This document shows, one piece after another, positions 1-64,000 of a stretch of DNA of 64,000 nucleotides. The stretch spans positions 124,001 through 188,000 of the forward strand of contig NZ_CP014854.1 in the NCBI RefSeq assembly GCF_002214365.1. Reading direction: 5' to 3'. The stretch comes from Thermococcus celer Vu 13 = JCM 8558 (GTDB lineage: Archaea > Methanobacteriota_B > Thermococci > Thermococcales > Thermococcaceae). Below the pieces are notes generated by a model that was not told where the DNA came from, did not search any database, and was given only the letters and a program-made list of their open reading frames with translations. The position numbers and the translations under genes are program-made. The stretch's first letter is position 1, and each line of letters begins with the position of its first letter.

Positions 1-49
1 GATCTTAATTCAAATCCAACACAGGTACAGCAGACGATTTTTAAAGCTT

Positions 50-137
50 TGGTGCGGGGGACGGGATTCGAACCCGCGCAGCCCTGCGGCAGCGGATCTT
101 AAGTCCGCCCCCTTTGGCCAGGCTCGGGCACCCCCGC
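50..137 (-). tRNA. tRNA-Leu(UAA)
   Basis: Class II tRNA read on the minus strand. The 7-bp acceptor stem GCGGGGG/CCCCCGC closes the molecule, the anticodon loop is CTTAAGA (anticodon UAA), a long variable arm is present, and the T-loop is GGTTCGAATCC. CCA is encoded at 50-52. No intron is seen. It follows rps2 by about 40 bases and has its own TATA-like element in that gap. Confidence 0.96.
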
Positions 138-160
138 GCGAGGGAGAGTAAGCGAGGGGG

Positions 161-170
161 ATTAAAAGCT
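161..170 (-). promoter_or_regulatory. TATA-like element of tRNA-Leu(UAA)
   Basis: On the minus strand AGCTTTTAAT lies about 24-33 bases upstream of the tRNA 5' end, the expected distance for an archaeal promoter. The tRNA can therefore be transcribed independently of the rps2 operon upstream. Inferred from position only. Confidence 0.5.
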
Positions 171-176
171 TTCCCC

Positions 177-782
177 TCAGGTCCTCACTATCCTCATCTC
201 AAACTCCTCAACCGGAACCTTGAAGTCCTCTCTGCTCTCTATCTCCTTCCTGTTGTAGAGGATCTCCCTCGCGAGGATCCAGTAGATGAGCGCAAGGGCT
301 TTTCTTCCCTTGTTGTTGGTCGGGATCGCCAGGTCAACGTAGCTGAGGAAGTTCTCGGTATCGACGAGGGCCACTATCGGGATCCCGATCTCGATGGCCT
401 CCTTCATGGCCTGGTGGTCGGCCCTCGGGTCCGTTACTATGAGGACGTCCGGCTCTATGAAGTTCTTTACCTGCGGGTTGGTCATCGTCCCCGGCAGGAA
501 ACGGCCTGGGATGGCCCTGGCACCGGTGACCTCCCCGAACTTCTTGACGGGTTTCTGACCGTAGAGCCTGACGCTGACCGCGAGTATGCTGGTCGGATCA
601 AACTTGGCGAGGAACTTACCGGCCGTCCGGAGCCTCTCGTCGGTTTTCCTGACGTCAAGGACGTAGAGGCCGTCCTGCCTGACGCGGTATATGAACTTCT
701 TCATGTCCTGGGTCTTCTGCTGGGTGCCGATGTGGACACCCGCGGCAAGGTACTGGTCGAGTGGAACAAGGTATTCCTCCAT
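177..782 (-). CDS. rps2: 30S ribosomal protein uS2
   Basis: A 201-residue protein of normal archaeal S2 length (N-terminus [20 protein letters not shown], typical of the family). It binds the 16S rRNA head/body junction of the small subunit. The start follows GAGGTG by six bases. It is the last gene of a minus-strand run rpoN-tRNA-rpoK-enolase-like-rps2, the usual archaeal order, separated from the enolase-like gene by 13 bases. Confidence 0.97.
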
Positions 783-795
783 CCTTCACACCTCC

Positions 796-1821
796 TCATC
801 CTTCAAAGGTTATTATCCTACCCCTTTCACCCAGATCTTCGGCTATTCTTATCAGCTCGTTCAGCTTGGCGATGGAATCCGAGCGAAGTACCATCGCCGG
901 ACAGCGGAGACCCACTGCAAGGTGGGCCAGTGCCTCGTCGGAGGACTCGTAGCGAGCCTCCGCGAGGATGGGGGTTATCCTCTCCGACTTGGCATCGTTC
1001 ACGAGGTTGTATAAGTCGGTGAGCGTACCGAGGTTTATGGGTTTTACGGACAGGGCGTTGTAGTAGCGCCTGTCGAGTACATCCTTCTCGCGGAAGAGGT
1101 GTTCGCCGTCGACGAACACCCCGTGGGTGCCCGCTATCAACTCGAGGAAGAGCTCCTCGTTGCCAAGGGGCTTTATGTAAGCCACGTTGTTGTCCTCGAC
1201 TATGGAGAGCACTTCCTCCATTCCCATGGGAACCTTCTGCACGAGGCCGAGGGCGACTTCGAGGCCGAGTTCATCGGTGGCCCTCTCGGTCGCCTCCGAA
1301 AAGGCCTCCACGGTTCCACCCCGTGCATACTCCAATACCTTATTGAGGGCATCGACGACGTCGGTTATCTCCATCAAATCCCTGACCATCACGTAGTAGT
1401 CGAAGCTCTCCCCCCTCGCCATCTCCAGTATGGGGACGGGCAGCTCGGTCGTGAAGGTGCCGCCTATGTAACCGTAGAGGGGCATCCTCTTGACGCCCGC
1501 GGCGGCCTTGGCGGCGGCTATCGAAACCGCCAGCGCGGTGTTGGCACCGATGTGACTGAAGTCCTCGGTTCCGTCTATCTCCCAGAGGTAACTGTCTATG
1601 AGCTCCTGCTCGCTGGCGTCGAAGCCCATGAGCTCGGGTCCGATTATCTCGTCCACCTCGCTCACGGCCCTGTGGGCCTCGGCTATGTACAGGGCCGGGT
1701 TCTCATCCACGGGGGCGGCGAACCTTCCAAAGCCGGAGCTCGTTACGACGTCCACTTCAACGGAGTACCTGCCCCCCTTGAGCACCGTAACCCTGCCAAT
1801 TACGTTCTCTATTACCGTCAT
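796..1821 (-). CDS. Enolase-like protein, probably non-catalytic
   Basis: A 341-residue protein, well short of the roughly 410-430 residues of true enolase. The C-terminal barrel is recognisable (LAHLAVGLRC..., IKPLGNEELF, SVKPINLGTLTD), and the lysine aligning with the catalytic base (SVKPINLGTL) is kept. The usual IEDP metal motif reads YIKP, the SHRSGETED stretch reads ARYESSDEA, and the second active-site lysine near the C-terminus is not visible. It sits exactly where other archaea keep the enolase gene, between rpoK and rps2. I infer a decayed paralogue with a structural or unknown role, with the working enolase elsewhere in the genome. Confidence 0.8.
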   Translation of the reverse strand: MTVIENVIGRVTVLKGGRYSVEVDVVTSSGFGRFAAPVDENPALYIAEAHRAVSEVDEIIGPELMGFDASEQELIDSYLWEIDGTEDFSHIGANTALAVSIAAAKAAAGVKRMPLYGYIGGTFTTELPVPILEMARGESFDYYVMVRDLMEITDVVDALNKVLEYARGGTVEAFSEATERATDELGLEVALGLVQKVPMGMEEVLSIVEDNNVAYIKPLGNEELFLELIAGTHGVFVDGEHLFREKDVLDRRYYNALSVKPINLGTLTDLYNLVNDAKSERITPILAEARYESSDEALAHLAVGLRCPAMVLRSDSIAKLNELIRIAEDLGERGRIITFEG

Positions 1822-1827
1822 TTTTCA

Positions 1828-2001
1828 TCAGCTCGGCCTGATTACGGTTAGTGGGATCACTCCCTTCTCAAACTCAAGCAGTGCGGCCTCGAGCGGCGTG
1901 ATTCCTTCCGGGACGTCGATGAGCAGGGGTGCGCCCATCGCTATCTGGAGCGCCCTCGCCCCTATAATGCGGGCCTTTTCAAACCTCGTGTACCTGAACA
2001 T
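1828..2001 (-). CDS. rpoK: DNA-directed RNA polymerase subunit K (Rpb6/omega homologue)
   Basis: A 57-residue protein, [20 protein letters not shown]..., matching archaeal RpoK, which stabilises the largest polymerase subunit during assembly. The frame is open further upstream into the tRNA-Pro gene, but the ATG at 2001 gives the family's usual length and N-terminus. It ends six bases before the enolase-like start and is probably co-transcribed with it. Confidence 0.95.
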
Positions 2002-2022
2002 TCCAACCACCCGTGCAAATTT

Positions 2023-2100
2023 TGGTGGGGCCGCCGGGATTTGAACCCGGGTCTCCGGCACCCCAAGCCGGGAGGATAGACCAAGCTACCCCACGGCCCC
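2023..2100 (-). tRNA. tRNA-Pro(UGG)
   Basis: A 75-nt tRNA plus encoded CCA on the minus strand. The acceptor stem is GGGGCCG/CGGCCCC, the anticodon loop CTTGGGG gives UGG, and the T-arm is CGGGTTCAAATCCCG. It lies between rpoN and rpoK and must be cut from a shared transcript if no private promoter exists; none was obvious in the 17-base gap to rpoN. Confidence 0.96.
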
Positions 2101-2117
2101 CCAAGAAATGCGGTTTT

Positions 2118-2315
2118 TCAGTATACCTTGTAAACCATCACGTCGTCTATGAGCTCAACGTGACTCAGCAGGGTCCGCCTGCAGCAGTACCTCTCGACCC
2201 CGAGGTCGTCGAGCACCTTCTCGGGGTCCTCACCCTTCTCTACCCTCGCCTTAAACTCGTAGTACTTGTCCCCTATGACCCTTCCGCACGTGAAGCACCT
2301 TACGGGAACTATCAC
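2118..2315 (-). CDS. rpoN: DNA-directed RNA polymerase subunit N (Rpb10 homologue)
   Basis: A 65-residue zinc-binding polymerase subunit. The zinc ligands are the CFTC pair near residue 7 and the adjacent CC pair near residue 44 (RYCCRR), as in Rpb10. I chose the GTG at 2315, five bases after GGTGA and giving MIVPVRC..., the standard N-terminus; an upstream in-frame GTG at 2324 would overlap that ribosome binding site. It is co-directional with rps9 upstream. Confidence 0.94.
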
Positions 2316-2351
2316 CCGTATCACCTTCTCGAATGAATTAAAGGAAAGCCA

Positions 2352-2759
2352 TCAGCGGTAGGACTTCTGCCTCTTGGCGCGCGGACCCTTGGTCGAGCGG
2401 TTGGGCTTGTGCGGCTCGGTGCGCCTGCTGTCCCCGACGAGCATTGTCCTGTCGTACTTCATAAACTTTTCCTTGAGGTTCATGTCGTTGGTCCACTCCA
2501 CGAGGGCCCTTGCGATGGCCACGCGGGCCGCCTCTGCCTGACCCATGAAGCCCCCACCCTCGACCTTGACGTCTATGTCAACGCCCTTGACTATCTCCTC
2601 CCCTGCGAGGACGAGCGGCTCCATAATGGTGAAGCGCGCTATCTCGGGTTCGATGATCTCGACAGGTCTGTGGTTGATCCTGACGCGACCCTTTCCTTCC
2701 CTGATGGTGGCCCTCGCGATGGCCGTCTTTCTCTTACCGGCGGTCTGGATGACCTTCAT
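2352..2759 (-). CDS. rps9: 30S ribosomal protein uS9
   Basis: A 135-residue S9 with the typical C-terminal tail (...[11 protein letters not shown]), which in ribosomes reaches toward P-site tRNA. The N-terminal [12 protein letters not shown] motif is diagnostic. Start after GAGGTGAGAGAAG. It lies 11 bases downstream of rpl13, in the archaeal block rpl18e-rpl13-rps9-rpoN. Confidence 0.97.
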
Positions 2760-2770
2760 CTTCTCTCACC

Positions 2771-3199
2771 TCAGAACTTTCCACCCAGGAACTTGGCGAC
2801 CTCGCCAACGGTAACGTACTTGGGGGTTGCAAGCCTCGACATGTGGGCCTCTATTATGGTCTCAAGTTCTTTGCCCTCGAACTCCCTTGGAAGGCCGGCG
2901 TAAACCCTGAGCCTCCTGAAGGCCTTCCTGCCGCGGTCGGTCTTCCATGGGAGCATTCCCCTGATGGTTCTCCTGACTATCTCGTCGCTCCTCTTGGGAT
3001 AGAACGGGCCCCTTCTCGGGTTGGTTCTGGTTCTCAGCTCGGTCCTCTGCTTGTACTTTGCAAAGACGTCCTCCCTGTTGCCGGTGATGATGGCCTTGTC
3101 GGCGTTGACTATGACCACCTCCTCGCCCTCGAGGAGCATCCTGGCGACCTTCGAGGCGAGTCTTCCGAGTATGAGTCCTTCAGCGTTAATTATCCTCAT
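2771..3199 (-). CDS. rpl13: 50S ribosomal protein uL13
   Basis: A 142-residue L13. Seen: [20 protein letters not shown] at the N-terminus and the [15 protein letters not shown] segment typical of the family. An early assembly protein of the large subunit. It is separated from rpl18e by only six bases. Confidence 0.97.
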
Positions 3200-3205
3200 G
3201 GCCCA

Positions 3206-3571
3206 TCACTCCATTATGGTTACTCCACTACCCTTCGGGTTTCTCTCGACGAGCTCCTCGATCGTGAGGACCTCCCCACCGGCCTCAAGTATCTTTTTCC
3301 TCGCGGTTTCGCTGAACTTCCAGGCGGCGACGGTGACTTTGTGCTCGAGCTTTCCTGCACCGAGGACGCTTCCGGGGACGATAACCGTGTCCCCCTCCTT
3401 GGTGTAGCGGTTTATCCTGCTAACGTTGACCTCGGCCCTCTGTCTTCTGGGCTTCTCAAGGCGCCAGGCGACGTCTTTCCATATCCCAACTCCTTCCTCG
3501 TTCGATTTCTTTCTGAGGTAGCGAATGAGCCTCCTCAGGTTGATGTCAGTGGGTCCGGTTCTCTTGACCAT
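3206..3571 (-). CDS. rpl18e: 50S ribosomal protein eL18
   Basis: A 121-residue archaeal/eukaryotic L18e, related to L15. The C-terminal region [20 protein letters not shown] is characteristic. The ATG at 3571 (MVKRTGPT) is preferred because GGAGGT precedes it by six bases; the in-frame ATG at 3577 overlaps that spacing. It is first after tRNA-Leu(CAG) in the minus-strand run. Confidence 0.95.
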
Positions 3572-3639
3572 GAACATACCTCCTTAACGCTCTCTCGCAT
3601 GCGGGAAACCGACAGGTCCAACGGGGTGAGCGTGAATAC

Positions 3640-3727
3640 TGGTGCGGGGGCGGGGATTTGAACCCCGGAACCCCTACGGGACGGGACCCTGAATCCCGCG
3701 CCTTTGGCCAGGCTCGGCAACCCCCGC
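3640..3727 (-). tRNA. tRNA-Leu(CAG)
   Basis: Class II tRNA with acceptor stem GCGGGGG/CCCCCGC, anticodon stem-loop CGGGA-TTCAGGG-TCCCG (anticodon CAG), a long variable arm and encoded CCA at 3640-3642. Its 5' end is one base from the rpoD stop codon, so it is almost certainly processed from the rpoD transcript. Confidence 0.96.
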
Positions 3728-3728
3728 G

Positions 3729-4514
3729 TCAGTCGGACGCTAATTTATGGAGTTCGCTTATAAATCTATCGCTCTTCCTCATTAGGACTTTGAGGGCTAT
3801 GGTCACGATTTCCTCAACGGGGAGCTCTCCGTTTGTCTCAACGGTAAACACGAACGCTCCAGGGATTACCTCTTCAGTTATCTTGTCACCCTCGTATCCC
3901 TCAAATTTCCTCGGGAGGTAGAAGGCTTTGGTCGTCGTGATGACGAGCTCCTCATCCGTTTCCTCAACCGGGAGACCGCGTCTCTCCGCGAGCTCCTTAA
4001 GCTCCTTCCAATCGGGAACCTCTTTGCTCACGTGAATCTTCGTCAGATACTTGTAGTAGACGAAACCCGGCTGCCACTTGGCGTGATCCTTGCCGCGGCC
4101 GAGCTTTGCGTAGGCGTTCAGGGTGAGCCTCTGGCCTTCGGCGAGCTTGACTATCGGTATATCCGGGTTGGCGGGCCTGACACCCTCATCGTCGCTCTTC
4201 AGGTCGCCGGAGAAGACCATCCCCGGCCCTTCCGCCTCAAGGGACAGGGTGACGGTGTAGTCGTCGAGCTCGAGGGCATCGAGGGAGAACCTCTCGACTG
4301 GGGTGGTGAGAGGAATCATCGCCAGCCTGTGGGCGATTATCTCGTCGAAGAGGGCCGAATCGTTCTCAAAGAACTCGACCTCGTCAACGGCGAACGTTGG
4401 GACCTCGGAGAGGATCGTCCTCCTCAGGGCATTGGCAAAGGTCACGTCAACTCCTTCGAGGATGAACTTGATCGAGTCCTCCCCCCTCTCAAGAATCCGG
4501 AACTTTGGTTCCAT
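3729..4514 (-). CDS. rpoD: DNA-directed RNA polymerase subunit D (Rpb3/alpha homologue)
   Basis: A 261-residue assembly-platform subunit that pairs with RpoL. The alpha-like dimerisation motif is clear ([21 protein letters not shown], about residues 26-46). The protein has no cysteine, so the iron-sulfur cluster of some archaeal RpoD proteins cannot form. The ATG at 4514 is chosen because GGTGA lies five bases upstream; ATG at 4520 would abut that site. Its stop codon is one base from tRNA-Leu(CAG). Confidence 0.95.
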
Positions 4515-4543
4515 CGGCATCACCAAAAAAGAAGTTGTTGGGG

Positions 4544-4963
4544 TCAGACGCGCCTGCCCCTTCTTCCGCCCTTCGGCCTTGTGCCGTCGTGCGGAATCGG
4601 GGTGACGTCCTCCACCCTTCCTATCCTGAGACCGGCCCTGGCGAGGGCACGTATGGCCGCCTGGGCACCCGGTCCGGGGCTCTTGCTCTTGCTTCCACCG
4701 GGGGCGCGAACCTTGATGTGAACGCCGGTGAAACCCTTCTCCATGGCCTCCTCGGCCGCCCTCCTCGCGGCTATCATGGCCGCGTACGGCGAGGGCTCGT
4801 CCCTGTCGGCCTTGACCACCATACCACCGCTCCACCTGGAGACGGTCTCGGCCCCGGTGAGGTCGGTGATGTGGATTATGGTGTTGTTGTAACTTGAGTA
4901 GATGTGGGCAACTCCCCACTTCTCCTTCTTCTTAAGGTTGACCTGCTGGGTTTCCTCGCTCAT
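4544..4963 (-). CDS. rps11: 30S ribosomal protein uS11
   Basis: A 139-residue S11 with the conserved platform-binding segment ([20 protein letters not shown]) and the basic C-terminus GGRRGRRV. The start overlaps the rps4 stop by four bases (ATGA), consistent with translational coupling. Part of the archaeal alpha-operon equivalent rps13-rps4-rps11-rpoD. Confidence 0.97.
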
Positions 4964-5502
4964 GCCTCACCACCCTGTTTGGCCTGTTCAATAACCATCC
5001 TCTCGGGGTGGCTCTCCCTGGCGAAGGGAGAGGTCTTGGAGTAGGTGATGGTGTCCTCCTCCGCCTTAAGGACGAGGTAACCCGGCGAGCGGATGATCTG
5101 GCCGTTGACCTCGATGTGCCCGTGGACTATGAGTTGCCTGGCCTGCCTGGGGGTCCTGGCAAGGCCCTTCTTGTAGACGATGGTCTGAAGGCGCCTGTCG
5201 AGAACGTCCTCAACCGTCAGGGATAGAACGTCATCAAGCACTGCATCGGCCGGGAGGAGTCCAAGCCTGTTGAGCCTCTGGAGGAGCTGAACCCTCTCAA
5301 CCTCCGCCTGCTTCCCACGGGCGGCGAGGAGGCGCCTGGCCCTACGCCTGAACTCCTTGAGCTGGGTCTCGTGGCGCCAGAGTTCTTTCTTGTTCTTGAG
5401 GGCGTACTTCCTCATTATGACTCTCTCGCGGTCAAGCCTCTCCTTAATCCAGGGGTGAGAGGGGGTCTCGTACTTCTTTCTCTGCCTCTTAGGGTCTCCC
5501 AT
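4960..5502 (-). CDS. rps4: 30S ribosomal protein uS4
   Basis: A 180-residue S4. The S4 RNA-binding domain is visible around residues 100-165 ([20 protein letters not shown]). It nucleates folding of the 16S rRNA 5' domain. It lies ten bases after rps13 and overlaps rps11. Confidence 0.97.
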
Positions 5503-5512
5503 CTACACCACC

Positions 5513-5962
5513 TCACTTCTTTCTCCTGCTCACGCCGATGGTTGAACCGTGCCTGAAGTTGGACCTGGTTCTCTGTCCCCTGAGCGGCAGTCCGAGCTCG
5601 TGCCTTATGCCGCGGTAGGCGCGTACTCTCCTGAGCCTGTTGACGTCCTCGCGCCAGGCCATGACGAGCTTGGCGGTTATGAGGTGCATGTCCTTACCTG
5701 TCTCGTAGTCCTTCGGCCTGTTGACGGCCCAGGCGGGTATTCCATGGGCAACGGGATCCTCGAGGATCTCCTCTATCTTCTTGATCTGCTCGTTTGTCAG
5801 GTAGCCGGTCTTCATGTACGGGTCTATTCCCGCAACCCTTAGGACCATGGTCGCAAAGTTTATGCCTATGCCCCTGATGCCCGTGAGGGCCCATCTCAGC
5901 TGCTTATTTCCGTTCAAATCCACTCCGGCTATACGAACGATGTGCCTGAATTCGTCGGTCAT
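5513..5962 (-). CDS. rps13: 30S ribosomal protein uS13
   Basis: A 149-residue S13 with the N-terminal [21 protein letters not shown], the [17 protein letters not shown] helix region and the C-terminal [15 protein letters not shown] segment that contacts P-site tRNA. GGAGGTG precedes the start by eight bases. It begins shortly after tRNA-Ser(UGA) on the same strand. Confidence 0.97.
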
Positions 5963-6001
5963 TACGAATACACCTCCATCTCAATCCTTCGTAGAGGATT
6001 T

Positions 6002-6088
6002 TGGCGCCGGGACGGGGATTTGAACCCCGGTGTCCATAAGGACACGGGCTCTCAAGGCCCGCGCCATCCCAGGCTAGGCGATCCCGGC
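6002..6088 (-). tRNA. tRNA-Ser(UGA)
   Basis: Class II tRNA with acceptor GCCGGGA/TCCCGGC, discriminator G, anticodon stem-loop CGGGC-CTTGAGA-GCCCG (anticodon UGA), a long variable arm and encoded CCA at 6002-6004. Its first 15 bases overlap the end of the upstream methyltransferase gene on the same strand, including that gene's TAG stop codon. Confidence 0.96.
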
Positions 6089-6661
6089 ATACACGCGGTA
6101 GCCGCTCCCCTTCGCCAGCTCTCTCACTTCGGTGAAGTGGTCATCCATTAGAGCCTTAATATACTTTGCCCCCTGCTTCGTCTTGATCACCAGCTGCAGG
6201 AGGCCTCCATCGTTGAGATGCCGGGGAGCGTTTATAACTATTTCCCTCAGGACTTCCTTTCCCGCGTGTACCGGGGGATTAGTGATGATTGCGTCGAACC
6301 TTTCGCCCCTAACGGGTTCGTAGAGGCTTCCCCATCTCACCTCGGCGTTTCTAACGCCGTTGATTTTTAAATTTTTCCTCGCCATGCTCACTGCCCGCCT
6401 GTTCACGTCGGTCATCACGACGTAATCCACGAAGCGTGAGGCAACGATTCCTATGATCCCGTAGCCACAGCCCAAATCGAGGACGCGCCAGCCATCATCA
6501 AGGACCATGTTCTCCACGAGCAACTCAGTTCCCCTGTCCAGCTTTCCGAAGGAGAAGACGCCACTCGCCGTTACGAACCTGAAGCACCCTCCCCTGATGC
6601 AGACCTCTATCGTTTTCGTCCTCAGCGGAACGTCGGGCTCCTCGGAGTAGTAGTGGCTCAT
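6074..6661 (-). CDS. RsmC-like class I SAM-dependent methyltransferase
   Basis: A 195-residue Rossmann methyltransferase. SAM-binding motif I is VLDLGCGYGIIGI, and the catalytic NPPVHAGKEV motif (NPPxH) is typical of guanine-N2 methyltransferases of the RsmC/RlmG class that act on rRNA. It resembles the stand-alone archaeal form without the N-terminal duplicated domain. ATG 6661 is the likely start; a TATA-like TTGATAAAC about 22-31 bases upstream suggests a leaderless or very short-leader mRNA. The last 15 bases lie inside tRNA-Ser. The substrate is inferred from the family. Confidence 0.85.
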   Translation of the reverse strand: MSHYYSEEPDVPLRTKTIEVCIRGGCFRFVTASGVFSFGKLDRGTELLVENMVLDDGWRVLDLGCGYGIIGIVASRFVDYVVMTDVNRRAVSMARKNLKINGVRNAEVRWGSLYEPVRGERFDAIITNPPVHAGKEVLREIVINAPRHLNDGGLLQLVIKTKQGAKYIKALMDDHFTEVRELAKGSGYRVYAGIA

Positions 6662-6713
6662 GGAAGGGAGTAAGGAAAGGGGTTTATCAACCTTCCCCCC
6701 AGAGAACCGAAGC

Positions 6714-7718
6714 CTACCACATCTTCGGGTACCAGTCCCTCGGCATGAAGACCTTGTCGACGTCAACCGCTATGCCCCTGCTCCTCTGCATCATCTCCCC
6801 GCTCGTCATCGTGGCCTTTCCGAGTGCAACGAGCTCGTCCTTGAGCGTCATGACCGCCACTAAGTCACCCTTTTTGATCCCCTTGTTGAGCTTGACGATG
6901 CCCGGAACGGCTAGGTCAGCGCCGTGGGTAACGGCCGAAACGGCGGAATCCCTTATCCAGACCTTGGGGAGATGCTCAACCGCTTTTTCCATCGGCTGAA
7001 TGGCCCCCCGGAAGTACTCCTCGACGCCGTCCTCCTTCCAGAAGTGGTAGTAGTCCACGAGGTCGTGCAGCGTCACCAGCGTCTCGTCCTCCTTGAAGGG
7101 ACCGCTTCTGGTACGGCGGAGCTCGGCCATGTGGGCGCCGACGCCGAGGGCGAGGCCGAAGTGATGGATGAGCGACCTGATGTAGGTTCCGGCCTCGACA
7201 CCGACGCGGAAGAGAACGTCCCTGTCGTCCACCTCGAGTATCTCGATGTAGTAAACCTTCCTCGTCCTCAACCTCCTCTTCACCGCGCTCCTCAGCGGGG
7301 GCCTCTGGATTATCTCCCCCTCGAACTCCTTCATGACCGCCCTGATTTTATCCTCGGGAACGTCGTCGTGGAGGTGCATCAGGGCAACGTACTCCTTTCC
7401 CGCTGGAAGTAAAGCCTGAACGACCCTCGTCGCCCTCTCGAGGGCAACCGGCAGGACACCGCTCACCTTCGGGTCGAGGGTTCCTCCGTGTCCCGCCTTG
7501 CTCAGGTTGAACAGCCTCTTGATCCAAGCAACGACCTCGTGACTCGTCGGCCCCGGCGGCTTGTCGAGGTTGATTATCCCGAACTGCATGTGCATCTCCA
7601 TTGGCCGTTTCTCCGGCGGAAAGCCCCACTTGGGGTTCGTCTCGGCCTTCTCGTCCTTGATCAGAACCTCACGCTTTATATCCGCTGGGAGGATCCTCCT
7701 CACCTCGTCCCTCGCCAT
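6714..7718 (-). CDS. cbf5: H/ACA RNP pseudouridine synthase Cbf5
   Basis: A 334-residue TruB-family enzyme that, with Nop10, Gar1, L7Ae and a guide RNA, isomerises uridines in rRNA. The catalytic segment GHGGTLDPKVSGVLPVAL holds the essential aspartate. A C-terminal PUA domain follows (about 250-334, with WIRDSAVSAVTHGADL). The start at 7718 (MARDEVRR) follows GGTGATG; earlier in-frame ATGs lack a binding site. It occupies the usual archaeal place downstream of rpl14e, here separated from it by an SDR gene. Confidence 0.95.
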   Translation of the reverse strand: MARDEVRRILPADIKREVLIKDEKAETNPKWGFPPEKRPMEMHMQFGIINLDKPPGPTSHEVVAWIKRLFNLSKAGHGGTLDPKVSGVLPVALERATRVVQALLPAGKEYVALMHLHDDVPEDKIRAVMKEFEGEIIQRPPLRSAVKRRLRTRKVYYIEILEVDDRDVLFRVGVEAGTYIRSLIHHFGLALGVGAHMAELRRTRSGPFKEDETLVTLHDLVDYYHFWKEDGVEEYFRGAIQPMEKAVEHLPKVWIRDSAVSAVTHGADLAVPGIVKLNKGIKKGDLVAVMTLKDELVALGKATMTSGEMMQRSRGIAVDVDKVFMPRDWYPKMW

Positions 7719-7840
7719 GAGCATCACCTGATGGATTCCCAATTTCAGCTGGTTCACATTTCACAGGTCTGAATCCAATAAACCTTCCGACTTTTAACCC
7801 TTTGCAGGGACATCGTTTTTCAAGCTACCGACAAACTATG

Positions 7841-7891
7841 GGGTCCGCCCGGCTCAGCAGGAATCTCCAGAGACTGAAGGTCGAAGGACCC
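7841..7891 (-). repeat. Long imperfect hairpin at the SDR 3' end
   Basis: GGGTCC at 7841-7846 pairs with GGACCC at 7886-7891, and an inner TCTC-CA-GAGA hairpin lies at 7864-7873. The outer arm begins at the SDR stop codon. It may stabilise or end the SDR mRNA. No canonical archaeal sRNA boxes were found in it. Confidence 0.4.
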
Positions 7892-8601
7892 TAATACCTG
7901 AACCTGTAGGTGAAGACCGGCCAGTTCGGGAGGTACTTGACGAGTTTGAGGTAGCCCGGCACGAAAACTTCCCTCTTTCCCCTCTCGAGGCCTTTTAGTA
8001 TCGCGTCTGCAACCCTCTCGGGCTCTATCGATCCCCTCGGGACCTTCCCGTTCCAGAAGCCGGTTTTCACCTGCTTGGGATACACCCTCATCACCCGGAT
8101 CCCCCTCTGCTCCAGCTCACGCTCGAGGTTTATGGCCAGGTAATGGAGGGCCCCCTTGGAGGCGCAGTAGGAGGGCAACTCGGGGACGTTGATGAAGGCG
8201 ACACCGCTGATTACGAATACCACGGTCGAACCTCCCGGCAACACGGGTAGCAGGGCCCTCGTGAGTTCGATGGGCGCGAGGGCATTAACCCGGAACAGGT
8301 TCTCCAGCTCATCCCCCGAGTGTTCCAGAAGGGGCTTCCTCACCGCGAACCCGGCGTTGTTTATCAAGAGGTCTATCCTCCCCACGCCGAGCCTTCGGAG
8401 CCCGCTTAGAATTGCACCCGTGAACTCGTAATCGGTGAAGTCGGCAACCACGTACTCGAAATTCGGCAGGTTCTCCCGTAGTTCTCTCAGCTTCTCCTCG
8501 CTCCTCCCCACTCCAACGACGATATAGTTCCTCTCGGTGAGGCGCCTGACGAGGGGCCTGCCTATCCCTCCCGTTGCACCCGTAACCAACGCCGTTCTCA
8601 T
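7891..8601 (-). CDS. Short-chain dehydrogenase/reductase
   Basis: A 236-residue SDR. The cofactor motif TGATGGIG is at residues 7-14, LLINNAG follows, and the catalytic Ser...YCASK triad is visible in VFVISGVAFINVPELPSYCASK. ATG 8601 begins exactly at the Rossmann strand; the longer frame only adds promoter sequence. It interrupts the usual rpl14e-cbf5 neighbourhood and has its own TATA-like CTTTTAAC near 8630 after the rpl14e terminator. The substrate cannot be told from sequence. Confidence 0.85.
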   Translation of the reverse strand: MRTALVTGATGGIGRPLVRRLTERNYIVVGVGRSEEKLRELRENLPNFEYVVADFTDYEFTGAILSGLRRLGVGRIDLLINNAGFAVRKPLLEHSGDELENLFRVNALAPIELTRALLPVLPGGSTVVFVISGVAFINVPELPSYCASKGALHYLAINLERELEQRGIRVMRVYPKQVKTGFWNGKVPRGSIEPERVADAILKGLERGKREVFVPGYLKLVKYLPNWPVFTYRFRY

Positions 8602-8650
8602 AAACCCACCGGGAAGAATTAGAAGTAAAGGGTTAAAAGCATTGAGAAAG

Positions 8651-8665
8651 GGAGCCAAAGGCTCC
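8651..8665 (-). terminator. Hairpin after rpl14e
   Basis: A perfect 6-bp stem GGAGCC-TTT-GGCTCC starts four bases past the rpl14e stop on the minus strand and is followed by the pyrimidine-rich CTTTCTCAATGCTTTT. Archaeal termination mainly needs the T-rich tract, so the hairpin may instead protect the mRNA 3' end. Confidence 0.55.
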
Positions 8666-8668
8666 GCG

Positions 8669-8920
8669 TCACTCGAGGCTGATTCCAGCCTGCTCGAGGG
8701 CGGCCTTAACGGCCTCGTCGTCGGCGCCGCGCTCTATCTCAAGCTTCTCCGGAAGGGGCTCGAGGTGCTTGACGTTCATCCTCCTGCGCTTGACCTTGTT
8801 GAGGCCGGCGCCGGTAACGAGGACGAAGTTCCTGTCTATGACGTCAACCACGACGACCTTCTGGCCGGCCCTCCTTCCGGCTATTATAACGGCAAGCCTT
8901 CCAACTTCCATGGCTGGCAT
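8669..8920 (-). CDS. rpl14e: 50S ribosomal protein eL14
   Basis: An 83-residue KOW-type protein ([20 protein letters not shown], then [15 protein letters not shown]) of archaeal L14e type, with a basic [14 protein letters not shown] segment. GGAGGTG precedes the start. Third gene of the rpl34e-cmk-rpl14e operon and followed by a hairpin terminator candidate. Confidence 0.95.
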
Positions 8921-8933
8921 TCATCCCACCTCC

Positions 8934-9515
8934 TCATCTTTTGTTGCCCGGGTTTAACCCCGACCCCGCGTTGCCGTCGGGGTAAAGGTGGTCGATGGCG
9001 GCCTTCACAATGGCGAAGACGCCACCGGGGTTCCAGTGGGCGGTGTTTATGATCAAGTCGTAAATCGACTTGTCGTCGATGTCAATACCGTAGAGGTTTA
9101 AATACCTTTTCTTGTTGCCCTTCTCGCGCTCGGCGATGCTCACGAAGGCCTCCTCGACGGAGATGCCTTCCCTTCTCGCGACCCTCCTTGCGCGCTCCAT
9201 TATGGGCGCATCAAGCCATATCTTCAGGTCGGCATCCTTAACCATCCAGCCGGCGAGGCGACCCTCAATAACGACGTTGCACTCCTTGGCTGCCTCGACC
9301 TGCCTCCTGTCCACCTCCCGGTCGATCTCGGGATGGAGCTCCGCGTACTTCTGGAACTCCTGGAGTGACATGCCCATCTCCCTGGCCATCTGCCGGAATA
9401 TCAAGCCGGCGTAGATGTGCTTGAAACCGTAGTGCCTGGCGAGGTTCCTGCATAGTGTAGTCGTCCCGGAACCCGCGAGGCCGCTGACGGTTATCACGAG
9501 GCAGCCCTTCGGCAT
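8934..9515 (-). CDS. cmk: Cytidylate kinase
   Basis: A 193-residue archaeal CMP kinase (CMP + ATP to CDP + ADP). The P-loop is GLAGSGTTTL at about residues 12-21, in the Thr-rich form typical of archaeal Cmk. The lid region has arginines in RARRVARREGIS. Placement between rpl34e and rpl14e is conserved in archaea. It lies nine bases from rpl34e. Confidence 0.95.
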   Translation of the reverse strand: MPKGCLVITVSGLAGSGTTTLCRNLARHYGFKHIYAGLIFRQMAREMGMSLQEFQKYAELHPEIDREVDRRQVEAAKECNVVIEGRLAGWMVKDADLKIWLDAPIMERARRVARREGISVEEAFVSIAEREKGNKKRYLNLYGIDIDDKSIYDLIINTAHWNPGGVFAIVKAAIDHLYPDGNAGSGLNPGNKR

Positions 9516-9524
9516 ACCAGCACC

Positions 9525-9794
9525 TCAGACGAGTGCGGCCCTCACCTGGGCCTTCATAACCTTCCTCATGCAGCTCGGGCAGAGGTTCGGATAGGGCCTC
9601 TCCGGCCTCTTGGCGGTCTTCGGGAGCTTTCTCATCTCACTCGGCCTGCCGCGCGGAACGCCGTTGAGCGGCCTGCCACACATGGCGCAGTGGGCAACCT
9701 TTGGCTTCCTTCTTTCGAAGTGCACCGTGGTTCTTCCGCCCGGAGTCCTGACGTACTTTCTTCTCCATGACCTTGAGCGGTACATCGGCTTCAT
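9525..9794 (-). CDS. rpl34e: 50S ribosomal protein eL34
   Basis: An 89-residue zinc-ribbon ribosomal protein. The ligands are CAMC in the middle and CPSC near the C-terminus. The basic N-terminus is [23 protein letters not shown] 9794 follows GAGGTGAGAGAC; the upstream in-frame codon at 9803 overlaps that binding site. Confidence 0.95.
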
Positions 9795-9827
9795 GTCTCT
9801 CACCTCGCAACCCCTATTCCTGGAGTC

Positions 9828-9840
9828 TTTTTAAATTTAA
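9828..9840 (-). promoter_or_regulatory. Promoter of the rpl34e-cmk-rpl14e operon
   Basis: The minus-strand A/T block TTAAATTTAAAAAG lies about 34-46 bases upstream of the rpl34e start and straddles the stop codon of the preceding membrane-protein gene. It is the only TATA-like sequence in the gap. Confidence 0.5.
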
Positions 9841-10364
9841 CCCATGTCGAGGAGCTTCCTGAGGACGTAGCCCGTTATCATCGACGTCAGAATGTACCAG
9901 CCCACGTAACCGAGCTCGCTCGGGGGCAGTCCCGAGTGGTAGAATCTGTGGAACCAGTCGAATAGGAAGAAGTTGAAGGGCGCCTTGACTATCCCAACCT
10001 CAACGTACCATCTCCTGAGCCACCCGAAGAATATCCAGAATATCGGAAGCGTCAACAACGTGACCTTGAGCATGGTGTCCTTCATGACCTCGCTCTGGAG
10101 CTTCATGAGTTCCATCTGCTCCTGCTGCAGTTTTCTAAGCTTCTTCTCATCCTTGGAAGCCTGGGCCTCCTTGTACTTCTTCTGGAACTCCTTGCTCTTC
10201 TTCTGGAGCATCTTGACCTTCTCCTGGTCCACCAGGACGTAGTTCAGCAGGGTGAAGAAGGCACCCAGTATTATCCCCGCTATCGTAACCACCCACATGG
10301 GATGGTGTGCCCCTATCATGGGTCCGAACAGATCGTCAAGGAAGATGTATATTCCCTCAATCAT
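9837..10364 (-). CDS. EMC3/TMCO1-type membrane insertase (DUF106), Oxa1 superfamily
   Basis: A 175-residue membrane protein. One TM segment lies at about 24-44 ([20 protein letters not shown]), a charged coiled coil rich in Lys/Gln/Glu at about 48-92, and further hydrophobic segments at 98-115 and 150-168. This is the architecture of archaeal Oxa1/YidC-like proteins, which are proposed to insert membrane proteins at the ribosome. It sits between adkA and rpl34e and close to secY, which supports a role in protein biogenesis. It overlaps adkA by eight bases. Confidence 0.85.
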
Positions 10365-10947
10365 ACTCTCCCACCGCCAGATTCAGTACTTCAACGAGTT
10401 CATGAACGGCCTCTTCAAGGCCCTTATCCTCGTGGTTCTCGATTATCTTTATGAGCGCGTTGGAGTGCATGGCGTAGCTAATCGCCGCCGCACGGTTTAG
10501 ATCCTGGTGACGCTGTATCTGTTCCTCCGTCTCGACATCTCTATCGCGCTTTAGATCGCGGAGGCGCCTCCCGAGTATCTCGCTGGGGGTGGCCTCTATT
10601 ATCACTATGAAGTTGGGGTTTATAACCTCTATAACCTCCCGGGGAAAGCCAAGGAGATAACCCACGGGGGTTCTGATGGTGGCGTGGGTATCGAGGAGTA
10701 TGGGTTCAGTCTGGGCCATTTCCACGACCCTTCTCGCGGCCTTCATCTGGAGATTCTTCTGAACGTTGGGGTTAAGCTTTCTCATCTCGTCCCTGTGCTC
10801 AACGAGTCCCGCCTTAACAGCCTCCTCGAACATAAGGTCGCCGAAGTTAACGAGCCTGAACTTAACGTTCGTTTTTCGAAGGGCCATCCGCGTTATGGTG
10901 CTCTTACCCACCCCTGGAATCCCTGTTATCATGACCACAAACGGCAT
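10357..10947 (-). CDS. adkA: Archaeal adenylate kinase
   Basis: A 196-residue AMP kinase of the archaeal type (AMP + ATP to 2 ADP), distinct from bacterial Adk. The P-loop GIPGVGKST is at about residues 8-16. ATG 10947 gives the compact N-terminus MPFVVMITG. It is followed with overlap by the DUF106 gene. A TATA-like CCTTTTAAAGCC lies in the gap to secY. Confidence 0.94.
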
Positions 10948-10988
10948 CACGCTCACCCAAGGAGGTTTCTGGAAGAAGTAATCGAACC

Positions 10989-11019
10989 GGCTTTAAAAGG
11001 TTTTGTAAAGAAAAGAAAG
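10989..11019 (-). promoter_or_regulatory. secY terminator tract and adkA promoter
   Basis: On the minus strand CTTTCTTTTCTTTA (11006-11019) directly follows secY and is a T-rich terminator candidate. CCTTTTAAAGCC (10989-11000) next to it is a TATA/BRE-like element about 45 bases before adkA. This compact junction would end the S10-spc run and restart transcription for adkA. Confidence 0.5.
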
Positions 11020-11021
11020 GC

Positions 11022-12467
11022 TCACTTGCTGAAGAACTTCCTCAGGGCCGGGAACATCTCGGTGGCCTGCTCCCTGGCTATCTCCTCGTAGAACCTGTAG
11101 AGGATTCCGACCGTAAGCAGGATTCCTGTTCCCGTGCCGAGGGCGCCGAGGAAGTCCGCCAGCACCGCCACTATCGCCAGGGTGAACGAACCCCAGAAGG
11201 TAACGTAGGGGATGTACCTGTTGAGGACCCTCTCCAGTATCCTCGGGTCGCGCCTGAACCCCGGAATCTGAAGGCCCGCGTTCTGGAGCTGTCTGGCGAT
11301 GCTCCTGGCATCGAGCCCCGTAAGCTCGACCCACAGGAAGCCGAAGAGTATCGCCCAGAATATCGTCATCAGTGCGTAGATCAGGGCCCTCTCAGGATTG
11401 GCTATGACGTGGTAGATGTCCCTAACGGGGTACGTGTAGAGGACGAAACCGCTTATGGGGTTACCATTACTGTCGAACTTCCCAAGGAAGGTGTAACCGT
11501 AGTTGTAGAGGAGCCTGGCCCAGAGCTGGAAGTTGGCGTAGAGGGCGAAGGTCAGGATGATGGGAATGTTGCTGACGTACATGAACCTTATGGGGTACCT
11601 TCCGCGGACGGTAACGCGGCCGTAGCTGAGAGGTATCTCAACGCGCATGCTCTCGAGGTAAACGACTATGAGGAAAACGATTACCGTGGCGGTCAGGTCC
11701 ATCATGTCCGGTAGCGTTCCCCTGTACAGTGCGCCCGTAAGGTCACCGTGGAAGAGGTGCTGTATGAACGCCGGGATGGCACCTATTATTGCCGGCCCCC
11801 CGGTGACGGGATCGATGTAACTGGAAGTCGTTGCAGGGTTGAGGGCCTTCACTACGACGGTCTGGGAAACGCCGGCGGCGATGAATAAACTGATACCGCT
11901 CCCTATGCCCCACTTGCTCACGAGCTCATCGAGGAGGATGAGCATCGTGGAGGCGAGCCCAAGCTGGAGTATGATGAGTATCGCCAGGCCGAGCCCTATG
12001 TACGCCACACCGGCGGGTGTCGTCACCGTCTGGAACGAGCCCAGGCCCGTATTCACCTTACCAAAGGCGCCGGCAAAGACGTAGATGGCTGCCTCAAAGA
12101 AGCTCATGAAAACCGCAAACAGCTTCTGGGTGGCCTGATAAAATCTCCTATCCTCGTGATTTGAGAGATCAAGGTGAACTATCTCGGAACCGACGAGGAG
12201 CTGCATGATAATGCTCGCGGTGACTATCGGTCCGATACCGAGTGTAAGAAGGGAACCGCTCCTTCCCGCGAGAACGAACCTGAGAGTGGCGAAGTAATCC
12301 TTTATATGCGACGGGATCCCGTAGATGGGAATCTCCGCCAGGATAAAGTACAGCAACAGGACGATCCCGGTCCATATGAACTTCTCCCTAAGCGGCACGT
12401 GTCTCTTGGGCCGTTCCACCTCTGGGAAGTACCTCTCTATGGCAAACACTACGTTCCTGAACCCCAT
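11022..12467 (-). CDS. secY: Preprotein translocase subunit SecY
   Basis: A 481-residue multi-pass protein, the pore subunit (Sec61 alpha) of the membrane translocon. About ten hydrophobic helices are visible, with the plug region after TM1 ([22 protein letters not shown]) and the conserved loop [23 protein letters not shown] that contacts the ribosome. ATG 12467 ([11 protein letters not shown]) is the family start. It is the last gene of the spc block, after rpl15. Confidence 0.97.
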
Positions 12468-12499
12468 GATCAACACCCGCCAAAAGTTAAATATGGGAA

Positions 12500-12946
12500 T
12501 CAGGCGAGGAGAACCTCGCCGCCAGCGGCCTTTATCTTCTCCTCGGCCTTGGGGGTGACGTAGTAGGCTTTGATGACAAGGGGCCTGGTGAGCTTCCCGG
12601 TTCCGAGGACCTTGTCAACGCCGAGTCCGGTGACGTCAACGATGATCTTCCCGCCTTCCTCGTGGGCTACCCCCATATCGAGGAAGAACTCGAGGTTCTC
12701 GTCGATATCGCTGAGGTTTATGGTAGTCGGCCTGTACTGAAGAACCTTGGGCCTGTGGAAGCCACGCTTGCCGAGATGGTCCGGGGCGTACTTGATGACC
12801 CAGGTCCACTTGGTGTTCTTCCTCTTCCCCGTTCCTGCCATTCCCCTGCCGCCTTTGCTACCGCCGCCGCGGTGCTTCTTCTTGCAGCCCCATCCGTGAG
12901 TGTGACTCCCGCGGAGCTTCCTAACCTTCCTCTTCCGCCTTATCAT
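12500..12946 (-). CDS. rpl15: 50S ribosomal protein uL15
   Basis: A 148-residue L15. The glycine-rich, basic N-terminal region ([20 protein letters not shown]...) and the C-terminal globular domain ending ...[14 protein letters not shown] are typical. It binds 23S rRNA late in assembly. It lies 11 bases after rpl30. Confidence 0.97.
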
Positions 12947-12957
12947 CTCTCGCCACC

Positions 12958-13425
12958 TCAGAGCATTCTCTCAATGAGATCGTTTATCTTCTCGCCGCGG
13001 TAGCCGAGGGCACCTCCTTCCTTAAAGCTGCGCTTCTTGCTCCCCTTGAGGCCTCCCCTCGGTGGGTGGAGCCTGAAGACGGGCTTGAGGTTCGGGAGGT
13101 CGGTGAGCTTCATCTCACCCTCAACGACCTTTTTGGCGAACTCGTCTATGGTCATCCCGAGCTTCTCCCTGACGTAGTCATCTGTAACGGGCCTGTTGCC
13201 GATGAGCCTGCCCCTCTTCCTGATGAGGGCGGCGAGGGTCTCGGCGTTTATCTCGCCCCAGGTGATGTAGTCCTTGACCTTCTGAACCATTCCATTGTAA
13301 CTCGGGTTCTCGTCAACGAGAACGAGGTGGTTGATCCTGTGGAGGCGGAGCATGGCGAGGGTGTCCCTCACTTCTCCCTTCGCCCTTATACCGCTCCTAA
13401 GCCTGATGAGTGCGAGCTTTGCCAT
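12958..13425 (-). CDS. rpl30: 50S ribosomal protein uL30
   Basis: A 155-residue archaeal/eukaryotic-length L30 (L7-type), longer than the bacterial form. The core [33 protein letters not shown] is diagnostic. Order rps5-rpl30-rpl15-secY matches the spc operon. Confidence 0.97.
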
Positions 13426-13436
13426 TCTCTCTCACC

Positions 13437-14144
13437 TCATTCCAGCTCAAAGTTGGCCTTCATCTCCCTTCCGACGACGATGCCGTACTTCTCCTCCATG
13501 CCCGGCTGGATCGCAACCCTGTTGGTGTTGTAGAGCGCGTTGAAGACGGCCTTGGCGAAGTTAACGGTGGTTCTCGTCTCGCCCAGACTCTGCGACCAGA
13601 CGTCCTGGACTCCCGCCAGGCTCAGTATCTTCTTGCCGACGTCACCGATGACGAGTCCAAGGCCACGCGGTCCCGGCATGAGCTTGACGCGGACGCTTCC
13701 CTCCTTGCCCTCGACGGCGAAGGGTATCGAGTGCGGCCTCCTGCACCTGCACTCCCAGCTCCCGCAGCCGCGCTTTATCTCGATGATGTTCATCTTGGCG
13801 TAGTTAATGGCCTTCCTGATGGCTATTCCGACCTCCCTTCCGTGGCCGATTCCAAGGCCAACGTAACCGTCCCTGTTACCAACGGCGGCGAGAACCCTGA
13901 AGCGGATCCTCCTGCCGCTGTCCGTCATCCTGACGGTCAAAGCGATGTCGAGGACCTCCTGGTTCTCCCTCATGTTGACCTCCGGAAGGAGGACGTCGAC
14001 TATCTCCGGCTCCTTTATCTGGTATCCCTTGCGGAATATCTCGTGAATGTCAGTTATCTGGCCCGCCTTGACGAGCTGACCGAGCTTGGTCCTCGGCTCC
14101 CACTCCTCCAAAACCCTCTGGCTCATCTCCCTCGGGTCGCTCAT
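13437..14144 (-). CDS. rps5: 30S ribosomal protein uS5
   Basis: A 235-residue S5 with the dsRNA-binding-like N-domain ([27 protein letters not shown]) and C-domain ([19 protein letters not shown]). A cluster of three cysteines (GCGSWECRC) is present in the middle. S5 controls decoding accuracy at the mRNA entry site. Start and stop overlap with rpl18 by four bases. Confidence 0.97.
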
Positions 14145-14746
14145 TCTCTCGCCTCCTCAAACTTCTCGATTATCCTCGCCTTGACCTCATCAAAGTGCTC
14201 CGGGAGCTTCTCCGGCTCGAGGCCCTTGACGAGGTAGCCCGAGAACTGCTTCCTGTAGAGCTCCTCGTCCTCCTCCTTAAGGGATTTGGCGTAGTTGGCT
14301 ATGTGCTCGCCGTTTATCCTGTAGTCCTCGGGGTAGATCTCCTCGTCATGGGGGACGTTGAGTCCCGCATCGACCGCTCCCTTGAGAACGGCGAATATGC
14401 TGGAACCCTTCGTGGGCGGGTGAAGGCCTATGTCAAGGATGGCCTCCTCGATACCGGCCTTCCTGGCCTTGTAACCGATGAGGAGACCAAGCAGGTAGGC
14501 GGACGGCGTGTTGCCACCGTGTCCCTTCCAGCCGAAGTCCCTCATGAGCTCCCTGGTGTGGGCGGAAACCACCGTCCTGTCACCCTTCGGATCGTACAGG
14601 ACTATCTGAGCCACGTGGTGGTTGAGGGTCTTCCTCACGACAAGCCTGGGCTTTCCAGACTTGAGGAGGGCGAGCCTCTTGTGATAGTTAGTCTTGCCCT
14701 CTCTCCTCCTTCTGAACGGAACCCTATACCTCGGTCCGTGAGCCAT
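14141..14746 (-). CDS. rpl18: 50S ribosomal protein uL18
   Basis: A 201-residue L18 (eukaryotic L5-like), the 5S rRNA-binding protein. The N-terminus [20 protein letters not shown] and the [20 protein letters not shown] core are typical. ATG 14746 follows GAGGTGAGAGAG; the upstream codon at 14755 lies within that binding site. Confidence 0.96.
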
Positions 14747-14756
14747 CTCTCTCACC

Positions 14757-15203
14757 TCACTCCTTCAGTATCCCGTGCTCCTGCATGAACAGGTAGAGCT
14801 GCCTCTTGTTCTTGAACTGACCACCCTTGGCCCTTATGTAGAGCCTCCGGTAGGTGTGCTCATCGAGCTTGCCCTCTGCCTTGAGCTTCCTGAGTTCTCT
14901 CCTCAAAGCACGTATGGTCGCCATCCAGCGCTCCTTCTTGCCCATCCTGGCGGTCTTCTTGCCCTTCCTGCTTCCCGGGCCCCTGTGGCGGCCTTTCTTT
15001 CTGGCTTCCTGGTAGGCCCTGGCACGGGCCCTGCTCTGGCCTTTGAGGGGCTTCTTCCTGATGACGCCGTCGTGGATGAGCCTCCTGATGTCCTCCCTGG
15101 TGATGGCGGTGGCCACGTCATCGATCCTCTCCGGGTCTATCCAGACCCTGTTCTCACCGCACTTCAACAAATCAGCGGCAATTCTCCTCTGCATCTTAAG
15201 CAT
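14757..15203 (-). CDS. rpl19e: 50S ribosomal protein eL19
   Basis: A 148-residue highly basic helical protein ([21 protein letters not shown]...). The [25 protein letters not shown]-type linker gives long positively charged helices that run between 23S and 16S rRNA. GAGGTGA precedes ATG 15203; ATG 15194 is an alternative. Present only in archaea and eukaryotes. Confidence 0.95.
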
Positions 15204-15207
15204 GGTC

Positions 15208-15591
15208 TCACCTCGCGTTAAGAACCTTCACACCCAGTTCCCGGGCCCTGGCGAGTATGGCCTCCCTCTTCCTGGCGCCGACGGTTCTCGCTATCCTCGC
15301 CGCCTGCCTGCTCGGGTCGATGGTCTCGAGCTCCTTAACGTTGTGAACGAGAACCTCCTCGTACCCGCTCGGGTGGAGTCCCCTAACGAGCCTCGGTGAG
15401 CCCCAGCCTATGCTCGGTGACCTGGCCTTGCCCTTCTTCTTGAGCCTCATCTTGCTGTCGATTCCCTTCGGCCTGCGCCACTTGGGATCGTTCCTGAACT
15501 TCGGATAGCGCCACCACTCCTGCCTGAGGAAACGGGGCTTCTTCCCCTTGATCCTGGCCCTTACCCTAAGGAGTCTCGCCTTCTCGTTCAT
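15208..15591 (-). CDS. rpl32e: 50S ribosomal protein eL32
   Basis: A 127-residue L32e. Seen: [40 protein letters not shown] and the C-terminal globular part [20 protein letters not shown]. Archaeal/eukaryotic-specific, in its usual place between rpl6 and rpl19e. Confidence 0.96.
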
Positions 15592-15601
15592 TTCTCACAC
15601 C

Positions 15602-16156
15602 TCAGAACTTTATCGGCTTGCCAGCCTTCTCCACGATGTAAACCCCATCCTGGAAGACGCGCCTGTCCCACTTGGTTATCCTCGTTGCCTGCTCAATGTT
15701 GGCGGCGGTCTGGCCAACGGCCTCCTTGTCGATGCCCTCGACGATTATCTCCTGCCCCATGACCTTGACGTTAACTCCCGGAAGGATCCTGGCCCTCCTC
15801 GGGTTCTTCTCACCGAGGAAGTTCTCGATGACGACCTCGTCACCCTGAACCTTGATGGTCATCGGGAAGTGGCTGTAGACGACCTTGAGCTTGTACGTGA
15901 AGCCCTCGGTAACGCCCTTGAGCATGTTCGCTATGTGGGCCTTGAATGTTCTGGCTATCGCCACGTCGCGCTTCCTCGGGAACTCCTTGAAGACGACTAC
16001 CTTACCGTCCTCCGTGAATATTCGGACACCCGGGTACTTGAACTGCCTCTCAAGCTTCCCCTTCGGGCCCTTGACCCTGACGGTGTTTTCCTCGACGGTG
16101 ACCTCAACGCCCTCGGGGATCTCAACCTCTTCCCTTACCCACGCGTCTATCGGCAT
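15602..16156 (-). CDS. rpl6: 50S ribosomal protein uL6
   Basis: A 184-residue L6 made of two similar domains, with [16 protein letters not shown] in the first and the conserved C-terminal [20 protein letters not shown]. It lies near the sarcin-ricin loop. ATG 16156 (MPIDAWV) follows GGTGAGAGAG. Confidence 0.96.
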
Positions 16157-16166
16157 CTCTCTCACC

Positions 16167-16559
16167 TCAGTAGACGTAGGCTATCAGCCTTCCACCGATT
16201 CCCTTCTCGATGGCCTCTTTGTGTGTCATGACGCCCTGGGATGTCGAGACGATTAGGATACCGAACTCGAAGGCCGGAAGGAACCTCTTCTCCCAGGCCT
16301 CGTACTCCCTGGCCTTGACGGGGAAGCGCGGCTTTATGGCCCCAGCCTTGTTGATCTTTCCTATGAGCTGCACGCGGTAGATGCCCGCCCTTCCGTCGTC
16401 TATGAACTCGAACTCGCCGATGTAGCCGTTCTCCTGCATAACCCTGAGAACCTCTCCCATGAGCTTGGAGGCCGGCTTGAGGTAGACCTCCTTCTTTCCG
16501 ACCCTCTCGCTGTTGGTTATATGCGAAAGCGCGTTTGCCAGTGGGTCAAGCAAAGTCAT
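16167..16559 (-). CDS. rps8: 30S ribosomal protein uS8
   Basis: A 130-residue S8 with N-terminal [20 protein letters not shown] and C-terminal [17 protein letters not shown]. It binds helix 21 of 16S rRNA. GAGGTGA precedes the start. It lies 11 bases after rps14. Confidence 0.97.
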
Positions 16560-16570
16560 TTCCTCTCACC

Positions 16571-16741
16571 TCACTCGTACTTCTTAAAGCCCAGCTTGGG
16601 GGCTATCTCTCTAAAGCAGTGCCTGCAGAGCATAAGGCCGTGTACCCTGATCACCGGCCCGTACTGGCCGCAGCGAACGCATCTTCTCGCACCCTTACCA
16701 AACTTCCTGGGCTTCCTCTTGTTGTAGTCAGCCTTCGCCAT
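16571..16741 (-). CDS. rps14: 30S ribosomal protein uS14, zinc-binding form
   Basis: A 56-residue protein read by eye between rpl5 and rps8: [17 protein letters not shown]... then two Cys pairs, CVRC (21-24) and CRHC (39-42), which form the zinc site of the short archaeal/eukaryotic S14 (S29). It ends ...[11 protein letters not shown]. Its start is one base from the rpl5 stop. It helps assemble the 30S head. Confidence 0.95.
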
Positions 16742-16742
16742 C

Positions 16743-17291
16743 TCACGATCCCTCCACGGTGACCTTAAACTCCTCCATAGCGAAGACGATACCCTCTTCC
16801 TTGGTCAGCTTGTGCCTGTTCGGTATCTTCTTCCTTCCCCTCTTCCTCTTCGCAACGCGGAAGCCTGGCCTCCCGAGGGTAACGCAGACGTCCATACCGA
16901 AGATACCTATCTCTGGGTCGTACTCGACGCCCGGTATGTTGATGTGCTCGTCTATTCCGAAGCAGAAGTTACCGTGCTCGTCGAAGTTGCTCGCCTTGAG
17001 CTTGTTGTCGACCGCCGCTAAGAGTCTCCTGAGCATCTCCTCCGCCTTCTTGCCACGGAGGGTTACCTTGACCGCTATCGGCTCGCCGCGCCTGATTCCA
17101 AAGTCCTTGTTGGTCTGCTTCGCGCGCCTCCTTATCGGTTTCTGGCCGACGAGGGCCTCGAGCATCTTCTCCGCCTTGGTCAGGCGCTCGCCGCTCTCCC
17201 CAACCCCGATGTTTATGGTAACCTTCTCAATCCGGGGTCTCCGCATTGGATGAGCTTCCCAGTCCCTAAGTATGGCCTCTCTGTCGATCAT
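16743..17291 (-). CDS. rpl5: 50S ribosomal protein uL5
   Basis: A 182-residue L5 that binds 5S rRNA and contacts P-site tRNA. Seen: [20 protein letters not shown] and [20 protein letters not shown]. It follows rps4e by 11 bases. Confidence 0.97.
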
Positions 17292-17302
17292 ACCATCTCA
17301 CC

Positions 17303-18034
17303 TCACGGAAGGGAAATCTCGGGCTTCTCTTTGCCAACGACGAAGGCGTACTCCTTCAGCGTGTCGAAGAGCTCGCCGTTCTCGTCCTCTATGGTAACGA
17401 CGTCGGGCCAGCCCATCGGGAACCTCCTGACCTCGACGATCTTACCTTTCCTGGCAACGTTCTTACCCCTGGTAACGAAGACGTAGGCACCCACGTCGAA
17501 CGGAAGGATCTCGATGACCTCCCTGTCGGGGACCTTCATGAGCACGGTGTAGGCCGTCCTATAATTGTCCTTATCGTCCACCGTGACGAGGTGGTTGCTC
17601 CCGTCGTGGAGGTTGAGCTGGACCTTCGCGCCCTTGACCATGCGCTTGTTGCTTATCCTGAGGGGCTTGATGTTGGCCTCCTTCTCGCTTATCGGGTGGA
17701 GTACCAGCTTGCCGATCCTGTTGGGCAGAACCCTGTAGTGCTCTCCCGTCTCCGGGATCGAGACGACGTCCATGATTCCAACCGGGAACTTGTAGTCTCT
17801 CCTGACCCTGCCGTCCACGAGTATCCTGCCCTCGTTGAGTATCTTCCTCGCCTCGCGGGCGGTCTTGGCGTAGCCGAGGTAATCCCTGACTATGTAGAGG
17901 AGAGGTATCGAGGTCTTCATGCTGTGCGGACCCGGTCTCGGCCTGACCGCCCACTTGTACCTCTTCCTTGAGATGTACCACTGATCGGGAGCGGCAAGCC
18001 TCTTAAGGTGCCTCTTGGCTCCTTTCCTCGCCAT
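17303..18034 (-). CDS. rps4e: 30S ribosomal protein eS4
   Basis: A 243-residue archaeal/eukaryotic S4e. An S4-like RNA-binding stretch lies at about 40-100 ([21 protein letters not shown]), followed by the central domain and a C-terminal KOW-like segment ([21 protein letters not shown]). The start shares one base with the rpl24 stop codon, a tight coupling. Confidence 0.96.
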
Positions 18035-18399
18035 CAGCCAGCCCTCCTATTAATTATCTTCTCCCTCTTCTCGTCATCGAGGTTGAGTTCCGTTATCATG
18101 ACGTTCGACGGGTGGAGGGGGTAGAAAACCTCCGTTCCATCGACCTTCTTCTGGGTTACCCCTTCGACGTGTATCCTGTAGTTCTTGAGGTCAACCTCCA
18201 TGACCTTGCCTTCCTTGCCCTTGAAATCGCCGCGCATAACGCGGACCTTGTCGCCCTCCCTTATAGGAAGGCTCCTAACGCCGTACTTGTCCCTGAGCTC
18301 AGGGCTCAGGGTGGCGGCCATTATCTTACCCCTAAGGTGAAGGGGAGCGTTGTAGAGGAACTTCCTCTGCTTCTTCGGCTGTCTCGTCTTCAACTCCAT
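18034..18399 (-). CDS. rpl24: 50S ribosomal protein uL24
   Basis: A 121-residue L24 with a KOW motif ([20 protein letters not shown]). It is an assembly initiator of the 50S subunit near the exit tunnel. ATG 18399 (MELKTRQPK) follows GAGGTGAGAACG; the earlier in-frame codon overlaps that site. Confidence 0.96.
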
Positions 18400-18409
18400 C
18401 GTTCTCACC

Positions 18410-18835
18410 TCACAACACTATGCTCGCTATGCTCCCGAGCCTGACCCAGCGCTCTGCAGCTTCCCTGGCTATGGCACCCCTGATCTCGGTTCCCCTCGGG
18501 ACGCCCTCCGGGGTGACTATCGCGGCGGCGTTGTCCTCGAACTTAACGCGCATGCCGTCCAGTCTCCTGTACTCCTTCCTCTGCCTGACGACGACGGCCC
18601 TGACGACCTGGTGCCTGATGTCCGGCCTTCCCTTCTTGACGGTCGCTATGACCATGTCACCGACGCCAGCGGAGGCGAGCCTCCTCCTCGTGCCCTTGTA
18701 GCCCACGACGCCTATGATCTGGATTACCTTGGCGCCGCTGTTGTCCGCGACCTTGAGGTAAGCCCCTATCGGAAGAGCGCGAGTCGGCCTGACCGGGCTG
18801 ATACCTCTCGTAGCACCTGCACCCTTCTTCGCCAT
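18410..18835 (-). CDS. rpl14: 50S ribosomal protein uL14
   Basis: A 141-residue L14 ([20 protein letters not shown] core; C-terminal [17 protein letters not shown]). It forms part of an intersubunit bridge. GAGGTGA precedes the start by six bases. Usual order rps17-rpl14-rpl24. Confidence 0.97.
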
Positions 18836-18840
18836 CTACA

Positions 18841-19176
18841 TCACCTCTCGCCGGCCCTCTTGGTAACCGCCACGACGACCCAGCTCTTGGTCTTGCTTAT
18901 CGGCCTGGTCTCGGCTACGAGAACCCTGTCACCGACCTTCGCGTCTATGCACTCCGGGTTGTGAGCGTGGACCTTGCTTCTCCTGAGCTCGTACCTCTCG
19001 TACTTCTTGAGGTAGTGGTAGTGCCGTCTCTCAACCACGACGGTCTTCTTACCCTTGTCGCTGACGACGATTCCCTCGAAGTACCTTCCGTGTATCCTGA
19101 GGTGCCCGTGCCATGGGCAGTGAGGATCGTCGCACTTCTCAGCGGGGGGCTGAACCTTCAATCCTATCTCTCTCAT
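18841..19176 (-). CDS. rps17: 30S ribosomal protein uS17
   Basis: A 111-residue S17 (OB fold) with [20 protein letters not shown] and the archaeal N-terminal extension with [12 protein letters not shown] 19176 (MREIGLKV) follows GAGGTGGCGAAG; the GTG at 19185 is inside that site. The start overlaps the pop4 stop by four bases (ATGA). Confidence 0.95.
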
Positions 19177-19550
19177 CTTCGCCACCTCTTCTTCAATCTC
19201 ATCTCGGGTCTTCCAATCAGCTCTTTTCCGTTGATCCGGATCCTCTTATCGTCAACCTCAAACTCGAGGCAAACCACGTCCTTGGGGACAACCCAAACCT
19301 TCTCACCGCCGATGGTGAGGGTGTTCCTCGTCTCGTCAAGGACGTAGCCCTCGATGCCAACCAGCTCTGGATGAGACGCCCTTATAATTTTTGCTTTCAG
19401 GCCTATGAGCTCGCTCCAGACGATGTTCCTCCGGTTCACTCGATTTCTATCAAGTCCTCGGAAAACCCAAGGTCTCCGAGCAACTTCTTGACCCTTTCTC
19501 TGTGGTCTCCCTGGAGCTCGATCCTTCCCTTCTTTACCGTTCCGCCGCAT
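19173..19550 (-). CDS. rnp1: Ribonuclease P protein component 1 (Pop4/Rpp29)
   Basis: RNase P protein subunit (Sm-like barrel) that supports the catalytic RNA in trimming tRNA 5' leaders. Family core: [25 protein letters not shown] and the C-terminal [12 protein letters not shown]. From ATG 19550 it is 125 residues, but the first 37 codons lie inside the aIF1 gene in another frame. A GTG at 19439 overlaps the aIF1 TGA (GTGA) and would give an 88-residue protein starting at the conserved domain. No good ribosome binding site marks either start, so the start is unsettled. Confidence 0.85.
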
Positions 19551-19735
19551 GCCAGCTTCGCCTTCAGTTTTTTGGCTATATCCTCGAGGTCGAACTCTTT
19601 CTCGTCTATGCCCTCTATTATGGTTTTAAGCTTTCCGTAGCGGGCCTTCTCGATGTAAACCCTTATCCTCTGCTGTTCCTTCAGCACTTCCTTAAAGAGC
19701 ATCTCATCCAGAGGGTTAACGATCCTGGGCACCAA
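19436..19735 (-). CDS. Translation initiation factor aIF1 (SUI1 family)
   Basis: A 99-residue SUI1-domain protein that keeps start-codon selection accurate on the 30S subunit. Typical motifs: [25 protein letters not shown] and [15 protein letters not shown]. The frame opens with TTG at 19735 ([11 protein letters not shown]); a GTG at 19732 is six bases after GGTGA and equally likely. It lies within the ribosomal operon between rpl29 and pop4 and overlaps the 5' part of the long pop4 frame. Confidence 0.93.
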
Positions 19736-19738
19736 CCA

Positions 19739-19939
19739 TCACCTTTTCTCCCTAAGCTTCTCCTTCTTTATGGTCAGCAGGCGCGCTATGTCGCGCCTGA
19801 GGTTCCGGATGACCATGGGGTTCTCGAGGGAGGCCCCCATGGTGAGCACACCCCTTTCCTTGGCAAGCTCCAGTCTCAGCTCCCTGAGCTTCTCATCTAT
19901 CTCCTCGATGCTCATCTCCCTGATCTCACTCGGCTTCAT
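19739..19939 (-). CDS. rpl29: 50S ribosomal protein uL29
   Basis: A 66-residue two-helix protein ([20 protein letters not shown]... [18 protein letters not shown]) at the tunnel exit, where SRP docks. GGTGAGCGCGA precedes the ATG. Its first 14 bases overlap the end of rps3. Confidence 0.96.
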
Positions 19940-20555
19940 TCGCGCTCACCTCTTCCTGGATCTTCTCCACGATCTCGATCTCATCCGGGAGCTTGGCGTC
20001 GGGCGGCATGATCGAGACTTTGACGCCTATAACACCGAGTTTGAGCTTGGCCTGGGCGTAGCCCCTGCTGACGAGGGTCTCGGCGGGGTTCCCAACCTTG
20101 GCGAGGTAACCCTGGTAGAAGCGGACGCTCTTGGCCCTCTCGCCCGTGAGCTTTCCGCTGAGGCGGATCTCAACTCCCCTTGCACCGTTCCTCATGATGG
20201 CCCTTATGGCGCTGTAGGCGGCCCTCCTGAAGTGGATGCCCCTCTCGAGGGCCCGGGCCAGCCTTATCGCCTGAACCTTGGCGTTCAGGTAGGGGTTCTT
20301 GATCTCCTCGACCTCTATCTGGGGGTTCTCAAGGCCGAACTGCCTCTCAAGGATCCTCGTGAGCTCCCTGATGCGCCTTCCGCCCCTTCCTATAACGTAA
20401 CCGGGGCTGGCGGCGAAGATGACGACCTTGGTTCCGAGGGGGGTCTTCTTGATGTCTATTCCGCTGTAACCTGCTCTCCTCAGTTCCTTCTCAAGGTACT
20501 CGTCGATGAGCATCTCCCTAACGCCTTCCTCGATGAAGTATCTCTCGATCGCCAA
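19926..20555 (-). CDS. rps3: 30S ribosomal protein uS3
   Basis: A 209-residue S3. The KH domain carries the GRGG motif ([20 protein letters not shown]). I place the start at TTG 20555, giving [15 protein letters not shown], because GGAGGTGA lies exactly five bases upstream; the GTG at 20564 overlaps the rpl22 stop but sits inside that binding site. S3 lines the mRNA entry tunnel. Confidence 0.93.
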
Positions 20556-20560
20556 AGATC

Positions 20561-21031
20561 TCACCTCCTAATCTCCTCAACGACTATCTCGATATGCGTT
20601 GTCTCCTCGTTGAACGGTGTGGCCCTACCGAAGGCCCTCGGGATGTATCCCCTGAGAACCGGTCCCCTGTGGGCCGCGGCGTGGATTATCCTTAGCCTGT
20701 CAGGGTCGAGGCCCTTCCCCTCGGCGTTGTTCTTGGCGTTGAGGAGGACCTTCTTGACGGCCCTGGCGACCTTGACCGGGTACCTTCCGGGCCCGAAGCC
20801 CCTTCCGGGCTTGTGTCCCTGGCTGTCGTTGAAGCGCTTCATCGGCACGGGTCTCCTGAGGGCGATGACGTCGTCGAGGTACTTGAGGGCGTCGTTGAGC
20901 ATCATGCCCCTTATCTCCCTGAGGAGCTCGACGCTGTGCTTGGGCGAGATCCTGAGGTCCCTTCCGCTGGCGCGGGCCATCCTGTCCGGATCAAAATTTT
21001 GGAATGAGTAGGAAAACCTGCCCCTGCTCAT
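20561..21031 (-). CDS. rpl22: 50S ribosomal protein uL22
   Basis: A 156-residue L22 whose beta-hairpin lines the exit tunnel. Seen: [21 protein letters not shown] and [28 protein letters not shown] precedes ATG 21031. It is between rps19 and rps3 as in the S10 operon. Confidence 0.97.
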
Positions 21032-21041
21032 CTAAACCACC

Positions 21042-21443
21042 TCACTTGATTGCCACGAACATCGATGACCTGGTCGCACCGACACCCGGTGAGCCGTGCT
21101 GGACTACCTTCCTCGTGAGCGCGAACTCGCCGAGGTAGTGGCCTATCATCTCTTCCTTGATCTCCACCGGGACGAACTCCTTTCCGTTGTAGACGTGGAT
21201 GGTTATACCGACCATCTCCGGGAGGATGACCATGTCCCTGCTGTGGGTCCTTATCGGTTTCTTGTACTTGCCCTTCCTCGCGAGCCTTATCTTCCTGAGG
21301 AGCTTCTTCTGTTCGGGTGAAAGACCGCGCTTAAGGCTCCTTCTCTGTCTTGACGGCAGGAGTTTGGCAAAATCCTCGAGTGACATGTTGAGAAGTTCCT
21401 CGAAGGTGTAACCCCTGTACTTAAACTCCTTCTTTCTCGCCAT
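21042..21443 (-). CDS. rps19: 30S ribosomal protein uS19
   Basis: A 133-residue S19 with [22 protein letters not shown] and the C-terminal [20 protein letters not shown], typical of archaeal S19 (eukaryotic S15). ATG 21443 ([12 protein letters not shown]) is the family start. Its reading frame start is just past the rpl2 stop. Confidence 0.96.
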
Positions 21444-21448
21444 CTTCA

Positions 21449-22168
21449 TCACTTCCTCCTACCCGTTCTTCTCGCGGCTATGTGACCGACCTTCCTTCCG
21501 GGCGGGGCCCGCCTCGAGACGGTGCTCGGCCTGCCTATGTGGTGCTCCTTACCACCGTGCGGGTGGTTGACGGCGTTCATCTTGACGCCCCTCGGCTTCG
21601 GCCAGAACCTGTTGCGGGCCTTGGCTATGTAGTATGCCTTACCGGCCTTGACGATCGGCTTCTCGAGCCTGCCGCCCCCGGCAACCACGCCTATGGTGGC
21701 GCGGCACATCGGGTTGAAGCTCTTGAGCTCACCGCTCGGGAGCTGGACTATGACCTTGTCCTTCTCCCTGCTGACGACGAGGGCGTAGGCACCGCCAGCC
21801 CTTACGTACTTGCCCCCATCCCCGGGCACTCCCTCGATGTCGTAGACGTAGCTTCCCTCAGGGATCATGGCCAGCGGGAGGGTGTTGCCTATCTTCACCG
21901 GTGCGCTCGGACCGATGGCTATCTCCTCCCCAACGAGGATTCCCTCGGGGGCTATTATGAGCTTCTCCATTCCGTTCTCGAACTTGACGCGGGCAACTGG
22001 AGCGGTCCTTCCCGGGTCGTGGAGTATCTCGACGACCTTGCCGACGAGGGTCTTCTCCCTGGTGAGGTTGAGCGGAAGGTACCTAACCGCCCCCCTGTAC
22101 CTGTGCGAGGGGGCCCTAAAGGTCGTGGTTCCTTTACCTCTCCTCTGCTGAATCAGACTCTTTCCCAT
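21449..22168 (-). CDS. rpl2: 50S ribosomal protein uL2
   Basis: A 239-residue L2, needed for peptidyl-transferase activity and subunit joining. The invariant [12 protein letters not shown] segment, with the functionally important histidine, lies near the C-terminus. ATG 22168 ([11 protein letters not shown]) follows GGGGTGAGTGAG. Confidence 0.97.
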
Positions 22169-22181
22169 CTCACTCACCCCT

Positions 22182-22442
22182 TCAGAACAATCCTATCCTT
22201 GCGGCGACCTCACTTGCGCTGTACTCGGGTTTGAGCTTCACGTAGGCCTTCTTCTCTCCCCTCATCGTCACGAGGGTGTTGACCTTCTCGACCTTGACGT
22301 TGAACATCGCTTCAACGGCCCTCTTGATGTCCGCCTTTGTGGCCCTCCTGTCCACTATGAAGGTGAGCTTGTTCTCGCTCTCTATCATCGCCACGGCCTT
22401 CTCCGTGACGACCGGCTTCACGATGACCTTGTACGGATCCAT
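22182..22442 (-). CDS. rpl23: 50S ribosomal protein uL23
   Basis: An 86-residue L23 ([16 protein letters not shown]..., [21 protein letters not shown]), a tunnel-exit protein that docks SRP. ATG 22442 follows GGGTGATGGAG; the longer reading overlaps rpl4 further. Confidence 0.96.
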
Positions 22443-22447
22443 CTCCA

Positions 22448-23215
22448 TCACCCATAGATCTCCCTAAGTCTCTCTATTGCCCCCTTCGTCCAGACGGTGA
22501 GCCTTCCCGGGTGCGTTCCGGGGGCGAGCAACTCCGCGCTGAGGTTCTCGACGGTGACGACGTCAACGCCCGGGTGGTTCCTGGCGCCCTGGACGATTCC
22601 CTCGTTCCTGGCGACTACGACGAGCGGCCCCCTGGCCTTCTTGTACCTCCTTCCGCGCATCTTGCCCTTCCCGGCGCGGATCTTGGTGTTTCTCTTCGCC
22701 CTCTCGATGTCGTCCCAGACGCCGAGCTTCTTGAATATCTCCCTGGTCTGGGCGGTCTTGAAGACCTTCTCGAGGTCGTCGGTAACCACCAGCGGAACCT
22801 GGGGAACGTTCTCAACGACGTGTCCCCTGGCCCTTACGAGGTCGTAGTTGGCAGTCGCAGCTATGGCGCTCATTATGGCCAGCCTGCGCTCCTTCTTGTT
22901 GATGTCCTCCCAGATTATCTTCTCGACCTTCGGCGGGTGCGTTCTCCTCCCACCGCGGGCGAAGGGAACGAAGGCCGCGAACCTCGGTGAGGTCTTTATC
23001 CTCTCGACCCTCGCCATACCGTGGCCCTTACCGATGTTCTCGGTGACGCGTCTCTTGCCCGCGTAGGGGCTCCTGCCCTGTGGCTGAATCCTGTGCGTCC
23101 ACGAGGCTATAACCGCGCGCCTGATGAGGTCCGGCCTGAAGGGGGTGGCAAAGACCTTCGGAAGCTCTATCTCCTCCACGGGCTCGCCCTCAAGACTGAA
23201 AACCTTAACCTTCAT
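22448..23215 (-). CDS. rpl4: 50S ribosomal protein uL4
   Basis: A 255-residue L4 of archaeal length. The extended loop rich in Arg/Gly ([17 protein letters not shown]... [10 protein letters not shown]) reaches the tunnel constriction. GAGGTGAGATAG precedes the ATG. Between rpl3 and rpl23 as in the S10 operon. Confidence 0.97.
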
Positions 23216-23225
23216 CTATCTCACC

Positions 23226-24269
23226 TCACTGCTTGGACTCCCTACTGACGTAGGTTATCTGCGGTCTCTCAACCGGTGGCCTCTTCTTCGGCGGCCTGAT
23301 GGCCGGCCTGACCCTGACGATCCTCTTGAAGGGACCCTGTACGGTTCCGGCTATCAGGAGGAAGTCGCTCCTCACGACGCCGTAGTGCGGGAAGCCACCC
23401 TTCGGGGTTATCTCCATCTCCTTTCCGCCATCGAGCTTGAGCTTTCCGTTCTCACCTATAGCTATGAGCCTCTTGTTGAACTCCGTCCTGTGGTGGAAGC
23501 CCATCTGACCGGCCAGTGGAACCGTCCACATGACCCTGGTGGGGTGCCATGGGCCGAGGTTACCGATGTGCCTGGCCTTTCCGGCTCTCTGGGCCTTGTG
23601 GAACTGGATCTTAACGCCCCAGCGCTTGACCGGGCCCTGCGTTCCCTTGCCCTTGGTGACCGCCACAACGTCCAGGAGCTCGCCCTCGTGGAGAACCTCG
23701 CTCGCCCTGAGCTCCTTGCCTATCTTTTCCCTGGCGTACTCGAACTTCGCCTTGACGTCGTCGCCACCGATGGCGTACTCCATGACCTCCGGCTTCTTCT
23801 TGAGCTTGATGAGCCACGGCTGGGTGTGGACGAGAAGCCTGACGTCGACTATCTCGCCGTCGTTGACGAGGTCCTCGAGCTTACCGAGCTTCTCCCTGAA
23901 GGCCTCTTCACCGTAGTCCTTCGGCAGGGTCCTTATCCTCCTCTTCACATTGTCGTTGAGCTCGTGGAACCAGACCTCCGTAGCGGTCTCGAGTCCGAGG
24001 TATCCCTGCCTGTAGGCCCTGATGCCGTAGACGAAGAGCGGCGGGACCTCAATTACCGTAACCGGCATGAAGATCTCCTTGCCCTTGGTGAGCCCGGGAC
24101 TGTCGTCTATCATGAGCACGTGGGTCATGCCTGCCTTGTAGCCGGCGAAACCCAGCATTCTGACCTCACTGTCCTGTGGCCACGTTCTGATTCTCGGGAC
24201 TACGCTCCTGGCCCTCTTTCTCGGGGAGTAAGCCAGTGAACCTCTCCTTGGCCTGTGTATTTTTCCCAT
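23226..24269 (-). CDS. rpl3: 50S ribosomal protein uL3
   Basis: A 347-residue archaeal/eukaryotic L3. The N-terminus ([20 protein letters not shown]) and the conserved loop around GHWHP-like [20 protein letters not shown] near the peptidyl-transferase centre are visible. It is the first ribosomal protein gene of the super-operon, one base after the SPOUT methyltransferase stop. Confidence 0.97.
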
Positions 24270-24270
24270 C

Positions 24271-25041
24271 TCAATCCCTCCTTATGAGATTAAACACCGC
24301 GAGTGTGGCCAGTACGGCCTCCTCGGTGCGGACGGTCTTCGTCCGCTGATTCGGAATCGTGTTGAGGATTAGATCAAAGTCATATTCCTCCTCGCCGAGG
24401 AGCTCCATCACGCCCTTCCTCGGTGAGCCGAAGACGAATCCGACCTCCCCCTCGAGCGGGGGAAGCTTCACCTCCCGAACGTCGCGCCCCCTCCTGGAGG
24501 TCGCGATGCTCAGGTCCAGCCCGGCCTTTTTAAGTGTTTTTGCCAGTGACTTCCCCGTAAGGTGCACCCTGTACCCCCAGTACTCCACCGGCCTTGCCGG
24601 TATAACCCTGAGCGGCTTTACCGAGACGATCCGGAAGGTTGCGCGCCCTTCCACGCCCCCCTCGACCGTGGCAAGCTCATCGAGCCCGATGTCGGCGTAA
24701 ACCCGCTTCCCCCTCCTGAAGGCGAAGCCCTCGCGGATCTCCCCGACCTTCGGCTTTCCCTTGAGCTTGTGGTGGGGCGTCCGCAACGGCGGGATGACGC
24801 CGACGTACCTCAGCTCGGGCATCAGGGGGAACAGCCTCTTCCTGAGGTACTGGGGAGTTTCCGCGTACTCGAGGATGGTTTTGATGAACTTCCCGTCCCT
24901 TCCGCCCGCCCTGTATATCCAGACGTGCTCGACGCCGAAGATCGCGCAGGCCCTGGCTATCTGACCAACCTTGTACGTCCTGATTTTTGGGTCGTCGCTT
25001 TCCTCGAGGAGCGAATCCGGAATGAAGACGTGCCAGGCCAT
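24271..25041 (-). CDS. SPOUT-fold RNA methyltransferase (COG2106/SPOUT1 family)
   Basis: A 256-residue protein of the SPOUT family that also includes human C9orf114 and archaeal MTH1-type proteins, proposed to methylate rRNA uridine. The trefoil-knot region appears near the C-terminus ([43 protein letters not shown]). It heads the S10 super-operon and is one base from rpl3, a placement seen in many archaea, which suggests a role in ribosome maturation. The exact target base is inferred from the family. Confidence 0.85.
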
Positions 25042-25097
25042 TTTCCGTCATCCTTACGCCCTGCTAACTTCAACGCTGAAGTGGGGTCTATGTAGAG

Positions 25098-25114
25098 TAT
25101 TTAAAAGGCTTTCG
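25098..25114 (-). promoter_or_regulatory. Promoter of the S10-spc ribosomal super-operon
   Basis: On the minus strand GAAAGCC (BRE-like) is followed by CTTTTAAATA, a strong archaeal TATA box, about 57 bases upstream of the SPOUT methyltransferase ATG. No comparable element was found until adkA, so it probably drives roughly 12.5 kb from the methyltransferase to secY. Confidence 0.65.
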
Positions 25115-25217
25115 AACCCTGCAACCCTTTTTTGAGTTGAGAGGTGTAGAACTTTTTTGCAAAAGGTCTTTCCCGAACCCGGTGATACCTTTGAAATGAG
25201 CTTCCGCCCGAAGAGGG

Positions 25218-26360
25218 TCAATCCACGAAAGCCCGCCCGTTCCACAGCTCCCTCATCTCGCGCGTAGCGTCCGGATAAACCCTTTTGAAGGTTATCCTCC
25301 AGTAGCCGTTCTTGAGATCCTCAATGTCCTCGATGTGGATCCTCACGCCGAGCCTCTCGAAGTGGGCCACCATCCTGTAGGCCGTGCCGATGTTCTTCAC
25401 CCTCACGGTGAATACCTCCTCAACTTCGCCACCGCTGGCAACTTCGTGGATGCTCTCAACGAATGGCCCCAGCAGGGCTTTTCCAAGGGCCTTCGCGTAC
25501 TCGTCGAACTCCTCTCCCCGAAGGTGCCTCTCCGCAAAATAGAAGGCGAGCCTCTTGATCCTCGCCATGAAATAGCCGTGGGGCAGGTCAAAGAATATGC
25601 GCGAGCCTATTCTGACGTCGTTGACGTTGGCGTAGGGCGTTACGTACTTCGCTATCCTCCTCATGTCGGGGCTCTTCATGACGATGCCCTCCCGCCCTTC
25701 CCGGCTGAGCCTCTCTATGAGCCCCCTCAGGTCATCGATTCTGGAACTATCGTACAGCCCGAATACCTCAACGTGCGGGATGCCGTATTTCCGGGCGAGG
25801 TCATAACGCTCCTCCGCGGGAAGGCTTTTTCCCGTCCCCTTCTCCTGGATGTCGAAGAGGAAAAACCGGATGTCCCCCTCAACGTAGGGCGGTCCCTCGA
25901 CGATGTACGGACTCTCGGGTCCGGCCATTTCCCCGACCAGAACGAGGTCAGGGTAGTCCCTGAAGAACCCTTCATCAACGAAATCAAGGATCCTCTCCGT
26001 CGTGAAAGGGCAAACGAAACCGCCCCTCGTCAAGGCAAGGATTCTCCTTCCCACCTTAACGACCCTGACGTTGTAGCCGTCCACCTTTTCCTCCACGTAG
26101 AAGGGTTCCCCCTTGAAAACCCTCCTTACCCCGTTCTCCAGCTGAACGATGCGCTTTATGTGGGGAAAGCCGGGAACAACGTCGCCGTTCTCAAAGACCA
26201 CCGTCCCGCGCCTGAAACCCCTGGCGGAATCTCGAAAGCGGACGTACCTTATGCCTTCGAATTCGTCTTCAACGATCCCACCCTTTCCCTCAAGAACCGC
26301 CAGCCTCTCCTCCTCCAAGCCGAGTTTGAGAAGGGTCGCCCTAAAGCCCGAGCTTACCAT
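25218..26360 (-). CDS. ATP-dependent RNA ligase (Rnl3 family)
   Basis: A 380-residue nucleotidyltransferase matching the archaeal homodimeric RNA ligases studied from Methanothermobacter and Pyrococcus. Motif I is EKVDGYNVR with the adenylated Lys near residue 92; motif III is LVGEMAG (141-147), IIIa FFLFDIQ (166-172), IV EGIVMK (224-229) and V RRIAKYV (234-240). The C-terminal part (about 260-380) corresponds to the family's dimerisation domain. It seals 5'-phosphate/3'-OH RNA ends and can circularise RNA. It stands alone with its own upstream region. Confidence 0.92.
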   Translation of the reverse strand: MVSSGFRATLLKLGLEEERLAVLEGKGGIVEDEFEGIRYVRFRDSARGFRRGTVVFENGDVVPGFPHIKRIVQLENGVRRVFKGEPFYVEEKVDGYNVRVVKVGRRILALTRGGFVCPFTTERILDFVDEGFFRDYPDLVLVGEMAGPESPYIVEGPPYVEGDIRFFLFDIQEKGTGKSLPAEERYDLARKYGIPHVEVFGLYDSSRIDDLRGLIERLSREGREGIVMKSPDMRRIAKYVTPYANVNDVRIGSRIFFDLPHGYFMARIKRLAFYFAERHLRGEEFDEYAKALGKALLGPFVESIHEVASGGEVEEVFTVRVKNIGTAYRMVAHFERLGVRIHIEDIEDLKNGYWRITFKRVYPDATREMRELWNGRAFVD

Positions 26361-26367
26361 CGTCCCA

Positions 26368-26381
26368 CCAACACATGTTGG
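26368..26381. promoter_or_regulatory. Inverted repeat just upstream of the RNA ligase start
   Basis: CCAACA-CA-TGTTGG is a 6-bp inverted repeat with a 2-base spacer, seven bases upstream of the RNA ligase ATG. On the minus strand it lies between a TATA-like TATATTCATA (near 26405-26414) and the start, so it could be an operator at the transcription start or an mRNA leader hairpin that masks GGTGGG. Confidence 0.4.
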
Positions 26382-26481
26382 ATCGCATCGTTAATAATCG
26401 TTATGAATATACGACAAAAGCCCGGGCGGGAAATGCGAACACATAGAACATGAAAAGTAGGGAAGAGAGGATACACCGGCG

Positions 26482-26521
26482 TTGCACTTTAGTGCTGCAC
26501 TTCAGTGCTGCACTTCAGTGC
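26482..26521. repeat. 13-bp tandem repeat at the rpl10e stop codon
   Basis: Two perfect copies of AGTGCTGCACTTC (26491-26503 and 26504-26516) are flanked by partial copies (26482-26490 and from 26517). Each unit holds the dyad GTGC-(T/A)-GCAC. The rpl10e stop codon (26515-26517) lies at a unit junction, so the duplication copied the stop codon beyond the gene end. Confidence 0.85.
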
Positions 26522-27063
26522 TTCATTGTCGAGAGGACCTTCGTGGTGACGTCGTTGCCCTCCCTGTCGTAGATCCTGTAGTAGGCGCTGTAGGGCAGCT
26601 TCATCTTGGCCCTGTGCATGGCTCCGAGGGCGAACTTGAGGTGGCTCTCGTTGAGCCAGACGCTGATTATCTTCTGGTCCTTCCTGACGCGGGCGGCCAG
26701 TCCTATGGGCTTACCGAAGGGCCTGCGCATACCGTTTCCGTAACGGTCGGCCTTCCTCCCGGTGGCCATCGGGTTCTCCCTGAGGACCTGGAAGGGATAG
26801 ACCCTTATCTTGAAGTGGTAGTTGCTCCTACCGACGTTCTTCTGGAGGTACCTGTTCACCTGAATACGGATGGCCTCGAGGGCGTTCTGCCTTATCTGCA
26901 TGGCCTGCTCGGCGTGAAGGCTCACCTCGTACTCGAACTCCGCGGAGAGGTTGCCCATGTCGAAGATGGTTATCTTCGGACCGGGGGCACCGCGTATGTA
27001 TTCCCTCCTCGTGTAAGCGGGCTTGTCAACGTCCCTATCGATCTTGGCCGGTCTAAGTCCCAT
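26515..27063 (-). CDS. rpl10e: 50S ribosomal protein uL16 (archaeal L10e)
   Basis: A 182-residue L10e, the archaeal/eukaryotic counterpart of L16, near the A-site tRNA. Seen: [47 protein letters not shown]. It is monocistronic with a strong TATA box. Its 3' end runs into a 13-bp tandem repeat that includes the last codons and the TGA stop. Confidence 0.96.
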
Positions 27064-27114
27064 ACTCTCACCTCCAAATGAGCGTAAGTTAAGCCTAAAC
27101 CTACCTTGGCGTGG

Positions 27115-27126
27115 CTTTTATAAAAG
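27115..27126 (-). promoter_or_regulatory. Promoter of rpl10e
   Basis: CTTTTATAAAAG is a symmetric TATA element about 52-63 bases upstream of the rpl10e ATG on the minus strand. A GGAGGTGAGAGT ribosome binding site directly precedes the ATG. Confidence 0.6.
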
Positions 27127-27145
27127 TTTTGGAGTTTCCTCACGT

Positions 27146-28315
27146 TCACTTATCGACCTCCCTTTTAAGCTTAACACCCTCCCACATCAGAACCAGGGAG
27201 ACCGGCGCGAAGGCGAGCAACGCCAGGTTGAGCGTCACGAACCAGTGGGCCTCCCCGAGGGAGTAGGCAACGCCAAAGAGCATGCCACCGAGAAAAGTCG
27301 AGAGGTTCTGAACGCCATTGACCCCGCCTATGGCGAGGGAAGAGCGGTGGTAACCCGACAGGACCTTCCTCGATATGGGCCTGAAGCTCTGGAAGGCGAA
27401 GAGGGCCAGGAATATTCCGAGGAAAACGGTTGGAGCCGTCTTTATCGCCGCGAGGAGAGGGGAGAGCGCGGCGGTGAGGGAGGTGAAAACTACCATCCGC
27501 CTCTCACTCCTCACGTCCGCCAGCCAGGAGACGAAGTAACTCAGGAGCGATGATAGAAAACCAGTCCAGCCGATGAGGGTTGCGGTTCTGGCCTTGCCCA
27601 TCCCCAGGGCCTCGGAGACGTAGACGTAGGTTATCTCGCCGGAGGTGAACGCCACTATAACCGCCATCAGCGAGGCGATGATTAGGATCTTCCCCGGATC
27701 GAGGCCCGGCCCCTCACCGCCGGAGCTCTTCGGCCTCTTCGGTGTTATCCTCTCGTAGAGCAGGAGATAGCTGACCACCATTATCATCCCCGTCAGCAGG
27801 AAAAAGACCGACGAGATCCACATCTGGCCGCCTAACCCGAGGTTAATCGTGTAGGCGTAGACGTAGTTCCCGAGGAGGGAGGCCAGGCTGCCGGAGAAGA
27901 AATAGATCGCGGTGACCCTCGCCCGTATCTCCCTCGGCGTCGCAACCGCTATCACGAACTGCGCCATTGGCCAGCTCAGACCGTTGAGAAAGCCGTTGAG
28001 GAGCTTTATTCCGGCCACCTGGGGCCACGTGGATGTAAGGGGGTAGAGCTGAACGGCCAGGGCGTTTCCCATCATGGCAAGGGCACCGACGTAGACGAGC
28101 CCCTTACTCCTCTCCAGCATCAACCCGCCGAAGACCGAGGAAAAGGCCCTCGCGAGAACGAACGACATCGAGACGATTGAAACGGAGAGCATCGAAGCTT
28201 TCAGGGCATCGCGCGTGTAGAACGCCACCGCCGGAGTTGCGAGCCGGAAGGCCACCGTGCCGGTGAAGGCGGAGAGTACGAGGAGGGTTATTCCAACGAG
28301 ACGTCTGGACTCCAT
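27146..28315 (-). CDS. MFS-type transporter
   Basis: A 389-residue membrane protein with about 12 hydrophobic helices in two halves, separated by a charged cytoplasmic loop (RITPKRPKSSGGEGP) near residues 190-205. Short basic loops such as ERSKG and DVRSERR fit the A-motif positions of the major facilitator superfamily. The substrate cannot be inferred. GGTGGTCGC precedes the ATG. It is divergent from the aminotransferase gene. Confidence 0.82.
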   Translation of the reverse strand: MESRRLVGITLLVLSAFTGTVAFRLATPAVAFYTRDALKASMLSVSIVSMSFVLARAFSSVFGGLMLERSKGLVYVGALAMMGNALAVQLYPLTSTWPQVAGIKLLNGFLNGLSWPMAQFVIAVATPREIRARVTAIYFFSGSLASLLGNYVYAYTINLGLGGQMWISSVFFLLTGMIMVVSYLLLYERITPKRPKSSGGEGPGLDPGKILIIASLMAVIVAFTSGEITYVYVSEALGMGKARTATLIGWTGFLSSLLSYFVSWLADVRSERRMVVFTSLTAALSPLLAAIKTAPTVFLGIFLALFAFQSFRPISRKVLSGYHRSSLAIGGVNGVQNLSTFLGGMLFGVAYSLGEAHWFVTLNLALLAFAPVSLVLMWEGVKLKREVDK

Positions 28316-28344
28316 GCGACCACCTTCTAAACGTTAAACTTGGA

Positions 28345-28379
28345 TTTTAAAAGTCTTGGTCATGCCGAAGATTCTTCGG
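28345..28379 (-). promoter_or_regulatory. MFS promoter with adjoining palindrome
   Basis: TTTTAAAA (28345-28352) is the TATA box of the MFS gene on the minus strand. Immediately upstream lies the 15-bp palindrome CCGAAGA-T-TCTTCGG (28365-28379), in the position of an activator or dual-control site between the divergent MFS and aminotransferase genes. Confidence 0.45.
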
Positions 28380-28437
28380 TAAGGGGTTCGGCAAATGGGC
28401 GGAGCTTCAAGGAAGGGCCCTTGCCACCAGCGAACCC

Positions 28438-28448
28438 TTTTTATATTT
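28438..28448 (+). promoter_or_regulatory. Promoter of the class V aminotransferase gene
   Basis: TTTTTATATTT preceded by CGAACCC lies about 31-41 bases upstream of the chosen GTG start. The predicted transcription start falls at the GAGGTGA ribosome binding site, giving a leader of only about ten bases. Confidence 0.5.
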
Positions 28449-28478
28449 CCATCCCAAACCACCGCCGAGGTGATGTCC

Positions 28479-29633
28479 GTGGAGCTCAACTTCGATATGG
28501 AGTATGAGGAGGCCTACAGGGAGGTTTACGAGCTCGTCAAGCCGAAGTACAGGCTCTTCACCGCGGGCCCGGTCGCCTGTTTTCCGGAGGTTCTCGCGAT
28601 AATGAGCGTTCAGATGTTCAGCCACCGCTCGGCCGAGGCGAAGGAGGTTCACGTCGATACCCTCAACAGGCTCAAGGCCTTCCTCGAGGCGGATAAAGGA
28701 GAGATAATCCTCTTCCCGAGCTCCGGAACCGGTTTCATGGAGGCGGCGGTCAGGAACACCGTCCCGAGGGGAGGGAAGGTTCTGGTAACCACGATAGGGG
28801 CGTTCGGCGACAGGTTCAGGGACGTGGTCGAGGCGAACGGCAGAGAGGCGGTCGTCCTGAGGAAGGAACCAGGAAAGGCCATCAAGCCCGAGGAACTTGA
28901 CGAGGCTCTCAAAAAGAACCCCGACGTCGTTGCCGTCACGATAACCTACAACGAGACCTCGACGGGCGTGCTCAACCCACTCCCGGAGCTGGCCAAGGTG
29001 GTTCGCGAGCACGACAAGCTCCTCTTCGTCGACGCCGTCTCCGCGATGGGCGGCGCCGATATAAGGTTCGATAGGTGGGGAATCGACCTGGTCTTCGCCA
29101 GCTCGCAGAAGGCCTTCGGCGTTCCGCCGGGGCTGGCGGTTGCCGCGGTCAGCGAGCGCGTCTTCGAGATAGCCGAGAGGATGCCGGAACGCGGCTGGTA
29201 CTTCGACCTTCCCATGTATAAGAAGTTCAACGAGAAGAAGAAGGGAACGCCCTCAACCCCACCGCTCCCGCAGATCTTCGGTCTCAACGTCACGCTCAGG
29301 ATAATCGAGAAGATGGGCGGGAAGAGGGAATGGCTCGGCATGTACGTCAAGAGGAGCGGAATGATACGCGAGGGCGTTAGGGAGATGGGCCTCGGGATCC
29401 TGGCCGAACCCGGCTACGAGAGCCCCACCATTACGGCCGTCGTCGTCCCGGAGGGGATGAAGGGCGTCGACGTCTACAACGCCATGCGCGAAAGGGGCTT
29501 CGAGCTGGCCAAGGGCTACGGAAGCGTCGCCGAGAAGACCTTCAGGATAGGCAACATGGGCTACATGACCTTCGAGGACATCGAGGAGATGCTGGCGAAC
29601 CTCAGGGAGGTCATAGAAAAGCTCAGGGGCTGA
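28479..29633 (+). CDS. Class V PLP-dependent aminotransferase (alanine/serine-glyoxylate type)
   Basis: A 384-residue aminotransferase. The PLP lysine lies in FASSQKAFGVPPGLAV, and the phosphate-binding part is FPSSGTGFMEAAVRN. The family includes alanine-glyoxylate and serine-pyruvate aminotransferases; a role in glycine/serine/alanine interconversion is inferred. The GTG at 28479 (M-ELNFDMEYEE) is five bases after GAGGTGA; the ATG at 28473 overlaps that site and would add two residues. Confidence 0.88.
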   Translation: MELNFDMEYEEAYREVYELVKPKYRLFTAGPVACFPEVLAIMSVQMFSHRSAEAKEVHVDTLNRLKAFLEADKGEIILFPSSGTGFMEAAVRNTVPRGGKVLVTTIGAFGDRFRDVVEANGREAVVLRKEPGKAIKPEELDEALKKNPDVVAVTITYNETSTGVLNPLPELAKVVREHDKLLFVDAVSAMGGADIRFDRWGIDLVFASSQKAFGVPPGLAVAAVSERVFEIAERMPERGWYFDLPMYKKFNEKKKGTPSTPPLPQIFGLNVTLRIIEKMGGKREWLGMYVKRSGMIREGVREMGLGILAEPGYESPTITAVVVPEGMKGVDVYNAMRERGFELAKGYGSVAEKTFRIGNMGYMTFEDIEEMLANLREVIEKLRG

Positions 29634-29669
29634 GTTTCTCCTCGTTTTTAGTGGAAAGGACAAAGGGGG

Positions 29670-30251
29670 CTAAACGACCCCCCTCAGCTCCCCGTTCTTT
29701 ACCTCGTAAACGCGATTTATCCTCTTCATCCCAGTTCTCCAGTCCCTCCTGAGCTCCACGACGACGTCGAACTTGTCGAAGGTCTCACCGCTTATTCCGA
29801 GCCAGTGGCCAACCTCCCCCTTTATGTCGTCCGTGAGGGCGAGGGAGGTCACGATGAAGGCGTAGTCGTCTATGAGTTCCCGAAAGAGACGGGCGACGTC
29901 AATCGTGTGAACGGTATCGACGACAACGTAATCCGGGTTCAAATCCTTGATCTTCGAGATTACCTCCGACGTGCGCCTCTCCAGGGACATACTGTCGAAG
30001 CGCGTGTCTATGACGGCGATGTTCGGCTTGAAGGGCTTGAACTCACCGTAGGCCGTTACAACCGCCACCTTCCAGTCGTCGGGTACGAAGTGCATCAGGG
30101 CCTCCACCAGCTTGGTCTTACCCGAGCGGCTGGATCCGACCACGAGGATGTCCTTCCTGGAGAGAACCGCGTTCTTCAAAACCTCAAGCTGTTCCGGGGT
30201 GGCCGAACCGTAGCGTATCAGGTCTTCCGGCGTGAATATGTAGACCCCCAT
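29670..30251 (-). CDS. Stand-alone ATPase related to type II/IV secretion ATPases
   Basis: A 193-residue protein with a Walker A motif GSSRSGKTK near residues 39-47 and a Walker B-like NPDYVVVDTV near 105-114. The layout resembles the catalytic core of VirB11/GspE ATPases without the N-terminal domain. No pilus, archaellum or secretion genes are nearby, so the partner is unknown. A TATA-like GTTATAAC lies about 30 bases upstream. A minus-strand GGGGG/CCCCC hairpin at the stop codon may terminate it. Confidence 0.6.
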   Translation of the reverse strand: MGVYIFTPEDLIRYGSATPEQLEVLKNAVLSRKDILVVGSSRSGKTKLVEALMHFVPDDWKVAVVTAYGEFKPFKPNIAVIDTRFDSMSLERRTSEVISKIKDLNPDYVVVDTVHTIDVARLFRELIDDYAFIVTSLALTDDIKGEVGHWLGISGETFDKFDVVVELRRDWRTGMKRINRVYEVKNGELRGVV

Positions 30252-30341
30252 GCTTTACCACCGTATAAGGTTTCCGGCCGATGTTATAACGGTATCGCCG
30301 GGGGATGCCCATGAAAGTCAACAAATGGGCCATATATTGTC

Positions 30342-30388
30342 TTTTGTTCGAAAATAACCACTATTTAGTGTCATATTTTGTCCAAAAT
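30342..30388. promoter_or_regulatory. Paired TTTTG(T)YCNAAAAT operator-like repeats upstream of the asparagine synthetase gene
   Basis: TTTTGTTCGAAAAT (30342-30355) and TTTTGTCCAAAAT (30376-30388) are near-identical and nearly palindromic, centred about 33-34 bp apart (roughly three helical turns). A third half-site ACAAAAG follows near 30402-30410. A TATA-like CATATATTG (30331-30339) lies just upstream. The pattern fits binding sites for a dimeric regulator such as an Lrp/AsnC family member; this is inference. Confidence 0.4.
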
Positions 30389-30450
30389 CCAAAAGATATT
30401 GCACAAAAGCCATAAGGGAGAAGAGAGGTGACAGAAATTAGGTGATAGCT

Positions 30451-31362
30451 ATGAACGCTCTACAAATTGTGACCAGGAAGATTGAACCCGTGATGGAAGT
30501 TCAGACGAGGGTCGTCGATTACATGACGAGGTACATGGTGGGCAGGGGCTTCAAGTGGCTCCTCCCGGTTATGCTCAGCTCCATCACCGACCCCCTCTGG
30601 CCCGACCCCGCGGCGGAAGAGGCCCTCAGACCGCCTGAGGTGGAGGTTTACGGAGCCAAGCTCCGCCTCACCCACAGCATGATACTCCACAAGCAGATGG
30701 CGGTGGCCATGGGGATAGATAGACTCTTCGTCCTCTCGCCCAACGTGCGGCTCGAGGGAAAGAGTGCGGACGATGGCAGGCACGCCTACGAGTTCACCCA
30801 GCTCGACTTCGAGATGGCGCACGCGAGCATGGACGACGTCATGGGCCTCATAGAGGAACTCATAAGCGGCCTCTTCCTTGAGATGAGGGATCCCGTCGGG
30901 GAACTCGTCGGGAGGGAGGTGCCGAAGGTAAGGCCACCTTTCAAAAGATTCACGCTGGAGGAAATCCGGGGGGAGTTCGGGGACGAGGAGGAAGCGAGCA
31001 GGGCCATGGAAGAGCCCTTCTGGATAACGGACATCGAGAGGGAGTTCTACGACAGGGAAGACCCGGAGAGACCCGGTCACTTCAGGAACTACGACCTATA
31101 CCTTCCCGAGGGCTACGGCGAGGTCTCGAGTGGAGGCGAGAGGGAGTGGGAGTACGGCGTGATAGTGAGGAAGATGAGAAGAGCCGGGATAAGCCTCGAG
31201 GCCTTCAGGCCCTATCTCGAGGTCGCAAGGGCCGGCCTGCTGAAACCGAGCGCGGGAGCGGGAATCGGCGTCGAGAGGCTGGTCCGCTACATGGTCGGCG
31301 CGAAGCATATCGCGGAGGTGCAACCGTTCCCGAGGGTACCGGGCGTTCCCGCGGTTATCTGA
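30451..31362 (+). CDS. Archaeal asparagine synthetase A (class II aaRS paralogue)
   Basis: A 303-residue protein with an aspartyl/asparaginyl-tRNA synthetase catalytic core and no anticodon-binding domain. Motif 2 is in FVLSPNVRLEG...YEFTQLDFE and motif 3 is GAGIGVERLVRYM. A Pyrococcus abyssi homologue was described as an asparagine synthetase that evolved from archaeal AspRS. Start ATG 30451 is five bases after GGTGA. Single gene, with repeats in its leader that suggest regulation. Confidence 0.85.
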   Translation: MNALQIVTRKIEPVMEVQTRVVDYMTRYMVGRGFKWLLPVMLSSITDPLWPDPAAEEALRPPEVEVYGAKLRLTHSMILHKQMAVAMGIDRLFVLSPNVRLEGKSADDGRHAYEFTQLDFEMAHASMDDVMGLIEELISGLFLEMRDPVGELVGREVPKVRPPFKRFTLEEIRGEFGDEEEASRAMEEPFWITDIEREFYDREDPERPGHFRNYDLYLPEGYGEVSSGGEREWEYGVIVRKMRRAGISLEAFRPYLEVARAGLLKPSAGAGIGVERLVRYMVGAKHIAEVQPFPRVPGVPAVI

Positions 31363-31439
31363 GGGCCCACTCGGTGGAATTATATGAGGAGTACATGAAA
31401 GGGAATGGGGATGGTGGAGACCGTCAAAGATAAAAACAC

Positions 31440-31630
31440 CTAACCCTCGGGGCAAATCCCCAAAATCTCCGAGATCCCAGACGGGGTAGCCACCACCCCT
31501 CAACGCCCCTTTTCCTTCAAGATCTCTGGCCATCAGGCCGTAGTACTCCTCCCGGTCTTTCAGCCCTCCTGAACGCCCTTCTCAGAACCTCCAGTTTCTC
31601 CTCCCTGTCGATGAACTTTTGTGTGATCAT
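31440..31630 (-). pseudogene. Remnant of an archaeal-type ATPase (Arch_ATPase/DUF234 family)
   Basis: From ATG 31630 the frame reads MITQKFIDREEKLEVLRRAF, the hallmark N-terminus of archaeal ATPases (F(I/V)(D/N)REEEL...). It then hits a stop. In another frame about 30 codons in, EEYYGLMARDLEGKGALRGG-GYPVWDLGDF resembles the family's C-terminal end. The ~350-residue middle, including the P-loop, is gone. I read this as an internally deleted, frameshifted relic. It fills most of the gap between the asparagine synthetase and the redox operon. Confidence 0.5.
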
Positions 31631-31683
31631 GATTATTCTAAAGTTTCCATGACCTCTACCGGGGGAACTAAAAATGTGGAAGA

Positions 31684-34539
31684 TCAAGAGAAAAGCCCGA
31701 GGGGCGAGTAGCCTTCCCTCGCCGCCTCCACCCTCAGTTCCATCCCAAAGGCGTTCGTTACGGTTCCGCTCTTCTCGGCCCAGATTCCCGCGGGAACCAC
31801 CAGTACATCGCCCCCGAGCTCCATCCCAGGTTCCCCTATGACAACGTAGGCGTCGCTCTCGGGGATTCCCTTTATACCCGCCTTCAGCAGCCCCATTGAA
31901 TTGACGCCCTCGTGGAGGATCAGCGTCGGCACCCCGAGCGGCTCTCCACCCTCAATTATCGCAACGTCGTAGCCATCCTCAACAATTTCCTTGCCCCTGA
32001 GGAGTATCATGAGGAGCGGGAACTTCTCGACGTCCGCCCTGAGGAGAACCCGCCCGGCCCTTTTGATGTCCTCGAGCGTCGCCGTCGAGAGGCCGCCCCT
32101 GACGGTGGAGCCTATCGGGATGCCCCTCTTCCCGGCGAACTCCATGAAAAAGGCTATCTCCTCGTTCGTCAGGTTCGGCGTCAGAATCAGGGCGTAGCTC
32201 CTCTCCGAGATGAAGCGTCTGGCCTCTTCCCAGCCCACAGGCCTCCCGTTGAGGAGCGGCCCGCTCAGGTCCCCGGCCCAGGGCCTGTCAAAGCGGCAGT
32301 GGTCGCAGATGTGCCGGTTCCACGAGTCGTCCACGCGCGAGGCCCTTACGAGCATGCCGTCGTAGACCTCCACCGCCATCTCGCAGGCGAGGGAGCAGCC
32401 GTTGCAGACCGTTCTCACCGCCCGGGTCTTCCACGGGCCCGGCTTTACGAAGGGGACCTTTTCCGTGATGGCCCCAACGGGGCATAGGTCTATCATCTCA
32501 CCGATGAACCTGCCCCGGGAATCGCCGAGGTTTTCGCCGGGTGGCGGAGAGATCTTCGTCCCGAATCCCCGGAAGAGGTAATCAACAACCCCCTCCCCGG
32601 AGACCTCGTGGGTGAAGTTGACGCACTGGCCACAGAGGACGCACTTGTTGTTGTCGAGGGTGACCCATGGGTGGCTCTCGTCTATTTCGAACCTGTTGGT
32701 CTCCCCCTCGAAGGCATGCCCCTCGGCGTTGTAGAGGGTGGCGTATTCCCTGAGCTTGCACCTGAAAACCTCCATGCAGCCACAGCTCATGCACCGCCCC
32801 GCCTCCTCAAGGACCTGCTCCTCCGTAAGGCCCGGCTCCACTTCCTCGAAGGTTCTCTTCCTCCTCTCCACCTCGAGGAGTTCGACCCTCGCCCTCGGCT
32901 TTCTCTCCACGTGCCCGTAGTCCTTCTCCGTGACGCTCTTCCAGTGGTTGTACGGCCTGAGGTCGAAGAGAACCCTGTAAAGATCCTCGTCCTTCAGGAC
33001 GTCCTCGATGTGCTTCTCGGGTTCCGTCAGCACTTCCCTGGCCCTCTCAAGCTTGCCCTTCAGGTAGAGGTCTATCATCACCGCCGCCCTTCTCCCCGTT
33101 GCGATGCTCTCTATGACGGTTGAGGGGCCGAGAACGAGGTCGCCCCCCGCGAAGACCCCCGGAACGCTCGTCTGGAGCGTCACCTCGTCCACCACGGCCC
33201 TTCCGCGCCTCGCCTCCACGCCGAGGCTCCTCAGGAACTCCTCGTCGCAGTACTGGCCTATCGCGAGGATAACGTTGTCGGCCCTAACCCTGAACTCGGA
33301 GCCCTCCACGGGTATCGGTCTCCTCCTGCCGCTCGCATCGGGCTCGCCAAGGCGCATCCTGATCAGCTCCACCCCCTCAACCCTTCCGTCGCCGAGGATC
33401 CTCACGGGGTTCGCCAGGAAGAGGAACTTCACTCCCTCCTCCATCGCCTCCTCCACTTCCCGCGGGTTGGCCGGCATCTCCTCCCTCGAGCGGCGATAGA
33501 CGACTGTGACCTCAGCGCCGAGCCTCAAAGCGGTTCTCGCAACGTCCATGGCCGTGTTTCCGCCACCAACTACCAAGACGCGCTCCCCGAGTCCGACCGT
33601 TTCGCCAGTGTTAACCCTCCTGAGGAACTCTATGCCGTGCATGACCCCCTCGAGCTCCTCACCCGGAATCCGCATTCTCCTGCTCCTCCACGCCCCAACG
33701 CCAAGGAAGACGGCATCGTACCCCTCCCTCAGCTCCTCAAGGGTCACGTCCCTCCCGAGGGCGGTGTTGGTTCTCACCTCTATCCCGGTGTTCACCACCG
33801 TCGCGATGTCCATATCGAGGACGTCCCTCGGCAGTCTGTAGGCCGGGATCCCGTAGCGCATCATCCCGCCCAGCTGGGGCATGGCCTCGATTATCGTCAC
33901 CTCGTGCCCCATCGTCCTCAGGTAGTAGGCGCAGGCGAGACCCGCGGGGCCCCCTCCGACAACCGCGACCCGCTTTCCCGTGGAAGGGGGGATCTCGGGC
34001 ATCCAGGGGCCGTGCTCAAGATCGTAGTCCGCCGCGAAGCGCTTGAGCTGCCTTATCGCCAGGGGCTCATCAACGAGGTTCCTCCTGCAGGCCTCTTCAC
34101 AGAAGGCCGGGCAGACCCTTCCGAGCACCGCGGGCAGGATGTACTTCTCCTTCATCAGCTTAACGGCCTCGTGGTACTTCCCCATGGCTATGAGCGCGAG
34201 GTAGCCCTGAACGTCGCTGTGGGCCGGACAGCCGTCCTGACAGGGGCCTATGCAGTCGCCGTAGTGGTCGGAGAGCATGAGCTCGAGTGCGGTCTTCCTC
34301 ATCGAGACGACTTCCTCGCTCAGGGTCTTCAGCTCAAGCCCCTCCATCGGTTTCAGGGTGCACGAGGTTGTAACCCTCCTCGGCGTGGAGACGAGGCAGA
34401 GCCTGCAGGAGCCGTAGGGGTCAAGCTCGCCCGAGTAACAGAACCCCGGCACGTGCTCTCCGTTTTCGCGAAGGAACTCTATGAGGGGCTTCCCTTCGGA
34501 GGCCTCAAGTTCTTTTCCGTTTACCCTCATCCTGACCAT
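31684..34539 (-). CDS. GltD-NuoG fusion flavoprotein subunit
   Basis: A 951-residue iron-sulfur flavoprotein. Order: N-terminal 2Fe-2S domain (Cys 34, 45, 48, 60); a Cys-rich linker (CIGPCQDGC, VCPAFCEEAC, about 96-151); a GltD/SudA-like FAD and NAD(P) two-dinucleotide-binding domain (GGGPAG near 195, GGGNTA near 325); then NuoG/FdhA-like 4Fe-4S sites (CVLCGQC near 633, C near 686; CNGCSLAC near 712) and a short molybdopterin-oxidoreductase-like remnant. Start ATG 34539 is five bases after GGTGA. It is one base after nuoF. Probably the electron hub of a NuoEFG-like complex working with the divergent hydrogenase. Confidence 0.85.
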   Translation of the reverse strand: MVRMRVNGKELEASEGKPLIEFLRENGEHVPGFCYSGELDPYGSCRLCLVSTPRRVTTSCTLKPMEGLELKTLSEEVVSMRKTALELMLSDHYGDCIGPCQDGCPAHSDVQGYLALIAMGKYHEAVKLMKEKYILPAVLGRVCPAFCEEACRRNLVDEPLAIRQLKRFAADYDLEHGPWMPEIPPSTGKRVAVVGGGPAGLACAYYLRTMGHEVTIIEAMPQLGGMMRYGIPAYRLPRDVLDMDIATVVNTGIEVRTNTALGRDVTLEELREGYDAVFLGVGAWRSRRMRIPGEELEGVMHGIEFLRRVNTGETVGLGERVLVVGGGNTAMDVARTALRLGAEVTVVYRRSREEMPANPREVEEAMEEGVKFLFLANPVRILGDGRVEGVELIRMRLGEPDASGRRRPIPVEGSEFRVRADNVILAIGQYCDEEFLRSLGVEARRGRAVVDEVTLQTSVPGVFAGGDLVLGPSTVIESIATGRRAAVMIDLYLKGKLERAREVLTEPEKHIEDVLKDEDLYRVLFDLRPYNHWKSVTEKDYGHVERKPRARVELLEVERRKRTFEEVEPGLTEEQVLEEAGRCMSCGCMEVFRCKLREYATLYNAEGHAFEGETNRFEIDESHPWVTLDNNKCVLCGQCVNFTHEVSGEGVVDYLFRGFGTKISPPPGENLGDSRGRFIGEMIDLCPVGAITEKVPFVKPGPWKTRAVRTVCNGCSLACEMAVEVYDGMLVRASRVDDSWNRHICDHCRFDRPWAGDLSGPLLNGRPVGWEEARRFISERSYALILTPNLTNEEIAFFMEFAGKRGIPIGSTVRGGLSTATLEDIKRAGRVLLRADVEKFPLLMILLRGKEIVEDGYDVAIIEGGEPLGVPTLILHEGVNSMGLLKAGIKGIPESDAYVVIGEPGMELGGDVLVVPAGIWAEKSGTVTNAFGMELRVEAAREGYSPLGLFS

Positions 34540-34540
34540 C

Positions 34541-36340
34541 TCACTCACCCCCCGTCCTCACCTCTATGGCGTTGAAGCGGCACACCTCGTAGCAGGTTCC
34601 GCACTTGATGCACGCCTCCTGGTCGATGACGTGGGGCCTGAGCCTCTCACCGCTGATGGCCTTGACCGGGCAGAATATGGCGCACGCCGTGCAGCCGGTG
34701 CATTTATCCGCCACGATGACGTACCTGATGAGCGGTTTGCAAACTCTGGCCGGACACCTGCCCTCTATGTGGGCGAGGTACTCGTCCCTGAAGTAGCGCA
34801 GGGTCGTTAGAACAGGGTTCGGAGCGGTCTGCCCGAGGCCGCAGAGGGAGCCGGCCTTAACCTGATAGGCGAGCCTTTCAAGCTTTTGAAGGTCTTCCTC
34901 CGTCGCCTCCCCCCGCGTGAACCTGTCCAGGATCTCCCACATCCTCTTCGTCCCGAGGCGACAGAAGGTGCACTTTCCGCAGGATTCCTTGACCGTGAAG
35001 TCGAGGAAGAACTTCGCCACGTCCACCATGCAGGTGTCCTCGTCCATGACGACCATCCCGCCGCTACCCATGATGGCTCCGGTGGCGTTGACGCTCTCGT
35101 AGTCGACGGGCGTGTCGAAGAGACGCTCCGGGATACAGCCACCCGAGGGGCCGCCAAGCTGAACCGCCTTTATCCTCTTGCCGGTTTTTGTGCCCCCGCC
35201 TATCTCGTAGAGTATCTCCCTGAGCGTCATCCCCATCGGCACCTCGACGTTTCCGCCGCGCTTTACCTTGCCCGACAGCGCGAAGACCTTTGTGCCCCTG
35301 CTCTTCCCGGTTCCTATGGACGCGTAGGCCTCCCAGCCGTGCTTGATTATCCACGGGACGTTGGCCCATGTCTCCACGTTGTTGATGTTCGTGGGTTTGC
35401 CCCAGAGGCCCTTCTGGGCGGGGTAGGGCGGCCTCGGCCTCGGCATCCCGCGCTTTCCCTCTATCGAGGCTATCAGGGCAGTCTCCTCACCGCAGACGAA
35501 CGCCCCGGCACCTTCCTTGATGGCGATGTCGAAGGAGAAACCGCTCCCGAGGATGTTCTCGCCGAGGAAGCCTCTATCCCTGGCCTGTTTCAGCGCTATC
35601 CTCAACCTCCTTATCGCGAGCGGGTACTCTGCGCGGACGTAGATGAAACCTTTGCTCGCCCCGATGGCGTAGGCACCGATTATCATGCCCTCTATGACGC
35701 GGTGGGGGTCGCCCTCAAGCACGTTCCTGTCCATGAATGCCCCCGGATCGCCCTCGTCGGCGTTGCAGACCACGTACTTTACATCGCCCCTGGCCTCCCT
35801 CGCGAACTTCCACTTCAGGCCGGTCGGGAATCCGGCACCGCCCCTTCCCCTCAGGCCGGACTTCGTGATGACCTCTATTATCTCCTCGGGCTCCATCTCC
35901 AGGGCCTTCCTGAGCGCCTCGTAACCCCCGACCGCTATGTACTCGTCGATGTTCTCGGGGTCTATGTAACCGGAGTTCTCCAGCACTATCTTCCTCTGCC
36001 GGGCAAAATAGCCGTCGACGTCCCAGGTTTTCCTCTCGCCGTTCTCCCACCGGTCCCTCTTCACCACCCATTCCTCTACGGGTTTTCCGTTGATAACGTG
36101 CTCCTCTATTATCCTCGGCACCTTCTTCGGGTCGACGTGGCCGTAGGTGATTATCTCCCCACCAGTGATGACGTCAACGAGGGGCTCGCGATAACACATG
36201 CCGACGCAGCCAACTATCTTGAGCCTGACGTCGAGTTTCCGCCTCTCGAGCTCGGCCTTTATGGCCTTGTAGGTCTCCCTCGCGCCGGCCGCTATGCCGC
36301 AGGAGTTCATCCCGACGGCGATGGCCTTTATCTCAGACAT
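34541..36340 (-). CDS. NuoF/HydB-like NADH-binding flavoprotein subunit
   Basis: A 599-residue protein. An N-terminal thioredoxin-like 2Fe-2S domain (MNSCGIAAGA, GCVGMC) is followed by the NADH/FMN domain (GLRGRGGAGFPTGLKW; CNADEGDPGAFMDR), the SLBB region, a 4Fe-4S site SCGKCTFCR...C, and two C-terminal ferredoxin-type clusters (CTGCTACAIFCP, CIKCGTCYEVC). This matches NuoF and the HydB/HndC subunits of bifurcating hydrogenases. It overlaps nuoE by eight bases. It likely oxidises or reduces NAD(P)H in the cytosol. Confidence 0.93.
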   Translation of the reverse strand: MSEIKAIAVGMNSCGIAAGARETYKAIKAELERRKLDVRLKIVGCVGMCYREPLVDVITGGEIITYGHVDPKKVPRIIEEHVINGKPVEEWVVKRDRWENGERKTWDVDGYFARQRKIVLENSGYIDPENIDEYIAVGGYEALRKALEMEPEEIIEVITKSGLRGRGGAGFPTGLKWKFAREARGDVKYVVCNADEGDPGAFMDRNVLEGDPHRVIEGMIIGAYAIGASKGFIYVRAEYPLAIRRLRIALKQARDRGFLGENILGSGFSFDIAIKEGAGAFVCGEETALIASIEGKRGMPRPRPPYPAQKGLWGKPTNINNVETWANVPWIIKHGWEAYASIGTGKSRGTKVFALSGKVKRGGNVEVPMGMTLREILYEIGGGTKTGKRIKAVQLGGPSGGCIPERLFDTPVDYESVNATGAIMGSGGMVVMDEDTCMVDVAKFFLDFTVKESCGKCTFCRLGTKRMWEILDRFTRGEATEEDLQKLERLAYQVKAGSLCGLGQTAPNPVLTTLRYFRDEYLAHIEGRCPARVCKPLIRYVIVADKCTGCTACAIFCPVKAISGERLRPHVIDQEACIKCGTCYEVCRFNAIEVRTGGE

Positions 36341-36797
36341 CGAGCTTCCCCTCCCTGAGCTCCCGCATCAGTTTCCTGGCCTTCTCAGGCGTGAGCTTGC
36401 CGAAGACTTTATCGTTCACCATTATGACGGGGGCCAGACTGCAGCATCCGAGGCAGGCGACGCGTTCGAGCGTTATCAGTCCGTCCTCGGTCGTCTCCCC
36501 CTCCCCGATTCCAAGTTCCTCCGTTATGGCGCCGGATACGTTGACGGCACCGTTCACGTGGCAGGCCGTGCCGTGGCAGATCCTGACGACGTACTTTCCG
36601 AGGGGCTCGAAGCGGAACTGGGCGTAGAACGTGGCGACACCGTAAACCCTGCTGAGCGGTACCCCGAGGTAGTCGGCTATCTCCTCGAGGGCCTCACGGG
36701 GGAGGTAACCGAACCGTTCCTGGGTTCGCTGGAGAAGGGGAATCAGCGAGCTCGGTTCCGCCGGGTAGGAGCGGATATAATCAAGGGAAGATTCCAT
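36333..36797 (-). CDS. NuoE-like 2Fe-2S subunit
   Basis: A 154-residue thioredoxin-fold ferredoxin. The four cluster ligands are in CHGTAC and ACLGCC, spaced as in NuoE/HydC. The N-terminal helical bundle LLQRTQERFGYLPREALEEIADYLG is typical. First gene of the three-gene redox operon. GGTGATGCAAG precedes the ATG and a TATA box lies about 50 bases upstream beside the SurR-like array. Confidence 0.94.
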   Translation of the reverse strand: MESSLDYIRSYPAEPSSLIPLLQRTQERFGYLPREALEEIADYLGVPLSRVYGVATFYAQFRFEPLGKYVVRICHGTACHVNGAVNVSGAITEELGIGEGETTEDGLITLERVACLGCCSLAPVIMVNDKVFGKLTPEKARKLMRELREGKLDV

Positions 36798-36842
36798 CTT
36801 GCATCACCGCGAGGATCTTCTGGAAAAATCTCAACCTCAATG

Positions 36843-36852
36843 CTTATAAAAG
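36843..36852 (-). promoter_or_regulatory. Promoter of the NuoEF-fusion operon
   Basis: Minus-strand CTTTTATAAG, about 46-55 bases before the nuoE-like ATG. The SurR-like array starts 16 bp upstream of it, in activator position. Confidence 0.6.
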
Positions 36853-36867
36853 TGCACTAAAGCACGG

Positions 36868-36898
36868 GTTTGTAACATCTGGTTGGCAACCATTTGTT
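36868..36898. promoter_or_regulatory. SurR-type operator array between the two redox operons
   Basis: GTTTGTAAC (36868-36876), five bases, GTTGGCAAC (36882-36890), five bases, then GTT (36896-36898). This is the SurR consensus GTTn3AAC repeated with the n5-GTT extension. SurR is the Thermococcales redox regulator that, without sulfur, activates hydrogenase genes. The array lies directly upstream of both diverging TATA boxes. Confidence 0.85.
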
Positions 36899-36905
36899 TG
36901 AAAAA

Positions 36906-36915
36906 TTCTTAAATC
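36906..36915 (+). promoter_or_regulatory. Promoter of hyhBGSL
   Basis: TTCTTAAATC on the plus strand, eight bases after the SurR-like array and about 50 bases before the hyhB start. A second A/T block (ACTTAAAATTG, 36928-36938) follows and may hold the transcription start. Confidence 0.5.
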
Positions 36916-36964
36916 ACTCCTTTACAAACTTAAAATTGTAATGCCCTCCGTGGCGGTGATGCCC

Positions 36965-37969
36965 TTGAGGTACATAAAATTACCTTCCGAAAATTTTGGG
37001 AAGTTCTTCAACTCCCTCAGGGAGTGGGGCAGGGTGTACGGGCCGGTGAAGAAGGGAAAGGTCTACTCCTTCCAGGAGGTTGGGGACCCGGCGGAGATGG
37101 CCCTCGACTACAACAGAACCATGCTCCCGCCGAAGAAGTTCTTTGTGGGGCCCAGAGAGACCATTCTAAGGCTGAAAAACGGCCACTGGGAAGAAGAAAC
37201 CAACGTGGAGCCGACTGTCCTCTTCGGCCTCCATTCCTGCGACATCCACGGCCTCAAGATACTCGACGGGGTGTACCTCAACGAACCCGTCGACCCCTAC
37301 TACCTGAGGAGAAGGGAAGCCACACTGATAGTGGGAATAAGTTGCATGCCCGACGAATACTGCTTCTGCAAGAGCCTAGGAACGCACTTCGCCATGGACG
37401 GCTTCGACCTTTTCCTGCACGAGCTACCGGACGGCTGGCTCGTGAGGATAGGCAGCGTCCGCGGGCACGAGATAGCCTGGAGACACGGCGAGCTGTTCGA
37501 GGAGGTGACCGATGAAGACCTGGCCAACTTCAGAGAGTTCGAGGAGAGGAGGGCTAACTCCTTCCGGAGGGAGCTTCCACAGGGGGGCCTGGCCGACATG
37601 CTCGATCTGGCCTACAACAGCCCGGTCTGGAAGAAGTACGCGGAGATATGTCTCGGCTGCGGCAACTGCAACATGGTCTGCCCAACGTGCAGATGCTACG
37701 AGGTATGCGACCGCTGGACGGACGCGTACGGCGCGGTGCGCGAGAGGAGGTACGACTCGTGCTTCATGGAGAACCATGGTCTGGTCGCCGGGGGCCACAA
37801 CTTCAGGCCAACGCGCTTGGACCGCTTCAGGCACCGCTACTACTGCAAGAGTTACTTCGACCCCTCGGCGGGCTACAACTGCGTCGGCTGCGGGAGATGC
37901 GACGAGTTCTGCCCGGCGAAGATTGAGCACGTCGGGGTTCTTGAGGAGGTCAGGGGGTCGCTCCAATGA
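36965..37969 (+). CDS. hyhB: Cytosolic NiFe hydrogenase (sulfhydrogenase) subunit beta
   Basis: A 334-residue iron-sulfur subunit related to anaerobic sulfite reductase A. Two 4Fe-4S sites lie in the C-terminal half: CLGCGNCNMVCPTC and CVGCGRCDEFCP. I choose TTG 36965, five bases after GGTGA and giving M-RYIKLPSENF, which matches the family's MRYVKL start; the upstream ATG at 36941 has no binding site. It passes electrons between the gamma subunit and the hydrogenase dimer. It overlaps hyhG by four bases. Confidence 0.92.
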   Translation: MRYIKLPSENFGKFFNSLREWGRVYGPVKKGKVYSFQEVGDPAEMALDYNRTMLPPKKFFVGPRETILRLKNGHWEEETNVEPTVLFGLHSCDIHGLKILDGVYLNEPVDPYYLRRREATLIVGISCMPDEYCFCKSLGTHFAMDGFDLFLHELPDGWLVRIGSVRGHEIAWRHGELFEEVTDEDLANFREFEERRANSFRRELPQGGLADMLDLAYNSPVWKKYAEICLGCGNCNMVCPTCRCYEVCDRWTDAYGAVRERRYDSCFMENHGLVAGGHNFRPTRLDRFRHRYYCKSYFDPSAGYNCVGCGRCDEFCPAKIEHVGVLEEVRGSLQ

Positions 37970-38835
37970 ACCCGTACATGAGCCACGACGCGAGGATTCT
38001 GGAGGTTAAGGACCTTACGCCGAGGGAGAAGCTCTTCACGCTGCGCTTCGTTGACCCCGAGGTCGGGGCGAACTTCAGCTTCAGACCGGGTCAGTTCGTC
38101 ATCGTCGATGTTCGGGGCTTCGGCGAGTTCCCGATAAGCCTCTGCTCGTCTCCAACGAGGAAGGGTTACCTCCAGCTTTGCATCAGAAAAGCGGGCAGGA
38201 TGACCAAGTTTATACACGGGATGAAGGAGGGCGACATCATAGGGATTCGCGGGCCCTACGGAAACGGCTTCCCGATGGAGCGGATGGAGGGTTCCAACCT
38301 CATCCTCGTGGCCGGCGGCCTGGGCATGGCCCCCCTCCGCTCGGTGCTCTGGTACGCCATAGACACGGGAAAGTACGGGCACGTCCACCTTTTCTACGGG
38401 ACCAAGGCCTACGAGGACATACTCTTCCGTGACGAGGTAATCCACCTGCTGAAGCACGGTGAGGCCATGAACTGCTCGGTAAAGCTCGCCTACGAGGTTG
38501 AGAGCCCATCGTGCATCTACCTTGAGAGGGGCTTCTCGGACAGGGTGTGCAGGGGCGTCGTCACCGACCTGTTCCGGGGCGAGGAGTTCAACGTGAACAA
38601 CACCTACGCCCTCATCTGCGGCCCGCCCGTGATGTACAGGTTCGTCATAAGGGAGCTCCTCGACAGAAGGCTCTCGCCGGGTAGGATCTACATGACCCTC
38701 GAGAGGAGAATGCGCTGTGGGGTGGGCAAGTGCGGCCACTGCATCGTCGGAACCAGCGTTTCCATAAAGTACATCTGTCAGGACGGGCCGGTCTTCACCT
38801 ACTGGGACGCTCTCTCCACGAGGGGGCTGATATGA
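37966..38835 (+). CDS. hyhG: Cytosolic NiFe hydrogenase (sulfhydrogenase) subunit gamma
   Basis: A 289-residue FAD/NAD(P)H-binding subunit. Flavin-binding FRPGQFVIVDV and FPISLCSSP are followed by the nucleotide domain with LVAGGLGMAPLRS and CGPPVMYRFV. A 2Fe-2S site near the C-terminus is CGVGKCGHC...C. The C-terminal TLERRMRCGVGK and ...DALSTRGLI closely follow the SHII type. It exchanges electrons with NAD(P)H in the cytosol. Overlaps at both ends with neighbours (ATGA). Confidence 0.95.
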   Translation: MNPYMSHDARILEVKDLTPREKLFTLRFVDPEVGANFSFRPGQFVIVDVRGFGEFPISLCSSPTRKGYLQLCIRKAGRMTKFIHGMKEGDIIGIRGPYGNGFPMERMEGSNLILVAGGLGMAPLRSVLWYAIDTGKYGHVHLFYGTKAYEDILFRDEVIHLLKHGEAMNCSVKLAYEVESPSCIYLERGFSDRVCRGVVTDLFRGEEFNVNNTYALICGPPVMYRFVIRELLDRRLSPGRIYMTLERRMRCGVGKCGHCIVGTSVSIKYICQDGPVFTYWDALSTRGLI

Positions 38836-39572
38836 TGGAGAAGCTCAAGCTCGGGGTCTTTGAGCTTACGGACTGCGGCGGCTGTGCATTGAACATGCTC
38901 TTCCTCTACGAGAGGCTCTTCGATCTCCTCGAATTCTACGAGATAGAGGAGTTCCACATGGCAACGAGCCTTGATGGAGGAACCCACTACGACGTCGCCC
39001 TCGTGACCGGAACCGTCTCGACGAGGCGCGACCTGAACCTCCTCAAGGATGTTAGGAACCGCTCGGACTACCTGATAGCCCTCGGAACCTGCGCGACCCA
39101 CGGTTCGGTTCAGGCGAGCGTTGAAATGCCGATCAGGGAAAAGCTGAAGGCCGTTTACGGAGACGGTGGAAACCCGATGGGCGCCCTCGACTCCAAACCG
39201 GTCGTTGAGTACGTGGCCGTCGATTTCGCCCTTCCTGGATGCCCCTACGATAAGGAGGAGGTTTATCAGGCGCTCATCGACATAGCCAAAGGCGTCGAGC
39301 CCGTGAGGAAGGACTACCCCGTCTGCCTCGAGTGCAAGCTCAACGAGTACGAGTGCGTGCTGGTGAAGAAGGGCCTCCCCTGCCTCGGTCCGATAACCTA
39401 CGGGGGCTGCAACGCCGTCTGCCTGAGATCGGGCCTCGGGTGCATAGGGTGCCGCGGGCCGTTGCCCGGAGAGGTGAACCCTGCCGGGGAATACGAGGTA
39501 CTGAAGAGCCTCGGCTACGATGAGGAATACATCTTGAGGAAGTTCAAGACCTTCTCGAGGTGGGAGCCATGA
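38832..39572 (+). CDS. hyhS: Cytosolic NiFe hydrogenase small subunit (delta)
   Basis: A 246-residue small subunit. The proximal cluster motif begins ELTDCGGCALN; further cluster cysteines appear in GTCATHGS, PGCPYD, CLECKLNEYEC, CLGPITYGGCNAVC and GCIGCRG, enough for three 4Fe-4S clusters. The N-terminus KLGVFELTDCGGCALN is the SHII type. No Tat signal, so it is cytosolic. ATG 38832 overlaps the hyhG stop. Confidence 0.95.
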   Translation: MMEKLKLGVFELTDCGGCALNMLFLYERLFDLLEFYEIEEFHMATSLDGGTHYDVALVTGTVSTRRDLNLLKDVRNRSDYLIALGTCATHGSVQASVEMPIREKLKAVYGDGGNPMGALDSKPVVEYVAVDFALPGCPYDKEEVYQALIDIAKGVEPVRKDYPVCLECKLNEYECVLVKKGLPCLGPITYGGCNAVCLRSGLGCIGCRGPLPGEVNPAGEYEVLKSLGYDEEYILRKFKTFSRWEP

Positions 39573-40816
39573 TAATCGAGACCCGGGAATTCACGCGCGT
39601 TGAGGGCAACGGCAAAGCCGAGGTAGTCATCGAGGACGACGAGGTAAAGGACGTTAGGCTCAAGATAATTGAAGGCCCGCGCTTTTTTGAACTGTTAACC
39701 CTGGGAAGGCACTACCGAGACGTACCCGACCTGGAGGCGAGGATATGCGCCATCTGCTACCTCGCCCACAGCGTCGCCTCGGTCATTGGAATCGAGAGGG
39801 CCTTCGGGGTCGAGGTGCCCGAGGAGGTAAGCCTCCTGAGGGAGCTGGGGTTGATAGGGGAGTTCCTCGAGAGTCACTCACTCCACCTGTACCTACTCGT
39901 CGCACCCGACCTGTTCGGCTATCCCGACGCCATAAGGATGGCGAGCAGGCACGGCGAACTCGTGAGGGAGGGGCTGGCCATCAAGGCCTTCGGTAACAGA
40001 CTGAGGGTCCTCGTGGGAGGAAGGGAGATACACGGCATAAACGTAAAACCCGGTGGCTTTGGGAGGTACCCGACCGTCGAAGAGCTCGAGAGGATTGAGA
40101 GGGAGAGCGAAGCCCTCCTCCGGCTGGCAAAGCGCTCCGTGAGACTCTTTGCCCGGCTCCAACCCTACGGCGCCCGGGCGGGCCACTTCGTTGCCACCGA
40201 CGGCTACCTATGGGGTGAAAGGCTGATATCGGACGAAGGAGGGAAGTTCCACTACACAGAGAGGATAGAGGAGCGCTCCCCCGTCTACAGCTTTGCCAAG
40301 CAGAGCCACTACATGGGGGAAACCTTCCTTGTCGGGGCCCTGCCGAGGCTCCTACTCAAGTCGAGCATGCTGACACCCACCGCCAGGAGGCTCTTCGAGG
40401 AACACGGGGAGAAACTGGAGACCGGATACGTGAGTTACAACAACCTCGCCCAGGCTATAGAGCTCGTGTATTCCATTGAGAGGGCAAAAGAGATAGCGAG
40501 GAGGCTCCTCGATAGGGGCATCGAAGGGGAGAACGTCCCCGTTGAGCCGAGGGAGGGGGAAGGAATCGGCTACGTCGAGGCACCGAGGGGGGTTCTAATA
40601 CACCACTACAGAATGGACGCCAGCGGCAACGTAACTTACTCGAACATAATAACCCCAACCGCGCTGAACCACGCAATGATCGAAGCGAGCCTGTTGACGG
40701 AGGCCCGGGGGCTTTACGGCGAGACGGACGAGGGGGAGATGGTAAAGAGGCTCGAGGAGACGGTGAGGGCCTTCGACCCGTGCATATCCTGCTCGGTGCA
40801 CCTCGTGAACCTGTAG
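39569..40816 (+). CDS. hyhL: Cytosolic NiFe hydrogenase large subunit (alpha)
   Basis: A 415-residue catalytic subunit with both NiFe-binding motifs: RICAIC near residue 59 and DPCISCSVH at the C-terminus. All four metal-binding positions are encoded as cysteine. Only four residues (LVNL) follow the last conserved His, a short extension of the kind removed by a maturation protease. ATG 39569 (MIIETREFTRVEG) follows GAGGTGGGAGCC and overlaps the hyhS stop. Reversible H2 production or uptake, and polysulfide reduction, are known for the family. Confidence 0.95.
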   Translation: MIIETREFTRVEGNGKAEVVIEDDEVKDVRLKIIEGPRFFELLTLGRHYRDVPDLEARICAICYLAHSVASVIGIERAFGVEVPEEVSLLRELGLIGEFLESHSLHLYLLVAPDLFGYPDAIRMASRHGELVREGLAIKAFGNRLRVLVGGREIHGINVKPGGFGRYPTVEELERIERESEALLRLAKRSVRLFARLQPYGARAGHFVATDGYLWGERLISDEGGKFHYTERIEERSPVYSFAKQSHYMGETFLVGALPRLLLKSSMLTPTARRLFEEHGEKLETGYVSYNNLAQAIELVYSIERAKEIARRLLDRGIEGENVPVEPREGEGIGYVEAPRGVLIHHYRMDASGNVTYSNIITPTALNHAMIEASLLTEARGLYGETDEGEMVKRLEETVRAFDPCISCSVHLVNL

Positions 40817-40888
40817 TCCACCTTTCTCAATTTTTGGCGCAAAAACGTTTATATCTTTTTAAGAATTAACTTTTAAAAGGTGAGGCCG

Positions 40889-41566
40889 ATGGACTTGGAT
40901 AACGTCGCCGAGATCATAGACTCAATTCTTCCCGGGGAGAGCGTTCTGCTGAAGTATCATACATCGTACATCCCGGAGTTCATCCTGAGGTTCTTCATTG
41001 ACTACTCCAAAGAACGGGGGGTCTCCCTGCTCGTGGATGACAATTTCGATTCCCTCAACACCATAGCGATTCACGCCAAAACCCTGGGCCTTCCCCTCGA
41101 CCTCGATGGGGTGTACGTCGTTAAAACAGGCGGAAAGTACGAGGTCGGAAACGTGGTGACCAGGGTGCCCTTCCATCCGGACCCAAGGGTCTACCTTGAG
41201 AACTACGAGGAAGCGAGTAGAAAGGCCTTCAACGACCTACAACCCCCTATGTTAAACCTCGTTCTTGGAATCGAGAACCTCTTCCTGCTGGTACAACGGC
41301 CATCGGACGTTTATCGCCTCCTCCTGGCGATCCAGCGGTTCGTGGGGAGAAAAGAGAGGAAGGCATTTTACCTCATCAACGAAGACGTTGTTCGTGGTCT
41401 CCCGTTCAACGTGATGCCCGAACTCGAGAGGATAGCGACGACGGTAATGGAGGTGTTCCCCTACCCGAGCGGTGCCACCGTGAGGGTCCTGAAGAGCATC
41501 AACCCCGAGATGATCGGAAGAGAGCTTAGAATCACCGTCGGGAGGTGGTCACGATGGAGACAGTAA
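40889..41566 (+). CDS. DUF257 family protein (first of a tandem pair)
   Basis: A 225-residue protein of a family known almost only from Thermococcales. It looks like an inactive RecA/KaiC-like fold: an LPGESVLLKYHTSYIPEFIL segment where a P-loop would be, but without GxxxxGK[ST], and LNLVLGIENLFLLV in the Walker B region without the acidic end. The start follows GGTGA by five bases. TATA-like TTTATATC lies at 40848-40855. It overlaps the next gene by 13 bases. Function unknown. Confidence 0.75.
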   Translation: MDLDNVAEIIDSILPGESVLLKYHTSYIPEFILRFFIDYSKERGVSLLVDDNFDSLNTIAIHAKTLGLPLDLDGVYVVKTGGKYEVGNVVTRVPFHPDPRVYLENYEEASRKAFNDLQPPMLNLVLGIENLFLLVQRPSDVYRLLLAIQRFVGRKERKAFYLINEDVVRGLPFNVMPELERIATTVMEVFPYPSGATVRVLKSINPEMIGRELRITVGRWSRWRQ

Positions 41567-42282
41567 AGGCGGTGATGAGTTCAGGGCGGGACTTGAACGC
41601 CCTGATGGATAAACTTCTGCCGGGTGGATTGACGGTGATTGAAAACAGGGCTTTCCTCGGCGGGGAGTTCGTACTGCATGCCCTGGTCAGTTACTCGAAA
41701 ACGCGGAACATTCCCCTCATCGTGGAGGACATCTTCGACACCCTTCCGGTTTACATGAAACACCTTGAGATAATGGGAGTTTCCATCGACGAACGCGACG
41801 TTAACGTCATCAAGGTGGGAGGGACTCAGGAATTCGGGAACGTCCTGGGTCGGATAAATTTTGAGAACGACCCCGGCGTCTATCAGAGAAAACTCGAAAG
41901 AAAGCTTGAGGAGGTAAAACCCAACGGCAGATACATCCATCTGGTTCTCGGCCTGGAAAGGTTCCTAACGCTCCAAAACGACGTTTACAGCACGTACATT
42001 CTCATGAGCCTTATAAGACAAAAACTCGGGGATACGAACCTTTTAAGCCAGAAGCTCGGGAATTCGGAGGATATAAACGTGTACCTCATGGAACCGGCCG
42101 TCCTGGAGAACACGAATCCCAACCCCCTCCCTATGCTGGAGGACATAGCGACCTCAGTAATCGAACTGGAAAACGATGGGGAACTCATCAGGTTAACGCT
42201 CTACAAGTCGGTACTGGCCCTGCTGAGCAATAAACAACACATCATCGTCTCCCCACGGGAGGCACTGGGGTGGTGGAGCTGA
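41554..42282 (+). CDS. DUF257 family protein (second of a tandem pair)
   Basis: A 242-residue paralogue of the preceding gene: LLPGGLTVIENRAFLGGEFVLHALVSYSKTR aligns with the first copy's LLKYHTSYIPEFILRFFIDYSKER, and IPLIVEDIFDTL with VSLLVDDNFDSL. Divergence is high, so the duplication is old. Start ATG 41554 follows GAGGTGGTCACG inside the end of the first gene. Again no intact Walker A. Function unknown; the tight overlap suggests the two products act together. Confidence 0.75.
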   Translation: METVKAVMSSGRDLNALMDKLLPGGLTVIENRAFLGGEFVLHALVSYSKTRNIPLIVEDIFDTLPVYMKHLEIMGVSIDERDVNVIKVGGTQEFGNVLGRINFENDPGVYQRKLERKLEEVKPNGRYIHLVLGLERFLTLQNDVYSTYILMSLIRQKLGDTNLLSQKLGNSEDINVYLMEPAVLENTNPNPLPMLEDIATSVIELENDGELIRLTLYKSVLALLSNKQHIIVSPREALGWWS

Positions 42283-42593
42283 GCATTCTACGCCGTCTCC
42301 TCGGAAAAAGGGATGACAACGAAATAGGGGTGGCCTCCAGAAACCCGGTGGGAAGGTTCAGGGTTGAAAGGTCACTTAAGGTTTCCTCGAGGCAGGTCCT
42401 GATCGGCGAGGTCATCGAAGGAATAATTTACACCGGCTACAAGGTGAAGGGAAGGGCAGTTAGTCCGATAATGAAAATTGAGAGGGACCACATGGAGATA
42501 GACTTCGCGATCGCGGGTGATAGGGTCGCCCTGATGCTGGAACACGAAATCCCGTGCGAAGAGGGGGAGGGGCTCGAGGTCTATCAATCCTGA
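42270..42593 (+). CDS. Small beta-barrel protein, EF-Tu domain 2-like (Pbp11-type)
   Basis: A 107-residue protein. The segment VSSRQVLIGEVIEGIIYTGYKVKG...KIERDHMEIDFAIAGDRVALMLE has the pattern of translation-factor domain 2 barrels, such as the Thermococcales protein Pbp11, reported as tRNA-binding. The GTG at 42270 follows GGGAGG by seven bases and overlaps the DUF257 stop by 13 bases. It appears to be the third gene of the DUF257 operon. The role is inferred from the fold only. Confidence 0.65.
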   Translation: MVELSILRRLLGKRDDNEIGVASRNPVGRFRVERSLKVSSRQVLIGEVIEGIIYTGYKVKGRAVSPIMKIERDHMEIDFAIAGDRVALMLEHEIPCEEGEGLEVYQS

Positions 42594-42646
42594 GACGCTT
42601 ATCGATGTTTACAGACCCGAGGAGGCTCATTAAAGAGGTGAGGGCG

Positions 42647-43492
42647 ATGATAATCCTTGACGACCACTTCCACGTTGATCCCTTCCACGGGCTCTTCCTC
42701 GAGGCGGTTAAGCAGTTCCACAGAGCTGGGGGAACGCACCTCATGGTCGTGTACAAGAGCGCCCACGACTACGGCTTTCCCGGGCTCAAGGTGGAGGACT
42801 TCATGAAAGCCATGGACTTCCACATCGGGCTCGTCGAGAGGATAAACAAGGAAACTCCCGTGAAGGCCTACGCCGTCGTCGGCGTCCACCCGGCCGAGTT
42901 CGCCTACCTCGCGGAGAAGAGGGGGCTCAAGTACGCGAAGGACGAGGTGAGGAAAGCCCTCGAGTACGCCCAGAGGCTCTGCCTCGAGGGGAAGGCGGTA
43001 GCCATTGGCGAGATAGGCAGGCCGCATTACGAGGTTTCCCCGGATATCTGGGAGGCGAGCATCGAGCTGATGAAGTACGGGATGGCCTTAGCTAAGGAAG
43101 CCGACTGCGCGGTTCAGCTCCACACCGAAAGCTTCGACGAGGCCAGGTTCAGGGAGCTCGGGGAGTACGTTAGGGAGGTCGGGATAAAGCCGTATAAGGT
43201 CGTCAAGCACTTCTCACCGCCCCTCGTTAAGGTCGCGGAGGAGGTCGGGGTGTTCCCGAGCGTCATAGCGAGCAGGAAGAACATCAGGGAGGCGATATCG
43301 CAGGGCAACCGCTTCATGATGGAGACGGACTACATCGACGACAAGAGCAGGCCAGGTGCGGTTCTCGGCCCGAAAACGGTTCCGCGGAGGACGAAGGCCT
43401 TCCTCCAGAACGGGCTCTTCACGGAGGAGGACGTTTACAAAATCCACGTGGGGAACCCGCGGAAGGTCTACGGGATAGACCCCGAGGAATGA
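42647..43492 (+). CDS. TatD-like metal-dependent hydrolase
   Basis: A 281-residue TIM-barrel hydrolase of the TatD/amidohydrolase superfamily. Metal ligands: DDHFHVDPFHG near residue 4, AIGEIGRPHY (Glu) in the middle, QLHTESF and ETDYIDD (Asp) near the C-terminus. Family members act as DNases or phosphoesterases. Start ATG 42647 follows GAGGTGAGGGCG. It lies 53 bases after the Pbp11-like gene and may belong to the same transcript. Confidence 0.82.
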   Translation: MIILDDHFHVDPFHGLFLEAVKQFHRAGGTHLMVVYKSAHDYGFPGLKVEDFMKAMDFHIGLVERINKETPVKAYAVVGVHPAEFAYLAEKRGLKYAKDEVRKALEYAQRLCLEGKAVAIGEIGRPHYEVSPDIWEASIELMKYGMALAKEADCAVQLHTESFDEARFRELGEYVREVGIKPYKVVKHFSPPLVKVAEEVGVFPSVIASRKNIREAISQGNRFMMETDYIDDKSRPGAVLGPKTVPRRTKAFLQNGLFTEEDVYKIHVGNPRKVYGIDPEE

Positions 43493-43541
43493 TGGGAATT
43501 TCTCGAGTTTGATTTAACGCCTTCGCCGCGAAGCAAAAAAC

Positions 43542-45234
<1,693 letters not shown>

Positions 45235-45254
<20 letters not shown>

Positions 45255-46104
45255 GCCTCACGGCTATGGAGAGGGCCCCCTCCCCCGAAAAGCCCTTCTT
45301 CTCGATCAACGCCCTAACCAGTTTCGCCAGCGCCTTAACGTTCCTCAGGTTGAGCTTCTCGGGAGGATATTCCTTAAAATATTTCGGGTCAACTCTGAAG
45401 CCCAGCCTCCCCGACAGCTCGGCCGCGAACTCCTCAACGGTCAGGGGCGGGAGACGAACCGTGGCCGGAAAATCCAGGACCGAGTACCTCGCCGCGTTCC
45501 TGGTTTCCACAACTATGGGAAAATCGCGTTCCTCACCCATCAGCTCTATCAACTCCCTCAACTCCGGCTCCCGCAGGAGACGGGCTTTGGGCGGGAGCAG
45601 TTTTTCCAGGTCGACACCGCGGAGGTTCTCCACGAGGACGTCGACGCCGAGGGAGAGGACATCGAGGGGTTCAAACTCGAGTGTTTTTTCCGTTTTTTCA
45701 GCCCTCTCCGGTTCTTCCTCTCCACGGCGAGTCTCTTGAACTATCCTCCTGTAAAGGGACTCGCTGACGAGGGTGAACTGATAGAGGCTCTCGAGGCCGT
45801 CCAGATGGAGGATCCCGTTGGAGAGCAACTTAAGCCCCAGACGGGCGAGGGAGGAGCTCAGCTCCACCTCGCTCTTCGTGGTTATTGCCCTTCTGTCCCC
45901 AACGTCCTCGCTTCCCCTGCTGACGAGGCGGTAATCGGCCGGAAAGAGGCCCCTGGCGTTGAAGAACTCCTCAAGGGCTCTCTTTGCCGTTCCCTCGTCG
46001 ACCGCGTAGACCTTGATGAACTCCACCCGCTCGGCCCCGTCAACCCCTATCAGCACCACCGCGTCCGTCCTTTCCCTCGGAATCAGTATATCGTCCATAC
46101 CCAT
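45235..46104 (-). CDS. Hypothetical protein with AAA-like C-terminal segment
   Basis: About 289 residues from ATG 46104 (MGMDDILIPRERTD); ATG 46098 and a GTG at 46143 are alternatives. There is no Walker A motif. The C-terminus (LPPLTVEEFAAELSGRLGF...KYFKEYPPEKLNLRNVKALAKLVRALIEKKGF) resembles the lid helices of AAA-type ATPases. A charged hinge EEEPERAEKTEKTLEFEP lies near the middle. Function not inferable. Its 3' end overlaps the convergent gene by 20 bases. Confidence 0.6.
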
Positions 46105-46172
46105 CGCCGGTTCGTTCGTTGATTTGAGAAAAATCGAAAGCACGAGGGCCGTTAAGGTCTCGATAAGCCCCC

Positions 46173-46204
46173 AGAGACGCTCGTTAGAGACGCTCGTTAG
46201 AGAC
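46173..46204. repeat. 13-bp tandem repeat at the phosphodiesterase stop codon
   Basis: AGAGACGCTCGTT occurs twice in tandem (46173-46185, 46186-46198) and is followed by a partial copy AGAGAC (46199-46204). The TAA stop of the phosphodiesterase gene (46197-46199) sits at the unit junction, so the stop codon is also duplicated downstream. Confidence 0.85.
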
Positions 46205-46709
46205 TCATGGCCCCCAGGAGCTCCCCGGTGTCGAGGTTGATTATCCTCACCTCTCTCTTCCTCGTGTCGAGGAAGGCGACGCTCCTAACGCCGCTGACGT
46301 AGCCGCAGACCTCACCGGGGTTGACGAGTATCGTCCTTCCAGCTTCCCGTATCTCGTAGCGGTGCGTGTGCCCGACTATCACGACATCGTAGAGCCTGCT
46401 CTGGGCCAGCGCGCGGACGATGCGCTCGTCGGTGCCGTGGGTCACCGCTATCTTCATGCCGTCGGCCTCGAGCTCCAGTATCTCGTCGTAGATGCCGAGC
46501 GCCTCGTAGAGTCCCTTCCGCTCGCCGTCGTTGTTTCCGAAGACGCCCTTGAGCGGTGCCTTGAGTTTCTTAAGCTCCCTCGCGACGAAGGGCGCCACGA
46601 AGTCCCCCGCGTGGATGACCAGCTCTACGTTACTCCCGTTGAACAGCTCGACCGCCTTCCTAATGGCCGGAAGGTTGTCGTGGGTATCGCTCATTATTCC
46701 TATCAGCAT
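46197..46709 (-). CDS. MJ0936/YfcE-type metallophosphoesterase
   Basis: A 170-residue calcineurin-like phosphodiesterase. Metal-binding motifs in order: SDTHDN near residue 7, HAGDFV near 35, GNNDGE near 58, VTHGTD near 95 and GHTHRYE near 117. Archaeal members hydrolyse phosphodiesters in vitro; the natural substrate is unknown. The stop codon lies in a 13-bp tandem repeat. Confidence 0.9.
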   Translation of the reverse strand: MLIGIMSDTHDNLPAIRKAVELFNGSNVELVIHAGDFVAPFVARELKKLKAPLKGVFGNNDGERKGLYEALGIYDEILELEADGMKIAVTHGTDERIVRALAQSRLYDVVIVGHTHRYEIREAGRTILVNPGEVCGYVSGVRSVAFLDTRKREVRIINLDTGELLGAMSL

Positions 46710-46783
46710 GCTCCCACCCGGGCTATTTACGGCGTTGGGCTTATAGGGTTAACGTCGCTGATATCAAGATCGATCGGTGAACA

Positions 46784-46833
46784 GGTTTCACTTTTGTTCT
46801 GGTGCCCTTTGGGCGCCTTGTGAGAGTGAAACC
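46784..46833. repeat. Double-stem inverted repeat
   Basis: Outer arms GGTTTCACT (46784-46792) and AGTGAAACC (46825-46833) are perfectly complementary. Inner arms GGTGCCC (46801-46807) and GGGCGCC (46811-46817) pair with one G.U wobble around a TTT loop. Internal loops of eight and seven bases separate them. The form suggests a structured RNA or a dispersed repeat element. Confidence 0.7.
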
Positions 46834-46969
46834 TTCTAAAACATCCAATTTAAACCTAATCCCCACCAAAATAGCCCGTTCAAAACCGCACGCCAGTTTT
46901 CCGCCATCCGCCAGGATGTTCGAACGATAGTGAGAACAGAGCTTTGCGTTAGCAAAGGGCTGTAGAAAG

Positions 46970-46986
46970 GCGCTTTTTAAAAGCGC
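46970..46986 (+). promoter_or_regulatory. Symmetric TATA element of gins23-mcm
   Basis: GCGCTTTT-T-AAAAGCGC is a 17-bp palindrome centred on TTTTTAAAA, about 54-70 bases before the gins23 ATG. It can serve as the TATA box and, being symmetric, could also bind a dimeric regulator. Confidence 0.5.
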
Positions 46987-47039
46987 TGCAGGTAAAGTTA
47001 AAAGCACCTTGGCGTTGGTACATCGGAGAGGGTGGTGTT

Positions 47040-47534
47040 ATGTTCACGGGTAGGGCGGTCATAGCTGTCAAGATCCTCCGGCCCCTGGGGGACTGGAACA
47101 CCGGTGACGTGGTTCTAATCGAGGACTGGAAGGCTAAGGAGCTCTGGGAGGCCGGGGTGGTCGAGGTCGTGGACGAGGCGGACAAGGTTATAGGTGAGAT
47201 AGACCGCGCGATAGCCGAAGAGAGGGAGAACGAGCCCCTGATGCCCATCCCGGCCGGGCTGTACGAGAGGGCCGAGTTCTACATGTATTACCTTGAGAAC
47301 TACGTGAGGATGAACGCCGGCGAGGGAATAGAGACGATAAACGTCAAGCTTACCAAGCTCGCCAACCTGAAGAAGAAGCTGGAGCACCTGAAGACGATAC
47401 GCTTCAACAAGATCCTGAAGGCGGTAATGCTGAGGCCCAACAGCCTGGAGCTCCTCTCGAGGCTCTCGCCCGAGGAGAGGAGGGTTTACCTCCAGCTCTC
47501 CAAGATCAGAAACGAGTGGCTCGGTGAGGGATGA
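47040..47534 (+). CDS. gins23: GINS complex subunit Gins23
   Basis: A 164-residue replication factor. The small beta (B) domain comes first (VAVKILRPLGDWNTGDVVLIEDW, residues 1-45) and the helical A domain second, the order of the Gins23 (Psf2/Psf3) type rather than Gins15. It forms a tetramer with Gins15 that joins MCM and GAN/RecJ in the replicative helicase. Its stop overlaps the mcm start by four bases. Confidence 0.92.
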   Translation: MFTGRAVIAVKILRPLGDWNTGDVVLIEDWKAKELWEAGVVEVVDEADKVIGEIDRAIAEERENEPLMPIPAGLYERAEFYMYYLENYVRMNAGEGIETINVKLTKLANLKKKLEHLKTIRFNKILKAVMLRPNSLELLSRLSPEERRVYLQLSKIRNEWLGEG

Positions 47535-49585
47535 TGGACAGGGAAGAGATGATAGAGCGCTTCGCCCGCTTCCTGAGGGAGTACGTTGACGACGACGGGA
47601 ACGAGGTCTACCTGAACAGGCTCAAGGACCTCCTCACGGTAATCCCCAAACGCTCGCTGGCGGTGGACTGGACGCACCTCAACTCCTTCGACCCTGAGCT
47701 GGCGGAGGAGCTCCTTGAAAACCCGGAGGAGAGCATAGCCGCGGCCGAGGACGCCATCCAGATCGTCCTCCGAGAGCCGCCCCTCCTCAAGGAGGAGGAG
47801 TTCCGGGTTCACGCGAGGTTCCACAACCTCCCCAGGACCCTCCTCGTCAAGGAACTCGGGAGCGAGCACATAAACAGGCTCATCCAGGTGGAGGGTATAA
47901 TCACCCGCGTGAGCGAGGTCAAACCCTTCGTCCAGAAGGCGGTCTACGTCTGCAAGGACTGCGGCAACGAGATGGTTCGGCTCCAGAAACCCTACGGGAA
48001 CCTCGTAAAGCCGGCCAAGTGCGACGCCTGCGGCTCGAGGAACATAGACCTGGACGTCGAGAAGAGCCGGTTCATAAACTTCCAGAGCTTCCGCCTTCAG
48101 GACAGGCCGGAGAGCTTAAAGGGCGGCCAGATGCCTCGCTTCGTCGATGCGATACTCCTCGATGACCTCGTCGACACGGCCCTGCCCGGCGACAGGGTTC
48201 TGGTCACGGGGATCCTGCGCGTCATACTCGAGGGGAAGGACAAGAGGCCGATATTCAAGAAGGTCCTCGAGGTGAACCACATAGAGCAACTCAGCAAGGA
48301 GATTGAAGAGCTTGAGATCTCGCCGGAGGACGAGCAGAGGATCAGGGAGCTGGCGAGGAGGAAGGACATCGTCGACGCGATAGTCGATTCGATAGCCCCC
48401 GCCATCTGGGGCCACAAAACGGTCAAGAAGGGCATCGCCTTGGCCCTCTTCGGGGGCGTCCAGAGAACCCTGCCCGATGGAACGAAGCTGAGGGGGGAAA
48501 GCCACGTCCTGCTCGTGGGAGATCCGGGCGTTGCCAAGAGCCAGCTCCTCCGCTACGTCTCCAACCTGGCACCGAGGGCCATCTACACGAGCGGAAAGAG
48601 CTCGAGCGCCGCGGGTTTAACAGCGGCGGCAGTTAGGGACGAGTTCACGGGCTCGTGGGTCCTCGAGGCGGGGGTTCTGGTCTTGGCCGACGGCGGATTC
48701 GCATGCATAGACGAGTTCGACAAGATGAGCGAGCGCGACAGGAGCGCGATACACGAGGCGCTCGAGCAGCAGACGATAAGCATATCCAAGGCCGGAATCA
48801 CCGCAACCCTGAACGCGAGGACGACGGTGATAGCGGCCGCGAATCCGAAGTTCGGGCGCTTCAACCGCCACAAGTCCCTCCCGGAGCAGCTCGACCTCCC
48901 GCCGACGTTGCTCAGCCGTTTCGACCTCATCTTCCTGCTCCTCGACGAACCGGACGAGAAGGTGGACTCGAGCATAGCGGAGCACATCCTGAAGGTTAGG
49001 AGGGGGGAGGCCGAGGCCGTAACCCCCAAGATACCCTACGACCTCCTGAAGAAGTACATCGCCTACGCCAGGAAGAACGTTCACCCCGTTCTAAGCCGGG
49101 AGGCCATGGAGGAGATAAAGCGATACTACGTGAGGATGAGGAAGGGCTTCAAGAGACCCGGCGAGGACGAGGGCGTGCAGGCCATCCCGATAACGGCGAG
49201 ACAGCTCGAGGCGCTGATAAGGCTCAGCGAGGCCCACGCGAGGATGCGGTTGAGCGAGACGGTGACGCGGGAGGACGCGAAGGCGGCGATGGCCATAATC
49301 GAGGACATGATAAGGAAGATCGCCGTCGACGAGGAGGGAACGCTGGACGTCTCGATACTCGAGGTGGGCAAGAGCTCCAGGAAGATAAACAAGATAGATA
49401 AGATGATCGACATCATAAAGAACCTTGAGAGCGAGGGCGAGTTCGGGGCACCGGAGGACGAGATAATCGAGGCGGCGAAGGGGGCCGGTCTTGGTTCGGA
49501 GGGCGAGATAAAGAAGCTCCTCAACGACCTCAAGCGCGACGCCAGGATATACGAGCCGCGCGCCGGTTTCTACCGCGTGCTCTGA
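47531..49585 (+). CDS. mcm: Replicative DNA helicase MCM
   Basis: A 684-residue MCM. Zinc ligands CKDC and CDAC lie at about 141 and 166. The AAA+ core has Walker [12 protein letters not shown], Walker [16 protein letters not shown] and the arginine finger [13 protein letters not shown]-terminal winged helix (about 615-684) ends [13 protein letters not shown]. It is unbroken, with no intein insertion. It unwinds DNA 3' to 5' ahead of the fork with GINS. Confidence 0.97.
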
Positions 49586-49656
49586 TACCTCCAATTTCCG
49601 GCATCACGCCAAAAGGTTATAAACGCCTCCCCGGAGATAGGATGGAGGTGAGGAAA

Positions 49657-50088
49657 GTGAGCGAGAAGAAGGTTGACTTTTACGATTTCGAGGGCCTGCT
49701 CGACAAGGCTTACGAGGAACTCCCCGAGAACGTCAAGCATCACGATTCCCGTTTCGAGGTTCCCGCCGCGAGGGTCACCATAGCGGGCAACAGGACCATA
49801 ATCGAGAACTTCGTGGACATGGCCGAGGCCATGAACCGAGACCCGAACCACCTGCTCAAGTTCATCCTGCGCGAGGTCGGAACCGCGGGAACCATAGAGG
49901 GCAGACGCGTCATCCTCCAGGGACGCTTCACCCCCTACCTCATAGGCAACAAGATGAAGAAGTACATCAAGGACTACGTCATCTGTCCGGTCTGTGGAAG
50001 CCCCGATACAAAGATCATCAAGAAGGGACGCTTCCACTTCCTCAAATGCGAGGCCTGCGGTGCCGAAACGCCCATCCAGCATCTTTAA
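49657..50088 (+). CDS. Translation initiation factor aIF2 beta subunit
   Basis: A 143-residue aIF2-beta. The central domain [22 protein letters not shown] and the C-terminal zinc ribbon CPVC...CEAC are clear. I choose GTG 49657 ([13 protein letters not shown]), five bases after GGTGA. A TATA-like TTATAAAC at 49616-49623 predicts transcription starting near 49645, which would leave the ATG at 49642 outside the mRNA. It is part of the factor that brings initiator tRNA. Confidence 0.93.
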
Positions 50089-50090
50089 AG

Positions 50091-50113
50091 CCTCTTTTCT
50101 TTTCCGGATTTTC
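50091..50113 (+). terminator. T-rich terminator after aIF2-beta
   Basis: CCTCTTTTCTTTTCCGGATTTTC directly follows the aIF2-beta stop. Archaeal termination occurs at such T tracts. A new TATA-like CTCTTTTAAAC (50127-50137) follows for the decarboxylase operon. Confidence 0.55.
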
Positions 50114-50186
50114 GAACTAATAAAAACTCTTTTAAACTTTACAAACTACAAGCAGGCGATGCTCTCAGGTATCAGGGGGAGTTCTC

Positions 50187-51755
50187 ATGGGCATGGAAGA
50201 GAAGGTTAGCGAACTGTATGAGAGAAAGAGGAAGGTTCTCGAAATGGGCGGCGAAAAGGCCGTCGAGAAACAGCACGCAAAGGGCAAGCTCACCGCCCGC
50301 GAGAGGATCGAGAAGCTCCTCGACCCGGGAAGCTTCGTAGAGATAGGAGCCTTCGTCAGGCACCGCGCGACGGAGTTCGGCATGGATAAGAGGGAGCTAC
50401 CCGCGGACGGCGTCATCACGGGCTACGGTACCATCGATGGGAGGCTCGTCTTTGTGTTCGCCCAGGATTTCACCGTCATGGGCGGCTCCCTCGGCGAGAT
50501 GCACGCGGCTAAGATCAAGCGCATCATGGAGCTGGCGCTGGAAGCGGGGGCCCCCGTTATAGGCCTCAACGATTCCGGCGGGGCGAGGATACAGGAGGGC
50601 GTCGATTCCCTGAAGGGCTACGGCGAGATCTTCAAGATGAACACCCTCCTGAGCGGCGTCGTTCCCCAGATTACGGCCATCATGGGCCCCTGTGCCGGTG
50701 GGGCCGTTTACAGCCCGGCCATAGGCGACTTCATCCTGATGGTGGACAACCCCGCGAGCTTCATGTTCATCACCGGCCCGCAGGTCGTCAAGGCCGTAAC
50801 GGGCGTCGAGGTTACTCCCATACAGCTCGGTGGAGCCATGGTTCACGCCCAGCGCTCGGGACAGGCCCACCTCATCGGGAAGAGCGACGAGGAGGTTCTT
50901 GCCCTCATAAGGAGGCTCGTTGGTTACCTACCGTCCAACAACATGGAGAAGCCGCCGAGGGTCAAGACGAACGATCCCCCCTTCAGGAAGACCGAGAACC
51001 TCTACTCAATCGTCCCGGACGACCCGAACAAGGGCTACGACGTGAGGGGGGTGATATACGAGATAGTCGACAGGGACGCGAACGGGAACCCCGACTTCCT
51101 CGAGATACTGCCCTACTTCGCCCCGAACGCGGTTGTCGGCTTCGGGAGGATGAACGGGCAGACGGTCGGTATAGTGGCCAACAACCCGATACACCTTGCG
51201 GGAGTCCTCGACATAGACAGCTCCGATAAGATAGCCCGCTTCGTGAGGACCTGCGACGCCTACAACATCCCGATAGTCACGCTCGTCGACGTTCCTGGCT
51301 ACCTCCCCGGGACCCAGCAGGAGTACGGGGGAATCATAAGGCACGGCGCCAAGGTCCTCTACGCCTACTCCGAGGCGACGGTTCCGATGGTCACCGTCAT
51401 CCTGAGGAAGGCCTACGGTGGGGCATACCTGGCGATGGGGAGCAAGCACCTCGGCGCGGACTTCGTCTTCGCCTGGCCAACCGCGGAGATAGCCGTCATG
51501 GGGCCGGAGGGAGCGGCGAACATCATATTCAGAAAGGAGATTGCCGCGGCCGAGAACCCCGAGGAGGTCCGCCAGCAGAAGATAGCAGAGTACCGCGAGC
51601 GCTTCGCCAACCCCTACGTCGCCGCCTCGCGCGGTTACATCGACGACGTCATCGACCCGGCCGAGACGAGGGGCAGGGTGATAATGGCCCTCGAGGCGAT
51701 GGAGAGCAAGCGCGTCAAGCTCCCGCCGAAGAAGCACGGCAACATACCGCTGTGA
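50187..51755 (+). CDS. mmdA: Methylmalonyl-CoA decarboxylase alpha (carboxyltransferase) subunit
   Basis: A 522-residue carboxyltransferase of the acyl-CoA carboxylase beta family. The N-terminal half has PVIGLNDSGGARIQEGVDSL and GPCAGGAVYSPA; the C-terminal half has RKAYGGAYLAM and WPTAEIAVMGPEGA. It moves CO2 from (S)-methylmalonyl-CoA to biotin. It heads a four-gene operon with the biotin carrier and the Na+ pump subunit. Start ATG 50187 follows GGGGGAG by five bases. Confidence 0.93.
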   Translation: MGMEEKVSELYERKRKVLEMGGEKAVEKQHAKGKLTARERIEKLLDPGSFVEIGAFVRHRATEFGMDKRELPADGVITGYGTIDGRLVFVFAQDFTVMGGSLGEMHAAKIKRIMELALEAGAPVIGLNDSGGARIQEGVDSLKGYGEIFKMNTLLSGVVPQITAIMGPCAGGAVYSPAIGDFILMVDNPASFMFITGPQVVKAVTGVEVTPIQLGGAMVHAQRSGQAHLIGKSDEEVLALIRRLVGYLPSNNMEKPPRVKTNDPPFRKTENLYSIVPDDPNKGYDVRGVIYEIVDRDANGNPDFLEILPYFAPNAVVGFGRMNGQTVGIVANNPIHLAGVLDIDSSDKIARFVRTCDAYNIPIVTLVDVPGYLPGTQQEYGGIIRHGAKVLYAYSEATVPMVTVILRKAYGGAYLAMGSKHLGADFVFAWPTAEIAVMGPEGAANIIFRKEIAAAENPEEVRQQKIAEYRERFANPYVAASRGYIDDVIDPAETRGRVIMALEAMESKRVKLPPKKHGNIPL

Positions 51756-51765
51756 GGTGTGGGAC

Positions 51766-52152
51766 ATGGTATCCATGCAGGCGTTCATAGAGGGGCTGGA
51801 CATCACCGTCCTCGGAGTCACCGTGGTCTTCGCGGTCCTCGCCATTTTAGCACTCGTCCTTTACTTCGTTGGGTGGCTGGAGAGACGGCTCATCGAGAGG
51901 GAAACGGTGGCACCTGTTCCCGCTCCGGAGGAGAAGGCCAGGGAAGAGAAGGCAGAGGAGGAGAAACCGGTCGTACCCCCGAGGGACCTCGCGGTCATAA
52001 CCGCCGCTATCTTGGCCTACACGGCCGAGAAGGCCGCACAGCTCAGGCCCTTACCATTCAGGAGGAAGGTTTCAGATGCATGGCGCCTCTACGGCGTCCA
52101 GTCGAGCATGGAGGAAGTGGAGAACTTTAACTACGAACTCGGGGAGTGGTGA
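51766..52152 (+). CDS. OadG/MmdD-like small membrane subunit of the decarboxylase
   Basis: A 128-residue protein with one TM segment near the N-terminus (GVTVVFAVLAILALVLYFVGW), a Pro/Glu-rich linker (PAPEEKAREEKAEEEKPVVP) and a C-terminal helix plus tail. This is the OadG/MmdD layout, which holds the alpha subunit and the membrane pump together. ATG 51766 follows GAGGTGTGGGAC. It overlaps the ribosome binding site of the carrier gene. Confidence 0.82.
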   Translation: MVSMQAFIEGLDITVLGVTVVFAVLAILALVLYFVGWLERRLIERETVAPVPAPEEKAREEKAEEEKPVVPPRDLAVITAAILAYTAEKAAQLRPLPFRRKVSDAWRLYGVQSSMEEVENFNYELGEW

Positions 52153-52154
52153 AT

Positions 52155-52631
52155 ATGGCGAAGGTCAAGGTCATCGTCGATGGTGTTGAGTACGAGGTCG
52201 AGGTTGAGGAACTCGGGGCCGGAGGTTTCAAGGTCGCATTTGACGGGAAGGAGTACACGGTCGAGGCCAAGGGACTGGGGATAGACGTGGGCGCCCTGAG
52301 CTCGGTTCAGGCCCCCGCTTCCTCGGTTCCAGCGCAGGTTCCAGCCGCGGCTCCCGTTGCCCCTGTTTCAACCCCCGCCCCTGCGGCTCCAGCAACTCCT
52401 TCGGCGGCTCCGGGTGGTGAGGGTGTTGTTACGGCTCCGATGCCGGGGAAGATCCTCAGGATCCTCGTGAAGGAAGGAGATTCAGTGAAAACCGGACAGG
52501 GGTTGCTCGTGTTAGAGGCAATGAAGATGGAGAACGAGATTCCATCCCCAAAAGACGGCGTAATCAAAAAAATCCTCGTAAAAGAAGGCGACACCGTGGA
52601 CACGGGACAGGCACTCATAGAACTCGGGTGA
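52155..52631 (+). CDS. mmdC: Biotin carboxyl carrier subunit of the decarboxylase
   Basis: A 158-residue carrier. The biotinylated lysine is in EAMKMENEI (about Lys 124). A swinging Ala/Pro-rich linker (about 58-88) joins the N-terminal domain to the biotinyl domain, whose internal repeat shows as ILVKEGDSVKTGQ and ILVKEGDTVDTGQ. It carries carboxybiotin from MmdA to the membrane subunit. Confidence 0.93.
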   Translation: MAKVKVIVDGVEYEVEVEELGAGGFKVAFDGKEYTVEAKGLGIDVGALSSVQAPASSVPAQVPAAAPVAPVSTPAPAAPATPSAAPGGEGVVTAPMPGKILRILVKEGDSVKTGQGLLVLEAMKMENEIPSPKDGVIKKILVKEGDTVDTGQALIELG

Positions 52632-52637
52632 TGGGAG

Positions 52638-53843
52638 ATGGCAGGACTGGAACAGGCGATAATAGACTTCTTCAGAGGCATGGGACTGCTCAACCTGACC
52701 ATCGGAAACGTAATCATGATAGTGGTCGGCCTGACGCTGGTGTACCTCGCCATAAGGTACGAGATGGAGCCCCTCCTGTTGCTCCCGATAGGCATCAGCG
52801 CGGTTCTCGTTAACCTGCCCCTGAGTCACCTCGTCAACTGGCCGGTTGCACCACAGCTCCCGGAAGGGATGGAGGACAACCTGTTCGCAACCCTGAGCTA
52901 TCTGAACCAGCACTACGGCCCGCCCGGGCTCTTCGATATAATCTACTACACGCTGGTGAAGACGGAGATAGTGCCCCTGCTCATATTCTTCGGCCTCGGG
53001 GCGATGACGGACTTCGGGCCGATGATAGCCGACCCCAAGACTGCCCTCCTCGGCGCGGCGGCCCAGATAGGCGTCTTCATAGCCATGCTGACCGCGGTCC
53101 TCCTGGGCTTCACCCTGCCGCAGTCGGCCTCGATAGGCATCATAGGCGGCGCCGACGGACCGACGACCATCTACCTGACCACGAAGCTGGCACCCGAGAT
53201 ACTCGGGGCGACGGCGGTGGCGGCTTACTCCTACATGAGCCTCGTCCCGCTCATCCAGCCGCCCGTCATAAGGGCCCTGACCAGCAGGGAGGAGAGAAGG
53301 ATACGCATGGAGCAGCTCAGGCCTGTTTCCAAGAGGGAGAAGATACTCTTCCCCATAGTCAGCATGATAGTCATAGCGCTCCTCGTCCCTACCGCGGCAC
53401 CGCTCGTCGGAATGCTCATGATAGGAAACCTCTTCAGGGAGAGCGGCGTCGTCGAGCGCCTGAGCCAGGCCGCACAGAACGAGCTCATGAACATCGTCAC
53501 CATCTTCCTCGGACTCGGCGTCGGCTCGACCATGAGGGCGGACAGCTTCCTCACCACCCAGACCCTCGAGATACTCGGGCTCGGGATAGTCGCCTTCGCC
53601 AGCGCCACCGCCGGTGGAGTGCTCCTCGGAAAGCTCATGATGAAGCTCTCCGGAGGAAAGATAAACCCGATGATAGGCGCCGCTGGAGTCTCGGCTGTTC
53701 CAATGTCCGCCAGGGTCGTCCAGAGGATGGCCAGCGAGGAGGATCCCGGGAACTTCATCCTGATGCACGCGATGGGCCCCAACGTCGCCGGCGTCATAGG
53801 AACGGCCGTGGCGGCTGGGGTACTCCTCTCGGTTCTGGGATAG
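52638..53843 (+). CDS. mmdB: Na+-translocating decarboxylase beta subunit
   Basis: A 401-residue membrane protein of the OadB/MmdB/GcdB family with about nine to eleven hydrophobic segments. The conserved [10 protein letters not shown] motif, which contains the aspartate essential for Na+ transport, is at about residue 171. It decarboxylates carboxybiotin and exports Na+. Last gene of the operon, followed by a T-rich terminator. Confidence 0.94.
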
Positions 53844-53846
53844 ACC

Positions 53847-53870
53847 TTCTTCACCTTTTTGTCCATTTTT
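53847..53870 (+). terminator. T-rich terminator of the decarboxylase operon
   Basis: CTTCTTCACCTTTTTGTCCATTTTT starts three bases past the mmdB stop and contains two T5 runs, as expected for archaeal intrinsic termination. A TATA-like AGCTTAAAATAG follows at 53879-53890 for the CBS gene. Confidence 0.55.
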
Positions 53871-53927
53871 GAATGAAAAGCTTAAAATAGGGGGAGAACG
53901 CTTTAGGTTAAAGCGGTGGTGAAGGAG

Positions 53928-54773
53928 ATGCGCGTGAAGACTCTGATGACACCGGATCCAGTCGTGATAGAACTTCCGGCGACGAGGGAATACGCCCTCG
54001 AGCTGTTCAAGAGGTATAAGGTAAGGTCATTCCCTGTCATCCACAAAAAAACAAAGACCTTCGCCGGGATCATAAGTGTAAAACGCCTTCTGCTCCACCC
54101 GGACGAGGACCAGCTCGCCATGCTGATAAGGCGGGAGGTCCCAACGGTTAAGCCCGACGACGACCTCAAAAAGGCCGTCAGGGCCATGCTCGGCATGGAC
54201 TACAGGCGCGTCGTGGTGGTTGACGATGAGGGGCACGTCCTTGGGATCCTGACGGTGGGCGACATTGTGAGGCGCTACCTGGCGAAGCACGAGAAGCTGA
54301 AGAACGTGACGATCGAGAAATACTACCAGAAAAACGTCGGCGTCGTCTGGCAGGGGACACCGATAAAAGCCGCCCTCAAGGCCCTTCTCCTCTGCAACGC
54401 CATGGCGATTCCGGTTATAGACGACGAGGGCAACCTCGTGGGGATGGTGGACGAGACGGACCTCCTCAAGGACAGCGAGGTGGTCAGGGTCATGAAGCAG
54501 ACCGCCCTCACGGCGTCGAGCGAGGAGGACTGGATACTCGAGAGCAACCCCACCCTGCTCTTCGAGAAGGCCGAGCTCCAGCTCCCCAAGAAGCCCGTCT
54601 CGGAGATAATGAACCGCGAACTCATCGTGGCGACGCCCCACATGAGCGTCTACGACGTCGCCCAGAAGATGTCCCAGTACCACATCGAGCAGCTGCCAGT
54701 GATAATGGGTGAGGGGGACCTCGTCGGCATCGTCAGGGACATGGACATCATAAAGGTCATCCTCAACAGGTGA
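53928..54773 (+). CDS. Four-CBS-domain protein
   Basis: A 281-residue protein made of two Bateman modules (four CBS motifs): VKTLMTPDPVVIELP..., VPTVKPDDDLKKAVRAML..., NVGVVWQGTPIKAALKALL... and VSEIMNRELIVATPHMSVYD. Such modules bind adenine nucleotides or SAM and sense energy state. No catalytic domain is attached. ATG 53928 is five bases after GGTGA. The target protein is unknown. Confidence 0.88.
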   Translation: MRVKTLMTPDPVVIELPATREYALELFKRYKVRSFPVIHKKTKTFAGIISVKRLLLHPDEDQLAMLIRREVPTVKPDDDLKKAVRAMLGMDYRRVVVVDDEGHVLGILTVGDIVRRYLAKHEKLKNVTIEKYYQKNVGVVWQGTPIKAALKALLLCNAMAIPVIDDEGNLVGMVDETDLLKDSEVVRVMKQTALTASSEEDWILESNPTLLFEKAELQLPKKPVSEIMNRELIVATPHMSVYDVAQKMSQYHIEQLPVIMGEGDLVGIVRDMDIIKVILNR

Positions 54774-54811
54774 TCCTTTCCTTTCTTCGGCCCTTCTTGA
54801 AGGTGATGTCC

Positions 54812-55819
54812 GTGAGGGAGGTAAAGCTCTCGCTCTTCGGTTTTGGAAACGTGGGGAGATCCGTCGCGAGGGTTCTTCTGGAAAAGGAAGCGTTCTTCAG
54901 GGAAAGATACGGGCTGAGGTTCAGGGTGGTGAGCGTAGCGGACACCACCGCCGTCGTGTGGCTCCCCGAGGGCGTCGATTTGAGGGAGGCCCTCATCGTC
55001 AAGGAGAGCTTTGGGAGGCTATCTGAGTGGACCAACGACTACGAGGTTTACAACCTCTCCCCAGTTGGGGCGGTGGGGGAGATCGACGCCGACATCGTGG
55101 TCGACGTCACCAACGATAAAAACGCCCACACCTGGCACCTGGCCGCCCTGAGGGACGGGAAGGCTGTGGTGACGAGCAACAAACCGCCCCTGGCGTTTCA
55201 CTACGCCGAGCTAACGGAAGAGGCAGGGAGGAGGGGCTTACCTTACATGTTCGAGGCCACCGTGATGGCGGGAACGCCCGTTGTGGGCCTACTCCGCGAT
55301 AACCTGCTCGGCGACTCCGTGGAGGAGATAGAGGCCGTCCTGAACGCCACCACCACGTTCATCCTTAGCCGGATGGAGGAGGGACTGGATTTTGAGGGGG
55401 CCCTTAAGCGGGCGCAGGAGATGGGAATAGCCGAGAGGGATCCGAGGGGAGACGTACTCGGAACGGACGCGGGCTACAAGGCGACCATCCTCCACTGTCT
55501 CGCGTTCCACCCCATAACCTACGGGGAGGCGAGGGTGCGGGGGATAGAGGGGATAACCCTGGAAGACGTCAGACGGGCGGTGGAACGTGGAAACACCGTG
55601 AGGCTCGTGGCCGAGGTCAGGGAGGGGAAGGTTACCGTGGAACCGAGGGAGATACCGGGAGAAAGCCCGCTGGCCGTTGAGAGTCACGAGAACGTCGCGG
55701 TCATAAGAACCGACCTGCTCGGAGAGATGGTGATCAAGGGCGCTGGAGCCGGCCTGAGGGAGACGGCCAGCGGGGTCGTTAGCGACATCGTGAAGGCCTC
55801 GCTGAGGCTTGGGGGATGA
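54812..55819 (+). CDS. hom: Homoserine dehydrogenase
   Basis: A 335-residue enzyme that reduces aspartate semialdehyde to homoserine for threonine/methionine synthesis. The N-terminal nucleotide site is FGFGNVGRSVA; the catalytic part includes NATTTFILSRM and GTDAGYKATIL, with the conserved Lys. It has no ACT domain or aspartokinase fusion. GTG 54812 is five bases after GGTGA; the longer frame overlaps the CBS gene. It is three bases before the ASCH gene. Confidence 0.9.
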   Translation: MREVKLSLFGFGNVGRSVARVLLEKEAFFRERYGLRFRVVSVADTTAVVWLPEGVDLREALIVKESFGRLSEWTNDYEVYNLSPVGAVGEIDADIVVDVTNDKNAHTWHLAALRDGKAVVTSNKPPLAFHYAELTEEAGRRGLPYMFEATVMAGTPVVGLLRDNLLGDSVEEIEAVLNATTTFILSRMEEGLDFEGALKRAQEMGIAERDPRGDVLGTDAGYKATILHCLAFHPITYGEARVRGIEGITLEDVRRAVERGNTVRLVAEVREGKVTVEPREIPGESPLAVESHENVAVIRTDLLGEMVIKGAGAGLRETASGVVSDIVKASLRLGG

Positions 55820-55822
55820 GGC

Positions 55823-56347
55823 ATGGAGCACGTTATAGCCCTCCACCAGGTCTACGCGGAGCTGATATTCCGCGGACTGAAGACGGTGGAGCTGAGGAAG
55901 GCGAGGGCGTTCGATGAGGGGGACACGGTTTTCATCTACGTGGCGAGGGGAAACCCCTACGAGCTCAGGGACACGCTGAGGAGACTCGGCCTCCACCCGG
56001 AGCAGACCCTGACGGAGAGGGGCACGATAGCGGGCGGCTTCGAGGTGGGGGAGGTCATCGAGGCCGACCCGGATACGCTGTGGGAGATGGCCGGTGAGAC
56101 GAGCGGCCTGGCCCTGGTCCACGGTGAGAACGGGAAGCGCTGGCTGAAGGAGTACGTGGGGAATCGCGGGTACGCTTTCACGGTGGAGCGGCCCTTCCTC
56201 TTCAGAGAGCCGGTGAGCAGGGAGGAGATGGGGGAGAAATACGGGGTTCGCGTCGAGGGGATAATCCACCTGTCGAGGAAAACGAGAAAAGGGTGGGTCA
56301 GAGAACTCATAGAGGACCTTCTCGCGAGGGAGGCGTTCTACCTTTAA
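55823..56347 (+). CDS. ASCH-domain protein
   Basis: A 174-residue protein with an ASCH (PUA-like) domain: HQVYAELIFRGLKTVELRKARAF at the N-terminus and GTIAGGFEVGEVIEADPDTLW in the middle. Family members bind RNA or act as small nucleases or amidohydrolases. The C-terminal 50 residues are basic/helical. It probably shares a transcript with hom. Its stop codon overlaps the stop of the convergent ZPR1-like gene. Confidence 0.8.
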   Translation: MEHVIALHQVYAELIFRGLKTVELRKARAFDEGDTVFIYVARGNPYELRDTLRRLGLHPEQTLTERGTIAGGFEVGEVIEADPDTLWEMAGETSGLALVHGENGKRWLKEYVGNRGYAFTVERPFLFREPVSREEMGEKYGVRVEGIIHLSRKTRKGWVRELIEDLLAREAFYL

Positions 56348-56967
56348 CCGGGGTTTTCCTCGTCCTCAGGATCAACGCGAAGGTAAGGGCCGAGGCTCAG
56401 GCTGTCTATCTCCTCCTGCGTTAGCAGGCGGCTCTTCACCTTCTCACCTATTAACGCGCTGTTGCCGAGGGGATCCATTATCCTGACGGTCAGGGGCTTT
56501 TTACCGGTCTTCACGTCCTCTATGTACTTAAGTATCTCCTCGGCTTTCTTAACCGCCTCCTCGTCCCCCTCCTGCTCCTTGAAGCGCTCCGTCATCAGGA
56601 GGGTCTCCCTGACGCGTTCCAGGATGCCCTCGACGTTGCTGACGAAGCCCTCCGCCGCGGGCCCGGGCTCTATCCTGACGCCTATCTCCTCCAGCTCGAT
56701 GGTCCCGCTCTTGCTCCTGACCACCCTCGTGAATAGGTCTTTCTCCTCCTCGACCCTTACTGTGTAGAGCCTCGGCGGTCTGTCCTCGAGCGGGATGACG
56801 TCGGCGTTCCTGTAACCGCATCTCTCGCATATTATGGTGCTCTCCATGACCTTCCCGAAGTAGGGAATCTCGTGAACGTACTGGAGGGCCTTGAGGGTGT
56901 TCTTGCCCCCACAGATCGGGCAGTCCCCCAGCCTTATCTCCTGGATCTCGCCTTCGCGCTCGGTCAT
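56344..56967 (-). CDS. ZPR1-type zinc finger protein
   Basis: A 207-residue archaeal ZPR1 homologue. The zinc ligands are CPIC near residue 15 and CERC near residue 48, followed by the ZPR1 beta domain (TRVVRSKSGTIELEEIGVRIEPGP). The eukaryotic protein binds eEF1A; the archaeal role is not settled. A TATA-like TTTATAAAGGG lies near 57000-57010. Confidence 0.9.
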   Translation of the reverse strand: MTEREGEIQEIRLGDCPICGGKNTLKALQYVHEIPYFGKVMESTIICERCGYRNADVIPLEDRPPRLYTVRVEEEKDLFTRVVRSKSGTIELEEIGVRIEPGPAAEGFVSNVEGILERVRETLLMTERFKEQEGDEEAVKKAEEILKYIEDVKTGKKPLTVRIMDPLGNSALIGEKVKSRLLTQEEIDSLSLGPYLRVDPEDEENPG

Positions 56968-57030
56968 CTCTCACCACCGGAGAATAGGGGGCAAGACCCT
57001 TTATAAAATCGAGGGTAGAAAAGAAAGGCC

Positions 57031-57426
57031 TCACTTGGCTATCCTGATGTCCGATGGCACGAGGATCAGTTTTATCTCGTGCTTGCATATTTTAGCGGCC
57101 TGTCCGCCCAGGGCGCCTACCATGCCCTTTACCTGCTCGGCGACCTTCTCGAGAACCTCAGGCTTGGCCTCCAGAGGAGTCAGATCGACGAGAACCACGT
57201 TGCCGTTCTGGAGTTCCTCGGAGATCCTCTCGAGGTCGGCGTAGCTCGTAACGACGATCTTCTTGAGGTACCGTATCTGGGGTTTGACTATCTCCTTAGC
57301 AAGAACATCCTCCTCAAGAGGAACGACATCGATGTCACGCCTGGGAGCGACCTCCTTTTTAACCACCGCGGGCGGCTTCTTCCTGGCCCTTTCTTCCCTC
57401 TTTTTAATGCTGTCAAACAGTCCCAT
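57031..57426 (-). CDS. sepF: Cell division protein SepF (archaeal)
   Basis: A 131-residue SepF, the membrane anchor of FtsZ in archaea. The N-terminal MGLFDSIKKREERARKK is the membrane-binding amphipathic helix, and the SepF core follows (KKIVVTSYADLERISEELQNGNVVLVDL). ATG 57426 gives this helix. A good TATA element (AGATATAAACACC) lies about 50-60 bases upstream. It is downstream of the exosome operon with its own promoter. Confidence 0.9.
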   Translation of the reverse strand: MGLFDSIKKREERARKKPPAVVKKEVAPRRDIDVVPLEEDVLAKEIVKPQIRYLKKIVVTSYADLERISEELQNGNVVLVDLTPLEAKPEVLEKVAEQVKGMVGALGGQAAKICKHEIKLILVPSDIRIAK

Positions 57427-57544
57427 AACCTTCCCCCCGGTTAATCGTAAGGCTGGAATTGATTTGGGCATTGGTGTTTATATCTCTTTCTGAAATTAAA
57501 TGAACCCGGAGTAAACCCGGGATTTACAAATAAAGAAAGGGAGT

Positions 57545-58354
57545 TCATTCGGCCTTAACCGCCTCGAGAACCTTCTCCCTTATCTCCGCAGCCTTTTTGG
57601 TGGCCAGGTCAACGGCGTACATGACCTCCTCGAGCTTGAAGCTTCCGCCCTCTCCCTTCTGAACTGACGATATCATTCCGTTCTCGTCCGTGGTGACGGT
57701 TATCCTGCCGTCCATGACGCGCTCCTCGTCGAGGTTTGGATCCACGAGAATGCTCTGGCCGATCTTGGCCATCGTGACCGGGATCGGAATCCTGCGGACG
57801 GGGAGGGGCTCGTACTCGTCGAGGGTCTGAAGCTCGCCCTTCTCCTCGTCGTAGACGACCTTGGGCATCCGGGTGCTCAGCAGGGCGGCTATGGCCCCTA
57901 TGCCACTCGCGTCGAGGAGGTTACCGTCGTGGTCGAGGACGTGAACATCGATGAAGACGACCCTGACGAGCTTGCCCGGGGCGATTACGAGCTTATCGAG
58001 CTCCACAGCGGCGCTCTCCCTTATTCCCCTGTCCACAACGCGCGCCAGCTCGATGGCGTTCTCATCCGGCGGGCCGGGCTCAAAGCTCGGGGAGGCGAGG
58101 GGAACGAGCTCGACGTTGGTTGTTATGACGCCGCTCTCGGGAAGGTCCGGGAAAGGCTCGCCCACGTCGACCTTTATCCCGACGAGGACCTGGGTGTTGC
58201 CGAGTTTGACCCACGCCGAACCCTCGGCCTTCTCGATTACGTTGACCTTTATCTCGAGGTCGCGGTAGTCCTCGAGGCCCCGGCCGTCTATCCTCCTCCC
58301 CTCCTTGAGGAGGTTCAGGATGTGGTCGCGCATTATGCTGGCCATCACTTCCAT
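57545..58354 (-). CDS. rrp42: Archaeal exosome subunit Rrp42
   Basis: A 269-residue RNase PH-fold protein, the inactive partner of the exosome ring, which helps bind RNA. Seen: RRIDGRGLEDYRDLEIKVNVIEKAEGSAWVKLGNTQVLVG. ATG 58354 is five bases after GGAGGTGA and one base past the rrp41 stop. Last gene of the psmA-sbds-rrp4-rrp41-rrp42 operon. Confidence 0.96.
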   Translation of the reverse strand: MEVMASIMRDHILNLLKEGRRIDGRGLEDYRDLEIKVNVIEKAEGSAWVKLGNTQVLVGIKVDVGEPFPDLPESGVITTNVELVPLASPSFEPGPPDENAIELARVVDRGIRESAAVELDKLVIAPGKLVRVVFIDVHVLDHDGNLLDASGIGAIAALLSTRMPKVVYDEEKGELQTLDEYEPLPVRRIPIPVTMAKIGQSILVDPNLDEERVMDGRITVTTDENGMISSVQKGEGGSFKLEEVMYAVDLATKKAAEIREKVLEAVKAE

Positions 58355-58355
58355 G

Positions 58356-59105
58356 TCACTCACCTCCACCGACCTCCTCCGCTATTTTGAGGTACTTCGT
58401 CTTCAGGGCCTCCCTCTGCTTCTGGTAGACCGCCTTGGCACCCTTTATCGCGAGCTTTACCGCCTCCACGAACTCGTCCTTTGTGAGGTAGCCGTCCATC
58501 TGAAGGAGGGTTATGTCGTTCTTGAGGGGCATTATGGCCACGGGAACGTCCGATTCGCCGTAGTTGTCCTCCTCCTTGTTGAGGTCGAGGACTATCTCCC
58601 CGTCTATCTTTCCTGCGGCGCATGCCGCCACGAGGTCCCTCATGGGCACACCTGCATCGGCCAGGGCCAGAGAAGCAGCCGTTATTCCAGCAACCCTCGT
58701 TCCGGCGTCGGCCTGCAGAACCTCAATGAAGACGTCCACGGCCGTTCTCGGAAACATCTCGAGGATCAAAGCCGGTTCAAGGGCGCCCCTTATGACCTTG
58801 CTTATCTCGACGCTCCTCCGATCCGGCCCGGGCTTCTTCCTCTCCTCAACGCTGAAGGGGGCCATGTTGTATCTAACGCGTAGTATGGCCCTATCGGGCC
58901 TCTGAAGGTGCTTCGGGTGGATCTCCCTCGGGCCGTAGACCGCGGCGAGGATCTTGTTCTTGCCCCACTCCACGTAGGCGGAGCCGTCGGCGTTCTTAAG
59001 CACTCCAACCTCCATCTTTATGGGTCTGAGTTCGTACTTCTTTCTCCCGTCGATTCTCCTCCCGTTCTCATCTATGAGCTTTAAACCCTCTGGCTTGCCC
59101 ATCAT
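58356..59105 (-). CDS. rrp41: Archaeal exosome subunit Rrp41
   Basis: A 249-residue catalytic RNase PH-type subunit, which removes 3' nucleotides by phosphorolysis. Seen: [33 protein letters not shown] and the phosphate/metal-site region [18 protein letters not shown] with the conserved Asp residues. The start overlaps the rrp4 stop by four bases. Confidence 0.96.
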
Positions 59106-59866
59106 CCTTCTTCACCCTCTCCTGTTTCCTCAATCTGGGGCACCTCATCTATCACTCCTTCCTCTTTCAGCTCCCGAAGTCTGTCCATGAGGAGTTCCTT
59201 GACCCTGTCGGTCAGTCCCCGGGTGTGGCTCTCCCTGTCCACCTTGAGTACCGCCTCTATGGCCAGCCTCTCGAGCTCCTCGTTCCTGCCGCTGACCCAT
59301 ACCCAGCCGTTCTGGCCGACTATTATCCTCGTGCCCGTGAGCTTCTTGATGAGGTTTATCATGGAACCGCCCTTTCCTATGAGCCTCGGCACCTTGGAGG
59401 GCGTTATCTCGACTATCTGCCCTCCCCTGAGCGGTCCACCTTTGAAGGGCATGCCCTTCGTTGTGAGGTCTATCTGGTTTATCTCGTTGTACGCCTTTAT
59501 TTTAGCGTAGATTATGTCGCCGATGTCGAATATCTTCCGCAGGTCCGTCTTCAGCACGTCTATGCGCTCCTCCGTCGCGTCCTGGACGCGCAGGTTGGCC
59601 TCGTAGGGTGCCCCTATGTCCACGCTCCAGTTGGAGAACCTGACGTCGATTATCTTGCCGAGAACGTTGTCCCCGACCTCTGGAATGTACGGGCCCTCAA
59701 GCGGGATCACCCTTACAGCGTCTCCCCTGATATCAACGAGTCCAACGACGGTTGAGTATATCCTGTTGCCTTCCCTGAAGGTCCCTCTTCCGCTCTTAAA
59801 CGGCCCCTGGGCGAGCAGTGTCCCAGGGACAACGAGTTCCCTACTCTTTACAAAAATCCGTCTCAT
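59102..59866 (-). CDS. rrp4: Archaeal exosome subunit Rrp4
   Basis: A 254-residue RNA-binding cap subunit: an N-terminal domain, an S1 domain (about 60-130, [19 protein letters not shown]) and a KH domain with GKGG ([20 protein letters not shown]). It feeds RNA into the Rrp41/Rrp42 ring. It overlaps the sbds stop by four bases. Confidence 0.96.
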
Positions 59867-60573
59867 AGTCCCTTCCTCTCTATCAGTTTAGTTACGGCGT
59901 TGCCCTTCGTGAGGGCGTTAAGTTTCTCATAAAACTCCCCCTCGAGTCCCCCGGGGATCTCGATGAGGAACATCCACGAGCCGTCGCTGGCCCACTCCTC
60001 GCGCTTTATCTTCCCGAACTTCCTTACCTCCCCGTAAGCTTTGCCGACGTAGTCGCCCGGTACCTTGACGGCTATTACCTTCATCTCGAGCTTTATCGGG
60101 AGGAGCGGTCTTATGGCCTTGATGACACCCGGGATCTGAGCCTCAGCGTCCTTGAACAGGTCAATGTGAACTCCAGCCTCTTCCATCGCCCGGAGGATCC
60201 TGTCAACGGGGTGAGGATAACCGGTTCTCGGGTCAACGGCGTGCCTGTGTATCACAGTGGCTATGTAACGCCTCTTCTCCTCGAGCATCTCCCTCCTCTG
60301 CTCAGCCGTCAGCTGAACCTCACCCTTTTTGAGTATTACCTTGGCCACCTCGTAGGGGTCGCTGGTGCCGAAGATCTTCTCCATCTCGTGCTCGCTGGCC
60401 TTGTCACCCTTGTGGGCGTCCTTGAAAACGTAGGGGGTGGCGAGGAGCTCCTCCATGGGAACGTCCTTGCCCTCCTTGAAGTCCCTCGCGAGGTAGGGAT
60501 CGACGAGTACCTCAAAGGTCTCGCCGTGCGTCTTCAGACGGGCGATGACGGCTTTATCAACGCTTATGGGCAT
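59863..60573 (-). CDS. Ribosome maturation protein SBDS homologue
   Basis: A 236-residue SBDS (Sdo1) with three domains: the N-terminal FYSH domain ([26 protein letters not shown]), a central three-helix domain ([27 protein letters not shown]) and a C-terminal ferredoxin-like domain. In eukaryotes it releases eIF6 from new 60S subunits. Coupling to the exosome genes is conserved in archaea. Confidence 0.95.
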
Positions 60574-60584
60574 CGCCCGCCACC

Positions 60585-61367
60585 TCAGTAGTTCCGATCG
60601 AGCTCGGAGTAGTCCTCGGCCTTCTCCTCAACTTCCTCCTCCTTGGCCTCCTCGAGGATCTCGTTGAGGTAATTGGCGATGCTTTCCTTCTCGAGCTTCT
60701 TCCAGCGCTTGTCGTCCATCGTTATGTAGGCCACCTCTATGGAGTCGGCGCTCGGCTCCTCGATGGTCTTCGCGAGGGCCATTATGGCCAGCTTTATCGC
60801 CCCTTCCATGTCGAGGTCGTCGCTGTAGTGCTCCTCGAAGATGGCCATGATGGTGTTCCTTCCGCTGCCTATCGCGACGGCCTTCCACTCGAAGTAGGCC
60901 CCGCTCGGGTCCGTCTCGTAGAGCTCGGGCTTATCGTTGACGCCCGCCATGAGCAGGGCGGCACCGAAGGGCCTCACACCGCCGTACTGGGTGTGGGCCT
61001 GTTTGAGGTCGCATATCTTCTTCACCAGAACGGTGAGCGGAACGGGTTCGCCGTAGGTGAGGCGGTAAACCTGGGCCTCCAACCTGGCCCTGTCAACGAG
61101 AACCCTCGCGTCGGCGATTATACCGCTCGGGGCGGCGGCTATGTGGTCGTCTATCTGGAATATCTTCTCGTAGCTGCTCGGCTCGATGAGCTTGCTGGTT
61201 ATCCTCTTCTCGACCGCGAGGACAACACCCTCCTTCCACTTGACGCCAACGGCCGTCGCTCCCTTCTTAACAGCTTCCCGGGCGTAGTTCACCTGGAAAA
61301 GCCTTCCATCAGGGCTGAAAACGGTAATGGCCCTGTCGTAACCTGCCTGTGGTGGTACAAACGCCAT
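60585..61367 (-). CDS. psmA: 20S proteasome alpha subunit
   Basis: A 260-residue alpha-type subunit that forms the outer rings and gates the core. The N-terminal signature [22 protein letters not shown] includes the gating YDR. The C-terminal tail is acidic. GAGGTGATGTAAG precedes the ATG. First gene of the exosome operon; the beta subunits are not in this window. Confidence 0.97.
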
Positions 61368-61445
61368 CTTACATCACCTCTAACGTATTATCGCAATATC
61401 CCCTGCTCCCTGCCCATAGTTCTCGGGCGGTCTAATTAAGCTTTT

Positions 61446-61667
61446 CTATTCGCCACGTAGCGCGAGCATCGCCATCCTTCTTGCTATCCTCCGGGCGAAC
61501 TCCAGGGGAATGAACGCGACTACGAAGATCACAATCGCCAGAACAAGGGACCCCTGCCGTCCGAAGGGTTTAACGAGCATCAGGGCGAAGGCGACCAGTA
61601 GAAGGCCCAGCCCAACCATCAGAACCCTCCTGTACGCTCGCTTCATTACCTCAAGCTCTTCGTTCAC
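61446..61667 (-). CDS. Small two-helix membrane protein, unknown function
   Basis: A 73-residue protein from GTG 61667 (M-NEELEVMKRAYRRVL), which follows GGTGGGAACC. It has two hydrophobic segments, VLMVGLGLLLVAFALMLV and GSLVLAIVIFVVAFIPLEF, joined by a basic loop, and a basic C-terminus (RRIARRMAMLALRGE). It is divergent from the HIT gene. I do not recognise a family. Confidence 0.65.
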   Translation of the reverse strand: MNEELEVMKRAYRRVLMVGLGLLLVAFALMLVKPFGRQGSLVLAIVIFVVAFIPLEFARRIARRMAMLALRGE

Positions 61668-61722
61668 GGTTCCCACCGAGGCCTTTTTATTCCGAACGTG
61701 TTTTAAGCCTTTGGTGCTGCCG

Positions 61723-62172
61723 ATGAAGTGTCCGTTCTGCAATCCAGAACCCGGAGTGGTTCTCCACGAGGACGGGCTGATAAGGGTACTGCTGGACTCG
61801 TATCCCGCAAGCAGAGGGCACCTGCTCGTAGTTCCAAGGAGACACGTCGAGAGCTGGTGGGAGCTGAGCGGGGAGGAGAAAAGCGCCCTGATGGCGGGAA
61901 TGGAACTGGCGATGGAGAAGCTCAGGGAAACGCTGAGACCGGACGCCTTCAACGTGGGCATGAACCTCGGAAAGGCGGCGGGGCAGACGGTTCCCCATCT
62001 CCACCTCCACGTCATCCCGCGGTGGGAAGGGGACTGCAACCATCCCCGGGGTGGCGTCAGGAAGGCCGTGCTCGACGTCGCGGACGAGAACCTCGATCTA
62101 AGGGAGCGGTGGGTGAGGAACGGGCTTACGGAAAAAGAAGTGGAGCGGCTGAGAAGAGCTTTTAAGCCTTGA
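61723..62172 (+). CDS. HIT-family nucleotide hydrolase
   Basis: A 149-residue histidine-triad protein. The zinc-type N-terminus MKCPFCNPEPG leads the fold, and the catalytic triad is HLHLHVIPRW. Members hydrolyse dinucleoside polyphosphates or nucleotide phosphoramidates. ATG 61723 lies seven bases after GGTGC; the frame upstream covers the divergent membrane-protein gene. Its 3' end nearly meets the convergent small gene. Confidence 0.92.
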   Translation: MKCPFCNPEPGVVLHEDGLIRVLLDSYPASRGHLLVVPRRHVESWWELSGEEKSALMAGMELAMEKLRETLRPDAFNVGMNLGKAAGQTVPHLHLHVIPRWEGDCNHPRGGVRKAVLDVADENLDLRERWVRNGLTEKEVERLRRAFKP

Positions 62173-62188
62173 AGTGAGATAATCGGGC

Positions 62189-62482
62189 TCAGTAGGTGTG
62201 CGCATCCGTGTTCCTCAGGAGCTCGAGCAGTTTCAAGAACCTCTCGAGTTCCTCCTTCGAGAAGTGTTCCTCTGCCTCGTCCTCGGGATCGAGCCTGCTC
62301 AGACCCTCCCTCACCTTCATCAGGTCGTCCAGATCCTCCTGAAGCTCCAAGGCGCGCTGGGTGAATTCGTAGCTCGTGTAAGGGCTCTCAAAGGTTCTGT
62401 TCGAGTTGGCTATTATCGCTATCTTCAGGTTTGCTATCGTCTCGTCCACCAGTTCGATGAGTTCCCCGACCTTCATTTCCAT
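62189..62482 (-). CDS. Hypothetical small helical protein
   Basis: A 97-residue acidic protein (ATG 62482; ATG 62476 possible), mostly helical: VGELIELVDETIANLKIAII... then LQEDLDDLMKVREGLSRLDPEDEAEEHFSKEELERFLKLLELL. No TM segment or metal site. A TATA-like CCTTAAATAG at 62507-62516 would place the transcript start almost at the ATG, suggesting a leaderless mRNA. Function unknown. Confidence 0.65.
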   Translation of the reverse strand: MEMKVGELIELVDETIANLKIAIIANSNRTFESPYTSYEFTQRALELQEDLDDLMKVREGLSRLDPEDEAEEHFSKEELERFLKLLELLRNTDAHTY

Positions 62483-62618
62483 CACGTTATGAGGTACGCG
62501 CCCGACTATTTAAGGCTTCTACGACGACGGGACGAAGCGGAGGTAACCCCCGCTCTGTAGGCGATGGCGTCACCGTTTTCGAAAATTTTTCATCAAACCC
62601 CCGAGGTTTCTGAGCATA

Positions 62619-62628
62619 GAGTTTTAAC
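62619..62628 (+). promoter_or_regulatory. Promoter of iorA
   Basis: GAGTTTTAAC about 31-40 bases upstream of the chosen iorA start, with a palindrome TTTTCGAAAA about 40 bases further upstream (62577-62586). Confidence 0.4.
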
Positions 62629-62658
62629 CCTCGAGGAGGATACCCTACGGTGGTCATC

Positions 62659-64000
62659 GTGGAAGCGGTTGGGGCTCATCCTTCTGATTCACCAAAGCTG
62701 AAATCTGGAAAGCGCGAGAAAAAGCTCCTCATGGGGAACGAGGCCATAGCCTACGGTGCCCTCGAGAGCGGCGTTGTTTTCGCAACCGGTTACCCGGGAA
62801 CGCCCTCGACGGAGATCGTGGAGACCATAGCGAGGCTCAAACCGGAGGTCTTCGCCGAGTGGGCGCCCAACGAGAAGGTGGCCCTCGAGGAGGCGGCGGG
62901 GGTCGCCTACACCGGCCTTCGAGCCTTGGTAACCATGAAGTGCGTCGGCCTCAACGTCGCGGCGGATCCGCTGATGAGTCTGGCCTACTCGGGCGTCGAG
63001 GGCGGACTCGTCGTTCTCGTTGCCGACGACCCCGGGCCGCACACCAGCCAGACCGAGCAGGACGACCGCTACTACGGAAAGCTCTCGCTCCTGCCGGTTC
63101 TCGAACCGTCTGATCCCCAGGAGGCCCACGACCTGATCATCTACGCCTACGAGCTGAGCGAGAGGTACAAGGTTCCCGTCATCTTCAGGACAACCACGAG
63201 GGTGAACCACACGACCGCGGACGTTGAGGTGGGAGGGTTCGTCGAGCTCGACAGAAAGCCGGTCTTCAAGAAGGACATCGAGCGCTACGTGAGGGCCAGC
63301 ATGGAGGGCAACAGGAAGAGGCATAGATGGCTCAACGAGACGCTGATGAAAATAGAGGAGGAGTTCAACTCGACCCCCTTCAACCGGATTGAGGGGGAGG
63401 GAAGGATCGGAATCATAGTCGAGGGGGCCCCCTACAACTACGTGAGGGAGATCCTGCCCAGGATCAACGGTGATTTCAGGGTTCTCAAGCTCTCGACGCC
63501 TCACCCGCTCCCGAGGAAGCTGATCACGGATTTTCTGAGGGAAGTTGATTCGGCGATTGTTATCGAGGAGGGGGCACCGTTCCTCGAGGAGGAGGTCAAG
63601 GTCGCGGCCTACGAGGCAGGCCTTAGCGTTCCGATACACGGCAAGAGGACCGGCCACCTCCCGCTCGAGGGGGAGCTGACGCCCTCGCTGGTCGAGAACG
63701 CGCTCTTGAAGCTTATCGGTGAGGAGAAGGAGGCCTACGAGAAGCCCGAGGAGGTCAAACTGGCGGAGAGCCTCGCCCCGAAGAGGCCGCCCGTGATGTG
63801 CCCCGGCTGTCCCCACAGGGGTAGTTACCGCGCCGCCCTCGACGCGCTCAGGGACCTAAAGCTCGGCCGCTACTCAGTCCCGATACACGGCGACATAGGC
63901 TGTTACGCCCTCTCCCTCCTCCCGCCGCTCGAGGCCATCTGGACGGAGTACGTCATGGGCGCGAGCATAAGCCTTGCCAACGGCCAGAGCATCGCCATGG
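62659..64000 (+). CDS. iorA: Indolepyruvate ferredoxin oxidoreductase alpha subunit (partial)
   Basis: At least 447 residues, cut by the window end. It opens with the pyrimidine-binding domain (MGNEAIAYGALESGVVFATGYPGTPSTEI) and reaches the thiamine-diphosphate domain (PVMCPGCPHRGSYR, HGDIGCYAL). The C-terminal TPP and 4Fe-4S part lies beyond. It oxidatively decarboxylates aryl pyruvates to acyl-CoA, reducing ferredoxin, in aromatic amino acid fermentation. GTG 62659 follows GGTGGTCATC; a GTG at 62650 is an alternative. Confidence 0.93.
   Translation, partial: MEAVGAHPSDSPKLKSGKREKKLLMGNEAIAYGALESGVVFATGYPGTPSTEIVETIARLKPEVFAEWAPNEKVALEEAAGVAYTGLRALVTMKCVGLNVAADPLMSLAYSGVEGGLVVLVADDPGPHTSQTEQDDRYYGKLSLLPVLEPSDPQEAHDLIIYAYELSERYKVPVIFRTTTRVNHTTADVEVGGFVELDRKPVFKKDIERYVRASMEGNRKRHRWLNETLMKIEEEFNSTPFNRIEGEGRIGIIVEGAPYNYVREILPRINGDFRVLKLSTPHPLPRKLITDFLREVDSAIVIEEGAPFLEEEVKVAAYEAGLSVPIHGKRTGHLPLEGELTPSLVENALLKLIGEEKEAYEKPEEVKLAESLAPKRPPVMCPGCPHRGSYRAALDALRDLKLGRYSVPIHGDIGCYALSLLPPLEAIWTEYVMGASISLANGQSIAM

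Follow-up and report, generated by a model that had tools for sequence, protein, structure and literature searches.

A dyad-symmetric SurR-type operator predicted to co-activate the divergent nfnABC and sulfhydrogenase II operons of Thermococcus celer

The published binding motif of the sulfur-responsive regulator SurR is GTTn3AAC, with GTTn3AACn5GTT as its high-affinity form. According to the position rule, SurR bound upstream of the TATA box activates transcription, while SurR bound downstream represses it (PMC12162507). In Thermococcus piezophilus, nfnI (nfnSL/SuDH I) and shyBCDA (A7C91_RS06205 / RS06200) share a long SurR motif, at 72 and 69 bp, and control of NfnI and sulfhydrogenase II (SHII) by SurR through this motif has already been published (PMC8595942). 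The second relevant system is Nfn-Bfu of T. sibiricus (Tsib1517-1519; PDB 9n5u/9n5v), which carries out NADPH-dependent ferredoxin reduction coupled to NAD+ (Schut et al. 2022, PMC9304861); its biochemistry is thus described, and its transcriptional control was not found reported in the literature searched.

The T. celer locus compared here with these systems lies in a window of 64 kb, the whole stretch of DNA that was analysed. Positions 36868-36898 of the window read GTTTGTAAC (36868-36876), ATCTG, GTTGGCAAC (36882-36890), CATTT and GTT (36896-36898). Base-by-base reading gives two elements without strand, predicted SurR site A, a palindromic GTTn3AAC, and predicted SurR site B, 14 bp from A, followed by a fifth half-site, the terminal GTT, which completes GTTn3AACn5GTT for the SHII side; the array contains two overlapping long sites of this form, both exact. 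The right-hand GTT runs on as GTTTGAAAA into the BRE, and GTTTGAAAA is one mismatch from GTTn3AAC. The first-pass annotation had described two full GTTn3AAC elements in n5 phase plus an extra GTT, a description that is correct at every base and lies far beyond chance. Both the window and the 1.87-Mb genome contain the full 31-bp pattern exactly once; with up to two mismatches allowed it still matches a single place in the window, re-read there in a shifted register, compared with 0.03 window matches expected from dinucleotide shuffles at two mismatches. A plasmid search of the region gave no match.

The operon to the left, on the minus strand, begins with nfnC (36333-36797), a NuoE-type subunit of 154 aa (Pfam PF01257), followed by nfnB (34541-36340), a NuoF-type flavoprotein of 599 aa with a C-terminal ferredoxin domain (9n5u_B, 1235 bits over 1-595), and nfnA (31684-34548), 954 aa (9n5u_A NfnA, 1688 bits over 1-947), in which an NfnL-like NADP(H)/FAD module is fused to NuoG-type Fe-S domains. 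A NuoE-type C, a NuoF-type B with ferredoxin domain and an A with NfnL-like module together identify NfnABC, the NADPH/NADH/ferredoxin bifurcating enzyme with the structure PDB 9n5u; the three gene types are those of T. sibiricus Nfn-Bfu, with full-length matches. The earlier name 'NuoEF-fusion operon' has to be given up, as the NuoE- and NuoF-type genes are separate and the NfnL fusion is found in the 954-aa alpha subunit. An NfnABC match of the full-length type was present in about 40 of the 94 Thermococcaceae genomes searched, and nfnABC adjoins SHII in the relatives examined. The T. celer genome has no NfnI orthologue, its best NfnS-type matches being 47% and 39% identical compared with 78-90% among NfnI orthologues, and in this it fits the mutual exclusion of Nfn-Bfu and NfnI in Thermococcaceae. 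Both of these remaining NfnS paralogues lie beside long SurR sites (L021, genome 793983-793999; L022, genome 882319-882335); at L022, GTTn3AAC elements flank the TATA box, as expected for repression.

The operon to the right, on the plus strand, encodes SHII, with all four subunits scoring above the NCBIfam equivalog cut-offs (NF040828-NF040831): shyB, beta subunit (36965-37969; NF040829, 696 bits, cut-off 690, model from residue 9); shyC, gamma subunit (37966-38835; NF040830, 624 bits, cut-off 600); shyD, delta subunit (38730-39572; NF040831, 478.5 bits, cut-off 460), whose coordinates are those of the listed ORF while the family model starts at residue 39; and shyA, the NiFe catalytic subunit (39560-40816; NF040828, 768 bits, cut-off 700). 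Identity as SHI (HydBGDA) was rejected, the NF040832/33/35/36 scores being far under the HydA/B/G/D cut-offs. The most likely start of shyB is TTG 36965, preceded by the Shine-Dalgarno sequence GGTGATG at 36954-36960; ATG 36941, which gives the longest ORF, and ATG 36959 were discarded, since relatives have ATT, GTC or ATA at the aligned codon and the family model starts at TTG 36965. Outside the Thermococcales, Candidatus Methanodesulfokora carries ShyB-like genes (L042, L043) 67-73% identical to shyB here, which suggests that SHII may have moved by horizontal transfer.

The TATA box of the nfnABC operon, TTTATAAG, lies at 36843-36850 on the minus strand, and that of the shyBCDA operon, CTTAAATC, at 36908-36915 on the plus strand, with the BRE GAAAAATT between it and the GTT at 36896-36898, 9 bp away. 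The array had been said to abut TATA boxes on both sides; the boxes are real, but the left one is 17 bp from the GTT at 36868. This gap contains AAG at 36860-36862 (no strand assigned; CTT on the minus strand), an invariant sixth position in n5 phase, which places the left TATA box 9 bp from the outermost half-site and so mirrors the right side. The complete order is therefore minus-strand TATA (36850-36843), 9 bp, AAG, 5 bp, site A, 5 bp, site B, 5 bp, GTT, 9 bp and CTTAAATC. With AAG counted, the operator is dyad-symmetric around 36879, each TATA box starts exactly 9 bp past the outermost half-site, and the nfnABC side, CTT-n9-[C/T]TTATAA, mirrors the SHII side. We read AAG as a putative degenerate SurR half-site and, since its minus strand gives CTT and not GTT, can only infer a SurR contact there. 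The array lies between the two TATA boxes and upstream of each, a placement of the activation type. No GTTn3AAC occurs downstream of the nfnABC TATA box. Unlike the other n9 promoters, that of nfnABC has no A-rich BRE, and the half-site closest to its TATA box is CTT. A second candidate TATA box at about 36930-36937 was rejected, since its start site would come after the Shine-Dalgarno sequence. Between the SHII TATA box and the start codon, CTTTACAAAC at 36922-36931 (GTTTGTAAAG on the minus strand) is kept in most SHII-bearing relatives; it differs from GTTn3AAC by one mismatch and, given its place downstream of the TATA box, is possibly a weak repressing SurR site.

SurR itself is encoded in the genome (P0008; NF047699, 394 bits, cut-off 250; match to PDB 2qlz/PF0095), with the CxxC switch present as CTEC at residues 24-27. 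The surR gene maps to about 48.3 kb in the genome and is oriented divergently to a Pdo-like gene, an arrangement of SurR and divergent pdo shared with the described SurR regulons. GTTn3AACn5GTT occurs 30 times in the genome compared with 10 times for the reversed control pattern; three of these 30 occurrences are the nfnABC-shyBCDA array in its three registers, and most SurR-type sites in the genome have three or four half-sites. A long site followed after n9 by CTTAAA is common to the SHII promoter, to hypA (GTTTTAAACctcagGTTcaaaaaatcCTTAAA) and to three other places in the genome, and GTTn3AACn5GTTn9CTTWWA gives 120 matches in 94 family genomes, compared with a single match for the reversed pattern. 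Two further long SurR sites with CTTAAA exactly 9 bp away were noted at genome positions 4743-4782 (L001/L002) and 1151087-1151118 (L024).

Conservation was analysed on intergenic regions from 70 loci of Thermococcaceae genomes, 44 of which were placed on a NuoE tree for counting changes per column. Per column, the mean number of changes was 0.07 in the 15 half-site bases, 8.6 in the spacers and 8.1 at third codon positions (Mann-Whitney p = 3e-7); the array pattern was required for alignment, by which, among NfnABC loci, only one (L177) dropped out. Site A showed no change in its six half-site bases, AAG at 36860-36862 showed none on the tree and was present in 50 of 50 loci, and the left TATA box showed 0-3 changes per column, mostly 0, with none in the core. 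The array is in register at every NfnABC locus except L177, which encodes a distant NfnABC relative (38-48% identity), and the loci other than L177 retain TATA-n9-AAG-n5-array, with a weaker site B, GTTn3CAC, in one genus and a few other NfnABC loci. A chance arrangement in AT-rich intergenic DNA, to which the shortness of GTTn3AAC (19 occurrences in the window) might lend itself, is already refuted by the 44-locus comparison, together with the low shuffle expectation, and deserves practically no weight. We also considered that a regulator other than SurR uses the array or the adjoining GTGCACTnAAGYACA stretch, given that 36852-36865 is conserved beyond what a TATA/BRE explains; this is highly improbable, as GTTn3AACn5GTT is the published SurR motif, SurR is present in the genome and the GTGCACTAAAGYACA stretch is absent from its other promoters. 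As a separate regulon motif, GTGCACTAAAGYACA was rejected: it has four genome places at up to two mismatches, no other of which lies upstream of an evident promoter, and without such recurrence it looks local. Two relatives carry insertions in this region. In L152 (G076:C5:544500-546900), about 900 bp are inserted between the array with the SHII promoter and shyB; the N-terminal match of this shyB starts only at residue 13 of the trimmed query, and SHII looks newly disrupted. L146 (G063:C355:600-2100) has an insertion of about 95 bp with inverted ends ACTGTCA...TGACAGT between the conserved operator and a shyB far more diverged than the adjoining nfnC, which may reflect a mobile element together with replacement of the gene, or else a mixed MAG.

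Five genomes (loci L172-L176) keep nfnABC in the absence of SHII, two of them with recognisable hydrogenase remnants, and on the NuoE tree they represent about four independent SHII losses. Compared with their nearest relatives, they show 0/15 half-site differences every time, 0/3 in AAG and at most 1/9 in the left TATA box, with up to 11/16 in the spacers, 5-12/17 in the SHII BRE/TATA and 15-21/25 in the region beyond. These intact half-sites in SHII-less genomes imply that the array is maintained for nfnABC and not for SHII alone. A function of the array for SHII only, with nfnABC as a mere neighbour, would agree with site B and GTT-n9-CTTAAA being the ancestral form of the SHII promoter, which also occurs beside NfnI, but in view of the four or so SHII-less lineages and of the nearly invariant left TATA box and AAG at fixed spacing, we consider it very unlikely. 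Because SHII loss in these lineages leaves the operator intact beside nfnABC, both operons are probably SurR targets; that they are so in some sense is very probable. The earlier proposal that the array controls both divergent operons is supported in part, by a SurR-type operator upstream of both TATA boxes that is under strong selection and survives SHII loss; its operon names need correcting, and its common sulfur response is a prediction.

The direction of the response is a separate matter. Our preferred reading, to which we assign a probability of roughly two in three, is a bidirectional SurR operator that would co-activate nfnABC and shyBCDA without sulfur, and activation of both is predicted from the upstream position rule and from the lack of GTTn3AAC downstream of the nfnABC TATA box. 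In this mechanism, without sulfur, reduced SurR dimers would fill both palindromes (A and B) and probably also the half-sites beside them, and bound SurR would stabilise TFB/TBP at both TATA boxes, such that NADPH-linked bifurcation by NfnABC and SHII would be switched on together; S0 would oxidise the SurR CxxC, SurR would leave and both promoters would fall. What we infer from the operator is that SurR binds, that it fills the sites cooperatively and in which direction the promoters respond, the last above all for nfnABC. Alternatively, the same SurR operator might work in opposite directions, with SHII activated and nfnABC held down and released on S0, as reported for NfnI. In T. onnurineus, proteomics detected the NfnI subunit SudA (TON_0057) on sulfur alone, whereas an SHII subunit (TON_0054) went undetected there (PMC4463584; summary table in PMC6981617), even though the SurR site of this pair lies upstream of each TATA box. 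Since S0 raises NfnI and lowers SHII in that species, opposite responses retain some probability here. The T. piezophilus authors likewise placed Nfn under negative SurR control (PMC8595942), and the weak BRE and CTT half-site of the nfnABC promoter would agree with such an arrangement. Against it, the left TATA box shares the 9-bp upstream geometry of the SurR-activated promoter type, no site lies on or downstream of it, and the geometry on the NfnI side is different and variable; we therefore regard opposite directions as unlikely. SHII of Palaeococcus pacificus shows hardly any response to S0 (PMC6981617), and for NfnABC no sulfur-response data were found in the literature searched. Co-activation without sulfur, the reading we prefer, would place the recently characterised bifurcating enzyme NfnABC in the SurR sulfur switch.

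At SHII loci without nfnABC, the divergent gene, wherever the contig extends far enough, is NfnS of NfnI (PDB 5jca_S), these NfnS proteins being 78-90% identical to one another, and the NfnI-SHII promoter region holds a single long SurR site, which corresponds to site B. In one genus, four loci have NfnI and a decayed nfnABC TATA box, with site A and AAG kept; this persistence beside the decayed box points to replacement of NfnABC by NfnI. A rough ShyB tree of 105 codons, of low resolution and indicative only, requires about eight NfnI/NfnABC switches. At L161 (G093:C3:170600-172200), a relic of an nfnABC-type promoter (CTTATAAA, with AAG in phase) and decayed half-sites lie upstream of SHII, with NfnI in the divergent position. 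Tentatively, and at somewhat less than even odds, two unrelated bifurcating enzymes may have been swapped several times in the exchangeable slot of a cooperative, dyad-symmetric SurR platform that drives both promoters, each time under a SurR site, with the sixth, CTT half-site tuning the nfnABC side. Where NfnI was replaced by NfnABC beside SHII, regulation would have been conserved and the enzyme exchanged. The array offers a clean test case of one archaeal regulator acting on two promoters, and species with the array and without SHII are ready-made genetic tests.

Control of NfnABC, a dyad operator of five half-sites, the mirrored n9 spacing and the exchange of enzymes were not found in the literature searched, Lipscomb 2009, Yang 2010 and Lipscomb 2017 lying outside its scope. 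The locus has the same half-sites, spacings and place upstream of BRE/TATA as the SurR promoters described in Thermococcales (hypA, mbh, SHI, SHII, surR/pdo), and its SHII promoter has a long site-n9-CTTAAA geometry identical to that of hypA. Since five-half-site arrays also occur elsewhere in relatives, for example at 978654 in G027, just upstream of SHI (match 977474-978499), the array appears to be a strong form of the known SurR operator and not a new kind; it differs from the known promoters in joining five half-sites and an in-phase AAG into a single dyad-symmetric operator whose centre lies between two TATA boxes. With the nfnI-shyBCDA type of T. piezophilus it shares the SHII operon, site B, the TATA position and a divergent bifurcating Fd:NAD(P)H enzyme. 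Here, in contrast, the enzyme encoded on the left is NfnABC, which is unrelated to NfnI; an additional GTT makes site A complete, and the left TATA box lies at the mirrored distance of 9 bp, whereas the NfnI side is variable.
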